Made by a program: the position numbers and the translations under genes. Under the pieces are notes generated by a model. It saw only the letters and a list, made by a program, of their open reading frames with translations, did no database searches and was not told the origin of the DNA. Shown one piece after another: positions 1-51,460 of a stretch of DNA of 51,460 bases (position 1 is the stretch's first letter; every line of letters begins with the position of its first letter). The DNA is from an uncultured Woeseiaceae bacterium (lineage in GTDB: Bacteria > Pseudomonadota > Gammaproteobacteria > Steroidobacterales > Woeseiaceae), in NCBI GenBank assembly GCA_905480215.1, contig CAJQPL010000025.1:1-51460 (forward strand), given 5' to 3'.

Positions 1-1
1 C

Positions 2-1618
2 GACAAATTAGCGGCACTGCCGCCAGAACTCCTGAGTGTCAGGAACATGACGGCAGAACGGCAGTACTTCAAAGCCGAACGACTTTGCCGGCACTTCCTG
101 AAAGCCAACCCCAAATATGTAGAAGGTATGCGACTGCTGGCCGATCTGGGCGTCAAGTCCGGCGTCCTGGACGACGCAGAGTTCCTACTCGAAAGTGCAG
201 TGGAATTCGAACCCGACAATGCGTTTGCTCGAAACGACTACATGACGGTTCTTTACCGCCGGCAAAAATACGAACAGGCACTCGCTCAAGCCAATATTCT
301 GGTTGAAAGTGATCCCGATAATCTCGACCACCAAATCAGTCTGGCAAATCAGTCTGTCGCTGTTGGGAACTACGACGTCGCGCTCGAAATTTATGATCGC
401 GCACTAATCGCAAGGCCAGCCAGTGCAGAACTGCACCTTGTGCACGGACATGCGCTGAAGACGATCGGACAGATTGATCCGGCCGTCAATGCCTATCGTA
501 ATGCTTATCAGGCGAGACCGAACTTTGGTGATGCCTATTGGAGTCTTGCGAACTTAAAGACTTACCGTTTCGTTGACGATGAAGTGTCATCAATGCAGAT
601 AAACGAAGCGGATCACTCCACTCTCGTAGAGGATCGCGCGCACTTGTGCTTTGCGCTGGGCAAACATTTCGAAGACACCAACGCGTACGCAGATTCGGCC
701 GAATACTATTTGCGCGGCAATGCACTGCGCAAGTCTCAAATGCGATACGATGCGGGTCGTATGACGCATCGCATAAAATTGCAGCAAAAGCACTGCAGTG
801 CGGCACTCTTTGCTCAACATGCAGGGAGCGGACACCAAGCAGCGGACCCCATTTTCATCGTCGGCCTACCGCGAGCCGGATCAACCTTGCTGGAACAGAT
901 TCTGGCATCTCACTCGCAAGTCGATGGCACGCTCGAACTACCTAACGTTCCAGCTTTGGCATTTCGCCTCGCGGGACGTCATCGCGTCGATGAAGAACCC
1001 TTGTACCCTGCGGTATTGCGTGACCTCACCGATAAAGAACTGCAAAAGATGGGTGAGGACTTCATCAAGGATACCCGCGTACATCGACTAGATGCAGCGT
1101 TTTTTATTGACAAGAACCCGAATAATTTTCGTCACATTGGACTTATCCACCTGATGCTACCCAATGCCAAGATCATCGACGCACGACGCCACCCAATGGC
1201 GTGTTGCTTTAGTGGCTTTAAGCAACTGTTTGCATCTGGCCAGGAGTTTACCTATGGCCTCGAGGAAATCGGCAGCTACTACAAAGACTATGTCGACTTA
1301 ATGGATCATTGGGACACGGTACTTCCGGGCAAGGTTCTGCGTGTGCAATATGAAGACGTTGTTGCCGATCTTGAGACTGAAGTTCGGCGCATGCTCGACT
1401 ATTGTGGGTTGCCGTTTGAACAGGCCTGCTTGAGTTTCTTTGAGACAGAGCGCTCGGTACGCACGCCTAGCTCGGAGCAAGTGCGGCAACCGATCTATCA
1501 ATCCGGTCTGGAACAATGGCGTTCATTCGAGCCCTGGCTGGACCCATTAAAGAATGCTTTAGGACCGCTACTGGATCGCTACCCAATCGATCAACAAGCA
1601 TGCGATCAAAAACCATGA
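2..1618 (+). CDS. TPR-containing sulfotransferase family protein (5' end cut by window)
   Basis: The frame is open from base 2 with no stop, so the ATG at 47 is probably internal and the gene begins outside the window. Counting from 47, the first 230 or so residues are helical tetratricopeptide-like repeats. A sulfotransferase domain begins near residue 268 with the loop GLPRAGSTLLEQIL, which in this superfamily holds the 5'-phosphosulfate of the donor PAPS. A later RRHPMACCFSGF segment looks like the 3'-phosphate-binding region. Members transfer sulfate to proteins, glycans or small molecules; the acceptor cannot be told here. The GAGG that serves as ribosome site for the next gene overlaps the stop codon of this one, so both are likely on one mRNA. 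Confidence 0.85.
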   Translation, partial: DKLAALPPELLSVRNMTAERQYFKAERLCRHFLKANPKYVEGMRLLADLGVKSGVLDDAEFLLESAVEFEPDNAFARNDYMTVLYRRQKYEQALAQANILVESDPDNLDHQISLANQSVAVGNYDVALEIYDRALIARPASAELHLVHGHALKTIGQIDPAVNAYRNAYQARPNFGDAYWSLANLKTYRFVDDEVSSMQINEADHSTLVEDRAHLCFALGKHFEDTNAYADSAEYYLRGNALRKSQMRYDAGRMTHRIKLQQKHCSAALFAQHAGSGHQAADPIFIVGLPRAGSTLLEQILASHSQVDGTLELPNVPALAFRLAGRHRVDEEPLYPAVLRDLTDKELQKMGEDFIKDTRVHRLDAAFFIDKNPNNFRHIGLIHLMLPNAKIIDARRHPMACCFSGFKQLFASGQEFTYGLEEIGSYYKDYVDLMDHWDTVLPGKVLRVQYEDVVADLETEVRRMLDYCGLPFEQACLSFFETERSVRTPSSEQVRQPIYQSGLEQWRSFEPWLDPLKNALGPLLDRYPIDQQACDQKP

Positions 1619-1629
1619 GGTGTGAATAA

Positions 1630-2649
1630 ATGACGGACGTAGTGCTCTCACTGGATGACATCCATTCGCTTGCCAGCAAATGCCTGACCGTGCACGGATG
1701 CGATGCGAACAACGCAAATGCTGTAGCCGATGTTATAACCGCCGCAGAACGTGACGGCTGCCATTCGCACGGCCTGATGAGACTCGCCGGCTACGTTGCT
1801 GCACTCGACAGCGGCAAAGTCGACGGCCATGCCAGTCCGGAGGTGCAACAACTCGCGCCGGCCGTCGTACGCGTAGACGGCAACGGCGGTTTCGCACCGT
1901 TAGCACTAGCAGCAGGCCGCGCACCACTAATTGAGAGCGCCAGGAAAACCGGTATAGCGGCCTTGTCACTGGTCAACATTCATCACTTCGCCGCGTTGTG
2001 GTCCGAAATTGAACCGATTGCCGAAGCCGGACTCGCCGCGATAGCCTGCGTGTCTTATATGCCGGCGGTCATTCCCGCCGGCGGCAACAAAGCCCTGTAC
2101 GGAACGAATCCATTCGCATTCGGTTGGCCACGACGGAATTCGCCGCCGCTAATTTTTGATCAGGCTTCCTCGGTCATGGCGAAGGGTGAAGTCATGCTCG
2201 CCGCACGTGAAGGACACGCGCTGCCAGATGGTGTGGGCGTTGATGCTGACGGCAATCCCAGCAACGACCCGGATGAAGTTCTAAAGGGCGCCCTGCTGGC
2301 CTTCGGCGGCCACAAAGGATCGTCGATTGCCATGATGATCGAGTTGTTTTCCGGTGCGTTGATCGGTGAGAGTCACAGTTTTGAGGCTAAAGAACGGGAC
2401 AATGGCGACGGCGGACCACCACAAGGCGGCGAGCTCATTATTGCAATGGATCCCAACTTGTTCGGCGATGCCGATGGCTGGGCTGATCACGCCGAAAAAC
2501 TGTTTGATCAAATCCTGAAGCAGGATGGCGCCAGGTTGCCGAGCGCACGCCGCTACCACAATAGAACGTCTGCTTTGACATCAGGAGTGACGATGTCCGA
2601 GGCTGTATACGAAAAAGTTGTCGCACTGAGCAAAGCTAACGACGCGTAA
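1630..2649 (+). CDS. Ldh family NAD(P)-dependent oxidoreductase (malate/lactate/cyclic imine reductase type)
   Basis: At 339 residues this has the usual length of the Ldh (YjmC/AllD/DpkA) family, whose members reduce 2-oxoacids or cyclic imino acids such as 1-pyrroline-2-carboxylate with NAD(P)H. The family SHG motif is at residues 46-48 (catalytic His47), with Arg51 after it. GTNPFAFGWP and the late GGHKGSS segment are typical cofactor and substrate regions. The start is 11 bp after the preceding stop, with GAGG at 1617-1620. The exact substrate cannot be read from sequence. Next to a probable 2-oxoglutarate-semialdehyde dehydrogenase and two betaine-type transporters, a role in breakdown of a cyclic or N-substituted amino acid is plausible but inferred. 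Confidence 0.85.
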   Translation: MTDVVLSLDDIHSLASKCLTVHGCDANNANAVADVITAAERDGCHSHGLMRLAGYVAALDSGKVDGHASPEVQQLAPAVVRVDGNGGFAPLALAAGRAPLIESARKTGIAALSLVNIHHFAALWSEIEPIAEAGLAAIACVSYMPAVIPAGGNKALYGTNPFAFGWPRRNSPPLIFDQASSVMAKGEVMLAAREGHALPDGVGVDADGNPSNDPDEVLKGALLAFGGHKGSSIAMMIELFSGALIGESHSFEAKERDNGDGGPPQGGELIIAMDPNLFGDADGWADHAEKLFDQILKQDGARLPSARRYHNRTSALTSGVTMSEAVYEKVVALSKANDA

Positions 2650-2703
2650 AAAAATCGATCGATCATTGATTAACGACACTGATCAACAACACTGAGAGCA
2701 AAT

Positions 2704-4149
2704 ATGTCTGACAAAATTCATCCGAACTTCATCGATGGCGAGTGGGTTGAAGCCAAAGCAACAATAGCGAACGTCAATCCGTCGGATACGTCCGATAGTC
2801 TCGGACAATTCTCCAGTGCTACGGTCGATGACATGTCGGCCGCAATAACGGCCGCGAAAGCCGCGTTTCCAGCGTGGTCGCAAAGCGGCCTTGAAGCGCG
2901 CAAAGCCATCCTCGATTTCATCGGCGACGAGCTCATTGCGCGCAAAGAAGAGCTCGGTCGATTACTCAGTCGCGAGGAAGGCAAACCACTGGCCGAAGGC
3001 ATCGGTGAAGTGGCTCGGTCAGGGCAATTCTTCCATTACTTCGGCGCAGAAGTTCTACGCCAGATGGGCGAATTTGCATCCTCCGTTCGACCCGGTGTCG
3101 ATATTGAAGTCAGCAGAGAAGCGCTTGGTGTCGTCGGCATCATCACGCCCTGGAACTTCCCCACGGCGGTTGCCGCGTGGAAAATCGCTCCCGCTCTGGC
3201 GTTCGGTAATAGCGTGGTATTGAAGCCGGCAGAACTGGTTCCTGCAAGTGCTTGGGCACTGACGGAAATAATCAGTCGTAGTGGATTACCCAAGGGCGCA
3301 TTCAACCTGGTCGTCGGCTCAGGTTCAGTTGTTGGCGATGCTATGGCTCGTTCTGCTGATGTCGATGCGATCTCATTTACCGGCTCGGTCAATATAGGAC
3401 GTCAAATCGCACGCAACGCGATTGAGAACATGTCACGTGTGCAGCTTGAAATGGGCAGCAAAAATGCATTGCTGGTGATGGACGACGCTGATATTGACCT
3501 CGCCGTTCAATGCGCGATTAACGGCGCCTACTTCGGTACCGGACAGAAGTGCACCGCATCATCACGCCTGATCGTACAAAGTGGTATTCACGACGAATTC
3601 GTAGCGAAAATGAGCGCTGCAATGAATGACCTTAAGGTCGGCAATGCACTAACAGCTGGCACACAGATCGGACCGGTTGTTGATCAAAGACAGCTCGAGC
3701 AAAATTTACGTTACATGCAGATTGCCGCCGATGAAGGCGCCGAGCTGGTGCAGGGCGGCGATACACCAACGCTGGACACCGATGGCTACTACATGACCCC
3801 TGCCCTGTTTGCGGCAAGTAACAATGCCATGCGCGTCAACCGTGAGGAAATTTTTGGTCCGGTCGCTTGCGTAATCAAGGTCGATGATTATGACGAAGCA
3901 CTCGCTGTTTCCAATGACTCCGACTTTGGGCTTACTGCCGGCATCATGACGACTTCATTAAAACAGGCCGCGCATTTCAAACGCCATTCGAAGTCGGGCT
4001 GCGTCATGGTCAATCTGCCCACCGCCGGAACCGATTATCACGTACCCTTTGGTGGTCGAAAGTCATCAAGCTATGGACCGCGCGAGCAAGGTCAGTACGC
4101 GAAAGAGTTTTACACTATCGTCAAAACCAATTACAGCCAACCCTACTAG
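2704..4149 (+). CDS. aldehyde dehydrogenase, 2,5-dioxovalerate (2-oxoglutarate semialdehyde) dehydrogenase-like
   Basis: This is a full-length (481 aa) cytosolic NAD(P)-dependent aldehyde dehydrogenase. The oxyanion Asn is at 151 in TPWNFP, the general-base Glu at about 249 in LEMGSKN and the catalytic Cys at about 283 in GQKCTASSR. The C-terminal segments DYHVPFGG and SYGPREQG, together with the motif spacing, resemble the subgroup that oxidises 2-oxoglutarate semialdehyde to 2-oxoglutarate, as in hydroxyproline and sugar-acid breakdown; I give this from memory of the family. It lies 54 bp after the Ldh gene and 10 bp before the M19-like gene. The aldehyde class is certain; the substrate is an inference. 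Confidence 0.85.
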   Translation: MSDKIHPNFIDGEWVEAKATIANVNPSDTSDSLGQFSSATVDDMSAAITAAKAAFPAWSQSGLEARKAILDFIGDELIARKEELGRLLSREEGKPLAEGIGEVARSGQFFHYFGAEVLRQMGEFASSVRPGVDIEVSREALGVVGIITPWNFPTAVAAWKIAPALAFGNSVVLKPAELVPASAWALTEIISRSGLPKGAFNLVVGSGSVVGDAMARSADVDAISFTGSVNIGRQIARNAIENMSRVQLEMGSKNALLVMDDADIDLAVQCAINGAYFGTGQKCTASSRLIVQSGIHDEFVAKMSAAMNDLKVGNALTAGTQIGPVVDQRQLEQNLRYMQIAADEGAELVQGGDTPTLDTDGYYMTPALFAASNNAMRVNREEIFGPVACVIKVDDYDEALAVSNDSDFGLTAGIMTTSLKQAAHFKRHSKSGCVMVNLPTAGTDYHVPFGGRKSSSYGPREQGQYAKEFYTIVKTNYSQPY

Positions 4150-4159
4150 GTTCAATATC

Positions 4160-5140
4160 ATGCTAGTCATAGATGGCCTTCAATACGTCAACTGGAACCG
4201 AGCGCTCTTCGCAGAAGCCCGCGATGGCGGCGTGAACGCGATTCACGTCACGATTGCATACTGGGAGAATACTCAGGAGACCGTAGCGAACATCGACAAT
4301 TGGCAGACCCTGTTCAAGGAACACGGTGATTTGATCATGCCGGTGCGGCTTGCAGCCGATATAGTCGAGGCACAAAAACTTGGCAAGGTCGGCATAATTC
4401 TCGGCTTTCAGAATTGCTCACCTATCGAAGACGATTTTCGAAAGGTTGAGTATTTCCATGAGCGTGGCGTGCGCATTATGCAGCTCAGCTATAACAACCA
4501 AAGTCTGCTTGCCACGGGGTGTTACGAAGATGCAGACGCCGGCGTGACCCGCTTTGGCCGTGAAGTCATCCGCGAAATGAATCGACTCGGCATGATCATC
4601 GACATGTCGCACAGCGCGGAACGTTCGACTCTGGATGCCATAGAGCTGTCGACCCGTCCGATAGCGATTACGCATGCCAATCCCGCATCGTTTCACGATG
4701 CTTTGCGCAATAAATCCAATACAGTCATCAAAGCACTTGGTGCATCCGGCGGCATGATTGGTTGCAGCCTGTATCCGTTTCATCTGAAGAACGGCAGTGA
4801 CTGTACAGTCCAAGACTTCTGCATGATGATTGCAGAAACCGCAGACTTGATCGGTGTCGAGCATATCGGAATCGGTTCGGACCTGTGCCAAAACTGGGAC
4901 TACTCAATACTCGAGTGGATGCGTTCCGGCCGATGGACAGCGACTGCAGACTACGGCGAGGGATCTGCCGAAAACAAAGAGTGGCCACAGCAACCGAACT
5001 GGTTCGCAAACAGCACGCACTTTGGCAATATCGCGGCCGGTTTATCGGCAGTCGGGCTCAGCGATATCGATGTCGCTAGCGTCATGGGCGGCAACTGGCT
5101 GAGATTCTTCGAACACTCATTCGCAGCAGCAGGCGCATAA
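4160..5140 (+). CDS. M19 (renal dipeptidase-like) amidohydrolase-fold protein with altered zinc site
   Basis: The start at 4160 (326 aa) avoids a long overlap with the dehydrogenase, which ends at 4149. Overall sequence matches peptidase M19: the GCYE...G-T-FGREVIREMNRLGMIIDMSH block, the ITHANP block, RN at 183-184, GIGSD at 237-241 and a final GGNWLRFF. M19 enzymes cut dipeptides, often with a D-residue, using two zinc ions. Here the usual N-terminal DGHND is DGLQY, so the His and Asp ligands are Leu7 and Tyr9, and the bridging Glu is Gln84. The second-site His151 and His172 remain. It may therefore bind one metal or do different chemistry. I see no signal peptide, so it is probably cytosolic despite the usual name membrane dipeptidase. 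Confidence 0.85.
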   Translation: MLVIDGLQYVNWNRALFAEARDGGVNAIHVTIAYWENTQETVANIDNWQTLFKEHGDLIMPVRLAADIVEAQKLGKVGIILGFQNCSPIEDDFRKVEYFHERGVRIMQLSYNNQSLLATGCYEDADAGVTRFGREVIREMNRLGMIIDMSHSAERSTLDAIELSTRPIAITHANPASFHDALRNKSNTVIKALGASGGMIGCSLYPFHLKNGSDCTVQDFCMMIAETADLIGVEHIGIGSDLCQNWDYSILEWMRSGRWTATADYGEGSAENKEWPQQPNWFANSTHFGNIAAGLSAVGLSDIDVASVMGGNWLRFFEHSFAAAGA

Positions 5141-5150
5141 CGGAGCTATT

Positions 5151-6869
5151 GTGAACAAACTAGCTGAAGCAGTTTTGCCGTTAAGAACAGCTGATCGCGT
5201 AATGAATCTCGAGCGCCTCGGTAGCTTGCATCCTTTTCGCCTGAGTTTCATGCGCACGCTGGTGCGTAACATCATGCAGCAACAGTGGCGCATCACGCAT
5301 CGGCGATTCGATCTCGATGCAGAAGGATATGGTACTGCTATCTACGAGATAGAAACGCCAAACGAACTGTTCAGCTTTGTCGTCTTTGCCCACTTCATCG
5401 ACGACTCGTTGCGAAGCGATCGTGTAATCGCAGATGAGTGGGATATGACCGTTACCCTTTGCGAGGGGCAGGTCGATGACGAACATTTGTCCATGTTGCG
5501 CGCCAACGTTCCCTTACAGGAACAGGGCCGTATTGATTCGCGGTCAATCGTACTGTCACGTGCCAATAAGAGTGTGCGCAACTTTGAGTACGTTGTCGGC
5601 GAACTCGCCGCGGGACGCCAGCCGGCATTGGCCAACATCGCAAAGGTTGGCTACCTGTACCGCACAACAGCTGCCTATGGCAGCGGTAAATTCGGTATGG
5701 CCACCTGGCAAAAAGTTGCGCAAAATCATCCGGACCTTGCGCGACCTTTTGCGGCTGAAATGCTGAGTTGCTATTTAATCCGACAGTTTAGCCTCGAACA
5801 AGCTGATCACATTGCCCGACACCGAGCGCCAACTACCGCGGTCGTCATGGCGACAGAAATTAAGCGCTACTTCGGTATCGGCAACGCCACTGGTCTTGGC
5901 ATGGCGCCGTATCTAACCAATCACCCACTGCTTGTGAGTCGCTGGATTGAAGTACGGGAAACCGCCCTCGCCCGCGTCGTCGCAAATGGTGAAAATGGCG
6001 CCGACTATCATCGTGAGTTGGGAAGATTGCTGCACCGAGCACAGCAGCACCTTCTTGAAATTGACACTGACAACACCCAACAGCAGCAATGCAATACAAA
6101 GACAGCAGACGAACTCGGCAGAATAGCCAGCTCGCTCGCTAGGCAGCCGGCAGAGAGCTGGAAAACTCTTATTGATTCGGTTGCCAACACTTACACAATG
6201 GAAACTCAGGAAGTTTTGAATTCTCTGTTAATGGAAATGTATCCTGAGCTGATTGATGACCTCGAGAAGGACATGAGCCTCGTTGAGGATTATCAACTCG
6301 ATCCGCAGCAAACATTGACGGACGCAATTAAAGTGATTGAAGATCGCTATTCCTGGGCGCTTGCCATCGACTTTGACCTTGCCGCAAGTCAGGAAACCTT
6401 CTGGTACCGCTCAGAAGAGAAGATGGAGCCTCGGCTCGGCGTTCGCGGCATCGATCCAGGCTGCGAAAAGAGCATAGATATTGCATTGGCATTCAACATT
6501 CGACGTTGTTATGAGCAACTCGTTGCAGAGCAGAAGGATGCTCCGCAGCGAAGCATCGCAGAGTTTGCATTAGTGCATCCTCAGCATCGTAGTGTATTGC
6601 GACGAATACAAACCATGTCAGCCACTTTTTATGGCGATATTCAGGCAAATCTTGTCGATGCCGAAGTGCAGCCTATGCATCTTTTGCGCTGCAAGTTATC
6701 GTTCTTCGGCGTTAGCAAGTTTGACCCTAAATCCCGACTATGGGTCAGAAATACAATGTTTCAGGGCGCACCGCTGACCAGTGATATCGGTGCCGAGTTT
6801 AAGGACGACTGGTACTTTCCGATCATGCCATCTGCTAGCAGCGCGAACGACGGTGCGAATGCCGATTAG
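5151..6869 (+). CDS. conserved protein of unknown function (572 aa)
   Basis: The start is GTG with GGAG at 5142-5145, 10 bp after the previous stop. I do not recognise a characterised family. The protein looks soluble, with no signal peptide or membrane segment. It has a mixed N-terminal half ending in the distinctive GIGNATGLGMAPYL block at about residues 243-256, a polar linker with four consecutive Gln near residue 310, and an acidic helical region. The C-terminal half has several aromatic-rich stretches (WYRSEEK, DDWYFP). No nucleotide-binding P-loop or obvious metal motif is seen. The stop overlaps the next gene by 11 bp, so the two products are probably made together and may act together. 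It most likely serves the same pathway as its dehydrogenase and transporter neighbours. Confidence 0.8.
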   Translation: MNKLAEAVLPLRTADRVMNLERLGSLHPFRLSFMRTLVRNIMQQQWRITHRRFDLDAEGYGTAIYEIETPNELFSFVVFAHFIDDSLRSDRVIADEWDMTVTLCEGQVDDEHLSMLRANVPLQEQGRIDSRSIVLSRANKSVRNFEYVVGELAAGRQPALANIAKVGYLYRTTAAYGSGKFGMATWQKVAQNHPDLARPFAAEMLSCYLIRQFSLEQADHIARHRAPTTAVVMATEIKRYFGIGNATGLGMAPYLTNHPLLVSRWIEVRETALARVVANGENGADYHRELGRLLHRAQQHLLEIDTDNTQQQQCNTKTADELGRIASSLARQPAESWKTLIDSVANTYTMETQEVLNSLLMEMYPELIDDLEKDMSLVEDYQLDPQQTLTDAIKVIEDRYSWALAIDFDLAASQETFWYRSEEKMEPRLGVRGIDPGCEKSIDIALAFNIRRCYEQLVAEQKDAPQRSIAEFALVHPQHRSVLRRIQTMSATFYGDIQANLVDAEVQPMHLLRCKLSFFGVSKFDPKSRLWVRNTMFQGAPLTSDIGAEFKDDWYFPIMPSASSANDGANAD

Positions 6870-7605
6870 AGTCTCAGTCAACGAATTATCGGCGCTACTG
6901 AAGCGCTGTTTCGAAGGTCTGGGATATCGCTCTGGTGACTATGCGGACGCCGCAACGGCGTGCATCTGGATGGAAACGCATGCACTGAACGGTCTCGCAC
7001 TGCTTATGGATTCCTGGCAAAGTTTAGTAGACGGGGCAGCGCTGTCGCCGACAATCCGAACAACGACCGGCGCAAATATTGCTGTCGATGCCAATCGCGT
7101 CAGCTTGCTGGTGTGTGGCCAATCCCTTGCAGAGTTAGCGATATCAAAGTTGCAAGATGGTGGCCTTAACCGCATCGATGTATACGCTTGCCGAAATCGA
7201 ATTGCGATTGTGCCGGGGATCGCCGCAATAGCACAGCGTGGGTACTCGGCACTGGCGCATTGGCGATGCAAGAACTTTCAGTACTACGCAGTTGCATCGG
7301 CCGGGAATGCGATGCCACGAATTGCAAAGTTCACACTCACCGAACCGAAGCAGCGCGCAGCAGAAACCCTGCATCTGATCTGTAGCCGAGCGGCCGCAGA
7401 AATCGAATCTGCATTGCGATCATTAAATGACATGGAGCGTCGCGTGACCCCCATAGTAGAACCCGTCTCCATGCTGGAAAGTTTCAACAACAGCATCGAG
7501 CACGGTTTACAGGTGGATAATGACATCTGGATGCGACTCAATTCAGCCGCGGATGCGGTTCTTGTTAAGGCGACAGAGCAATCTCGCCGCGGCGCTGGAG
7601 CGTAG
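6859..7605 (+). CDS. DUF3726-like protein of unknown function
   Basis: I chose the ATG at 6859 (248 aa), which overlaps the preceding gene by 11 bp; an upstream ATG at 6781 would overlap it by 89 bp. The N-terminus (RVSVNELSALLKRCFEGLG, then a W-x-E-x-H-A-L-x-G-L-x-L pattern) resembles what I remember of DUF3726, a small uncharacterised family found near similar dehydrogenase and M19 genes. There are no membrane helices or catalytic motifs I can name. A run of hydrophobic segments separated by small residues suggests a compact alpha/beta protein. The stop is one base from the start of the first BCCT gene. The family call is tentative; the gene itself is well supported by frame and coupling. 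Confidence 0.7.
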   Translation: MPIRVSVNELSALLKRCFEGLGYRSGDYADAATACIWMETHALNGLALLMDSWQSLVDGAALSPTIRTTTGANIAVDANRVSLLVCGQSLAELAISKLQDGGLNRIDVYACRNRIAIVPGIAAIAQRGYSALAHWRCKNFQYYAVASAGNAMPRIAKFTLTEPKQRAAETLHLICSRAAAEIESALRSLNDMERRVTPIVEPVSMLESFNNSIEHGLQVDNDIWMRLNSAADAVLVKATEQSRRGAGA

Positions 7606-7606
7606 A

Positions 7607-9148
7607 ATGACAATGAACAATACGACCCACAAAGCGGAGCCATTCTCAAGCCGCGCAATTGACTGGCCAACGCTGCTAATCAGTGGTGGCTTCCTTATTG
7701 CATTTGTCGTCGCGGCAATCGTCAACATCGATTTTCTTTCTGCACAAGTGAATGTCGCCTACGCCTTTTCAACGCGAATATTTGGTGCTTACTGGCAAGT
7801 TTTGCTGCTAGCGACATTTCTAATTGGTTTGTATGTAGCGATGTCATCTGGCGGCAATGTACGCCTCGGTAATCGCGCGCAACCGGAAATGGAAACCTAC
7901 AAGTGGTTCAGCATTATCATGTGCACATTGCTGGCCGGCGGCGGCGTTTTCTTCGCGGCCTCTGAACCCATGGCACACTTTCTGGCGCCACCGCCATTAT
8001 TTGCTGTCGAGGCGCAGACGCCACAGGCCGTCTACCCGGCTCTTGCACAAAGCTACATGCACTGGGGCTTTCTGGCCTGGGCGATTCTCGGCAGTCTTAC
8101 AACCATTGTATACATGCACCTGCACTACAACATGGGATTGCCACTCAAGCCACGAACCTTGTTGTATCCGGTTTTTGGTGATCGTGTCATGCGCGGCTGG
8201 TTTGGCGGAATGGTCGACGCCGCTTGCGTCATCGCTGTTGTCGCCGGTACTGTCGGTCCAATTGGTTTTCTCGGCTTGCAGGTGAGCTACGGCCTTTCAA
8301 ATCTGTTTGGCTTCACCGACACATATTTAAGCCAATCGCTGATCATTCTATTCCTGATTGGCATCTATACCGCCTCGACTGTTTCCGGAATTCATCGCGG
8401 TATACAGATGCTCAGTACGTTCAACGTTGCACTCGCGCTGCTACTTATTGCCTTCATGCTAATTGCCGGTCCGTCGGCTTTCATCTTCGACAGCTTCATT
8501 CACTCCACCGGTCTGTACGTATCCGAGTTTGTGTCAATGGCAACCTACCGCGCGGATGCTGGCTGGTTGAATAGCTGGACGTTATTCTTTTGGGGTTGGT
8601 TTCTCGGCTATGGGCCGCTGATGGCGATGTTCATTGCGAGAATTTCCAACGGTCGAAAAATTCGACAAATAATATTGTGCGTTTCCATAGTGGCACCGCT
8701 GGTAACAACCTTCTGGTTTACGATCGTTGGCGGCACCGGCGTTGCATTCGAATTGGCCGATCCCGGCGTCATTTCAATTCCCCTGGAAGGCAACAACATG
8801 CCTGCCGCACTGCTTTCAATTACCCAACAACTGCCATTCGGCTTTCTGATATCTATCCTGTTCCTGATATTAACAACCATTTTTGTGGCAACGACCGGCG
8901 ACTCGATGACCTACACGATCTCAATGGTAATGACGGGAACGGATGACCCACCAGCCCTGCTGCGAATGTTCTGGGGCATAATGATGGGCGTCCTGGCAAT
9001 GATTCTCATCTCAATCGGCTCCGGAGGGATCACAGCTCTGCAGGCCTTTATTGTTGTTACAGCGGTACCGGTATCGCTAATTCTGCTGCCCTCGTTGTGG
9101 GTTGCGCCACGCATTGCTAGAGAACTCGCCAAAGGAGAACAGCATTGA
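7607..9148 (+). CDS. BCCT family betaine/carnitine/choline-type transporter, divergent
   Basis: The start is ATG at 7607 (513 aa) with GGAG at 7597-7600; an upstream frame extension would overlap the previous gene. About twelve hydrophobic segments and the family landmarks are present: MHWGFLAWA, a NMGLPLKPRTLLYPVFG stretch, and FIARISNGR after the aromatic box. BCCT proteins import quaternary ammonium or related compounds with sodium, with protons, or by exchange. The box near residues 326-340 reads WFLGY where BetP-type carriers and the next gene read WWISW. The glycine-rich third helix is AGGGVFFAA rather than the common AGxGIGLMF. Both changes suggest a different ligand or coupling. It overlaps the second BCCT gene by 4 bp. 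Confidence 0.9.
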   Translation: MTMNNTTHKAEPFSSRAIDWPTLLISGGFLIAFVVAAIVNIDFLSAQVNVAYAFSTRIFGAYWQVLLLATFLIGLYVAMSSGGNVRLGNRAQPEMETYKWFSIIMCTLLAGGGVFFAASEPMAHFLAPPPLFAVEAQTPQAVYPALAQSYMHWGFLAWAILGSLTTIVYMHLHYNMGLPLKPRTLLYPVFGDRVMRGWFGGMVDAACVIAVVAGTVGPIGFLGLQVSYGLSNLFGFTDTYLSQSLIILFLIGIYTASTVSGIHRGIQMLSTFNVALALLLIAFMLIAGPSAFIFDSFIHSTGLYVSEFVSMATYRADAGWLNSWTLFFWGWFLGYGPLMAMFIARISNGRKIRQIILCVSIVAPLVTTFWFTIVGGTGVAFELADPGVISIPLEGNNMPAALLSITQQLPFGFLISILFLILTTIFVATTGDSMTYTISMVMTGTDDPPALLRMFWGIMMGVLAMILISIGSGGITALQAFIVVTAVPVSLILLPSLWVAPRIARELAKGEQH

Positions 9149-10695
9149 AGGATCAATCTGACAACAAGGACGCCAGCACTAACGATATTGAGCACGAGGT
9201 TGGTGATCATAATGTCGAGGTTATGGGCCTCGATATCCATAATCCAGTGTTCGCGATTTCGGCGATATTGGCGGTTACCTTTGTCGCACTCACGCTGCTC
9301 TTTCAGGAACAGGCCGGTACTGTCTTCGGCGAGATGCGTGTCTGGATCACTTCGCAGTTCGATTGGTTCTTCGTGATCACCGCGAATTTTCTAGTGCTTT
9401 TTTGCCTTGTGGTCGCATTTTCAAAACTCGGTCGAGTACGGCTTGGCGGCGATGGCGCGAAACCAGAGTACGGCTACCCCGGCTGGCTGTCGATGCTGTT
9501 TGCCGCCGGTGTAGGAATCGGCTTGATGTTTTTCGGTGTTCTTGAGCCGGTAACGCATACGCTCAATCCGCCCTTAGGCATCGACCCAGCGAATATTGAA
9601 GTGGCGCGAGCTGCCGGTATGTCCGCTGCGATAACACACTGGGGATTACACGCCTGGGCGATCTACGCAATCGTCGGCCTGTCACTCGCGTTCTTTTCCT
9701 TCAACCGTGGTATGCCATTAACCCTGCGTTCGGCGTTTTATCCGTTAATCGGAAAAGCCGTGTGGGGACCGGTCGGTCACTTTGTCGATATCACGGCCGT
9801 GCTTGCAACGCTGTTTGGCCTCGCCGTATCTTTGGGCTTTGGCGCTGAACAAATTTCTGGCGGCCTCAACTACCTTTTTGATATACCAATTAACAACACC
9901 ACGAAAGTATTGTTAATCATCGCCATTATTGCCGTTGCACTGGTTTCAGTTATTGCTGGCCTCGAAAAAGGCGTTAAGCGACTGAGCGAAATCAATATGA
10001 GCATGGCCGCTGCTTTGCTGCTGTTCGTTATGATTGCCGGCCCGACCCTATTCATATTGAAGACTATTTTTACCGCGACCATCGACTACGTCTCCTACCT
10101 GCCGCGCTTAAGCAATTGGATCGGTCGTGAAGACTCAGCCTTTTTACACGGCTGGTCTACGTTCTATTGGGCTTGGTGGATATCCTGGTCTCCCTTTGTC
10201 GGCATGTTCATCGCACGAGTCAGCTACGGCCGCACAGTGCGGGAGTTCATTACCTGGGTGCTTATCATTCCTACCATTATCGGCATCGTATGGATGTCGA
10301 CGTTTGGCGGTACGGCGCTCAAGCAATTGATCAATGACGGTTATCGCGGCGTCGCGGATTCAGTTCCTGAACTCGCGCTCTTCAAGATGCTCGAATTACT
10401 CCCGTTCACCGAAATTGTCTCTGCTATCAGCGTGTTACTGATCGCCATCTTCTTCATCACGTCAGCCGATTCAGGCTCGCTGGTTATGGACATTATCACC
10501 GCAGGCGGCAAGCTCGATGCACCGATAAGACAGCGCGTTTTCTGGTGCATGCTGGCTGGAATGGTCGCTATTGCCCTAATGCTTGGCGGCGGCATGGCCT
10601 CGTTGCAAGCATTGACGATCTCAATCGGATTGCCATTTGGCGTGGTGTTATTACTGATGTGCATCGGTCTGACGAAGGGATTACGCGAAGGCTAG
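9145..10695 (+). CDS. BCCT family betaine/carnitine/choline-type transporter, canonical
   Basis: The start is TTG at 9145, inside the stop of the previous gene, with GGAG at 9134-9137 at good spacing; the encoded 516 residues match the family length. Canonical features are AGVGIGLMFFG in helix 3, ITHWGLHAWAIYA near 160-175, and the complete Trp box WAWWISWSPFVG near 342-353, followed by MFIARVSYGRTVREF. The N-terminal 25 or so residues are acidic and cytoplasmic. It probably imports a trimethylammonium-type compound with sodium. Two BCCT genes in direct overlap at the end of a catabolic operon suggest import of the pathway substrate or of two related ones, rather than only osmoprotection. It ends 6 bp from convergent kdsB. 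Confidence 0.93.
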   Translation: MKDQSDNKDASTNDIEHEVGDHNVEVMGLDIHNPVFAISAILAVTFVALTLLFQEQAGTVFGEMRVWITSQFDWFFVITANFLVLFCLVVAFSKLGRVRLGGDGAKPEYGYPGWLSMLFAAGVGIGLMFFGVLEPVTHTLNPPLGIDPANIEVARAAGMSAAITHWGLHAWAIYAIVGLSLAFFSFNRGMPLTLRSAFYPLIGKAVWGPVGHFVDITAVLATLFGLAVSLGFGAEQISGGLNYLFDIPINNTTKVLLIIAIIAVALVSVIAGLEKGVKRLSEINMSMAAALLLFVMIAGPTLFILKTIFTATIDYVSYLPRLSNWIGREDSAFLHGWSTFYWAWWISWSPFVGMFIARVSYGRTVREFITWVLIIPTIIGIVWMSTFGGTALKQLINDGYRGVADSVPELALFKMLELLPFTEIVSAISVLLIAIFFITSADSGSLVMDIITAGGKLDAPIRQRVFWCMLAGMVAIALMLGGGMASLQALTISIGLPFGVVLLLMCIGLTKGLREG

Positions 10696-10701
10696 GCAGA
10701 C

Positions 10702-11448
10702 TTAGTGTGCCGTCTCGTCAGCGGCGCGTTGCAAGTCATCCTCGGTATCTACTCCTATACCGGGCCGCATGGCAGGCACGCCAATTTTGATCGTCATTCC
10801 TAACGACAGGGCGCGCAGTTGTTCAAGTTGCTCGCTTAACTCAAGTGACGATGGCGCTGAGCTAACGAGTTTGCGCAGTACCCCACAGCGGTAGGCGTAG
10901 ATACCGTGGTGGTGCAAAGCGGATTCGAAGGCCAGGTCCTGCTGCTCTGTCGCTCGTGCGTACGGGATCACCGCGCGCGAAAAATACAGCGCATTGCAAT
11001 TGTTATCACAAATTACTTTGACGCAATTTGGACTTTCAAAGTCCTCACGATTGAGAAACGGTGACGCAAGTGTCGCAATATCCGCGCCATCATCAGCGAG
11101 TAGTTCTGCGCACTGACTAATAAGCGCCGCCGGCATGGACGGTTCGTCGCCCTGTAAATTGACAACGATCTGTGCGTCATCCCAGTCCAGCAGGTCCGCG
11201 ACTTCAGCAATTCGTTCCGTACCCGACTGATGGTGCGTTGCCGTCATACAAACGGTCGCCCCGAATGACTCCGCTACTGTAGCAATGCGCTCGTCATCAG
11301 TCGCAATGACCACTTGGCGCGCTTCGCTCTCAACACCCCGTTCGTAGACGTGCTGAATCATTGGCTTGCCGTTGATCTGGCGCAGTGGCTTGCCCGGCAA
11401 TCGAGCAGATGCATACCGTGACGGAATAACGACCACAAAATCTGTCAT
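10702..11448 (-). CDS. kdsB: 3-deoxy-manno-octulosonate cytidylyltransferase (CMP-Kdo synthetase)
   Basis: At 248 aa this has the usual KdsB length. It activates Kdo with CTP to CMP-Kdo for lipopolysaccharide inner core synthesis in the cytosol. The N-terminal nucleotide-binding motif PSRYASARLPGKPL, the NLQGDEP segment, and ALYFSRAVIPY are all present, as is the His-rich HHHGIYAYR region. It is the last gene of the comEC-exbB-exbD-msbA-lpxK-kdsB series and overlaps lpxK by 4 bp (ATGA), so translation is coupled. The small YcaR/Trm112-type gene that often sits between lpxK and kdsB in enterobacteria is absent. Confidence 0.97.
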   Translation of the reverse strand: MTDFVVVIPSRYASARLPGKPLRQINGKPMIQHVYERGVESEARQVVIATDDERIATVAESFGATVCMTATHHQSGTERIAEVADLLDWDDAQIVVNLQGDEPSMPAALISQCAELLADDGADIATLASPFLNREDFESPNCVKVICDNNCNALYFSRAVIPYARATEQQDLAFESALHHHGIYAYRCGVLRKLVSSAPSSLELSEQLEQLRALSLGMTIKIGVPAMRPGIGVDTEDDLQRAADETAH

Positions 11449-12467
11449 ACGACACCACTCACTTCGCGTATGCGAAACTCGATGTCGTTAATGATATTTG
11501 TCGAAATGCTGCTATCGATTTTCAGGTCCACCGGTACATACCAAAATTTGTCATTAGCATTACGCTGCAGTTTAACGGCATCTTTCTCGGTCATAAAGAC
11601 ATTGAAATTATCGCCGAAATTTAGCTGCGAAGAAGTGATTGCCGCGTGATCCTTAAGACTGTGTTCGATCACCTGAATTCCATAGCCACGCAACAGATCA
11701 TAGAATCGATCTGGATTTCCGATACCAGCGACAGCGTGTACAGTCGTCCCCTTAAAGCCTTGCAATGGCCGAGCTAAAGAAGCATTAAGACGCGTCGCGT
11801 CGCCCGCCTGCAGTTCGAATCCGGTCGCATCGATTTCGAGCGCAGCCAAATCGATCGTTCCGCCATTGGATAAAATCAGATCAACGCTTTGCAGTCGTCG
11901 TGCTGACTCGCGCAGCGGGCCTGCCGGCAACAAACGTTTATTGCCAAGGCCACGAGACGCGTCAATGACGCAGATTTCGTAGTCTCTGTGCAAACGCATA
12001 TGCTGCAACCCATCATCGGCAATTACGACGTCCACACCGTCCTCTATAAGCATATTGGCCGCCCTGACACGATCTGAATCGACAGCGACCGGACATTTAC
12101 CACGCTTCGCCAACAACACCGGTTCGTCGCCAACCACGGATGCGGCACTATCAGCATCGACGCGCATTGAGGTACCAGAATGGCTGCCACCGTAACCGCG
12201 ACTGACAATGCCGGGTGTAAATCCTCTCGCGCGCAATGCCTCAACCAGCCACAGAACGGTAGGCGTCTTGCCCGTACCGCCGGCGGTGATATTGCCCACA
12301 ATAACAACAGGAACCGCGACCTTGTGAATTCGAATCAGGCCGTAACGAAACAATAAGCGCCGAATCTGCAATACCGCCCAGTAAATGCCACTAAGCGGTA
12401 ACAGGATCAGTCCGGAAACAGCATCGCCGTACCAGACACGGTGAATCCATCGATAGCTGGCGCTCAC
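11445..12467 (-). CDS. lpxK: tetraacyldisaccharide 4'-kinase
   Basis: LpxK phosphorylates the 4' position of the tetraacyldisaccharide 1-phosphate, giving lipid IVA, at the inner face of the inner membrane. The 340-residue product starts with GTG, has one N-terminal membrane helix (about 16-32), a P-loop GNITAGGTGKTP at 59-69, and the DDGLQH motif at 151-156. RGYGG at 90-94 is also characteristic. It lies 5 bp after msbA and overlaps kdsB by 4 bp. The msbA-lpxK pairing places lipid A flipping and phosphorylation on one transcript. Confidence 0.97.
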   Translation of the reverse strand: MSASYRWIHRVWYGDAVSGLILLPLSGIYWAVLQIRRLLFRYGLIRIHKVAVPVVIVGNITAGGTGKTPTVLWLVEALRARGFTPGIVSRGYGGSHSGTSMRVDADSAASVVGDEPVLLAKRGKCPVAVDSDRVRAANMLIEDGVDVVIADDGLQHMRLHRDYEICVIDASRGLGNKRLLPAGPLRESARRLQSVDLILSNGGTIDLAALEIDATGFELQAGDATRLNASLARPLQGFKGTTVHAVAGIGNPDRFYDLLRGYGIQVIEHSLKDHAAITSSQLNFGDNFNVFMTEKDAVKLQRNANDKFWYVPVDLKIDSSISTNIINDIEFRIREVSGVV

Positions 12468-12472
12468 CGGCG

Positions 12473-14224
12473 TTACTCGTCGCTAAACTGCATGCGATAC
12501 AGCGCGGCGTAATGGCCCTCGAGTGCGAGCAGCTCTGCATGCGTCCCAGACTCAATAATCTGCCCTGCGTCCAAAACGATAATCTTATCTGCCTTTTCAA
12601 CGGTCGACAGGCGGTGCGCGATCACCAGTGTTGTGCGATTGTTCATCAGGGCGTTGAGCGCATCCTGAATACGCCGCTCCGACTTCGTATCGAGCGCAGA
12701 GGTCGCCTCATCCAGTAGCAACAATGGTGCGTTCTTGAGCAATGCTCGGCCAATGGCTATTCGTTGCCGTTGGCCGCCGGACAACAATACGCCTCTGTCC
12801 CCTACCATTGTGTTGAAGCCATCGGGCAGTTCGTTCACAAAGTCCAGTACGTGCGCGGCTTCGGCTGCCTGCAACAGCGCATCCTCCGAGAGTGACCCGA
12901 GCTGTCCGTAAGCGAGATTGTTGCGAATCGTATCGTTGAACAACACCACGTCCTGGCTAACCAGACTGATGTTGCTGCGCAAGCTCGACAAAGTCAGATC
13001 ACGGATCGAAACACCGTCGACTTGTATGCTGCCCGAGTCCATTTCGTAAAATCGCGGTAGCAAGCTCACCAGGGTCGACTTACCGCTACCGGAATGACCG
13101 ACTATTGCCAGGGTCTGGCCGGCGGCAATCTCCACGCTCACATTGTCGACAACCGCCACACTCTCGTCGCCATAGGAAAAAGACACGTTGTTAAAAGCGA
13201 CGTCGCCGCGGACACGCGCAATCTCAAGCGATCCTGAGTCGTCTTCATCCGCTTCATCCATCACAGCGAACAAACTATCCGCCCCCGCGACACCGCGCTG
13301 CAAGGTCGCGTTCACGTTGGTGATTCGTCTGACCGGTTGCAACATCAGCATCATCGCCGAGAAAAATGCGATGAATTCTCCAGCGCTCAACAAGTTGCCA
13401 ATTGATTGCCGCCCGGCAACATAGATGACAAGCGCGATGCCGAAACCGAACACCACCTGCGTAACAGCGACGCCCATTGAACGCGCCCGAATGAGCTTCA
13501 TATTCTGCTTGCGATTCTGTTCATCGACATCAACCATTCGTTGGCGTTCGTATTCAAAGCCACCAAACGCCTTCACGACAGAGTTGCCGCGGATAATCTC
13601 GTCGGTTACCTGCGTCACTTCACCAACCGAATCCTGAATTCGTGCGCTATAGCGCCTGAATGCGACACCCAGCAGGCGCACCAGCAACGCGATGATCGGA
13701 AACAGAATGGCGATGAAGATGGTCAGCGTCGGGCTGAAGTAAATCATGACGCAAATCGCCGCAATGACCGTCAAAGTATCGCGCACTGCGATGGTCACAA
13801 CGCTGGTCACAGACTCCGCCACCATTTCTACGTTGTAGGTCATTCGCGACAGCAATGGACCAGCCGCCTGTGCATCGAAGAACGGAATTGGCAGTGTCAA
13901 AAATTTATTGAAAACCTGACGCCGCAAATCACTGATGACGCGGCGGCCGATCCAGCCAAGTGACGCTTCAGTCGCATATCCAGAAATTCCACGTAGAACG
14001 AAAATCGCCATGAACGCGAACGGGATCCACTTCGCCGTTTCGAGGTTTTCCTCAACCAGTACTTCGTCGGTCAACGGTTGCAGCAAAGCCACTAAGCCCG
14101 CTTCGATAACCGCAGTTGCCGCCATGCCAATTACAGCGATAGCGCCAATCAATTTATGCGGCGTGACGTAATGCCAAAGACGGCCGTAAATCACACGAAC
14201 TTCTGGGTCGATACGTTTGCTCAC
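12473..14224 (-). CDS. msbA: lipid A export ATP-binding/permease protein MsbA
   Basis: This is a half-size ABC exporter (583 aa, GTG start) that flips core-lipid A across the inner membrane as a homodimer. The N-terminal 320 or so residues hold six membrane helices. The C-terminal ATPase has Walker A GHSGSGKS near 376-383, the signature LLSGGQRQRIAIGRAL, Walker B LLLLDEATSALD and the switch IAHRLSTV. The family as a whole also includes other lipid and drug exporters, but its position directly before lpxK and kdsB makes MsbA by far the best call. It follows exbD with an 18 bp gap. Confidence 0.96.
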   Translation of the reverse strand: MSKRIDPEVRVIYGRLWHYVTPHKLIGAIAVIGMAATAVIEAGLVALLQPLTDEVLVEENLETAKWIPFAFMAIFVLRGISGYATEASLGWIGRRVISDLRRQVFNKFLTLPIPFFDAQAAGPLLSRMTYNVEMVAESVTSVVTIAVRDTLTVIAAICVMIYFSPTLTIFIAILFPIIALLVRLLGVAFRRYSARIQDSVGEVTQVTDEIIRGNSVVKAFGGFEYERQRMVDVDEQNRKQNMKLIRARSMGVAVTQVVFGFGIALVIYVAGRQSIGNLLSAGEFIAFFSAMMLMLQPVRRITNVNATLQRGVAGADSLFAVMDEADEDDSGSLEIARVRGDVAFNNVSFSYGDESVAVVDNVSVEIAAGQTLAIVGHSGSGKSTLVSLLPRFYEMDSGSIQVDGVSIRDLTLSSLRSNISLVSQDVVLFNDTIRNNLAYGQLGSLSEDALLQAAEAAHVLDFVNELPDGFNTMVGDRGVLLSGGQRQRIAIGRALLKNAPLLLLDEATSALDTKSERRIQDALNALMNNRTTLVIAHRLSTVEKADKIIVLDAGQIIESGTHAELLALEGHYAALYRMQFSDE

Positions 14225-14242
14225 GTTAGCGTGATTTCCTCG

Positions 14243-14665
14243 CTACTCGACCGGATCGTTGACAGTCGCAATGCTGATCTGTGTGAACCCCAGCCGTCCT
14301 GCGACATCCATCGCCGTGACAACGTGCTGGTGTTTTGCGTTGGCATCCGCACTAATGGTCAGAGGCAAGTCGCTTCGACCAGCAGCAATTTTCTGCAGGG
14401 CATTACGAATAGTCTCTGGTCTGCTGTTGATCAGCTCCCGACCGTTAACCAGATAGGTCCCGGTCTGCGTGATCATTATGTCGATCTGCTCCGCTGGCTC
14501 ATCGACAATTGTCGAGCTCTCAGCTTCAGGAAGGCTGATGTTGATCTGCGATTGCTTTACAAAACTCGTCGAAACCATAAAAAAGATCAACAGCAACAAG
14601 ACGACATCAATAAGGGATGTCATGTTGACCTCGGGTTCTGTGCGGGCGCGCAGACTAAGCTTCAT
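14243..14665 (-). CDS. exbD: biopolymer transport protein ExbD/TolR family
   Basis: The 140 aa product has one N-terminal membrane helix and a periplasmic domain. The helix carries the essential acidic residue of this family, Asp20 in SLIDVVLLLLIFF, preceded by the typical short basic/acidic tail with EVNMTSLID. With ExbB it uses the proton gradient to drive TonB-like or Tol-like periplasmic partners. The partner is not encoded here. Genes for this pair commonly sit between comEC and msbA in gammaproteobacteria. It starts 3 bp after exbB ends. Confidence 0.93.
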   Translation of the reverse strand: MKLSLRARTEPEVNMTSLIDVVLLLLIFFMVSTSFVKQSQINISLPEAESSTIVDEPAEQIDIMITQTGTYLVNGRELINSRPETIRNALQKIAAGRSDLPLTISADANAKHQHVVTAMDVAGRLGFTQISIATVNDPVE

Positions 14666-14668
14666 TGA

Positions 14669-15283
14669 CTAGCCCTTTTCGCCGCGGCGATGCAGCGCCT
14701 CGACCAGCTTGATCGCCTCTTTCTCCATATCAACAACCAGCGTATCTACCCGCGTACGGTAATAGCGATAGCCGATCAATGCAGGAATTGCGACGGTGAG
14801 TCCGGCCGCGGTTGTAATCAAAGCCTCTGCAATACCACCAGCCAATACTGTCGGATCGCCGACGCCGTGAGTCGTAATCGCAGAGAAAACTTTCACCATA
14901 CCGATGACGGTGCCCAGCAAGCCCAGTAATGGCGTGATTGCAGCTACCGTGCCAAGGGATTCCAGGTAGCGCTCGAGCTCGTGCACGACGTGTCGCCCCG
15001 TATCCTCGATCGCATCCTTTAGAACGATGCGCTCGCGATCACGGTTCATCAGCCCTGCAGCCAGAATCTGACCCAGTGCAGAACCCTGGTGCAATGTCTG
15101 GATTTGTTTTTGGTCGAGCTGATCTTTCTTGACCCAACCCCAAACCTTGCTCGTCAGGTCTTCCGGAATGACCCGCTTTTGCTGCAAGGTCCAAAACCTT
15201 TCAAGAATGATGCCCATGGCGATGATCGCACACAGGATTATCGGCAACATGAGCCAACCGCCGGACTTAACTATCTCAACCAT
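14669..15283 (-). CDS. exbB: MotA/TolQ/ExbB proton channel family protein
   Basis: I place the start at ATG 15283 (204 aa), which begins MVEIVKSGGW as in relatives; an in-frame upstream ATG at 15361 would add 26 atypical residues. Three membrane helices are visible: near residues 8-28, a second in the AAITPLLGLLGTVIGMVKVF block, and a third in GGIAEALITTAAGLTVAIPALIGY. That Gly-rich pair is the conserved proton-channel core of TolQ/ExbB/MotA. It forms the inner-membrane channel with the ExbD product encoded just downstream. An upstream gap of about 85 bp to the end of comEC may hold a promoter, but I see no clear one. Confidence 0.92.
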   Translation of the reverse strand: MVEIVKSGGWLMLPIILCAIIAMGIILERFWTLQQKRVIPEDLTSKVWGWVKKDQLDQKQIQTLHQGSALGQILAAGLMNRDRERIVLKDAIEDTGRHVVHELERYLESLGTVAAITPLLGLLGTVIGMVKVFSAITTHGVGDPTVLAGGIAEALITTAAGLTVAIPALIGYRYYRTRVDTLVVDMEKEAIKLVEALHRRGEKG

Positions 15284-15368
15284 GGGAACCTGAACGACGT
15301 TAAAAAATGAAATATACAGTGACAGCAAGAAAAATTCTTGCTGAAAGCCACGCTTTTGCACTCACAAG

Positions 15369-17708
15369 CTAAGGCGCCGCGTCATGCCAGAAGCGGCCTT
15401 GCAGGTGCCGTTGCTGCCGCAACTCGCTGATACCGCTGCGCGCGCACACTTTTAGGCTGATAGCGCCGTGCTCCGCGGTATTCAATAGCACCGCGCCTGC
15501 GCCTTCCCAGCGCTTCAAGACACGCGCCTTAGGAAAGCCCCACCTATTGTCAAATCCCGCCGACACGAGCGCCAGATCCGGCCTGATGCGGTTTACAAAG
15601 GGTGGGCTGGATGATGTCAGGCTGCCATGGTGTGGGACGACAACGATATCTGCCGATACTCCGCTGTTGTGTGCCAAAAAATCACGCTCTGCGGCAATCT
15701 CGATGTCCCCGGTCAGCAATACACTATGCTCGCCGGCCGCCACAGACAGCACACAGGACGCATCGTTGCCGGTAGCACGGCTGCCAGGCTGCGGGTGCAG
15801 AAACTGGTAGTCGATGCCATCCTCTTGCCACGTCTCGCCAGCTATGCACGCCCGGACATCGCCGCCGAGACCGGCGATAGCCTCCCCTGTGTATGTTTTA
15901 GAAACTGTCGTATTGGCGAGAATTGTCTTACTGCCGCCGGCATGATCGTTATCGCCATGTGAAATAACCAGCCGATCGATAACTTCGATTCCCTTGAAGC
16001 GCAGAAAAGGCAGGATGACCTGCTCGGCGACGCTGCCGCCGTCACGAAAAGAGGCGCCGGTGTCGTAGAGAAGCGTCCGCCGATTACTGTGGACAACAAC
16101 CGCCAGCCCCTGGCCAACATCAAGGACATGCAAATCAAAGCAGCTCGGTCTTGGTGCTAACGGCTTATAGAGAATGATCGCAACGGCACTCAATATCGCA
16201 ATCCAGCGCAGCGGCCAGCCACGCGGCAGAATTACCCATAGCGCCGTCGACAGCGCTAACAGCGGATGCAGGTTGCTTGCCGCAACCGCCGTATCCGCGA
16301 GCGCTAAGGAAGAGAAAACCGCGATGATCTGCTCGATCAATACAATACTCTCGGCTGCTACGCGTATTGCGATCGAAGCCAGAGACTCGAAACTGTTGTG
16401 CAACACCAGGCTTGCCAGGGTCAATGGAACCGTGACCACGCTGAAAACTGGCACGGCAATGAAATTGACGACAGGTGCGAGCACCGCAATGCGCTGAAAA
16501 AACAACACCGTTAGCGGGGTTAAAGCCAACAGCAGCGCCGCCTGCATGGCCGTCAATTGCCGAATCGCGGTAATAGCTGATGACAGTCGACGATTGTCCG
16601 AAAGTGGTCGCCAATACACGTTTGATATGCGTATCAAAACGGCAACCGCAACAAATGACAAAGCGAATCCGGGCTTCATCAGGGATACCGGGTCGAGCAA
16701 GAACACCAGTAATGCCGCCAGCGCTACAACGCGCAAAGGCTCAGCGCGCCGCCTGGCCACAAACGTCACTGCTAAAACTGTCAGCATCATGACAGCGCGT
16801 TGCGACGGCACCGCGAATCCAGCAATTAAGGCATAGGCACTCGCGACCAGCGCAGCGCCAAGCATGCCGCGGTCGAGATGACTACCGCGCAATCGCAGCG
16901 CAGCAGAAAGAACCACAATGATCGCGAATGCGGTCGTCGCCGCAAGTCCGATATGCAGGCCCGAAATCGCCATGAGGTGGCTGGTGCCGGTTTTCGCGTA
17001 GCGATCCCATTGCAAACGCGATAACAAGTGTCGACTGCCAACACCAATCGCAACCAATATGCCCGCAGAATCGCCACCATTCGCTGCTGCGAAATTAACA
17101 AAAGCCTGCCGCTGCCTAGCAACAGGACCCGCTTGCGACGCTTCGAGTAAGCGATTGCGCTTCCCCGGCACAACATAGCCCCCTGCGTGTAAATGTTCGC
17201 GAAACATCCAGTTTTCAAGATTGAATGCGCCGGGATTACTTAAACCACGCGGACGCCGCAAACGTAGTTCCAACTGCCAGACCTCACCAAGCGCAGGCAC
17301 CTGCGCAGCATCGAACCAGGAGACGCGAAAACGTTCAGGCAAACGAGCATCGTCGAGCGGTTGTAGCAGCAAACTTAGCGATGCGCCGCTCTGCTTCGGG
17401 AAATCGATGACTCGAACCCGGGCCAGCATGCTGTCACCGCTATACATTGGCTCAAGACGAGCTTCGATGATCTGGTTTCCAGCCTGGACAAAGAAGGTGA
17501 AACCAAAAAGCAGCAGGCCAATAGGCCGTGAGCGTCGCAGCAAAATCAAGATAGCCGATGCAACAAAAAGCGTAAGACAATGGTCCGAGTTTATGAGAAC
17601 CCTGTTATGCTGCGCGGCGATGCCGCCCGCGAGCACCAGCAGGCAGGCTCGAATTACAGTTATCGCAGTGATCGTCGTCGCAATCTTCGTTATCGAAAAT
17701 ATGGGCAC
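15369..17708 (-). CDS. comEC: DNA internalisation-related competence protein ComEC/Rec2
   Basis: At 779 aa this is a full ComEC, the inner-membrane channel that passes single-stranded DNA into the cytosol during natural transformation. Several N-terminal helices precede an OB-like periplasmic region with the RGLSNPGAFNLENW block. The competence domain carries MAISGLHIG near residue 245. The C-terminal metallo-beta-lactamase-like domain has HGDNDHAGG near residue 582 and VVPHHGS later, so its metal ligands look intact. The start is GTG at 17708, only 27 bp from the divergent DUF2062 gene. Presence of the gene does not prove competence, since comEC is widespread beside exbB and msbA. Confidence 0.95.
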   Translation of the reverse strand: MPIFSITKIATTITAITVIRACLLVLAGGIAAQHNRVLINSDHCLTLFVASAILILLRRSRPIGLLLFGFTFFVQAGNQIIEARLEPMYSGDSMLARVRVIDFPKQSGASLSLLLQPLDDARLPERFRVSWFDAAQVPALGEVWQLELRLRRPRGLSNPGAFNLENWMFREHLHAGGYVVPGKRNRLLEASQAGPVARQRQAFVNFAAANGGDSAGILVAIGVGSRHLLSRLQWDRYAKTGTSHLMAISGLHIGLAATTAFAIIVVLSAALRLRGSHLDRGMLGAALVASAYALIAGFAVPSQRAVMMLTVLAVTFVARRRAEPLRVVALAALLVFLLDPVSLMKPGFALSFVAVAVLIRISNVYWRPLSDNRRLSSAITAIRQLTAMQAALLLALTPLTVLFFQRIAVLAPVVNFIAVPVFSVVTVPLTLASLVLHNSFESLASIAIRVAAESIVLIEQIIAVFSSLALADTAVAASNLHPLLALSTALWVILPRGWPLRWIAILSAVAIILYKPLAPRPSCFDLHVLDVGQGLAVVVHSNRRTLLYDTGASFRDGGSVAEQVILPFLRFKGIEVIDRLVISHGDNDHAGGSKTILANTTVSKTYTGEAIAGLGGDVRACIAGETWQEDGIDYQFLHPQPGSRATGNDASCVLSVAAGEHSVLLTGDIEIAAERDFLAHNSGVSADIVVVPHHGSLTSSSPPFVNRIRPDLALVSAGFDNRWGFPKARVLKRWEGAGAVLLNTAEHGAISLKVCARSGISELRQQRHLQGRFWHDAAP

Positions 17709-17735
17709 GATTCATCAGAACCGGACCATCAAGCA

Positions 17736-18263
17736 ATGCCAAGGCGCTTTTTCAGGAAGTTTGCGTTTAAACGCCATCACGTCAGTGAACAATGGTTCAT
17801 GACACCGTTTCGGCATCTGCTGCACGATCAACGCCTATGGGGAATTCGGCGCCGCACAGTCGTTCCGGCATTTTCCCTCGGTTTGTTTATCGCTTTTTTG
17901 CCGACGCCCGGTCATACGCTGATAGGCATACTTAGCGCGCTCGCGTTGCGCGTCAACATACCGGTGGCCGCAGTATCTACATGGGTAAGCAACCCGCTGA
18001 CGATGGGACTTATGTATTACCCCTGCTATCGACTTGGACGCCGCCTGCTTGGCACGCCCGAAAAGCCGTTTAATTTTGAAATGTCCTGGGATTGGGTAAC
18101 ACACACCTTCGTCACAATATGGCAGCCGATGTTGCTCGGATGTTTCATCGTCGGATTGATCGCAGCCGTGCTTGGCTACGTAATACTGGATTTACTGTGG
18201 CGCTGGTCAATTGCGGACTACAAAACACGCAAGCGAAAAAGTCGTCGCGACAAGTCCTCCTAG
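17736..18263 (+). CDS. DUF2062 family inner membrane protein
   Basis: The ATG at 17736 (175 aa, MPRRFFRKF) is chosen because the longer frame upstream overlaps comEC and adds residues unlike the family. DUF2062 proteins are small membrane proteins of unknown role. Here the conserved blocks are the RRTVVPAFSLGLFIAFLPTPGHT segment and the VSTWVSNPLTMGLMYYPCYRLG segment, each in a hydrophobic helix, followed by a last helix near residues 135-158 and a very basic cytosolic tail. It diverges from comEC and converges with lolD, its TAG overlapping the lolD stop by 4 bp within the palindrome CTAGCTAG. Confidence 0.88.
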   Translation: MPRRFFRKFAFKRHHVSEQWFMTPFRHLLHDQRLWGIRRRTVVPAFSLGLFIAFLPTPGHTLIGILSALALRVNIPVAAVSTWVSNPLTMGLMYYPCYRLGRRLLGTPEKPFNFEMSWDWVTHTFVTIWQPMLLGCFIVGLIAAVLGYVILDLLWRWSIADYKTRKRKSRRDKSS

Positions 18264-18943
18264 CTAGCGGGCTTTAGCGTACCGTCTTCCAGCACTAGTA
18301 CACGATCCATGCGCGCGGCTATGGAATGATCATGAGTGACAACAATCAAGCTGGTTTGCAGCTCCTGATTTAGCTCCAACATCAAATTCAAAACGTGGCC
18401 GCCATTCCCTGAATCAAGATTTCCGGTCGGCTCATCAGCCAGCACCAGTGGCGGACGTGTAATCAGCGCCCTGGCCACTGCCGCACGCTGTCGCTCACCA
18501 CCGGATAACTCACCAGGCTTATGCGTGAGACGCTCGCCAAGCCCTACTCGGCCGAGCAAATCACGCGCCTTGGCAATGGCGTCGGCGCGTGACTCACGGC
18601 GAATCATGAGCGGCAACGCAACATTTTCTTCGGCGCTGAATTCCGCCAACAAATGGTGAAACTGATAGACGAAGCCGATATTGCGATTACGAAGATCGCC
18701 CTTGGCGGCCTCATTGGTGTCGTGCATCGGCTCACCATTAATGAAAACTTCGCCTTCATCAGGCTCATCAAGCCCACCCATGATCTGTAACAGGGTCGTC
18801 TTTCCGGAACCCGACGCACCGATAATCGCAACCCGCTCCGCCGCCTGCACGACAAGATCAACACCATGCAGTACTTCAAGCGTTGAGGCTCCCTCGTTAA
18901 AGCGTCGTACAACGCCACGGCAATCAAGAACAGCATTAGTCAT
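18260..18943 (-). CDS. lolD: lipoprotein-releasing ABC transporter ATPase LolD
   Basis: The start at 18943 (227 aa) gives an 8 bp overlap, ATGACTAA, with the upstream permease stop. LolD powers extraction of outer-membrane lipoproteins from the inner membrane and hand-off to LolA. Walker A GASGSGKTTLLQ, the Q-loop FVYQFHHLL, signature LSGGERQRAAVARAL, Walker B LVLADEPTGNLD and the VVTHD switch are all present. The two permease genes lie directly upstream, giving the order permease, permease, ATPase rather than the lolC-lolD-lolE order of E. coli. Confidence 0.95.
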   Translation of the reverse strand: MTNAVLDCRGVVRRFNEGASTLEVLHGVDLVVQAAERVAIIGASGSGKTTLLQIMGGLDEPDEGEVFINGEPMHDTNEAAKGDLRNRNIGFVYQFHHLLAEFSAEENVALPLMIRRESRADAIAKARDLLGRVGLGERLTHKPGELSGGERQRAAVARALITRPPLVLADEPTGNLDSGNGGHVLNLMLELNQELQTSLIVVTHDHSIAARMDRVLVLEDGTLKPAS

Positions 18944-20183
18944 ATCGCAAGGCCTCTGCCGGAGCAGTCTTCGCCGCAACCATGGCGGGATAAATAGTCG
19001 ATAAGAGCGCCAGCATCAACGCAATCAGCGCGATGAAGCCAACATCACCGTATTGTAATTCAGATGGCAAATCACTTATGAAATAAACGTCTGCCGCAAG
19101 AAATTTTATGCCAAAGGTCGACTCGAAAAATCCGATGATCGCTTCAAGATTCAGTGCCAATAGCACACCCGCGCTAACGCCCAGCAAGGTGCCAACGACA
19201 CCTACGATAGTGCCCTGCACCATAAAAATCTTCAGGATGCTCGATGGGCGCGCGCCAATTGTTCGCAGAATAGCAATGTCCGTTTGCTTGTCTTTTACGA
19301 CCATGACCAAGGTCGACACGATATTGAATGCCGCTACCGCAATCACCATCAGCAGGATGACGAACAAGATGGACTTGGTAATTTGAATCGAGCGAAAAAA
19401 GTTGACGTGCAGCCGCGTCCAATCATTGACCAGCACCATCTCGCCATTCTCCAATGCCACCTCACGCACAATTGCAGCCGCTTCATATATTTCCGTCACT
19501 GCCAGGCGCAAGCCGGTTACCGCATCGCCCATACGGTACAGCTTCTGCGCATCGCGCAGGCTGATGAAGGCCAGACGTCGATCAAATTCGTACATGCCGA
19601 CACGATAAATTCCACTTACGGTGAAGCGCTTTGTTCTCGGCATAACGCCAGCCGGCGTCACTCGACCCTCCGCAAGCGTTACCGTGACTTTTTCGCCAAC
19701 ACTAACTTGCAGGGCGTCTGCCAATTCGATGCCCAGCACGATATTGAATTTTCCGTCACCAAGATCTTCAAGCTCCCCCTGCTGCATCACACTGCCGATT
19801 CCTGAGACCTCATTCTCGAGCTGCGGATCAATGCCGCGCAATTCGACACCGCTGATCTGATCCGTAAAAACCAGCAGCGCTTTGCCTTCTAAATACGGCG
19901 CGACTGCATTGACGCGTGGATTTTTCATAGCGATTTCGGTCAGTGGCGCGGTGTTCGTCAGCCCGTTATCCATTCCTTCTATGCTCGCGTGCGACGTCAT
20001 AGCGAGCAAGCGATCCTTCAGTTCGCGCTCAAAACCATTCACAACCGACATTACGACGATCAAAACCGCAACTGCGATGGCTATTCCCAGCATTGAAATT
20101 GCGGAAATCAGCGAGACAAAACTATTACTAGTGCGGGAACGCACATAGCGATTGCCTATCCAGTATTCGAACTGCCTGCTCAT
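18936..20183 (-). CDS. lipoprotein-releasing permease, LolC/LolF-like (carries hook motif)
   Basis: This 415 aa protein has one N-terminal helix (about 28-50), a large periplasmic domain, and three C-terminal FtsX-type helices. The IGIAxxVxxLIxxMSVVNGFERELKDRLL start is typical of LolC/LolE. Residues 175-186 read VTPAGVMPRTKR, matching the hook loop by which LolC (and the single-subunit LolF) recruits LolA, as I recall that loop from E. coli LolC (TPMGRIPSQR). This points to the LolC role, although the C-terminal FISDLPSELQ resembles LolE. It lies 6 bp after the other permease gene and overlaps lolD. The symbol is left open because the two paralogues mix features. Confidence 0.9.
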   Translation of the reverse strand: MSRQFEYWIGNRYVRSRTSNSFVSLISAISMLGIAIAVAVLIVVMSVVNGFERELKDRLLAMTSHASIEGMDNGLTNTAPLTEIAMKNPRVNAVAPYLEGKALLVFTDQISGVELRGIDPQLENEVSGIGSVMQQGELEDLGDGKFNIVLGIELADALQVSVGEKVTVTLAEGRVTPAGVMPRTKRFTVSGIYRVGMYEFDRRLAFISLRDAQKLYRMGDAVTGLRLAVTEIYEAAAIVREVALENGEMVLVNDWTRLHVNFFRSIQITKSILFVILLMVIAVAAFNIVSTLVMVVKDKQTDIAILRTIGARPSSILKIFMVQGTIVGVVGTLLGVSAGVLLALNLEAIIGFFESTFGIKFLAADVYFISDLPSELQYGDVGFIALIALMLALLSTIYPAMVAAKTAPAEALRYD

Positions 20184-20189
20184 CGATAG

Positions 20190-21434
20190 TTACTCATATC
20201 GCAACGCAGCGGCCGGATTCACCAAAGCGGCTCGCCGGGCGGGATACAGCGTGGCCAGTGATGTGAGGACAAATGCAGAAATCGAAATCGTCAAAACGTC
20301 CTGCAGTTCCAGTTCCGATGGAATTGCGGTCACGTAATAGACGTCTCCTGGCATGATCTGAAAACCAAGCAGGTTCTCAAGAAACGGGACGACCGTTGGA
20401 ACGTTTATTGCCAGCACGACGCCCAGCAACACGCCGATCGCAACACCGGCCCAACCGATAATCGCTCCCTGCACGAAGAATACTTTGACAACACCTTGTG
20501 GGCCCATGCCGAGAGTCCGCAGAACCGCGATATCCGTGGTCTTGTCAGTGACGACCATAACCAGGCTCGCCACGATATTAAACGCAGCGACACCTATGAT
20601 CAGCGATAAGATCAAGGACATCATCGTCTTCTCAAGTCGGATGGCACGGAAGTAACTGCCATTCTCTATAGTCCAGTCACTGCTCTGATAATTATCCCCA
20701 AGGTCTGCTTCGATGGCACTCGCGATTGCGGGCGCGTCCACTACATCATCGGCGCGAAAGCGCACCGCACCGACAGCACCCTCGTGGCCGAGGATTTGTG
20801 CAACATCCTCGGCGTGCGCTAATGCCAACACGCCATCGTGATCCTGAAGTCCGGCCTCGAAGATACCGCGCGTGGTAAAGCGCTCCAAAACCGCCTCGAC
20901 GGTGCCATCCCCAACGGGCCTGGGCACCAATAGCACAACACTGTCACCAATTCGTGCACCGATATCGTAGGCCAGCAGGCGACCCAAAATTATGCCGCGC
21001 TCGCCAGCCTGCAGGACATCAAAACCGCCCTCGAGAAAACCGATCTGATCCCCGGAAAGCTGTTTTTCATAGCGCGGCACGACACCGTGAACGACCACGC
21101 CCAGTAAATCGCTGCCTGACTGAATCATGCCTTCCATCTGAATGAACGGAGCCGCTGTCCTGACGCCGGGCTCTGCTCGCACGCGTTCCAGCAGCGCTGG
21201 CCAGTCTTCGACCAGGCCGTCGCTTGTCGTAACAGAGCCGTGTGCCGACATGCTCAACAGGCGACTGCGCAGTTCGCCCTCGAAGCCATTCATGACAGAC
21301 ATGATCACGATCAACGCAGCCACCCCAATCGAGACTCCGAGTAAGGAAATAAGCGTGATAAAGGACACGAATCGGGTGCGCCGTTTTGCTCGCAAATAGC
21401 GCAGTCCGACGAAGAGTTCGACAGGGTTTAGCAT
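20190..21434 (-). CDS. lipoprotein-releasing permease, LolE-like (no clear hook)
   Basis: This 414 aa paralogue of the next gene has the same layout: N-terminal helix, periplasmic domain, three C-terminal helices ending in LATLYPARRAALVNPAAALRYE. At the place where the neighbour has its LolA-recruiting hook, this one has RPVGDGTVEAVLERF, without the paired prolines. By that reading it is the LolE-type subunit that handles the lipoprotein, and the pair plus LolD form one transporter. It is the first gene of the operon. A divergent small gene begins 102 bp away. Confidence 0.88.
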   Translation of the reverse strand: MLNPVELFVGLRYLRAKRRTRFVSFITLISLLGVSIGVAALIVIMSVMNGFEGELRSRLLSMSAHGSVTTSDGLVEDWPALLERVRAEPGVRTAAPFIQMEGMIQSGSDLLGVVVHGVVPRYEKQLSGDQIGFLEGGFDVLQAGERGIILGRLLAYDIGARIGDSVVLLVPRPVGDGTVEAVLERFTTRGIFEAGLQDHDGVLALAHAEDVAQILGHEGAVGAVRFRADDVVDAPAIASAIEADLGDNYQSSDWTIENGSYFRAIRLEKTMMSLILSLIIGVAAFNIVASLVMVVTDKTTDIAVLRTLGMGPQGVVKVFFVQGAIIGWAGVAIGVLLGVVLAINVPTVVPFLENLLGFQIMPGDVYYVTAIPSELELQDVLTISISAFVLTSLATLYPARRAALVNPAAALRYE

Positions 21435-21499
21435 CGGCTCGCATTAAACCACATTCAACGACTTGTGACGCAGTTCGCATGGGGATGTCGGTACAGCGG

Positions 21500-21508
21500 T
21501 GATATAGT
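21500..21508 (+). promoter_or_regulatory. putative extended -10 promoter for the small secreted protein gene
   Basis: TGATATAGT fits an extended -10 (TGnTATAAT with one mismatch) and lies 28 bp before the ATG at 21537. No good -35 is seen, which extended -10 promoters tolerate. A start near 21515 would give a leader of about 22 nt containing the GGGAG ribosome site. The same AT-rich patch may also serve the divergent permease gene. Confidence 0.4.
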
Positions 21509-21536
21509 TAAACGACCACACATGGGAGTAGTACCA

Positions 21537-21812
21537 ATGATAAAGCTGCGAATCGTATCTGCAATCGCATTGCTGTTCGCCTTTGGCGCCTTGGCAAATG
21601 CTGAGACTGTCAATATGGGCGGCATATCAGCAGGAACGGATGACGGACGTCCGTCTCGTGGAATGACGCAATCTAGCGTCCAATCCAAGTACGGCAGCCC
21701 GGCATCGGTCGGCACGCCAGTGGGCGAACCACCGATCACGCGATGGGAATATTCAGATTTTGTCGTATATTTCGAGCACGACAAAGTTATCCACGCGGTT
21801 CTGAAGCGCTAG
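21537..21812 (+). CDS. small secreted protein with BamE/SmpA-like motif
   Basis: The ATG at 21537 is supported by GGGAG at 21524-21528, 8 nt upstream. The 91-residue product has a signal peptide (MIKLRIVSAIALLFAFGALANA, cut after ANA at about residue 22), with no lipobox cysteine. The mature part of about 69 residues carries GMTQSSVQSKYGSP, then GEPPITRWEY and a VVYFEHDKVIHAV strand pattern. The G-M-(S/T)-x-x-x-V-x-x-x-(Y/F)-G-x-P signature is that of the BamE/OmlA fold. It is presumably a periplasmic protein. The role is unknown; it looks like a single-gene unit with its own promoter and terminator. Confidence 0.85.
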   Translation: MIKLRIVSAIALLFAFGALANAETVNMGGISAGTDDGRPSRGMTQSSVQSKYGSPASVGTPVGEPPITRWEYSDFVVYFEHDKVIHAVLKR

Positions 21813-21842
21813 TACAGACTCAGCAAGTACAGAGCAAGAATT

Positions 21843-21874
21843 AAGCCCGGGCCGGAAACTGTCCGGGCTTTTTT
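21843..21874 (+). terminator. rho-independent terminator
   Basis: The arms AAGCCCGG (21843-21850) and CCGGGCTT (21863-21870) form a perfect 8 bp stem with a 12 nt loop, followed by TTTT. It lies 31 bp after the stop of the small secreted protein gene and 63 bp before mfd, so mfd should have its own start signal. Confidence 0.88.
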
Positions 21875-21936
21875 GTGTCTGTGTAATAATCGCGGGCCGT
21901 CGACTGAAACCCGGCACGCTTGAGCAAACTTACACC

Positions 21937-24900
21937 GTGACACGATCTCTACTACTAGCCACCAAACCCGCGCTACCGGCGACTGGACAAGATGCCGCCT
22001 GGGGCAGGCTGATCGGCGCGAGCAGCGCACTGGCAGCGGCTGAACTTGCGCGGCATCTGGAAGCGGACAAATCACGCCCATTGCTGCTGCTCGCAGAAGA
22101 TTCTCGACACGCCGATCAACTCGAAGCCGAAATTCGCTTCTTCGCCGGCGAGGGTTTTCCGCTCGAACATTTCGTCGAGTGGGAGACGTTGCCGTGGGAC
22201 AGTTTTTCACCGCACCAGGACATCATCTCCGAACGCCTGCGAGTACTCGCGGCGCTGCCGACCATGTCGAGCGGGATAATCATCGCGACCAGCGGCGTTC
22301 TGCATCAACGACTGCCGCCGCTCGATTACGTAGCGGCGCGCTCGCTGTCACTTAGTCGCGGTCAACAAATACCGCGCGACGACTTTACGCGATCGCTCGT
22401 CGACGTTGGCTACCTGCGCGTTCCACAGGTGTCCGAGCATGGCGAATTTGCCGTCCGTGGGTCGCTTATAGACGTCTATCCTATGGGCACTGATGCGCCC
22501 GTGCGCATCGACTTTTTCGATGACGAAATAGAATCGCTGCGCTTGTTTTCGCCCGAGAGTCAATTGTCCGGCGAGAAGCTTGCAGCTGTTCACGTTTTGC
22601 CGGCACGGGAGATTCCACTCGACGCCGACGCAATCTCCGCATTCCGCAGCAGCTATCGCGAACGCTTCTCGGGCCAACCCGGAAAATCGCGCGTTTACCG
22701 CGATGTATCGGACGGCATTGCGCACGGCGGTATTGAATACTACTTGCCGCTATTCTTTGAGCAGACGGCATCATTTACCGATTACCTGCCTGCCAACTGT
22801 GTGATCTTGCGGCCCGACTCACTTGACTCTCTGCAGGAACAATTTGTCGACGAGACTCGCGAGCGATTCGCTATGTGCAGTCTTGACCCTGAGCGTCCGA
22901 TCCTGACGGCCGATGAGACGTTTTTTTCGCCGCAGCAAATTGGCAAGCAGCTGGCGCGATTTACGTCAATTCGATACTCGCCGCAAACCTTGGCCGGTAA
23001 TGCTATTAATTTTGAAACTCGATTGCCGCCCGCGATGAAAATAGAGGCACGTTTCGAAGACGCAGCTGCATCGCTGATGAAATTTTTAGAAACATTTGAC
23101 GGTCGCGTCTTATTCAGCGCCGACTCGCCAGGGCGACGCGAACAATTAGGCGACCTGCTAAAGGGCCGCGGTCTCGACCTCGCGCGTGTCGATGACTGGC
23201 AGGATTTCCTGCAAGACCAACATAGGCTTGGGATCGCCGTAGCACCCGTCGACGACGGCGTGCTGTTACCGGATGCAAAGATCGCTATCGTTAGTGAACA
23301 GCAGCTATTTGGTGGCCGCAGCAAAGCGCATGCTCGCAAACGAAGAAATGATCGTGACCCGGAAACGATCATCAGGCAACTCAACGATCTTGTAGCCGGG
23401 TCGCCTGTCGTGCACGCAGAGTATGGCGTCGGTCGCTACCTGGGCCTGATCACTCTTGAAACCGGCGGGATCAAGGCGGAGTTCCTGCATCTTCTCTATG
23501 CAGACGGCGACAAGCTCTACGTACCGGTGCATGCACTCGAACTCATCTCACGCTATACCGGCGCATCGGCGGATAGCGCACCACTGCATCGTCTCGGCAG
23601 CGACCAATGGGAGAAGGCGCGCAAACGGGCTATCAAGAAAATTCGCGATGTTGCCGCAGAGCTACTCGATATCTACGCACGTCGGGCCGCGCGGCCTGGG
23701 CATCGTTTTCATTGGTCCGAAAATGACTACCGCTCGTTTGAGTCAGGTTTTCCGTTCGAGCTGACTGTCGACCAGGCCAACACGATTAATGATGTCCTTA
23801 AGGACCTTGCCTCCGACCAGCCAATGGATCGCGTTGTCTGCGGCGACGTTGGTTTTGGCAAGACTGAAGTCGCGTTGCGCGCAACTTTCGCCGCGGTTCA
23901 CGGTGGCAAACAGGTGGCCATCCTGGTGCCGACAACTTTGCTGGCTCAACAACATGGACAGACTTTTCGGGATCGTTTTGCGGACTGGCCAGTGCGCGTT
24001 GAAGTCTTGTCGCGATTTCAAACGCCCAATGAAGTGAAAGACATACTCAAGGGCGTGCAGTCCGGTAATGTTGACGTCGTCATCGGCACACATCGTTTGC
24101 TGGGCCACACCCGAGAATTTCACGATGTCGGCCTCGTTATAATCGACGAGGAACACCGTTTTGGCGTGCGCCACAAGGAGGCTATCAAGTCTTTGCGTAG
24201 CGAAATCGATGTTCTGACAATGACGGCCACTCCCATTCCACGAACACTAAATATGGCCTTGGGCGGCATTCGCGAGATGTCCCTCATCACTACACCACCC
24301 GCGGAGCGTCTGGCCGTCAAGACCTTTGTTTCGGAATGGAATGATGTCGTTATTCGCGAGGCCTGTTTGCGTGAGATCAAACGTGGTGGTCAGGTGTACT
24401 TCATTCACAATCGCGTTAATGACATCGAACGTATTGAACAACAACTACAAAAGCTGGTGCCTGAAGCGAACATCCGCATCGGACATGGACAGATGCGTGA
24501 GCGCGATCTGGAACAGGTGATGCTGGACTTTTATCACCGTCGCTTTAACGTCTTGTTGTGTACAACAATTGTCGAAAGCGGCATTGATGTGCCAACTGCG
24601 AACACCATCATCATCAATCGTGCCGATCGATTTGGACTGGCACAACTACATCAATTGCGCGGTCGAGTTGGGCGCTCGCATCATCGAGCATTCGCTTATC
24701 TTCTCGCGCCCCCCAAAGCGACCATGACAGCCGATGCGGTCAAACGTCTCGAAGCGATCGATTCACTGGAAGATCTCGGCTCCGGATTCACGCTTGCGAC
24801 ACACGATCTCGAAATTCGTGGCGCCGGGGAGCTGCTCGGCGACACACAAAGCGGACAAATCCAGGAAATTGGATTTTCTTTATACACTGAGCTGCTTGGC

Positions 24901-25404
24901 CGCGCGGTCGATTCGCTGCGAGCGGGCAAAGAACCTGACCTGGACGCTCCGCTGAATGCAGGCGTCGATATTAATTTGCATATTGCTGCTCTGCTGCCGG
25001 ATGACTACGTTCCTGACGTTCACCTGCGGCTAATGCTGTACAAGCGAATCTCGGCGGCGAAGGATGCGGAGGAACTACGCGAATTACAGGTTGAACTGAT
25101 TGATCGATTTGGCTTATTACCGGACGCCACGCGCAATCTGCTTCGCATCGCTGCAATCAAGCAGACCGCCGCAGCGCTGGGCATTGAAAAAATCGATGCC
25201 GCGGATCGTGGTGGATATTTGCTTTTTGCCGCTGAAAGCCATATTGACCCTGTCGCACTCATCCAATTAGTGCAAAATGAGAGTCGTCGTTATCGCCTGC
25301 AAGGGTCGCACCGCTTGCAGATCACGGACGAGCTCGATGATCTGGAGAATCGATTCAGCACCATCGAAGAATTGATGCAGACGCTCGCGATAGAGAATAA
25401 CTAA
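21937..25404 (+). CDS. mfd: transcription-repair coupling factor
   Basis: Mfd pushes stalled RNA polymerase off damaged DNA and recruits UvrA. The 1155 aa product is full length. It has the UvrB-like N-terminal modules (about 1-330), an RNA-polymerase-interacting CarD-like domain near 488-550 (SPVVHAEYGVGRYLG), and the translocase core with Walker A GDVGFGKTE near 635-643 and DEEH near 737. The RecG-like TRG region with LRGRVGRS follows, then a C-terminal TRCF domain. The start is GTG at 21937; no ATG lies near and the ribosome site is weak. The neighbours csiV, nagZ and the phosphorylase match the Pseudomonas order around mfd. Confidence 0.97.
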   Translation: MTRSLLLATKPALPATGQDAAWGRLIGASSALAAAELARHLEADKSRPLLLLAEDSRHADQLEAEIRFFAGEGFPLEHFVEWETLPWDSFSPHQDIISERLRVLAALPTMSSGIIIATSGVLHQRLPPLDYVAARSLSLSRGQQIPRDDFTRSLVDVGYLRVPQVSEHGEFAVRGSLIDVYPMGTDAPVRIDFFDDEIESLRLFSPESQLSGEKLAAVHVLPAREIPLDADAISAFRSSYRERFSGQPGKSRVYRDVSDGIAHGGIEYYLPLFFEQTASFTDYLPANCVILRPDSLDSLQEQFVDETRERFAMCSLDPERPILTADETFFSPQQIGKQLARFTSIRYSPQTLAGNAINFETRLPPAMKIEARFEDAAASLMKFLETFDGRVLFSADSPGRREQLGDLLKGRGLDLARVDDWQDFLQDQHRLGIAVAPVDDGVLLPDAKIAIVSEQQLFGGRSKAHARKRRNDRDPETIIRQLNDLVAGSPVVHAEYGVGRYLGLITLETGGIKAEFLHLLYADGDKLYVPVHALELISRYTGASADSAPLHRLGSDQWEKARKRAIKKIRDVAAELLDIYARRAARPGHRFHWSENDYRSFESGFPFELTVDQANTINDVLKDLASDQPMDRVVCGDVGFGKTEVALRATFAAVHGGKQVAILVPTTLLAQQHGQTFRDRFADWPVRVEVLSRFQTPNEVKDILKGVQSGNVDVVIGTHRLLGHTREFHDVGLVIIDEEHRFGVRHKEAIKSLRSEIDVLTMTATPIPRTLNMALGGIREMSLITTPPAERLAVKTFVSEWNDVVIREACLREIKRGGQVYFIHNRVNDIERIEQQLQKLVPEANIRIGHGQMRERDLEQVMLDFYHRRFNVLLCTTIVESGIDVPTANTIIINRADRFGLAQLHQLRGRVGRSHHRAFAYLLAPPKATMTADAVKRLEAIDSLEDLGSGFTLATHDLEIRGAGELLGDTQSGQIQEIGFSLYTELLGRAVDSLRAGKEPDLDAPLNAGVDINLHIAALLPDDYVPDVHLRLMLYKRISAAKDAEELRELQVELIDRFGLLPDATRNLLRIAAIKQTAAALGIEKIDAADRGGYLLFAAESHIDPVALIQLVQNESRRYRLQGSHRLQITDELDDLENRFSTIEELMQTLAIENN

Positions 25405-25408
25405 CAGG

Positions 25409-26164
25409 ATGAATCACTGCATGATTAGACGAATACTCCTACTCTTGCCGTTTTTGGCCAGCAGCGTCGCTGCACAGGACAGCCTGGACGCCGAGCCAGT
25501 CGAAGTTCGGCGCTACACCGTCGAGGTGATTATTTTCGCCTACTCCCAAGACGTGTCGGCTGGCAGCGAGATTTTTGTTGCAGACCCGCCGCCGTTTGAA
25601 GAGCTCCTCGCAGAAGATGCATTTGACACGGACAAGCCGCCGGAAGTGTTGGAGTCGCAACCGTCTGTAGAATTGCCTGAGCCCGAGGATGACAGCGTTA
25701 CGCCGTACGACATTGTCATGCTGGATGAAGATAATTTCAGTCTGGATGAAGTCTACGAACATTTGCGCCGGCTGGGAGCGTACGAGCCTCTGTTGCATTT
25801 CGGTTGGACTCAGGGAACATCTCCTGAGCAGAAAGACGAACCGCGACCACTGAGCTCATTCGTAACGCCGCCAGAGGGGCTCGCCGGCGATTTGAATTTA
25901 TATCTCAGTCGCTATTTGCACCTGGCCGTTAATTTGCAATTGGACGCAGCGACCAATACGCAACCCGCGGAGCTGCGCTCAGACGACCTCGATCAACCTG
26001 AGCAGCTGCCGGTACGTTACCGCATTGAAGAAGACCGAATATTTCGCAACGGCGAGCTACGCTATTTCGATCACCCCAGGTTTGGCGTACTGGCGAAAAT
26101 TAGCCGCGTAGAAAACGATGGCGAGGACGACCAGGGGATTGGTGAGGAACTGCTCGGTGACTAA
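25409..26164 (+). CDS. csiV: CsiV family protein (peptidoglycan-binding, secreted)
   Basis: The 251 aa product has a signal peptide (about 1-22, ending VAAQ). The mature N-terminus YTVEVIIFAYSQDVSAGSE is the conserved CsiV block; the middle is acidic, and the C-terminal block RIEEDRIFRNGELRYFDHPRFGVLAKI is also conserved. The founding member in Pseudomonas binds peptidoglycan and supports growth under stress. It is usually next to mfd, as here (4 bp gap). The start may instead be the second ATG at 25421. It ends 3 bp from the convergent PAS-GGDEF gene, with no terminator between. Confidence 0.85.
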   Translation: MNHCMIRRILLLLPFLASSVAAQDSLDAEPVEVRRYTVEVIIFAYSQDVSAGSEIFVADPPPFEELLAEDAFDTDKPPEVLESQPSVELPEPEDDSVTPYDIVMLDEDNFSLDEVYEHLRRLGAYEPLLHFGWTQGTSPEQKDEPRPLSSFVTPPEGLAGDLNLYLSRYLHLAVNLQLDAATNTQPAELRSDDLDQPEQLPVRYRIEEDRIFRNGELRYFDHPRFGVLAKISRVENDGEDDQGIGEELLGD

Positions 26165-26167
26165 GCG

Positions 26168-27052
26168 CTAGTCGACGGTCGTAGACAACAAATCGTCCAG
26201 AAACTCGCTCGCGGCGCGCTTTTCCGAACTAAGATCGGCAATAGCGACACTGTAAGAAACGGTGACAAATTTTGACGAGCGCGAACGCGGATGATGCAGG
26301 CCAAGCTCACGGACAGCCGTCGAGATATTACCGGCAAATTCACGCACCCCATCCTCTTCAGAAGCATGCGATAAAGCCACAAATCGTTGTCCGTCGGGTC
26401 GCGCTACCACATCACTGGCACGACGTAGACAGCGGCGAATTGCCTGGCCAACGCGGCGCAGGCACGAATCCGCAGCATGCTGGCCAAAAACCTCTACATA
26501 GGATGAAAAATCATCGAGCGTGAACGTTACCAGCGATAGCTTTCCCTCCTCTCGCGCCGCCACTGCCCAGTCATGGGCGAACACCTCACCAAACGCACGG
26601 CCATTGAGCAATCCCGTTACCGGGTCATCACGCGATAAGTCACGAATCCGACGTTTTGCTTTGAGCAATTCGTGGTGCATTTCGGCACCTTCCGCAGTGC
26701 CCGCGCCGCTTCCGGAACGCCAGAAAGCAGCGTAAAACTTTACTGTATTCTCACCTTCAATCTGGAGTGGCCTGAGCGCCAACAGATACTCACGACTATT
26801 GGATTCGATCGGCAAGCTGGTCTCGTCCTGTGAGCGTACGGTCTCACTCACCTCCAGTGCCAGTTCACGACCAACCAGGACTTCGATGACGTCGGCAAAC
26901 GGTTGTTTGAGAACATCATCGCTGGTGATTGTTGCGAAAGCCGGGTTAGCCATTACGACCGGCCAATTTGGCTGATCAATGCGCACGACCAACAGCGGCT
27001 CGGTAGTGGCCGCGATGACTTGTTCGAGAATTTTTCGGCTGACAGTTTTCAC
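26168..27052 (-). CDS. PAS-GGDEF-type protein with degenerate active site
   Basis: The GTG at 27052 (294 aa) lies just after the stop of the upstream phosphorylase gene; a longer frame would overlap that gene by over 140 bp. The N-terminal 110 or so residues look like a PAS sensor (EPLLVVRIDQPNWPVVMANPAF). From about residue 145 the SRDDPVTGLLNGRAFGEVF segment opens a GGDEF fold. Its active-site loop, normally GGDEF, reads DGQRF at 220-224, and the upstream metal-binding and K/ND positions also differ. It therefore probably does not make cyclic di-GMP and may act as a receptor or a scaffold. No membrane segment is seen, so it is cytosolic. It is the last gene of the long minus-strand run. Confidence 0.82.
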   Translation of the reverse strand: MKTVSRKILEQVIAATTEPLLVVRIDQPNWPVVMANPAFATITSDDVLKQPFADVIEVLVGRELALEVSETVRSQDETSLPIESNSREYLLALRPLQIEGENTVKFYAAFWRSGSGAGTAEGAEMHHELLKAKRRIRDLSRDDPVTGLLNGRAFGEVFAHDWAVAAREEGKLSLVTFTLDDFSSYVEVFGQHAADSCLRRVGQAIRRCLRRASDVVARPDGQRFVALSHASEEDGVREFAGNISTAVRELGLHHPRSRSSKFVTVSYSVAIADLSSEKRAASEFLDDLLSTTVD

Positions 27053-27054
27053 TG

Positions 27055-27798
27055 TTAATCGTTGCTCTTGTCTCTGAAAAACTGCGCTAACAGCGACTTT
27101 GCCTGCGTTCGTGCCGACAATGAATTGGCCTCGATGTCCGCATGAATTGGCCCCTCTCCGCGCCCGGCTGCGTGGTTCACCACCAATGCGAGGCAAACAT
27201 ATTCCAAGCCGAGTTCACGCGCAATCGACGCCTCCGGCATCGCCGTCATACCCACATAATCAGCGCCATCGCGCTCTACCCGGGCAACCTCCGCAATCGT
27301 TTCCAGTCGCGGTCCTTGCATCGTCGCATACACGCCGCCGTCATAGCAGTCGATATCACCACGAGATGCCGCCTGCAATAATTCGGCGCGCAAAAGCGTC
27401 GAAAACGGCTGGTCAAATTCAATATGATCAAACTTGTCATCCAAACCATCGTAGATCGAGTGCGCGCGGCCCCAGGTGTAGTCGAGAATCTGATCCGGCA
27501 GCGCAATTTCTCCACAAGCAAGAAAATCGGAAACGATGCCAACCGTATTCAGCGCGATGATATGTGTTGCGCCTGCGTCTTTGAATGCTGCCATGTTTGC
27601 GCGATAGTTAATGGCATGCGGCGGGATAGTATGTGGCTCACCGTGGCGTGCCAAGGTCAGCAATTGCTGTCCTTCAATGTCGGCCTCGCGAACGGCGGCA
27701 GACGGGAGCCCGAAGCGGGTCTCAACCCGGCGCGCTTGGACGTCAGTAGTGAAGCTGTCGAATCCACTGCCAAGGACTAGTCCGTATTTTTCAGGCAT
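27055..27798 (-). CDS. S-methyl-5'-thioinosine phosphorylase (6-oxopurine nucleoside phosphorylase family)
   Basis: This 247 aa protein belongs to the PNP/MTAP family 2: LVLGSGFD phosphate loop, RHG followed by HTIPPHAINYRAN, MQGPRLET, and a late VVNHAAGRG. Where adenosine-specific MTAP has Asp in its base-binding segment, this has the Asn-type VVNHAAG, expected for a 6-oxopurine. In Pseudomonas the orthologue beside nagZ splits 5'-methylthioinosine to hypoxanthine and methylthioribose-1-phosphate, salvaging the polyamine by-product. The gene overlaps nagZ by 8 bp, as in that synteny. The substrate call rests on synteny plus family, not on direct test. Confidence 0.87.
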   Translation of the reverse strand: MPEKYGLVLGSGFDSFTTDVQARRVETRFGLPSAAVREADIEGQQLLTLARHGEPHTIPPHAINYRANMAAFKDAGATHIIALNTVGIVSDFLACGEIALPDQILDYTWGRAHSIYDGLDDKFDHIEFDQPFSTLLRAELLQAASRGDIDCYDGGVYATMQGPRLETIAEVARVERDGADYVGMTAMPEASIARELGLEYVCLALVVNHAAGRGEGPIHADIEANSLSARTQAKSLLAQFFRDKSND

Positions 27799-28855
27799 TC
27801 AGTTCCAATCCAGGTCTTTCGGTCCATTTCTGAAACAAGCCGTTTACCGCTTGCCATTCCTCTCCTGCACGCAATGTCTCGCGTAATATCTGGCCCGTGC
27901 CGTGCAATCTGGCCAGGCGTACCAACGACAGCGGATTTGAATAATCGCCCAACGCGGCAACCGTCCGTTCAGCCCTGCTGCGATCGTTGCAGACAAGAAT
28001 CATATCGCAACCTGCCTGTAATGCGAGCCTTGCACGCTCCGCCATGCTGCCGTAATCACGGGTAGCCTTCATGCTCAGATCATCACAAAATATCGCACCG
28101 CCAAAACCGAGCCGCGAACGCAATTCGCGTTGCATCCAATACTCTGAAAAGCCCGCCGGCATAGCGTCGATCTCCTGATAAACAATGTGCGCCATCATGA
28201 CACCGGCGACGACACCGGTATTGATGAGACGCTCATAAGGTCGCATGTCGTCGAGAATAAGACCGTAATCACGCCGATCCACTGGCAAACGCAGGTGTGA
28301 GTCAGCGACTACAGCGCCATGCCCCGGAAAATGTTTGGCGACAGCCGCCATCCCGGCACTGCGCAGCCCGCGCGCGAACGCGCCCGCAAGCTCCGCCACC
28401 GCTTCTGGTTTTTTGTGAAACGAACGGTCGCCAATAATTTCACTGATGCCCCAATCCAAATCAACACAGGGTCCAAAACTGAGATCGATACCGGCAGCGC
28501 GAAGCTCCGCAGCAATGATCCAACCTGCCTGTTTTGCAATCCTCAATCCGGATTCAGCATCAAGCTCATACTCCAGACCAATTCGCCGCATCGCAGGCAT
28601 TGGCGTAAATCCTTCACGAAAGCGTTGTACCCGGCCGCCCTCGTGATCCACTGCTATTAGCAGTGGCGGACTTCTTAGGGCGCGAATCTCAGACACCAGG
28701 TCGGTCACCTGATCGACAGATTCGAAATTTCGGGTAAATAGAATGACTCCACCCACGGCTGGCTCCCGCAACAGGTCGCGGTCAGCGGGACTCAATGCGA
28801 GTCCTTCAATATCCAGCATCACGGGTCCTAGTGACATCCGTTGCGCCTCAGGCAT
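27791..28855 (-). CDS. nagZ: beta-N-acetylhexosaminidase NagZ (GH3)
   Basis: This 354 aa cytosolic glycosidase removes GlcNAc from anhydro-muropeptides in cell-wall recycling. The GH3 hallmarks are AVDHEGGRVQRF at 68-79, KHFPGHG at 174-180, the flexible loop His187 in VADSHLRLP, and the nucleophile region FCDDLSM at 256-262. No signal peptide is seen, as expected for a cytosolic NagZ. It lies 5 bp after rlmD and overlaps the phosphorylase gene. NagZ products induce AmpC-type beta-lactamase in some bacteria, but no ampR/ampC is in the window. Confidence 0.96.
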   Translation of the reverse strand: MPEAQRMSLGPVMLDIEGLALSPADRDLLREPAVGGVILFTRNFESVDQVTDLVSEIRALRSPPLLIAVDHEGGRVQRFREGFTPMPAMRRIGLEYELDAESGLRIAKQAGWIIAAELRAAGIDLSFGPCVDLDWGISEIIGDRSFHKKPEAVAELAGAFARGLRSAGMAAVAKHFPGHGAVVADSHLRLPVDRRDYGLILDDMRPYERLINTGVVAGVMMAHIVYQEIDAMPAGFSEYWMQRELRSRLGFGGAIFCDDLSMKATRDYGSMAERARLALQAGCDMILVCNDRSRAERTVAALGDYSNPLSLVRLARLHGTGQILRETLRAGEEWQAVNGLFQKWTERPGLELNA

Positions 28856-28860
28856 GTTGC

Positions 28861-30180
28861 TTAATTTTGTGAGAACACCGCGATTGATTCTACATGGGCA
28901 GTGTGCGGGAACATATCAATAATTCCCGCAGCTTCAAGGCGATAGCCATGTTCATGCACCAGCACACCGGCGTCGCGCGCCAATGTACCCGGATGACAGG
29001 ACACATATACGATGCGCTCGGGATTGAGTAACGCTATGCGTTCGACGATCTCTGCCGCCCCGCTGCGCGCCGGATCCACTAGAAGTCGGTCGCAACCCGC
29101 TTTAAGCCAGGATTCCGTACCATCTATTTTACTTAAGTCAGCGACACGAAATTCGACGTTTTCGAGGCCATTATTGCGAGCATTTTCAGCCGCACGCGCA
29201 ACCAGATTCTTGTCCCCTTCGATGCCAAGCACACTGCCAGCATGTCTCGCCAACGGCAAAGAGAAATTTCCGATCCCGCAGTACAGGTCCAGAACCCGGT
29301 CATCCGCTTTTGGCTGCAATTGTTCGATGGCAAACTTCACCATACGTCGGTTAATATCGCCATTAACCTGCACAAAATCGATTGGCTCGAAGTCCACCCG
29401 AATATCGAATTCAGGCAGCGTGTAGTAAAGCGGCTCGTCGATCGCGGGCGGCTGAATGAGCTGCACTGAATCCAGGCCACCTGGCTGCAAATAAATCCGC
29501 AATTCATGGCGGACGCCAAACGCGATAAGTTCATTCATGTCTGCTTCGCCAGGTGCATCCAGAACCCGAAAAACCAAGGCGGTTGAGTTCTCCGCAACGG
29601 CGACTTCAATCTGCGGCAAGCGCGCTCGAATCGTGAGCTTGGCAACGAGCTCGCTAAGTTCGCCTATCAATCCACCTATAGATCCAGCAAGTACTTCGCA
29701 GCGTTGCATATCGGTAATGAACGGCGCATGGCGTTCGCGAAAACCGACCAGTACACGACCCTTTGCCGTCACATCTTTCACCGCCAAACGAGCGCGACGC
29801 CGATAGCCCCAGGTAGGCCCTATCAGCGGCTCTAGCCAGACGTCGGGTTCAAGCTTTCCTATGCGCTCGAGATTGTCTTTTAGCGTTTGAAACTTGATAC
29901 GTCGTTGATAGTCATCGCTAACGTGTTGCAAAGAACATCCGCCACAACGGCCGAATGCTTCACACTTTGCATCGATTCTATCCGCAGATGCCTCGATAAC
30001 TTCGAGCAACTCTGCCTCGTCAAAATTACGCCGCGACTTGCGGCGAATGAACTCCACCGTCTCGCCGGGCAGCGCTCCTGCAACGAATACTTTCTTGCCG
30101 CTAACGGCAGCGATACCCCGACCGTCATGCGTTGCCGAATCAATGCTTGCCGTTTCCGGCTCTCTGCGTTTTCTTGCCAT
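28861..30180 (-). CDS. rlmD: 23S rRNA (uracil(1939)-C(5))-methyltransferase
   Basis: RlmD methylates U1939 of 23S rRNA with SAM. The 439 aa protein has an N-terminal TRAM RNA-binding domain (to about residue 60), the four iron-sulfur cysteines Cys73, Cys79, Cys82 (CGGCSLQH) and Cys161, and the SAM motif DLYCGIGNFSLPLA. The catalytic Cys is near 395 in VSCHPGT. These four cysteines and the order match E. coli RlmD rather than TrmA. It lies 9 bp after the exonuclease gene. Confidence 0.95.
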   Translation of the reverse strand: MARKRREPETASIDSATHDGRGIAAVSGKKVFVAGALPGETVEFIRRKSRRNFDEAELLEVIEASADRIDAKCEAFGRCGGCSLQHVSDDYQRRIKFQTLKDNLERIGKLEPDVWLEPLIGPTWGYRRRARLAVKDVTAKGRVLVGFRERHAPFITDMQRCEVLAGSIGGLIGELSELVAKLTIRARLPQIEVAVAENSTALVFRVLDAPGEADMNELIAFGVRHELRIYLQPGGLDSVQLIQPPAIDEPLYYTLPEFDIRVDFEPIDFVQVNGDINRRMVKFAIEQLQPKADDRVLDLYCGIGNFSLPLARHAGSVLGIEGDKNLVARAAENARNNGLENVEFRVADLSKIDGTESWLKAGCDRLLVDPARSGAAEIVERIALLNPERIVYVSCHPGTLARDAGVLVHEHGYRLEAAGIIDMFPHTAHVESIAVFSQN

Positions 30181-30189
30181 GGGTGTCGC

Positions 30190-30960
30190 CTATGCGGGCC
30201 AGGCCGCAAGAAATTCGTTCAAGTGGGGCTGATCCATTGTGGCAAGCGTTTCGCGAACCAACGCGAATTCACGCTCCAGATCCTTGGCGTCGAGATTGCC
30301 GCGCATGAATTCGAAACGCAGGAAAACCAACCAGGTATTCAAGACATCCGTCTCGCAATAATCACGTATCTCACGGATGCCACCGGCGCGGAAGGTCTCC
30401 CAGACTTTGTCACCACTCATCCCTAACTTGCCGGGAAAACCCAGTAACACCGCCATTTGATCAAGACTCGCGCGGCCACGCGGCTGAAACCCAGCCAATA
30501 CGTCCATTAGATCAACATGTCGCCAGTGAAAGCGGCTCATGTAGTTATTCCACTTAAAATCGCGGTCGTTCTCGCCCATTTCCCAATATCGCGGCGCCTG
30601 CACACCATGTTTGAGCGCGCGGTAATGTAGAACAGGAAGGTCAAAACCGCTGCCGTTCCAGGAAACAAGATCCGGTGTGTAGCGTTCAATGCCATCAAAA
30701 AAGCGTTGCACGATCTCCGCCTCATTCGATTCCTCGTCGCCAAGCGTCCAGACCTTGAAGGTATCGGCTGTGCGAAAGGTTACCGAGATCGCGACGATTC
30801 TCTGCAAATGCAGTGGCAGAAAATCTGAACCGGTTTGTTGCTGACGCTTGAACATCATCGCAGTCGCGACATCATCATCCGCGAGGCCATCGAGGTCGAA
30901 GTAGTCGCGCCCAAAGTCGACGTCAGGGACGGTTTCAATATCAAAGGAAAAACTATGCAT
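30190..30960 (-). CDS. predicted 3'-5' exonuclease (DNA polymerase B-like exonuclease fold)
   Basis: The 256 aa protein fits the DNA_pol_B_exo2 type of DEDD exonuclease. Exo I is FDIET (Asp7, Glu9), Exo II lies in LVSWNGSGFDLPVLHYRALKH, and Exo III is in RDYCETDVLNTW. All acidic metal ligands appear present. LGFPGKLGMSGDKVWE between them is typical of the group. It probably trims DNA or RNA 3' ends in the cytosol; no specific function is established that I know of. It sits between acpS and rlmD in the operon. Confidence 0.9.
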   Translation of the reverse strand: MHSFSFDIETVPDVDFGRDYFDLDGLADDDVATAMMFKRQQQTGSDFLPLHLQRIVAISVTFRTADTFKVWTLGDEESNEAEIVQRFFDGIERYTPDLVSWNGSGFDLPVLHYRALKHGVQAPRYWEMGENDRDFKWNNYMSRFHWRHVDLMDVLAGFQPRGRASLDQMAVLLGFPGKLGMSGDKVWETFRAGGIREIRDYCETDVLNTWLVFLRFEFMRGNLDAKDLEREFALVRETLATMDQPHLNEFLAAWPA

Positions 30961-30978
30961 GCTATTAGTCCATACTGC

Positions 30979-31368
30979 CTAAGTAGAATCGGCTGTTTCG
31001 ACAACCGCAAAAGCCACGATCAGACCTGCGTCATCGGTCAGACTTACATGTCCTTTGCCAACGCCGAGTTCGTCACACACTTTTTGCCCGCGCGGCGACC
31101 AGATGATAAGCGGCCTGCCCCACTCGTTATTTGTAATACCAACATCTCGCAACCAAACGCCATGCGCAAACCCGGTACCCATTGCTTTGACTGCAGCTTC
31201 TTTGCCCGCGAAGCGCATCGCCAGAAAGCGTACCGGACTTTTCGTCTTGCGAAACAGTAGCATTTCCTCATCCATGAGAATTCGCTTTGCAAAGTGCTCA
31301 CCAAATCGTTCCCAAGTTGCCTGAATGCGAGACATTTCGACAATGTCTGTACCTACCCCAAAAATCAT
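30979..31368 (-). CDS. acpS: holo-[acyl-carrier-protein] synthase
   Basis: AcpS moves 4'-phosphopantetheine from CoA to the acyl carrier protein serine, needed for fatty acid synthesis. The 129 aa length is normal. The metal ligands are Asp8 in GVGTDIVE and Glu57 in RFAGKEAAVKA, followed by GTG. It lies 8 bp downstream of pdxJ, the usual pdxJ-acpS pairing. The product is a small cytosolic trimer in relatives. Confidence 0.96.
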   Translation of the reverse strand: MIFGVGTDIVEMSRIQATWERFGEHFAKRILMDEEMLLFRKTKSPVRFLAMRFAGKEAAVKAMGTGFAHGVWLRDVGITNNEWGRPLIIWSPRGQKVCDELGVGKGHVSLTDDAGLIVAFAVVETADST

Positions 31369-31376
31369 TGACTAAA

Positions 31377-32126
31377 TTATCCTCGCCTTGCTTCGCTCAT
31401 GGCGCGCTTCATCGCGCCAACGGCGGAAGCCAGACCGTCAAACACCGCTGTCGAAACAATCGAATGTCCGATATTGAGTTCAACTATCTCGCTAATCCTG
31501 GCAATCGCGGCCACATTCTCAATATGCAGCCCATGACCCGCATTGATAACCAGGCCAAGACCGCGACCGTAGTGTGCCGCATCAACGATACGTTGCAATT
31601 CTATTTGTTGCTGTTCACCCACGGCATCCGCATAGCCGCCAGTATGCAATTCTACGACCGGCGCGCCTGCGGCTAGCGCAGCGTCGAGCTGCGAGCGATC
31701 GGGATCTATGAACAAGGATGCGCGTATGCCGTCTGCCGACAGGCGACTGCAGGCCGCCGTCACTTTGGCCATCTGACCTGCAACATCAAGTCCACCCTCA
31801 GTTGTTAACTCCGCGCGCTTTTCCGGGACCAGACAAACATCGCTCGGTTTAATTTGTGCAGCGATATCGAGCATTTCGTCTGTCACGGCTATTTCCAGGT
31901 TCATATGCGTCTGCATAACCTTGTTAATCGCTGCCAGATCGGCATCCTGAATATGCCGCCGGTCTTCACGCAGGTGCACCGTAATACTGTCCGCACCGGC
32001 TTGCTCCGCGATCACTACCGCATCAGCCGGCGCCGGATAGACCGTACCGCGAGCCTCACGTAACGTCGCTACGTGATCAATATTCACACCCAATTTAAGA
32101 TCTTTGCCGTTACTCACTGTTTGCAT
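31377..32126 (-). CDS. pdxJ: pyridoxine 5'-phosphate synthase
   Basis: PdxJ condenses 1-deoxyxylulose-5-phosphate with 3-amino-2-oxopropyl phosphate to pyridoxine phosphate, the last ring-forming step of vitamin B6 synthesis. The 249 aa protein shows [46 protein letters not shown] and GHGLHIENV, all conserved. The ATG at 32126 overlaps recO by 17 bp. The GTG at 32117 has a better-spaced GGGA and an 8 bp overlap, so it may be the real start. Confidence 0.96.
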
Positions 32127-32868
32127 TCCCGATTTTCACAGGTGCGATTCTACCCCGATGTAGTTCTAGCAGCACCTTACGGCTCTTAAGTTCTTTGCCA
32201 CCGAGATGAAAACCGATGATGTCGCGCATCAAGCGATTCGCCGCCCGCAAGACATCCGCATCATCGAAGCGCTGTTCCGCCACACCACTAAGCAAAGCAC
32301 CGCTAAACACCAGGGGTCCCTCACTGCGCTGCACAGCAACGGGGCCCTGCTCCATCCGGTATTCGTAGTGTTGCTCTGCAAGCAGCGGTTCTGTACTGCC
32401 AAACTCATGCTTCAGGTTGACCGCATAACCAAGCAAACTTAGAAACTCGATCTCAAATGAGCGCAAACTCGCAGCAACGTCGTTGCTGCCGACCAATGAC
32501 CGCAAGACGGTTTCGTAGAGCGCGAAAATTTCCGGTTGCGGATCAAACTTATGCAGAAAATTAATAAGTAGCTCGTTAATGTAATACGCTGACAATATCG
32601 TGTCGCCTGTCATTCCGGCTGGCGGCCCCGCACTTTCCGCGCCGGTCAACGTCCCCAAATCTGACTTCGACACCCATGAAACGCGCAATGGCAAGAAAGG
32701 TCGCAGAACCCCAGCAAGGCGTGACTTTGAGCCGCGACTACCGCGGGCAACCACCGCTATCTTGCCGTAGTCGCGAGTCACGATGTCCAGAATCTGACTC
32801 GAATCGCGAAACGGACGATGATGCAGGACATAGCCAGGCTGCTGCTGAACGCGTCGTTGGGAACTCAT
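32110..32868 (-). CDS. recO: DNA repair protein RecO
   Basis: RecO, with RecR, loads RecA on single-stranded DNA at gaps. The 252 aa protein has an N-terminal OB fold ([35 protein letters not shown]) with the basic [10 protein letters not shown] segment, followed by a helical C-terminal domain. [11 protein letters not shown] is a typical mid-region block. The zinc-cysteine motif of Gram-positive RecO is absent, as in other gammaproteobacteria. It lies between era and pdxJ, the common order. Confidence 0.94.
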
Positions 32869-32896
32869 TACTCGAAGTTCATCGTTGTAGCCTTAG

Positions 32897-33799
32897 CTAG
32901 GGTGCATCATAACCAAGGCTCAACAAATCTTTTTCATTGTCGGCCCAATTGTTTTTAACTTTTACCCACAACTCCAGGTGCACTCGCTGTCCGAGTAAAT
33001 CAACGATATCGAGACGTGCTGCACGACCTACTTTTTTCAAAACACCGCCGTTCTTACCGACCGCTATGCCCTTTTGGCTGTCGCGTTCTACCCAGATAAC
33101 TGCACTGATCGCGATACCACTGTCCTCGCGAACCAAGCGTTCGATCTGCACCGTCAGACCGTAGGGCATCTCCTGATGCAGCATCAACGTTAATTTCTCA
33201 CGAATAATTTCTGCAACATGGAACTCTTCGCTACGGTCTGTGTGCATATCCTCTGGAAACAACGGCGGCGATTTTGGCAAGTAGCCGGGAATGGTAGTCA
33301 TGAGGAGGTCTAAATTGTCGTTCTTGAGCGCCGATATTGGCATTAACTCAACGAACTCCGCACGCGCCGCCATTGTTGCCAGCGCTTCAAGCAACTTCGG
33401 TTTGGGGTGCACCTTATCGACCTTATTGAGCAACGCGATAATCGGTGCGCGACTGGAACTGAGCCGTTCGAGCACGTCATCATCTTCACTTGTCCATTGT
33501 GTAGCGTCACTGACAAACAAAATGAGATCAGCATCGGCAAGCGCATTCGCCGCAGTACGATTCATCATGCGATTCATTGCCTTACCTGACTTGCGGTGCA
33601 AACCCGGTGTATCCACGAAAATAATTTGTTCCGTGTCTGCCGTATGCACCGCGAGAATGCGATGCCGCGTGGTCTGGGGCTTAGCAGTAACAATGCTGAC
33701 TTTGCGACCCATCACCGCATTGATCAATGTCGACTTGCCTACATTTGGACGCCCGATAACCGCGACCAGCCCACAGCGATAGTCCGATTCGTCATTCAT
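32897..33799 (-). CDS. era: GTPase Era
   Basis: Era binds 16S rRNA and aids 30S ribosome maturation. The 300 aa product has G1 GRPNVGKSTLIN near 16-27, G3 DTPGLHRK, G4 NKVD and a SAL G5, with the C-terminal KH domain from about residue 200 (REKLTLMLHQEMPYGLTVQIE). All switch elements look intact. It overlaps rnc by 4 bp (ATGA), the usual rnc-era coupling. Confidence 0.97.
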   Translation of the reverse strand: MNDESDYRCGLVAVIGRPNVGKSTLINAVMGRKVSIVTAKPQTTRHRILAVHTADTEQIIFVDTPGLHRKSGKAMNRMMNRTAANALADADLILFVSDATQWTSEDDDVLERLSSSRAPIIALLNKVDKVHPKPKLLEALATMAARAEFVELMPISALKNDNLDLLMTTIPGYLPKSPPLFPEDMHTDRSEEFHVAEIIREKLTLMLHQEMPYGLTVQIERLVREDSGIAISAVIWVERDSQKGIAVGKNGGVLKKVGRAARLDIVDLLGQRVHLELWVKVKNNWADNEKDLLSLGYDAP

Positions 33800-34473
33800 T
33801 CTTTGCCGCCATCCAATAGCTTAAACATTTCACCAGCTGCGACTTGCTCTGCCTTACGCCGTGATGTTGCGTCACCGCTAGTCACGTGTTCCGCGACTTT
33901 ACAAGATACCGTGAACTCCAGCTCATGATCTTCACCATTAATGGTGTCCAGCTGGTAATCCGGTAACGGCATTTTTCGTGCCTGCAGCCATTCCTGCAAC
34001 CGGGTCTTCGGGTCACGTAGATCATCGGCGTCCGGCAGACGCTCAATACGCACTGCGTAAACTCGTGTAATCACTGCTTCGGCTGCGGCAAAACCCCTGT
34101 CCAGAAAAATTGCTCCGAAGATCGCCTCCAGGGCATCGGCCAGAATCGACTCGCGCCGGTGACCACCTGTTTTGAGTTCGCCACTGCCAAGCAGCAGATG
34201 CTCGCCGAGTCCCATCTCCAGTGCGAGTCGTCCGAGAGACTCATCTTTAACCAGGGACGCACGCAGCTTGCTCAGATCGCCTTCATCGGCATCCGGTCGG
34301 CGTGCATAGACGATGTTTGAAATAACGAAATCGAGAACAGCATCCCCGAGAAACTCGAGCCGTTCATTATTCTGCTTGCTTTTGCTTCTGTGGGTTAACG
34401 CTTGCTGAAAAAGCTCAGCGTCTTGAAAACGATACTTAAGCGTCTTCTCTAGCCAACTCTCGGCTTTGTCCAA
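33796..34473 (-). CDS. rnc: ribonuclease III
   Basis: RNase III cuts double-stranded RNA, including rRNA precursors. The 225 aa product has the signature NERLEFLGDAVLDFVIS with the catalytic acidic residues, a second acidic site in DALEAIFGAIFLD, and a C-terminal dsRNA-binding domain (DPKTRLQEWLQARK ... TSGDATSRRKAEQVAAGEM). The start is TTG at 34473 with a weak purine-rich site; no ATG is in a better position. In many bacteria RNase III limits its own mRNA by cutting a leader hairpin; I do not see one in the 41 bp gap here. Confidence 0.96.
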   Translation of the reverse strand: MDKAESWLEKTLKYRFQDAELFQQALTHRSKSKQNNERLEFLGDAVLDFVISNIVYARRPDADEGDLSKLRASLVKDESLGRLALEMGLGEHLLLGSGELKTGGHRRESILADALEAIFGAIFLDRGFAAAEAVITRVYAVRIERLPDADDLRDPKTRLQEWLQARKMPLPDYQLDTINGEDHELEFTVSCKVAEHVTSGDATSRRKAEQVAAGEMFKLLDGGKE

Positions 34474-34514
34474 TGGATTCGCTCTTCATTTGTCAGGACC
34501 GCTCACCTGACGAC

Positions 34515-34910
34515 TTATCGACGTATCACTACTCGATTGTCAAAGTCCACCACGAACGAAACGTTGGCGATAAACGGCGCCTTGTGAGAATACGTGGCGG
34601 CAACTTCATAACCACCATCAACCTTCGACACTGTAACGTCCTTGGCATTAATGATGCCAACACTTTCGATGTCAAAACGCCTTGATATATAGTTGCGAAT
34701 CGATGCTCGACTGGCATTCGCCCCATCAAACTCTGTTTGTACGCCAGAAACAACACCGGCGACCTTCATGTAGTTGAGGTAAATCGGTGTCAAGCGCATG
34801 CCGCCAAATACGAACAAACCGACAAACAACACAAGAATAATCAAGCCGAGCGTGGTCATGCCGGCCTGCCGGCCTCTTGAACTAAGCCTGTTAAGGGATC
34901 TGGCGTACAT
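34515..34910 (-). CDS. DUF4845 family single-pass membrane protein
   Basis: The 131 aa protein has a basic N-terminus, one membrane helix (about 18-40, ending LFVFGGMRLTPIYLNYMKV) and a periplasmic-looking domain. The phrase RLTPIYLNYMKV and the layout match DUF4845, which typically sits between lepB and rnc. The function is unknown. The N-terminal helix after RGRQAGMTTLG resembles pilin or type II secretion leaders, but no known cleavage-site pattern is complete. It lies 90 bp after lepB; that gap holds nothing I recognise. Confidence 0.86.
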   Translation of the reverse strand: MYARSLNRLSSRGRQAGMTTLGLIILVLFVGLFVFGGMRLTPIYLNYMKVAGVVSGVQTEFDGANASRASIRNYISRRFDIESVGIINAKDVTVSKVDGGYEVAATYSHKAPFIANVSFVVDFDNRVVIRR

Positions 34911-35000
34911 ATCGATGTCTCCGGGTCAGTCTTGCGACTTTACAAAATCAGGCGCCAGAGTAGCTTGGTTTTGGCTAGCAAATCAGTGACTGGTGCCACA

Positions 35001-35759
35001 TTATTCGATTTTCCTGCCAATTCTGCCCCATTCCGGCATATTCCAGGGCACAAAATGCATCCAGACCCTGACAGCTTCGCCAACCAGGTATTCTTCCGGT
35101 ATTGCGCCAAGAAATCGGCTATCACTACTGTTATCGCGATTGTCGCCCATCATGAAGTACTCGCCCTCACGGATATTGTAGACCCCATCTTTCTTGGAAT
35201 AGCTGGGATTTCGGATCAGCATCTCGTGCTCCCGGCCATCCAGGTTCTCGCGGTAAACCGGTATACCGTCATGGTCTTCGCCGCTAGCCTGAAGGTCCAC
35301 CCTCACGCCATTAATCGTCAAACGTTGCTGCTCAAATCGCACTTCGTCGCCAGGCAGTCCGATTACCCGTTTGATGTAATTGACGCTCGGCTCCGATGGC
35401 AGCCGAAATACAACCACATCACCTCGTTTAGGTTCTCCGGTTTCGATTATCTTGGTCTCGGTCACTGGCAGCCGTAGACCGTAGCTGTATTTTTTAACGA
35501 AAATAAAATCGCCATCCAGCAGCGTCGGCATCATCGAACCCGATGGGATTCTAAAGGGCTCGAAGACAAACGAGCGAATGACCAGCACGAACAGCAATAC
35601 CGGCAGGAAGGATCGCGCGTATTCGACCAAAGTTGAAATCGCATTCGGAACGTTACGACTATCCTGCTCGCTTGTCTTCCAAACAAGTTTATCCAATGCC
35701 ACGACGACCGCCGCGACCAGCGTCAAAACCACCAAAATAAGCGCGAGATTAATACTCAA
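35001..35759 (-). CDS. lepB: signal peptidase I
   Basis: LepB removes signal peptides from exported proteins at the outer face of the inner membrane. The 252 aa product has two N-terminal helices (about 5-22 and 50-65). The serine nucleophile is Ser75 in PSGSMMPT and the lysine base is Lys130 in NYIKRVIGLPGD; the late GDNRDNSSDSRFLG box is also present. The start is TTG at 35759, 9 bp after lepA. It forms the lepA-lepB operon. Confidence 0.97.
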   Translation of the reverse strand: MSINLALILVVLTLVAAVVVALDKLVWKTSEQDSRNVPNAISTLVEYARSFLPVLLFVLVIRSFVFEPFRIPSGSMMPTLLDGDFIFVKKYSYGLRLPVTETKIIETGEPKRGDVVVFRLPSEPSVNYIKRVIGLPGDEVRFEQQRLTINGVRVDLQASGEDHDGIPVYRENLDGREHEMLIRNPSYSKKDGVYNIREGEYFMMGDNRDNSSDSRFLGAIPEEYLVGEAVRVWMHFVPWNMPEWGRIGRKIE

Positions 35760-35768
35760 TGTTAGTGC

Positions 35769-37559
35769 TCACTTTTCGACTCTTAGTACTGCAAGAAATG
35801 CCTCTTGTGGAATCTCGACAGATCCCACTTGTTTCATTCGTTTCTTGCCCGCTTTCTGCTTTTCCAGCAATTTTCGTTTGCGCGATATATCGCCACCATA
35901 ACACTTGGCTGTGACGTTCTTTCTGAGTGCTTTCACATTGCTACGCGCGATGACCTGACTACCGACCGCTGCCTGAATCGCAACGTCAAACATTTGTCGC
36001 GGAATTAGCTCGCGCATTTTCTCCACCAGATCGCGACCTCGCGTGCGTACATTTTCGTGATGCACGATGATCGATAATTCGTCGACGCGGTCCTTATTAA
36101 TCAAGATATCGAGTCGCACCAGTTGCGCCACTTGAAATCGTTCAAAATTGTAGTCGAATGATGCAAAACCGCGGCTCACGGATTTCAGGCGGTCAAAGAA
36201 ATCGAGTACAACTTCCGCCAACGGAATCTCATAAACCAGCGATACCTGCCCGCCCAGGTAGCGCATCTGCGTTTGCACCCCGCGCTTGTCTATACACAGC
36301 TTAATGACCGCGCCAACATATTTTTCAGGTACCAAAATGTTCGCCGAAATAATCGGTTCACGGAGTTCGGCAATGTCGTTTGGCGGCGGCAGCTTCGATG
36401 GGTTATCAACATGCAAGGTTTCACCGGCATTCGTAAGCACTTCGAAAATTACAGTCGGTGCGGTCGTAATTAGATCAATGTTGTATTCGCGCTCGATGCG
36501 CTCCTGCACGATTTCCATATGCAGCATGCCAAGAAAGCCACAACGAAAACCAAAGCCCAGCGCTGCTGATGACTCCGGTTCAAAATGCAAGGCGGCATCA
36601 TTCAAGCGTAATTTTTGCAGTGCCTCGCGAAAGCCTTCGTAGTCGTCTGAGCTGATCGGAAACAAGCCCGCGAACACCCTCGGTTGCACTTGCTTGAATC
36701 CCGGCAAGGGAGTTACAGACGGATTGTGCGTCGCCGTGATCGTGTCACCAACAGGAGCGCCATATATGTCTTTTATTCCGGCGATAATATAACCAACCTC
36801 ACCGGTATTAAGTTCGCCGCGATCTTCCATTTTTGGCGTAAACACGCCCACGCGATCAGCGACATGACTGCTACCGGTCGACATCACAGTTATCTTACTG
36901 CGCTTGGAAAGACTGCCATTGACCACTCGAACCAGCGATACCACACCGACATAGTTATCAAACCAGGAATCGATAATCAGCGCCTGTAGTTCGCCATCCG
37001 GATTGCCCTCAGGTGGCGGAATCATCTCAACAATCTGCTCCAGCAATTCTGGTACACCGAGACCAGTCTTGGCACTGACGTGAATCGCGTCCTGCGCATC
37101 GATGCCAATAATGTCTTCGATTTCGTTGACAACCTTTTCTGGGTCTGCCGCCGGCAAATCAATTTTATTGAGTACCGGTAAAACCTCGAGTCCCTGATCG
37201 ATCGCCGTCATGCAATTCGCGACACTCTGCGCCTCGACCCCCTGCGCGGCGTCAACTACCAGCAAGGCACCCTCGCAGGCCGCCAATGAGCGGGAAACTT
37301 CGTAGGAAAAATCGACGTGCCCGGGAGTATCAATGAAGTTGAGATTGTAAACCTCGCCCGACACACTGCTGTAATTGAGCGAGACGCACTGCGCTTTGAT
37401 TGTGATGCCACGTTCGCGCTCGATATCCATGGAATCGAGCACCTGTTCTTCCATTTCACGATCAGACAGGCCACCACAATAGTGGATAAAGCGGTCAGCC
37501 AGCGTCGACTTACCGTGGTCGATATGGGCGATGATCGAGAAGTTTCGAATGTGCTTCAT
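35769..37559 (-). CDS. lepA: elongation factor 4 (LepA)
   Basis: LepA is a ribosome-associated GTPase that back-translocates or assists 30S assembly. At 596 aa it is standard length. It has [13 protein letters not shown] at 10-22, [18 protein letters not shown], and the LepA-specific C-terminal domain ending near [17 protein letters not shown]. The ATG at 37559 lies 43 bp after the glutaredoxin gene. It follows the rse genes in the usual order, so it may be partly under sigma-E control. Confidence 0.98.
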
Positions 37560-37602
37560 GGTGAGGGTTTTCGGTAGCTACCGGCGTCTGGAGCGGCCTG
37601 AT

Positions 37603-37875
37603 TTAGCGGCGAAGTATACCGATTTCGGCGGTGTTTTCAGGCATTTCGGCCAAGCATTGGACAACGGCGCCGCGATCGAGCGGATAGTCACTAATAACAG
37701 CCCCATCGAATTCAATGACGGGCACTCGAAGGTCGTATTTTTCAAGCCACTGCGGCTCTTCATCGATGTCTCTAATCTCAATTGTTGCCCGGCCTGCAAT
37801 GAGCGGCAGCAACTCTTCGAGAGTCACCTCACACAGATGGCATCCCTTACGCGTGTAATAGTGAAGAACCGCCAC
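37603..37875 (-). CDS. glutaredoxin family protein (DUF836 type)
   Basis: This 90 aa protein starts with GTG immediately after the rseC stop (TAA then GTG). It shows a thioredoxin-fold start VLHYYTRKGCHLC with CxxC at 12-15, the cis-proline at RVPVIEF and a short tail. Such small proteins are common between rseC and lepA in this group. It may reduce disulfides or glutathionylated proteins in the cytosol; whether it acts with the Cys-rich RseC is not known. Confidence 0.87.
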   Translation of the reverse strand: MAVLHYYTRKGCHLCEVTLEELLPLIAGRATIEIRDIDEEPQWLEKYDLRVPVIEFDGAVISDYPLDRGAVVQCLAEMPENTAEIGILRR

Positions 37876-38328
37876 TTATTTTGCTGCCGTCAGATTTTCG
37901 ACAATCATTGGCGTAAATTCCCGCAAACATTGCGCGCTCTGCAAACGTCGGCGAGCAATCAGGAGACCCATAGCTATGCCGCTTAGCGCAAACAATGCCG
38001 AAGCCAGATCACCGAGATTCAGGTACCAGGCCAGGAGCGCGCCAAGCAGCGCGGATAGTAAGGGGTAGCCATACACAATTATCGCCGCGAGCAGCATATT
38101 TCTCGGCTCCATCGCAACGCTTACCGTGTCCCCCGACCTGACTTCAAGGCCGTGCTTGAGAGTAGTCTCGATCTGCCGGTCTTTGCCGACACTACCAAGC
38201 AGGCCAGCACCGCAGCCTTTGCCCTCGGCACAACGCGGACATGCGACATTTGCGGCAACCTCGACAATGATATTGGTGAGCGGATCATCTCCGCCCACGG
38301 ACACGACTCGACCTTGAGGATTATTCAT
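37876..38328 (-). CDS. rseC: SoxR-reducing/sigma-E modulator RseC family protein
   Basis: The 150 aa protein has an N-terminal cytosolic cysteine cluster (Cys30, Cys33, Cys39 in ACPRCAEGKGCGAG), an RVG-like SGDTVSVAM strand, and two membrane helices near 77-97 and 103-123. RseC homologues are found in the rpoE operon and in electron-transfer complexes for SoxR reduction. Its position downstream of rpoE-rseA-rseB supports the RseC name. The 46 bp before it contain a long hairpin. Confidence 0.9.
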   Translation of the reverse strand: MNNPQGRVVSVGGDDPLTNIIVEVAANVACPRCAEGKGCGAGLLGSVGKDRQIETTLKHGLEVRSGDTVSVAMEPRNMLLAAIIVYGYPLLSALLGALLAWYLNLGDLASALFALSGIAMGLLIARRRLQSAQCLREFTPMIVENLTAAK

Positions 38329-38342
38329 GCGCTCAGTTTACA

Positions 38343-38369
38343 GTACAGATCACGGGGCGTGTTCTGTAC
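38343..38369 (-). other. intercistronic hairpin between rseB and rseC
   Basis: The arms GTACAGA (38343-38349) and TCTGTAC (38363-38369) pair for 7 bp; after a T-T mismatch, CACG and CGTG add 4 bp around a 3 nt loop. The whole hairpin fits in the 46 bp gap. It lacks a following U run on the minus strand, so it is not a standard terminator. It could slow degradation, trim the mRNA or lower rseC expression. Confidence 0.7.
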
Positions 38370-38374
38370 GATGA

Positions 38375-39340
38375 TTAGCGTTGCCGCATCGTTGTTGCGA
38401 TTTGTTTCACGGTTGCCGCCGGGACTTCACCAACAGCAGTGATCTCAAACCCGCCGTTGAGCAAGCAAAAGGAATTGGAACTACCCATGCTCGTAGCACC
38501 AGCCGCACCCGCACCACTAATTGGTGAAACAAAAACGGAAACGTTGGCAAGACCATCACTGAACAGGATATGGGTAACCATATCGTCGCTTCCGGAAATA
38601 ACTTCTTCATGGGTGGCTATAGCCGCAAAACCAGCCGGCAACTCATCGCTCGCCCAAGCTGTCTCAACATCATTGCCATGCGCGCTAGATGACTGTTTGA
38701 ACCAGGTAAACTGATCGGTAACAAAGGACGTCGTCAAGAGACTCGCAGGGATGTCCTGAGTAATCGAAATATCGGCAAACTTTACTTGCTCAAGGACTTT
38801 GCCGCCGTAAACTAACTGCGTCTGCAACGGAAAACTTGTCTCTGTATCCAGCCATATGCGATGACCGTATCGATAGTTATCATGCGGTCGAATTGCCAGA
38901 ACAATCGTCTCCCGGCCCGCTATGCGATCGCGGCGGTCGAGCGCAAGGTCGTACTCGCTACCGAATTGCATAGCGCTGCTCGGCAGTGTTGAAAACAATC
39001 GGGATTCGTCATCCCATTCTTCAACCAAGACAGATTGTCGGTCTGGAAAGATCTTGTGAACCTTGTTGCCACTGCGAAGAATGACCAAAGCACTGCCTTC
39101 CTGGGCAACAATCTTCTCGTGTACAACGCCATCCGAGATTGTATGAACAACCCGCAGGGCCTCCGCATTGCCGTCGACGACCCGCACCACGGTGCCTTCA
39201 TAACTAGTCGATTGCACTGCCGCAAGCATGCTGCCAAGCCACTCGTCGGGCGCCTTATCCGCAAACGCATTTACCGCAGCAAGTAACAAGCCAATACTTA
39301 GTATCAGTTCGCTCGTCATGCGTAATCGCGTCGTTCGCAT
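38375..39340 (-). CDS. rseB: periplasmic sigma-E regulator RseB/MucB
   Basis: RseB binds the periplasmic part of anti-sigma factor RseA, shields it from DegS-type proteolysis, and senses lipids or lipopolysaccharide. The 321 aa product has a signal peptide (to about residue 28), then the LolA/LolB-like N-terminal domain starting with SMLAAVQSTSYEGTVVRV, and the C-terminal MucB/RseB domain. The ATG overlaps the rseA stop by one base (TGATG), so translation is coupled. Confidence 0.94.
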   Translation of the reverse strand: MRTTRLRMTSELILSIGLLLAAVNAFADKAPDEWLGSMLAAVQSTSYEGTVVRVVDGNAEALRVVHTISDGVVHEKIVAQEGSALVILRSGNKVHKIFPDRQSVLVEEWDDESRLFSTLPSSAMQFGSEYDLALDRRDRIAGRETIVLAIRPHDNYRYGHRIWLDTETSFPLQTQLVYGGKVLEQVKFADISITQDIPASLLTTSFVTDQFTWFKQSSSAHGNDVETAWASDELPAGFAAIATHEEVISGSDDMVTHILFSDGLANVSVFVSPISGAGAAGATSMGSSNSFCLLNGGFEITAVGEVPAATVKQIATTMRQR

Positions 39341-39951
39341 CAGGGCTGGACCGTCTCAACTTCGCTGTCACCGGCAGCAATCACGTCTTGTTGCAGCTGC
39401 TCGAGACTGTCGTCTGCACCGATTTCTTCGCTAAAGCGTAAGTCGACAACTTCCGAATTAATTGCGCTCGCGCCGTAACGCGAGGACGTTTCTGCGTGGC
39501 GGCGGAAAATCGAGCGCTGTCGCTCCAGCTGCGCGTCCATACTCGGCACACCCTGCTGTAATTCACTAGCGACCACCGCTTGCGGCAACACATTCGCAGC
39601 CTCATCGACAATCGCCGTCTGCTGCAACGTAAATATCGCAGCCAACGCTACGCTGGCAGCAATCGCAAAGCCAGCAAGCGGCCGCATAAAGCGCGCAGCA
39701 CCCTGTTTAGCTGCCGAATTGGCCGCATCGGACGGACGCTCATCGATCTCTGCGGCGATGCGTTCATGCAAGCCATCGGCTCCGGCCAATCCCGTCTCGG
39801 CACGAATCAATCGGCCGAGCGCCAGGTACTCAGCAACTTCCATCCGCAGCTCGCTGTCTTGACTCAGACGCCGCAACAACAGCTCAGCTTCGTTCTCCGG
39901 CAGTTCACCGTCAACGAAAGCCGATATCTGCATTCTTATTCCATCATTCAT
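39340..39951 (-). CDS. rseA: anti-sigma-E factor RseA/MucA
   Basis: The 203 aa single-pass membrane protein has the cytosolic anti-sigma domain (about 1-85, MQISAFVDGELPENEAELLLRRL), one membrane helix near 94-112, and a periplasmic tail that binds RseB. It holds RpoE inactive until regulated proteolysis frees it. It lies 30 bp after rpoE. The periplasmic tail is acidic, with a long stretch rich in Glu, Asp and Gln at the end. Confidence 0.93.
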   Translation of the reverse strand: MNDGIRMQISAFVDGELPENEAELLLRRLSQDSELRMEVAEYLALGRLIRAETGLAGADGLHERIAAEIDERPSDAANSAAKQGAARFMRPLAGFAIAASVALAAIFTLQQTAIVDEAANVLPQAVVASELQQGVPSMDAQLERQRSIFRRHAETSSRYGASAINSEVVDLRFSEEIGADDSLEQLQQDVIAAGDSEVETVQP

Positions 39952-39981
39952 ACTTCACCCATTGTGAGGCCGCTAAGCCCA

Positions 39982-40557
39982 TTAGCGTAGTAACGAGCCA
40001 ACCTTTTTGCCGATCGCATCGCGCGCTCTGAATATTCTTGATCGTACCGTTCCGACTGGACAGTCCATCGTCTCTGCGATTTCCTCGTAACTCATACCTT
40101 CCAGCTCGCGAAGGATGATGGCGGTACGCAAATCCTCCGGCAGCGCGCCGATAGCTCGCTCTACGGTCTCCTGGAGTTCGTCGGTCATAGCGACGCCCTC
40201 AGGCGTATCCGTCTCTTTCAGCTTCGCATGCAAGTCGTACTGCTCCGAGTCCTGCAAATCCAGTTCCACATCCATCGGACGTCTCCGCTGTGCGGCAAGA
40301 TGATTTTTCGCCGTATTCACAGCAATTCGGTACAACCAGGTATAAAACGCACTATCGCCGCGAAATCTTGGCAACGCCCGGTAGGCCTTAATAAAAGCTT
40401 CCTGAGCAATGTCCAAAGCCAGGTCCGGATCACGCACATAACGCATTACCAGATTGACAATCTTGTGCTGATACTTGAGCACCAATAAATCAAACGCGCC
40501 CTTGTCACCTTTCTGGACTCGCTCAACCAACTTTTTGTCGGATGCCTGATTCGACAT
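39982..40557 (-). CDS. rpoE: RNA polymerase sigma factor RpoE (AlgU)
   Basis: This ECF sigma factor directs envelope stress transcription. The 191 aa protein has region 2 (DIAQEAFIKAYRALPRFRGDSAFYTWLYRIAVNTAKNHL) and region 4 (EELEGMSYEEIAETMDCPVGTVRSRIFRAR-type helix-turn-helix) with the short linker of this class. An AGGGA ribosome site lies at 40567-40571. It is followed by rseA, rseB and rseC in the canonical order, and a matching sigma-E promoter lies upstream, implying self-activation. Confidence 0.97.
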   Translation of the reverse strand: MSNQASDKKLVERVQKGDKGAFDLLVLKYQHKIVNLVMRYVRDPDLALDIAQEAFIKAYRALPRFRGDSAFYTWLYRIAVNTAKNHLAAQRRRPMDVELDLQDSEQYDLHAKLKETDTPEGVAMTDELQETVERAIGALPEDLRTAIILRELEGMSYEEIAETMDCPVGTVRSRIFRARDAIGKKVGSLLR

Positions 40558-40602
40558 TCAGCAACGTCCCTGAAAACTGACATACAGCCATTCAACACCG
40601 GG

Positions 40603-40629
40603 ATAGACCCCGTGCAACGCGATAAGTTC
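40603..40629 (-). promoter_or_regulatory. sigma-E-type promoter of rpoE
   Basis: On the minus strand GAACTT (40629-40624) is followed after 15 bases by GTCTAT (40608-40603), close to the sigma-E consensus GGAACTT-N15/16-GTCTAA. It would give a leader of about 40 nt to the rpoE ATG. It implies that RpoE drives its own operon. The rest of the 191 bp gap holds short inverted repeats (GTTAGCAGCTAAC at 40736-40748 and GGCGTTGACGCC at 40683-40694) of unknown meaning. Confidence 0.85.
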
Positions 40630-40748
40630 TGGTAATTGGGCCTTATTCATCTTTGTTCTGTGACACCGGTCCATGGTTATTTGGCGTTGACGCCCTAAAC
40701 CCCGCAATTTGTCATTTTTCGAGTCGTCACAGCATGTTAGCAGCTAAC

Positions 40749-41141
40749 TCAGATTGCACCAATGTGCCGCCAGATTAGCTGTAAACGGCGCCAATCCTGA
40801 CTCTCTCGACAGTTACCCTGAAAAAGCTCGGAGTAAAGTCGTCCATCGGCACCGCGCAATCGCAACCAGGCGAAATTTCTCAGCAGCACACTGCCGGTCT
40901 CGAGCCTCGCCGAGCACCATTCCTGCTCCTGGTTGAGAATGAGTGCCTCGCCACTCGCGGTGAGGCGGATTTCGAGGCAATTACTATGACCGTGGCGAAG
41001 CCTCTGCAGTTCGAACCGGCCCAGAGCAATACAGCACAGACAGGCACCACCACGAATCGCAGCATCAAGCGGCAAGGTAAGAGTTATGACAACAGCAGCT
41101 GCAAGCAACAGCTGCGCAGAGACGATGACCGCAATGCGCAA
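40749..41141 (-). CDS. YgfX family membrane protein (CptA-like)
   Basis: The TTG at 41141 lies 7 bp after the sdhE stop; the 130 aa length is normal for YgfX. Two hydrophobic segments fill the first 45 or so residues, and a cytosolic half with WCSARLETGSVLLRNFAWLRLR follows. In E. coli the sdhE-ygfX pair was once proposed to be a toxin-antitoxin system (CptAB), with the YgfX-type protein acting on cytoskeletal proteins; SdhE is now known to flavinylate SdhA. Here the pair is kept with the sdh operon. Confidence 0.83.
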   Translation of the reverse strand: MRIAVIVSAQLLLAAAVVITLTLPLDAAIRGGACLCCIALGRFELQRLRHGHSNCLEIRLTASGEALILNQEQEWCSARLETGSVLLRNFAWLRLRGADGRLYSELFQGNCRESQDWRRLQLIWRHIGAI

Positions 41142-41148
41142 CCAGGGA

Positions 41149-41391
41149 TCAGTCTTGAGGGTGCTTGAGTATGTGGGCGATGACAGCGGCGATTGCCTCC
41201 GAAGTGGGAACTTGCCGTTGCAATAGATAAGCGTTTAGCTCGGGATCCGGAAGCTGCAAAACTGCGTTAAAGGCGTTTTTTTCATCCTTGCTGGCAGTCG
41301 GATAACGAGAATCGAGATAGCGAACGAGGAGATCGTCAAGTTCACGCATACCGCGGCGGCATTGCCAACGCAGCCTGGATTCTTCGCTCAT
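41149..41391 (-). CDS. sdhE: succinate dehydrogenase flavinylation factor SdhE
   Basis: This 80 aa cytosolic helper promotes covalent attachment of FAD to SdhA. The family motif RGMRELD is at residues 13-19. The rest is a small helical bundle (DEKNAFNAVLQLPDPELNAYL). It sits 52 bp after sdhB and 7 bp before ygfX. Placement directly after sdhB fits its function; in E. coli sdhE is elsewhere. Confidence 0.92.
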   Translation of the reverse strand: MSEESRLRWQCRRGMRELDDLLVRYLDSRYPTASKDEKNAFNAVLQLPDPELNAYLLQRQVPTSEAIAAVIAHILKHPQD

Positions 41392-41409
41392 GTTGTCAAT
41401 TCCATCTAT

Positions 41410-41427
41410 CGTGGCCGCCGGGCCGCG
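41410..41427 (-). other. intercistronic GC-rich hairpin between sdhB and sdhE
   Basis: The arms CGTGGCC (41410-41416) and GGCCGCG (41421-41427) pair over 7 bp (one G-T pair) with a 4 nt loop. It lies in the 52 bp gap after the sdhB stop, with no U run on the minus strand. It could mark an mRNA processing or stabilising point that separates enzyme genes from the helper genes. Confidence 0.5.
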
Positions 41428-41443
41428 GACGCCAAACTGCGAA

Positions 41444-42226
41444 TCAGAACTTTCGTTCGACCATCATTTTCTTGGTCTCGGCAATAGCCTGCGCTGGATT
41501 CAAACCTTTCGGACAGGTTTGCGTGCAATTCATGATCGTATGACAGCGATACAGACGAAATGGATCCTCAAGCTCATCCAGACGCTCACCAGTCGCCTCA
41601 TCCCGACTATCGACCAACCAGCGGTACGATGCCAACAATGCGGCCGGTCCCAGGTAGCGATCACTATTCCACCAATAGCTTGGGCAACTTGTGGAGCAAC
41701 AGGCGCACAAGATGCAGGCAGCAGGTTCGTTGATCAATTCCTGATCATCCTTGCTCTGCAAGCGCTCCTGATCGGGCGGTGGCGGCGTTCGAGTCTGCAG
41801 CCACGGCTTGACGGACGCGTACTGCGCATAGAAATTGGTCAGATCAGGAACCAGGTCTTTGACGACAGGCATATGCGGCAGCGGGTAAATTTTGACGCTG
41901 CCTTTGACCTCATCAAGCGCTCGCGTGCAAGCGAGTGTATTACCGCCGTCGATGTTCATCGCGCAAGAACCGCAAATGCCTTCCCGGCATGAACGGCGAA
42001 ACGTCAGCGTCGGATCGATCTCGTTTTTGATCTTGATCAATGCATCGAGCACCATGGGTCCACAGCTATCCAGATCGACATCGTAGGTATCCATACGCGG
42101 ATTGTCGCCACTGCTCGGATCGTATCGATACACAGCAAGCTGTCTGACGTTGCTTGCTCCATCCGCGGCAGCAAAGTGCTTGCCCTTCTTGATCCGCGAG
42201 TTTTTTGGAAGTCTGAATTCAGCCAC
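41444..42226 (-). CDS. sdhB: succinate dehydrogenase iron-sulfur subunit
   Basis: SdhB carries electrons from FAD to quinone through three iron-sulfur centres. The [2Fe-2S] set is [22 protein letters not shown]; the [4Fe-4S] and [3Fe-4S] ligands are in [16 protein letters not shown] and [13 protein letters not shown] chose the GTG at 42226 (260 aa, [16 protein letters not shown]), with AGGA at a spacing of 9; the TTG two codons upstream has the ribosome site too close. It lies 11 bp after sdhA. Confidence 0.96.
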
Positions 42227-42237
42227 AATCAATATTC

Positions 42238-44022
42238 CTAGTAGACACGAGCTTTGGGTTCAATATAGTCGACTTCGTCAGTCAGGGTATTCTCATGCAC
42301 CGGGCGATAATCGAAACTGACCTCGCCGCTGCCATCGACCCATGCCAACGTATGCTTCATCCAGGTTGCATCATCACGATCCGGGAAATCTTCGCGCGCA
42401 TGTGCACCACGACTTTCCTCGCGATTCGCGGCAGACTCAATCGTCGCAGCTGAGTTGAGCAGCAGGTTTTCAAGCTCCATCGTTTCCACAAGATCGGTAT
42501 TCCAAATCATCGAGCGATCAGTGACAGCAACGTCATCAAAACTCCTGAAGGTCTTTTTCAACAACTCAACACCAGCATCAAGCGTCTCGCCGGTGCGGAA
42601 AACCGCGGCATGCAGCTGCATGATTTTTTGCATCTCCAACCTGATTTCTGCTGTTGGCCGACTGCCATTGGCGTTTCGCAAACGATCAATGCGAGCAACG
42701 CTGTCTTGGCCGGCATCAGCAGCCAGCGGTTTGTGGCGTTCGCCCGGCGTCATTTCTGACGCACAAAAATGCGCCGCCGCGCGGCCGAATACCACCAGGT
42801 CGAGCAAAGAATTTGATCCCAGTCGATTAGCACCGTGCACGGAAACGCAAGCCGCTTCACCGACAGCCATCAATCCCGTGACAACTGATTCAGGATCGTC
42901 GCCCTTTTTGGTAATGACCTGGCCGTTAAAGTTCGCCGGTATGCCGCCCATGTTGTAGTGCACCGTCGGCAACACCGGAATCGGTTCCTTGGTGACATCG
43001 ACGCCAGCAAAAATTCGCGCCGACTCAGCGATGCCCGGCAAGCGTTCATCGATGACTTCTGGCCCCAGGTGTTCAAGGTGCAGGTTAATGTGATCCTGCT
43101 CAGCACCGACGCCTCTACCTTCGCTGATTTCAATCGTCATTGAACGACTTACAACGTCGCGCGAGGCAAGGTCCTTCGCGTTCGGCGCATAGCGCTCCAT
43201 AAAGCGTTCGCCATCAGAGTTGGTGAGATAACCACCCTCACCGCGCACACCCTCAGTAATCAGACACCCAGCACCATAAATACCGGTCGGATGAAACTGT
43301 ACAAATTCCATGTCCTGCACCGGAAGTCCGGCACGCAGCACCATCGCACTGCCATCACCGGTACAGGTATGGGCTGAAGTACAGGAGAAATACGATCGGC
43401 CATAGCCACCGGTGGCGAGAATTACCTGGTGCGAACGGAAGCGATGCAGCCGTCCCGTGGCCAAATCGATCGCTACCACTCCGCGGCAGGCACCATCTTC
43501 CATTATCAGGTCGACGGCGAAGTATTCGATGTAAAACTCGGCATCATGTTTTAGCGACTGCTGATAGAGCGTGTGCAACATGGCGTGGCCCGTACGGTCC
43601 GCCGCAGCACAGGTGCGTTGCGCTGTACCTTCGCCAAATCGCGTTGTCATGCCACCGAACGGACGCTGGTAAATCTTGCCCTCTTCAGTTCGCGAAAACG
43701 GCACGCCATAGTGCTCGAGTTCGATGACGGCGTCCGGCGCCTCTTTACACATGTACTCAATCGCATCCTGGTCACCAAGCCAATCGGATCCCTTGACCGT
43801 GTCGTACATGTGCCAACGCCAATCGTCTTCGCCCATATTGCCAAGCGCTGCGCTGATTCCGCCCTGCGCCGCGACGGTATGGCTGCGTGTGGGGAAAACC
43901 TTGCTGATACAGGCCGTCTTAAAACCTGCTTCGGCGAGACCAAATGTCGCTCGCAACCCAGCTCCGCCAGCACCGATAACCACTACGTCATAGCTGTGAT
44001 CAATGAATTCGTAGTCACTCAT
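42238..44022 (-). CDS. sdhA: succinate dehydrogenase flavoprotein subunit
   Basis: SdhA oxidises succinate to fumarate on covalently bound FAD at the cytosolic face. The 594 aa product has the FAD dinucleotide motif [12 protein letters not shown], the flavin-linking His in [11 protein letters not shown], and catalytic regions with [20 protein letters not shown] and RSMTIEI. The C-terminal domain ends as in E. coli. It overlaps sdhD by 4 bp (ATGA). Confidence 0.97.
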
Positions 44023-44399
44023 GCGCTAAATCCGATCTTCAAAATTGCATAGATTGCCGCTACTGCCAGCAGGGTGTGAACAAAACGCGATGCGATCAAG
44101 GATGTGAGCTTCAATGCGTGTCCATGCACGTAATCCTCAATAACCACCTGAACTCCGAGATAGGAGTGATAAGCGATCGCCGCACTTAATAGCAGTAGCA
44201 ATATATTGTTTAGTGGCACGCTGATAAACGCGACGGCGTCCGCATGCGTGAATCCCGGCATTGTCGCCATACAAAATGCGAACCAGCTGCCAAGCAATGC
44301 GAGCGCGATTCCCGACACGCGCTGGCCCCAAAAATGACTGGTACCGTCTTTCGCTGACCCCAGTCCCAGGACGGAATTCAATGGCGTTCGTAAGCTCAT
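44019..44399 (-). CDS. sdhD: succinate dehydrogenase membrane anchor subunit SdhD
   Basis: I use the ATG at 44399 (126 aa), which overlaps the sdhC stop as ATGA; a GTG four codons upstream would overlap by 16 bp. The product has three membrane helices. The heme and quinone region carries [18 protein letters not shown], where the His and the DY pair are the known family features. It anchors SdhAB with SdhC in the inner membrane. Confidence 0.94.
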
Positions 44400-44773
44400 G
44401 ATCGTGCCCACCAGAATAATGCCGTTAGCGCGCAGGCGAAAATTATTACGAACCAGGCAGAGGCATCCGCAGTAGACTTCTCAAAACCGCGGCCAGTGTC
44501 CCACACGAGATGTCGAACACCGTTGCCGAGGTGAAAGAAAAAAGAAAAACTCAAGCCAATCAGCAATATCTTGCCGGCCCATGTATCCAAATAAGAGCTG
44601 AACACCTTGTACGACCCGGCCCCGGAAGCCGCGTCAAAGAGCCAAATACTGAAGACAATGAATCCAATGCTCAGCGCAATGCCCGTCGCGCGATGCAAGA
44701 TCGACGTCGTCATTGTAATGGGCCAGCGATAGATCGAGAGATGCGGCGACAGTGGGCGCCCGTTATTGCTCAT
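44396..44773 (-). CDS. sdhC: succinate dehydrogenase cytochrome b556 subunit SdhC
   Basis: The 125 aa product has the family N-terminus RPLSPHLSIYRWPITMTTSILHRATG and three helices. The heme-binding His is in FFFHLGNGVRHLVWDTG. With SdhD it forms the quinone-reducing membrane domain. It is the first enzyme gene of the operon, 50 bp downstream of the SDHAF4-like gene. Confidence 0.95.
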   Translation of the reverse strand: MSNNGRPLSPHLSIYRWPITMTTSILHRATGIALSIGFIVFSIWLFDAASGAGSYKVFSSYLDTWAGKILLIGLSFSFFFHLGNGVRHLVWDTGRGFEKSTADASAWFVIIFACALTALFWWARS

Positions 44774-44823
44774 GCAGTTTCTTCTTTTTGTATTTCAAGC
44801 CAGATTGCTCGGGCTGATTATCC

Positions 44824-44988
44824 TTAAAAATCGACGCAGCGTCCTGCTTTTTCCCAGTCACCATAACGAGTGGGGTCCAGCCCACCGCGGCCACCAAGCT
44901 CTTTAGGGCTCGGCTCCTCGGGCAGAGGTGTATCATCCGCCTTGGGTTGTTCCTCTTCGGTCTTATCTTGGGGGTCATCTAAATTCAT
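44824..44988 (-). CDS. DUF1674 protein, SDHAF4-like succinate dehydrogenase assembly factor
   Basis: The ATG at 44988 gives a 54 aa, very acidic and disordered-looking protein ending in LGGRGGLDPTRYGDWEKAGRCVDF. That C-terminal DPTRYGDWE-x-x-GRCVDF block is the hallmark of DUF1674, the bacterial relative of mitochondrial assembly factor SDHAF4, which helps SdhA receive FAD and join SdhB. Its place directly upstream of sdhC supports this. The protein is too short for most gene callers. Confidence 0.87.
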   Translation of the reverse strand: MNLDDPQDKTEEEQPKADDTPLPEEPSPKELGGRGGLDPTRYGDWEKAGRCVDF

Positions 44989-45047
44989 GCTCAAATTATG
45001 CCAGACCACAGGCGTCACTGCAGCAGCTCATATCTTAAAAGGTAACC

Positions 45048-45707
45048 ATGCTAAAAGTTTCCACAATAAGAGTAGACGGTATAGACGCCTTTGAGTTCCT
45101 TCAAGGTCAACTCAGTAATGATCTAAAGCGACTTGATGCCGAAGCTGAAATCCTCGCCGCGTGGTGTAACCCCAAGGGTCGAGTGATCTGGTTCGGTACG
45201 GTTCACAAGACCGATACGGGCTACGAGCTGTCTGCTCCTGCCGAAACAGCCGAGAATATTGTGCAGCGGCTTACGATGTTTCGATTTCGCTCAAAAGTCG
45301 AGTTCAATATCGTTGCCGACGCAACGCTACTGGACCCGACAAGCCTGATCAGCAATGGCCACCCGTACATCGGCCTTGAGCAAAGCGAAAAATTTACGCC
45401 ACACATGTTGAATCTGGACTTACTGGATGCCATCAGCCTCGACAAGGGCTGCTACACCGGCCAGGAAATTGTCGCGCGGACGCACTACAAGGGAGCGACC
45501 AAGCGCAGGACAATCAGATTCGAAGGCGATGCCGCCGTCACCGTGGGAGGCAACATTCTTGCTGGCGACTCGAAGATTGGTGAAGTGCTCAATGCTGATG
45601 GCAAAAACTGCCTCGCGGTTGTAGCGGTGGACAAGATCGACGGTCAGCTCGTCGTCAATGATGTGAAGCTATCGCTTATTCCCCTGGCCTACCTGGACTT
45701 GACGTAG
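45048..45707 (+). CDS. ygfZ: YgfZ/GcvT-family folate-binding protein, compact form
   Basis: YgfZ supports assembly or repair of certain iron-sulfur enzymes such as MiaB, using folate. The family signature KGCYTGQEIVAR is present (residues 138-149), as are LQGQLSNDL, AAWCNPKGRV and FRFRSKV. The protein is only 219 aa, against 326 in E. coli: the region between FRFRSKVEF and FTPHMLNLD is much shorter. ATG 45048 has AAGG upstream. It diverges from the SDHAF4-like gene, 59 bp away. The 93 bp after it, to lysS, show nothing I recognise. Confidence 0.9.
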   Translation: MLKVSTIRVDGIDAFEFLQGQLSNDLKRLDAEAEILAAWCNPKGRVIWFGTVHKTDTGYELSAPAETAENIVQRLTMFRFRSKVEFNIVADATLLDPTSLISNGHPYIGLEQSEKFTPHMLNLDLLDAISLDKGCYTGQEIVARTHYKGATKRRTIRFEGDAAVTVGGNILAGDSKIGEVLNADGKNCLAVVAVDKIDGQLVVNDVKLSLIPLAYLDLT

Positions 45708-45800
45708 CTGCTTCTCCGCAACAAGAGTCAAATGGCAAGTTTTGGCCGCGAGTTCTCTTTCCTGGCATTGTTTCGAATAACCGCTCGAACCACAGCAGTG

Positions 45801-47297
45801 CTAGTCGAACGATTCAGGACGCATGTGCGGGAAGAACAGCACATCGCGTATCGACGGCGAGTCGGTCAATAGCATCACAAGACGATCGATACCAATGCCA
45901 ATCCCGGTCGTCGGCGGCATGCCGTATTCAAGTGCACGAATATAATCGTGATCGTAGGACATCGCTTCTTCATCACCGGCAGCTGCGTTCTCAACCTGCG
46001 CACGAAAACGGTCCGCCTGCTCCTCCGGATCATTTAGCTCCGAGAAACCATTGGCGATTTCACGCCCTGCAATGAAGAACTCGAAGCGATCGGCGACAAA
46101 CGGATCCGCATCATTCCTTCGCGACAACGGCGAAACTTCAGTTGGGTATTGCGTGATGAAGGTCGGCTCACGCAGGTTTTCTTCGCCGGTGGCATCGAAA
46201 ATTTCGATTTGCAGTTTGCCCGCGCCGTAATTGTCGTGCACTTGCACACCGATTTTCTCGCAATACTGTGCGAGGTAGTCACGGTCCCGAATTTTCGCCA
46301 TGTCGAACTCAGGATTGTAAGTTTGAATCGCCTCTTCGACCGTCATGCGTTTGAATGCCTTGCCGAAGTCTAACTCTTCGCCCTGATAAGCAACTATCGT
46401 CGTTCCGAGTATGGCTTCTGACATGCCGTGCAACATTGCCTCGGTCATATCCATCCAATCGGTATAGACAGCGTATGCGCGATACGCCTCCATCATTGTA
46501 AATTCCGGATTATGCTGCGTTGAAACACCTTCGTTACGGAAGTTACGATTGATTTCGTAGACGCGATCAAATCCACCTACGACCAGACGCTTCAGGTTTA
46601 GCTCTGGCGCGATACGCAGATAAAGCTGCATGTCGAGCGCGTTGTGATGCGTCTTAAAGGGCCTCGCGTTGGCGCCGCCGGGCGTCGTTTGCAACATCGG
46701 CGTTTCGACCTCTACAAAATCCGCCGCTTCAAGAAATGAACGCATGTAAGTAACGATCTGTGAGCGCTTTTGAAAAACGTCGCGACCTTTGTCGTTGATG
46801 ATGAGATCAACGTAGCGCTGCCGATAGCGCGTCTCCTGATCCGACAATCCGTGCCATTTTTCCGGCAACGGTCGCAATGATTTGGTAAGCAGACGAATCT
46901 CGTCCGCCATCACCGTCAGTTCGCCGGTTTGCGTTCTGAAAAGCTCGCCTTCAGCAGCCACAATGTCACCGACATCCCACTTCTTAAACCCCTGGTAAAT
47001 CCCTTCAGGCAAACGATCGCGCTCAACGCGAATCTGAATTTGTCCAGAGCGATCCTGCAACTTGATAAAACTCGCCTTACCCATGACGCGCTTCACCATC
47101 ATGCGGCCAGAAACGGCCACCTTCACATGCTCTTCGCGCAGCACCGTATCTTCGTGCGCTGCGAACGTCTGATGCAGCTGTCCAGCCAGAGCATTGCGTC
47201 GAAAATCATTCGGATACGCGTTGCCGCTTTCGCGTAACAAATCCAGCTTGCCACGACGTTCAGCGATGAGTTTGTTTTCGTCTTTTTGATCAGTCAC
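45801..47297 (-). CDS. lysS: lysyl-tRNA synthetase (class II)
   Basis: LysS charges tRNA-Lys. The 498 aa product has the N-terminal anticodon-binding OB fold ([26 protein letters not shown]), class II motif 2 ([23 protein letters not shown]) and motif 3 ([18 protein letters not shown]). The start is GTG at 47297, 6 bp after prfB. This prfB-lysS order is common in gammaproteobacteria. Confidence 0.98.
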
Positions 47298-47303
47298 GTT
47301 GTC

Positions 47304-48399
47304 TTACAGTCCCTGTTTCAAACTCGCTTCAATAAAAGCGTCTAGTCCACCATCCAACACAGCTTGAGTGTTACCGGTTTCGACACCGGTACGCAAATCC
47401 TTAATACGGCTTTGATCCAGAACATAGGATCGAATCTGGCTGCCCCAGCCAACATCGGCCTTACTATCTTCAACAATCGAGGCGGCCGCTTTGCGTTCCT
47501 GCAACTCCAGTTCATAGAGTTTCGCCTTCAATTGGTTCATCGCCGTCGCCTTGTTCTTATGCTGCGAACGATCGTTCTGGCACTGCACTACCGTGTTGGT
47601 CGGCACGTGTGTTATTCGCACCGCCGACTCTGTGCGATTGACATGCTGGCCACCAGCGCCGCTTGCTCGGTACACATCGATTCGCAGATCAGATGGATCA
47701 ATATCGATGTCGATATTGTCATCCACCTCCGGCGCAACAAATACCGACGCAAATGAAGTGTGGCGACGATTACTCGAGTCAAAAGGCGACTTTCGAACCA
47801 GGCGATGAACACCGGTTTCCGTACGCAGCCATCCGTAAGCGTATTCACCCACAATATGAACAGTAGCGCTCTTAATCCCGGCAACCTCACCGGATGATGC
47901 TTCAATAACAGCCGCCTTGAAGCCATGTGCCTCCGACCAGCGGAGATACATGCGCAAAATCATTTCCGCCCAATCCTGAGCTTCAGTCCCGCCTGCACCG
48001 GACTGAATATCCAGATAGGCACTATTGGTATCGAGCTCGCCAGAAAACATGCGACGAAATTCCAATCCGGCAACGATCTTCTCGTGATCGGCAAGATCAG
48101 AAACGACCTCATCAACGGTGGCGCTGTCGTCTTCTTCGACCGCAAGTGCTAATAATTCATCCGCGTCGGCCAAACCGCTGCTTAGTTGGGTAAGCCCAGC
48201 GACGATCTGTTCCAGTCGCGCACGCTCCTGTCCCAGCGCCTGTGCGCGCTCAGGGTTTTCCCATACATCGGCTTGTTCAAGCTCGCGCTCGACTTCGGTT
48301 AGTCGCTCGGCCTTGGTGTCGTAGTCAAAGATACCTCCTCAACGCATCAGTGCGTTCGGTGAGGTCGACTATCGACTGTTTTATTTGACTGGTTTCCAT
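47304..48399 (-). CDS. prfB: peptide chain release factor 2, with programmed +1 frameshift
   Basis: RF2 ends translation at UGA and UAA. The ATG at 48399 opens a 24-codon first frame ([20 protein letters not shown]...) that stops at TGA 48327-48325. Reading resumes in the +1 frame at GAC 48326 as [18 protein letters not shown], giving 364 aa in total, the usual length. The SPF anticodon tripeptide is at RKSPFDSSN and GGQ at SGAGGQHVN. It is not a pseudogene: the shift site has all classic elements. Annotators that ignore the shift would start it at an internal Met near 48173. Confidence 0.97.
48325..48339 (-). promoter_or_regulatory. RF2 autoregulatory +1 frameshift site
   Basis: On the minus strand AGGAGG (48339-48334), TAT, CTT and TGA C follow in order: an internal Shine-Dalgarno-like sequence three bases before the slippery CTT-T, then the in-frame UGA. 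When RF2 is scarce, ribosomes pause at UGA and slip +1, making more RF2. The same arrangement is known in most bacteria. Confidence 0.97.
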
Positions 48400-48415
48400 A
48401 ACGGGCGCGATCTTA

Positions 48416-50134
48416 TCACGCAGGGCGCTCGCGTAACGGTGCAATCTGCTCAACGACCAACTGCGGGTTCTCGATGCCACGAAACTCATTCACATCGAGC
48501 CGGAAAGCGAGTTGCACGACACCGCGGTAGGCTGGGCCGGCCTGATTGAAAGCAATCGCGTCAACAATCTTGCCACCATCCGCTGGACGCACTCGTAACT
48601 TAAGGTGTTTTTCGCCAACCGTACGTTGTTCAACAACTGAAAATTCGCCACTCCAAAGGGGCTCCGGGAACGCCGAGCCCCACGGTCCTGCGTCTCGCAA
48701 AGATCGCGCGAAACCCAGATTGATGGCCGAGTCCGGCAGCGTCCCGTCGGTCACGATCGCACCACTGAAGTCTGCGTTTGGATACAGGCGTCGCATTTGC
48801 TCCGCAGCCGCCGTTTTGAACTGCTGCAAGGATGATTCAGCAATCGTCAAACCGGCCGCCATCGCGTGGCCGCCAAATTTTCCGAACAATCCCGGGTGCA
48901 CCGTTGAAATTGCTTCCAGCAAATCCCGGATATGCACACCGGGGATTGAGCGTCCGGATCCCTTAAGAAATTTGTCGTTTTCACGAGCAAAAGCGAATAC
49001 CGGGCGATGGCAGCGCTCTCGAACTCGTGCGGCGATCAAGCCAACAACACCCTGATGCCACGCCGCGTCGTAGACGCACACACAATCCGGCCAACGCTGT
49101 TCACCGAGCTTATCCACATAGGCGAAAGCCTGATCACGCATAGTCGCCTCGATATCACGCCGGTCCTTGTTGATCATATCCAGTTGCTGAGCGTATTCAC
49201 TTGCCGTTTCTTCACTGTCGGTGAGCAGACACTCGATGCCCACAGAAATATCTTCGAGACGGCCTGCTGCATTTATTCGCGGTCCGGCGGCAAAGCCTAG
49301 GTCGCTACTCACGCAGCGCTGCGGCGTACGACCAGCCTGTTGCAACAATGCCCTGATGCCGGGTAGCGCCCGGCCGGCGCGAATCCTCGCCAAGCCCTGC
49401 TGCACGAGAACACGATTGTTATGATCCAGTGGCACGACGTCAGCTACGGTACCGAGTGCGACCAGATCCAGATATTTAGCAGGCACTTTCGCGGCGCCGG
49501 CGTCGCCCTGCTCCTGCAACATTCGGCCAAGCCTGGCCAGCAGGTAAAACGCCACACCGACGCCAGCCAGATTGCGGCTTGGAAACTGACTGTCTTCGAG
49601 GTTCGGGTTCACGATAACGGCCGCCGCCGGCAGTTCCTTCCCCGGCAGGTGGTGATCGGTCACCAACACAGGAATACCGCATTCATTGGCTCGAGCCACG
49701 CCCGCGATACTCGATATGCCGTTGTCGACAGTAATGAGCAAGCCCGGCGTCCGCTGTGCCGCGACATCGACAATTTCAGGTGACAAGCCGTAACCATATG
49801 CGAAGCGATTCGGCACCAGGTATTCGACGTCGTTAAAACCAAATTCGCGTAAGCAGCGCAGCATTAGAGCCGTACTGGTTGCTCCATCAACGTCGAAATC
49901 TCCAATGACGATAATCCGTTGCTCGCGCTTCTCGATGATAAGGCTGGCGGCTGCATCAACATTTTCAAGCGCACTGACAGGCGCCAATTTCGCCAATCTG
50001 TAGTCAAGCTGGTCTGCCGACGTCAGGCCGCGCATCGCAAACAGGCGTGCGTGTAACGGATCGATGTCGCCCAGTTTTTGCATCAGGTCCGCCGCTGGCA
50101 TGGGACGGCAGATAATGGGTCTTGCTGAACTCAC
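48416..50134 (-). CDS. recJ: single-stranded-DNA-specific exonuclease RecJ
   Basis: RecJ degrades single-stranded DNA 5' to 3' in recombination and mismatch repair. The 572 aa product has the DHH-family motifs VIGDFDVDGATST, VTDHHLPGK, NPN and the DHHA1 region with GGHAMAAGLTI. The start is GTG at 50134, overlapping the upstream gene stop by 4 bp (GTGA). It is 16 bp upstream of prfB. Confidence 0.96.
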   Translation of the reverse strand: MSSARPIICRPMPAADLMQKLGDIDPLHARLFAMRGLTSADQLDYRLAKLAPVSALENVDAAASLIIEKREQRIIVIGDFDVDGATSTALMLRCLREFGFNDVEYLVPNRFAYGYGLSPEIVDVAAQRTPGLLITVDNGISSIAGVARANECGIPVLVTDHHLPGKELPAAAVIVNPNLEDSQFPSRNLAGVGVAFYLLARLGRMLQEQGDAGAAKVPAKYLDLVALGTVADVVPLDHNNRVLVQQGLARIRAGRALPGIRALLQQAGRTPQRCVSSDLGFAAGPRINAAGRLEDISVGIECLLTDSEETASEYAQQLDMINKDRRDIEATMRDQAFAYVDKLGEQRWPDCVCVYDAAWHQGVVGLIAARVRERCHRPVFAFARENDKFLKGSGRSIPGVHIRDLLEAISTVHPGLFGKFGGHAMAAGLTIAESSLQQFKTAAAEQMRRLYPNADFSGAIVTDGTLPDSAINLGFARSLRDAGPWGSAFPEPLWSGEFSVVEQRTVGEKHLKLRVRPADGGKIVDAIAFNQAGPAYRGVVQLAFRLDVNEFRGIENPQLVVEQIAPLRERPA

Positions 50135-51105
50135 TCGCCCGCCGGAGCTTTAAGCAAGGGCGAGCTTCGCCGCCAAATTCGCAGCGCATGTGAACGCTGC
50201 ACATCCGCGCGCAAACCATCGCGAAACAACAACATCAGGTGGCTCAGGCGCCCGGAGCGCAGGGCATGCCGCAGCTCCTCCAGGCTAGACTCAAGCATTT
50301 CCGAATTGTCTTCAGATTCGGGAACTACAGCTACAAAGCCACCAACAGAAGCCTGCAGACAATTGGCAATACTGCCGGGCCACGGCTCGGCGACGCCGGT
50401 TGCGGCGTACCAGTAGCCCGTTAGCAGTGGGTCATCGGCAAATAAAGGCGGTTGCGGCTGCGTGATTTGCTCGGGCGCAACGCCACCACCCCATAACCAA
50501 AGTGAATTGACCAATTGCTTACCATCGCTTTCACGCTCGATGTTCACTTCGTGTTCGTGCAATGCCATTTCAATTTCGCCGATCAAATTACGGTGCGTCG
50601 CCTTGTCATCACCGGCCGGAAGAAATGCTTCCGGGTTTTGCTGATCGACAACATTGGCCGGCATTTGAGCAGTCGCGATTGGCGTCCGGGAACTGACGTA
50701 GCCGCAAGCACCCAAGCGCGTGAATCCGATGCTTTGATCGCTCCCTAGAGACTGTTGTAGATGATCAGTCAGCGCCCGCAGTTCTGTCGACGTCACGTCG
50801 CCATCCGCAAAAGTGTGCAAACAGAGTTTGTCGAGTTGCGGCTCCAGGTACACAGGGTCAGCACCTGCGATCCAGTTTGTCGGTCGGTCACCGGTTTGAC
50901 CCCACATACGCAAAGCCGCGAAGCCCGTGTCTGGATAGGGCACGCCAAGTTCCTGAACAACGCGCGCCAGCAATTCCTTGGGACCCGCTTCGTCTGTAAG
51001 GTCGGATTGCGCCAACCACGCATGCAAAGCATTGTCTTGCAGTCGGCCGGCCAAAACTCTCGGCAAGACCACGATTGCGGTATTTTTGTCATATGATGCG
51101 TTCAC
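50131..51105 (-). CDS. RpfE-like protein (cofactor-independent phosphoglycerate mutase-like, regulatory family)
   Basis: The 324 aa protein (GTG start) has segments such as FTRLGACGYVSS and NSLWLWGGGVAP. The latter, with the placement before recJ, matches the family called RpfE in Xanthomonas, distantly related to phosphoglycerate mutase ApgM. Its biochemical role is not settled. It is coupled to recJ by a 4 bp overlap, the arrangement seen in the Xanthomonas rpf region, but rpfF, rpfC and rpfG do not occur in this window. No signal peptide is seen. Confidence 0.75.
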   Translation of the reverse strand: MNASYDKNTAIVVLPRVLAGRLQDNALHAWLAQSDLTDEAGPKELLARVVQELGVPYPDTGFAALRMWGQTGDRPTNWIAGADPVYLEPQLDKLCLHTFADGDVTSTELRALTDHLQQSLGSDQSIGFTRLGACGYVSSRTPIATAQMPANVVDQQNPEAFLPAGDDKATHRNLIGEIEMALHEHEVNIERESDGKQLVNSLWLWGGGVAPEQITQPQPPLFADDPLLTGYWYAATGVAEPWPGSIANCLQASVGGFVAVVPESEDNSEMLESSLEELRHALRSGRLSHLMLLFRDGLRADVQRSHALRIWRRSSPLLKAPAGE

Positions 51106-51134
51106 GGTCAGCGTCGATGGTAAGGGAAGCGCAA

Positions 51135-51460
51135 TTGAAATTCACAAGAGAATCGCCAGGCAGCGTTACGATCCGCAGCGTTGCTGACGACGGCATCCAC
51201 ATCAACGACCAGGTTTGGTCGGAATCCGTCGCTATCACGGCAGAGGAAGTCGTCGAACAATGGCGCCAGGTTGCGATCGCAGATCTGGTTGCAGATGATT
51301 TTACGGTCTTGCTCGAGCGCACGCCGGAACTCGTCATTATTGGCACAGGCGTGCGCGGTCAATTTCCGCCTCGGGAGCTTAGCTTTGCCTTCGCTCGCCG
51401 CGGGGTTGGGCTTGAGTTCATGGACACGGCGGCCGCTGCTCGTACTTTCAACGTGCTGGT
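51135..51460 (+). CDS. Mth938-like domain protein (DUF498/NDUFAF3-like), 3' end cut by window
   Basis: The TTG at 51135 has AGGGA at 51123-51127 and encodes MKFTRESPGSVTIRSV; an ATG at 51117 in the same frame is also possible. The 108 visible residues show VWSESVAITAEEV, LVIIGTGVRGQFPPREL and GVGLEFMDTAAAARTFNVL, typical of the Mth938 domain. The fold is a small alpha/beta protein of about 125 aa; the mitochondrial relative NDUFAF3 assists complex I. It runs off the window before its stop, so it is nearly complete. It diverges from the RpfE-like gene, with starts only about 29 bp apart. Confidence 0.8.
   Translation, partial: MKFTRESPGSVTIRSVADDGIHINDQVWSESVAITAEEVVEQWRQVAIADLVADDFTVLLERTPELVIIGTGVRGQFPPRELSFAFARRGVGLEFMDTAAAARTFNVL

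Follow-up and report, generated by a model that had tools for sequence, protein, structure and literature searches.

An operon in an uncultured Woeseiaceae bacterium with a proposed role in the catabolism of an N-methylated cyclic betaine

Which compound is taken up and degraded by an operon that combines two BCCT carriers, a reductase, an aldehyde dehydrogenase and a conserved protein without any recognizable family? We analyzed a stretch of 51,460 nucleotides (the window; contig CAJQPL010000025.1, assembly GCA_905480215.1), in which a first-pass annotation had described seven overlapping or closely spaced genes on one strand, with gaps of at most 54 bp. The ORF list of the window confirmed this layout. 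All seven ORFs are co-directional on the plus strand and nearly gapless, with spacings from the Ldh gene to the second BCCT gene of 54, 10, 10, -11, 1 and -4 bp. The features are as follows.

1-1618, plus strand: TPR-sulfotransferase, 3' part (Pfam Sulfotransfer_3 and TPR), frame open at the contig start
1630-2649, plus strand: Ldh_2-family reductase, DpkA-like (PF02615, E 1.7e-96)
2704-4149, plus strand: aldehyde dehydrogenase, ALDH (PF00171)
4160-5140, plus strand: M19-like amidohydrolase with altered metal site (PF01244), ATG 4160 being the most plausible start
5151-6869, plus strand: p572, uncharacterised conserved protein of 572 aa (GTG start; ATG 5202 possible)
6859-7605, plus strand: DUF3726 protein (PF12525, weak PF02615)
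7607-9148, plus strand: BCCT carrier A (PF02028), ATG 7607 being the most plausible start
9145-10695, plus strand: BCCT carrier B (BCCT Pfam; NF047988, TIGR00842), TTG start
10702-11448, minus strand: convergent gene past the right edge of the operon (ORF list), its product presumably KdsB-like

The left boundary had been placed at 1630, which we could not uphold. The sulfotransferase frame ends 11 bp upstream of the Ldh gene; as the window and the contig share their first base, the frame is open at its start. Orthologues lie upstream of the operon in five related loci, four of which add a TonB-receptor-type gene further upstream (assigned by clustering, one of the four confirmed by Pfam). The sulfotransferase gene is thus a probable upstream member of the unit. 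Counts of promoter-like sites (6, below the shuffle mean of 9.3) and of terminator-like sites (19, against a shuffle mean of 12.3, 1.7 sd above) were noted and not used as evidence.

Searches with p572 yielded 108 loci, at least two pairs of which represent one locus present in two collections (identical p572 rows in L027/L091 and L029/L097). An M19-like gene was found in 101 of these loci, DUF3726 in 100, ALDH in 82, BCCT in 75, LysR in 59, RidA in 56 and Ldh in 19. A core of ALDH, M19-like protein, BCCT, p572, DUF3726 and often LysR recurs in most loci, and the gene set therefore exceeds chance association; the comparison of neighbourhoods proposed earlier thus showed the set to be conserved. 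Many hosts belong to genera that we take to be marine; among the carriers are Pseudomonas, Aminobacter, Shinella, Caballeronia and a Brevibacillus. Divergent versions occur in S. meliloti, with an aminotransferase and a succinate-semialdehyde dehydrogenase, and in L107, with MTTB and a DMGDH-like protein.

Pfam families were matched for six of the seven proteins (Ldh_2, Aldedh, Peptidase_M19, DUF3726 and BCCT twice), while p572 gave zero matches. The ALDH had been read as a 2-oxoglutarate-semialdehyde type. Its closest NCBIfam model, the top of 45 matched, is indeed 2,5-dioxovalerate dehydrogenase (NF052305), although the 493.5 bits stay under the cut-off of 750; we propose that it would oxidize a C5 semialdehyde. 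The M19-like protein, whose best PDB match is the "amidohydrolase" 2i5g (E 1.3e-64), was aligned with 79 relatives, using ORFs of 300-400 aa only. We take the binuclear metal ligands of M19 enzymes to be HxD, E, H, H and D, and assigned the HxD positions on this assumption; the Glu position was taken from the alignment with 2i5g. The HxD positions hold Leu and Tyr (78/80 sequences each) and the Glu position Gln (80/80), while two His and one Asp are retained (80/80 each). The protein in the window hence lacks the full ligand set of an M19 membrane dipeptidase, in line with its earlier description as altered, and we propose a role as hydrolase or deformylase. Both carriers match PF02028 far above the cut-off of 27 bits (483 and 595.7 bits). 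In relatives, the BCCT genes adjoining p572 mostly share 51-61% identity with BCCT-A, the type common to most BCCT-bearing relatives and the proposed importer. BCCT-B lies closer to the glycine-betaine BCCT model (NF047988, 510.5 bits, cut-off 650) and scores above the cut-off of TIGR00842; a tandem pair is also present in L052.

The Ldh protein contains the SHG motif, and its best PDB match, near full length (residues 10-332), is the delta1-piperideine-2-carboxylate reductase DpkA (1wtj, E 8.3e-82). This agrees with the imine-reducing activity suggested earlier, and we propose from the sequence that the enzyme may reduce 2-(methylimino)glutarate to N-methylglutamate. The DUF3726 protein had been listed with p572 as a protein of unknown function, which we amend. 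In an alignment with six Ldh proteins, one of which (L106) also lacks SHG, twelve DUF3726 proteins lacked both the SHG motif and the middle segment. Judged by this alignment, the DUF3726 protein is a truncated, degenerate Ldh_2 homologue. It stands alongside p572 in 100/108 loci and is possibly its partner.

For p572 the earlier description held. No significant match was obtained in Pfam, NCBIfam, PHROGs or PDB by sequence or profile, and a Pfam search with 43 p572 relatives was likewise negative, even though 83 positions are invariant across 43 sequences. The predicted structure is confident (pLDDT 90.3, pTM 0.91). At E<=0.001, Foldseek found no counterpart in the PDB for either the whole model or residues 1-275, and the whole model had no significant match among viral models; the best VIA-align Z scores, computed on Foldseek's candidates only, were 4.0 and 4.3 for the whole model and residues 1-275, respectively. 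Since the libraries were PDB and viral models and VIA-align was confined to these candidates, we call the predicted fold "not matched", as distinct from "shown new".

What the operon produces is indicated by genes of N-methylglutamate dehydrogenase (Mgd). In the N-methylglutamate pathway, GMAS and MgsABC form N-methylglutamate and MgdABCD oxidizes it. Mgd-type genes lie near the operon in seven loci. In L059, L074, L098, L100 and L106 they follow downstream (the family search covered L100 and L074); in L052 they are divergent from the TonB receptor gene at a distance of 328 bp, and in L055 they share a contig with the operon, separated from it by about 11 kb. The window's own genome carries Mgd alpha, delta and beta-like genes on contig C66, in a cluster incomplete at the contig end. 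In a tree of the alpha subunits, the seven linked copies, the C66 copy and an Acinetobacter plasmid copy formed one clade (SH-aLRT 100; ten rows, the own copy being counted twice), separate from 35 other SoxA-family rows, among which the own canonical SoxA was also entered twice. The plasmid copy, the single synthase-linked reference, adjoins glnT, glutamine amidotransferase and FMN glutamate synthase genes. The initial SoxA comparison omitted a short soxA-like ORF (L041_00), and rows of that comparison with a wrongly chosen ORF gave way to tblastn-derived rows in the tree.

Although the linked genes belong to the same Mgd clade as this known pathway, its synthase half was not found. MgsA was not detected in the window's genome or in the seven linked genomes (best hits 28-36%, partial, or none), whereas it was present at 56-78% in 4/4 other genomes with the same Mgd type. 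A GMAS query agreed, with 131-164 bits in the eight genomes versus 288-838 bits in the four. For the window's genome this absence weighs little, since the assembly is 65% complete. Clade-type Mgd alpha was not found in two of ten operon genomes searched (L051, genome G305, and L057, genome G307), where SoxA-family proteins reached only 35-36%; L051 is the closest relative of the window by p572, and its lack of this Mgd type speaks against the link. In a sample of 299 genomes, with two candidates scored per genome, clade-type Mgd occurred in 2/22 genomes with p572 versus 3/277 others, and seven of the 22 gave no SoxA-family match at E<=1e-150. Genome-wide co-occurrence is thus weak, and the case is carried by the linkage and the missing synthase. 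The linked Mgd indicates N-methylglutamate as product.

Other loci carry RidA. Restricting the count to loci that span at least 14 kb leaves 89 of the 108; in this set, none of 51 RidA loci has Ldh or Mgd (SoxA-family) genes, an exclusion that follows phylogeny and is not significant with independent pairs. RidA here occupies the place that Ldh and Mgd take elsewhere. The first-pass annotation had named 2-oxoglutarate as the product; this remains likely as the direct product in the RidA version only, and N-methylglutamate is pointed to otherwise.

These observations can be combined into a pathway, and we consider it probable that the operon serves to import and break down an N-methylated cyclic betaine, with homarine (N-methylpicolinate) as the most likely substrate. 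The outline proposed earlier, import of an N-substituted cyclic acid by BCCT carriers, would thereby hold. The TonB receptor and the BCCT carriers would import the substrate. p572, the proposed ring-opening enzyme, would open the pyridinium ring, probably with DUF3726 as non-catalytic partner, so that the nitrogen retains the methyl group together with the carbon that was C6 of the ring, and a C5 semialdehyde is formed. After oxidation of the semialdehyde by ALDH, the M19-like hydrolase may strip the one-carbon (formyl) remnant, leaving the enamine/imine 2-(methylimino)glutarate, through which the best reading of the sequences runs. In the version of the window, the DpkA-like Ldh would reduce this compound to N-methylglutamate, which Mgd, encoded on another contig, would convert to glutamate and a C1 unit. 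In the RidA version, 2-oxoglutarate and methylamine would probably be formed. The end products are thus probably glutamate or 2-oxoglutarate. Pfam recognized no oxygenase or electron donor for ring opening among the eight proteins scanned. A bolder reading, which we regard as less likely than not, is that p572 with its DUF3726 partner founds an unrecognised enzyme class whose fold is absent from the PDB and which opens N-alkylpyridinium rings with neither a recognizable oxygenase nor a known cofactor motif, the product then being finished by interchangeable RidA or Ldh plus Mgd modules.

An operon of the same type might act on another N-methylated heterocycle or betaine, such as trigonelline, N-methylproline or a relative, and end in N-methylglutamate or 2-oxoglutarate. 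The carriers listed above, from Pseudomonas to Brevibacillus, and the other finishing enzymes in S. meliloti and L107 speak for this, but the Ldh of the window together with the Mgd of its genome fit the role of Mgd in homarine catabolism as far as the published pathway is summarized in a citing article, and we consider another substrate rather unlikely. A trigonelline link through S. meliloti was dropped, since a strain without pSymA fails to grow on trigonelline while the wild type grows, according to the relevant part of PMC4207669, and the p572 relative lies on pSymB.

The ring might also be opened hydrolytically with all six carbons retained. In this case p572 would hydrate C6, ALDH would oxidize N-methyl-2-aminomuconate semialdehyde, RidA would be a 2-aminomuconate deaminase and Mgd would act on an N-methylated C6 amino acid. 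RidA-family 2-aminomuconate deaminases exist and no oxygenase was recognized in the operon, yet the ALDH favours the C5 2,5-dioxovalerate model over that of 2-hydroxymuconic semialdehyde dehydrogenase (493.5 versus 336.3 bits) and in the tree the linked Mgd falls together with a copy taken from an N-methylglutamate cluster; such a mechanism is unlikely. That the locus mainly serves osmolyte uptake next to unrelated neighbours is very improbable. Two BCCT carriers, one near the glycine-betaine model, would suit it, but the enzymes stay together even in loci without BCCT, and Shinella has a glycine-betaine-type ABC transporter in the carrier's place.

Returning to homarine as the favoured substrate, we compared the operon with known systems. 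Trigonelline degradation by TgnABCDE of Acinetobacter converts an N-methylpyridinium carboxylate to a semialdehyde, followed by an ALDH and a hydrolase. The proposed order of ring opening, ALDH and hydrolase resembles this route, but the eight window proteins scanned contain no flavin monooxygenase or reductase family, and p572 matches no known family. These eight proteins also matched none of the Pfam families that we take to be signature enzymes of carnitine, hydroxyproline and trigonelline sets, as had been stated earlier for the first two. A homarine operon reportedly comprises five genes and a regulator, homABCDER. This fits ALDH, M19, BCCT, p572, DUF3726 and LysR in number only; the version in the window additionally contains Ldh, another BCCT gene and the sulfotransferase gene, and lacks LysR inside the operon.

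A conserved bacterial homarine catabolism involving Mgd has been reported (Ferrer-Gonzalez et al., 2026, Nat Microbiol 11:1531, as cited in PMC13390433). Going by this citation, the homarine pathway itself is probably not new, and the earlier suggestion of a new route is doubtful. No other title or abstract among the literature matches listed describes homarine catabolic genes, and DUF3726 is not named in the literature searched. Diatoms contain homarine as a concentrated osmolyte, and Ruegeria pomeroyi takes it up within hours, as stated in passages of PMC12817926. The homarine passages of two expression papers on this organism name no homarine genes (PMC9038784, PMC9723723), and the second paper states that a homarine transporter has yet to be confirmed in R. 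pomeroyi. If our reading is correct, p572 and DUF3726 would together be a marker for homarine turnover, two families without a role would gain one, and the ring-opening chemistry would be tied to a specific enzyme.

The first-pass annotation had described a catabolic operon of seven genes, and all seven are present on the plus strand at 1630-10695, in the order Ldh, ALDH, M19-like protein, p572 (a 572-aa protein), DUF3726 protein and two BCCT carriers. With the most plausible starts the intergenic spacings are 54, 10, 10, -11, 1 and -4 bp. The genome comprises 2.17 Mb at 65% completeness, and the window opens at base 1 of its contig. A further frame, cut by the contig start, ends 11 bp before the Ldh gene:

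Contig edge to 1618: TPR-sulfotransferase frame

Its orthologues, 58.6-79.6% identical, precede the operon in five other loci (L051, L052, L055, L057 and L063); they are 664-679 aa long in four of these, the L051 copy being truncated by the end of its own contig. A TonB-receptor-type gene lies before the sulfotransferase gene in four of the loci, one of them confirmed by Pfam. Several relatives thus share sulfotransferase and TonB receptor genes as a conserved block ahead of the operon. Given this arrangement, the real unit probably contains at least eight genes and is truncated where the contig ends. Between 15369 and 51105 in the window, nine of ten large ORFs matched common Pfam families (a ComEC-type competence protein, two FtsX/MacB permeases, Mfd, an RNA uracil-5 methyltransferase, LepA, a succinate-dehydrogenase-type flavoprotein, a class II tRNA synthetase and RecJ); ORF 50131-51105 had no Pfam match at E<=1e-10.

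Ldh aligned over residues 10-332 with the delta1-piperideine-2-carboxylate reductase 1wtj (E 8.3e-82). For the ALDH, 2,5-dioxovalerate dehydrogenase was the top-scoring model, with a score under that model's cut-off. The M19-like protein matched PDB entry 2i5g, an "amidohydrolase" (E 1.3e-64). In an alignment of 80 M19-like sequences the positions of the HxD metal ligands are L and Y (78/80 each) and the Glu position is Q throughout (80/80); two His and one Asp are conserved in every sequence. The DUF3726 protein matched PF12525 and, weakly, Ldh_2 (16.2 bits in the window, 45.8 bits in the relative L098). Since alignment with Ldh proteins revealed neither the SHG motif nor the Ldh middle segment, it looks like a degenerate Ldh, and it may serve p572. 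No significant match to p572 was found in Pfam, NCBIfam, PHROG or PDB sequences; an alignment of 43 p572 sequences nevertheless has 83 invariant positions out of 572. Its AlphaFold2 model reached a pLDDT of 90.3 and a pTM of 0.91. Foldseek searches of the PDB with the full model and with residues 1-275 (pLDDT 80.2) gave no match at E<=0.001, and the best VIA-align Z values were 4.0 and 4.3, respectively.

p572 is encoded in 22 of 299 genomes of the phylum, the window's own counted, and a scan of named genomes yielded at least 80 p572 loci. Hosts among the matches listed include Pseudomonas, Marinobacter, Halomonas, Vibrio, Photobacterium, Psychrobacter, Amphritea, Neptunomonas, Ruegeria, Paraburkholderia and Brevibacillus. 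The gene also occurs on 168 plasmid records, one of which, in Pseudomonas sp. MPC6, was typed as conjugative. On this plasmid of an Antarctic strain (L141), a p572 operon with RidA and BCCT genes adjoins a ring-hydroxylating dioxygenase gene. We compared 108 loci (80 from named genomes, 4 from plasmids and 24 others, a few counted twice), in which tblastn detected M19 in 101, DUF3726 in 100, ALDH in 82, BCCT in 75, LysR in 59, RidA in 56, Ldh in 19 and a SoxA-family gene in 17. In the Shinella locus a glycine-betaine-type ABC transporter replaces BCCT, with purU in the vicinity. Family f49 includes three genomes with two p572 copies each, in different gene contexts (G083, L019/L025; G099, L016/L024; G183, L020/L023), which suggests two substrates.

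Several operons are linked to genes of the N-methylglutamate dehydrogenase (Mgd) type, whose alpha subunit belongs to the SoxA family. In L059, L074, L098, L100 and L106, soxA-like genes with soxB-, soxD- or soxG-like neighbours follow DUF3726 or the BCCT gene behind it (family searches covered L100 and L074). L052, among the nearest relatives, nearly shares the window's gene order; its Mgd-type genes start 328 bp from the TonB receptor gene and run in the opposite direction. Those of L055 are about 11 kb away from the operon. The alpha subunits of the five loci share 56-58% identity with an Acinetobacter plasmid copy, and the window genome's own shares 54%. The Acinetobacter gene adjoins purU, folD, glnT, a glutamine amidotransferase gene and an FMN glutamate synthase gene; we take this whole set to be the N-methylglutamate pathway. 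The seven linked alpha subunits, the Acinetobacter reference and C66:241-3054, from another contig of the window's genome, grouped in a single clade, apart from the 35 remaining SoxA-family rows. The neighbours in Shinella (L140), Phaeobacter (L142) and Hellea (L087) fell into the other SoxA-family clade. On the short contig C66 of the window's genome (L173, G000:C66, 241-9302), the Mgd-like cluster stands beside a second sarcosine oxidase alpha gene, which scores above the cut-off.

For the synthesis side of N-methylglutamate, MgsA gave partial matches of 28-36% or none in the genome of the window and in those of the seven linked loci, and the GMAS query gave matches of 131-164 bits and no stronger. 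Clade-type Mgd is also present in G158, G190, G008 and G055, all four of which carry MgsA (56-78%) and stronger GMAS matches (288-838 bits); G055 has p572, and G158, G190 and G008 lack it. In the eight operon-bearing genomes, then, Mgd appears to stand without its usual N-methylglutamate source, and the operon would be the natural candidate for that source.

Other observations fit this link less well. When clade-type Mgd was searched in ten operon genomes, none was found in G305, which holds the closest relative L051, or in G307 (L057). Across the 299 genomes it occurs in 2/22 with p572 versus 3/277 others; for SoxA-family matches at E<=1e-150 the counts are 15/22 versus 46/277. At that threshold the seven p572 genomes from families f12 and f13 had no SoxA-family match, and six of their seven p572 loci carry RidA.

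RidA and Ldh/SoxA would represent two finishing modules. Of the 89 loci that span 14 kb or more, 51 carry RidA; not one of these has Ldh (16 of the 38 others do) or a SoxA-family gene (15 of 38). Fisher tests, both uncorrected for kinship, gave p values of 1.3e-7 for RidA-Ldh and 4.1e-7 for RidA-SoxA, and independent-pair tests of the exclusion were not significant. Mapping the RidA or Ldh/Sox label onto the p572 tree takes five changes, at least four of them forced by well-supported branches, and Marinomonas (L066) and the Halieaceae loci L100 and L106 are placed among RidA carriers.

The enzyme families point to 2-(methylimino)glutarate as a common intermediate, which would fit an ALDH acting on a semialdehyde of the C5 2-oxo-acid type, together with an amidohydrolase, an imine reductase or RidA, and Mgd. 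Its reduction would yield N-methylglutamate and its hydrolysis 2-oxoglutarate. Homarine would lead to the same skeleton if the ring were opened between C5 and C6 and C6 lost as formate; the gene roles and a ring chemistry of p572 are likewise putative. A homarine operon has been named homABCDER. We link the window's operon to homarine because of this ring chemistry, the many marine genera and the reported role of Mgd, which participates in homarine catabolism according to a sentence in PMC13390433 (which cites Ferrer-Gonzalez et al. 2026). Ruegeria pomeroyi is reported to draw down homarine rapidly (PMC12817926). The first-pass annotation, which had proposed conversion of an imported N-substituted or cyclic amino acid to 2-oxoglutarate by a possibly new route, was right in outline; the novelty is doubtful, since the pathway has probably already been described.

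Two gene sets extend the family:

L176, 13223-25168: S. meliloti pSymB cluster with IclR, p572, a 242-aa protein, M19, an ABC transporter, an aminotransferase, SSADH and two RidA
L107, 2415-12399: consecutive genes for an MTTB-family methyltransferase, DMGDH-like and creatinase-like proteins, M19, p572, DUF3726 and Ldh

The pSymB p572 is divergent (about 31% identical) and accompanied by an M19 gene; the 242-aa protein in DUF3726's place had no DUF3726 similarity by tblastn and no match. The cluster would represent a related pathway, and L107 is possibly a demethylation variant. From these two gene sets we infer that p572 and M19 may be a shared core fitted with differing finishing enzymes.
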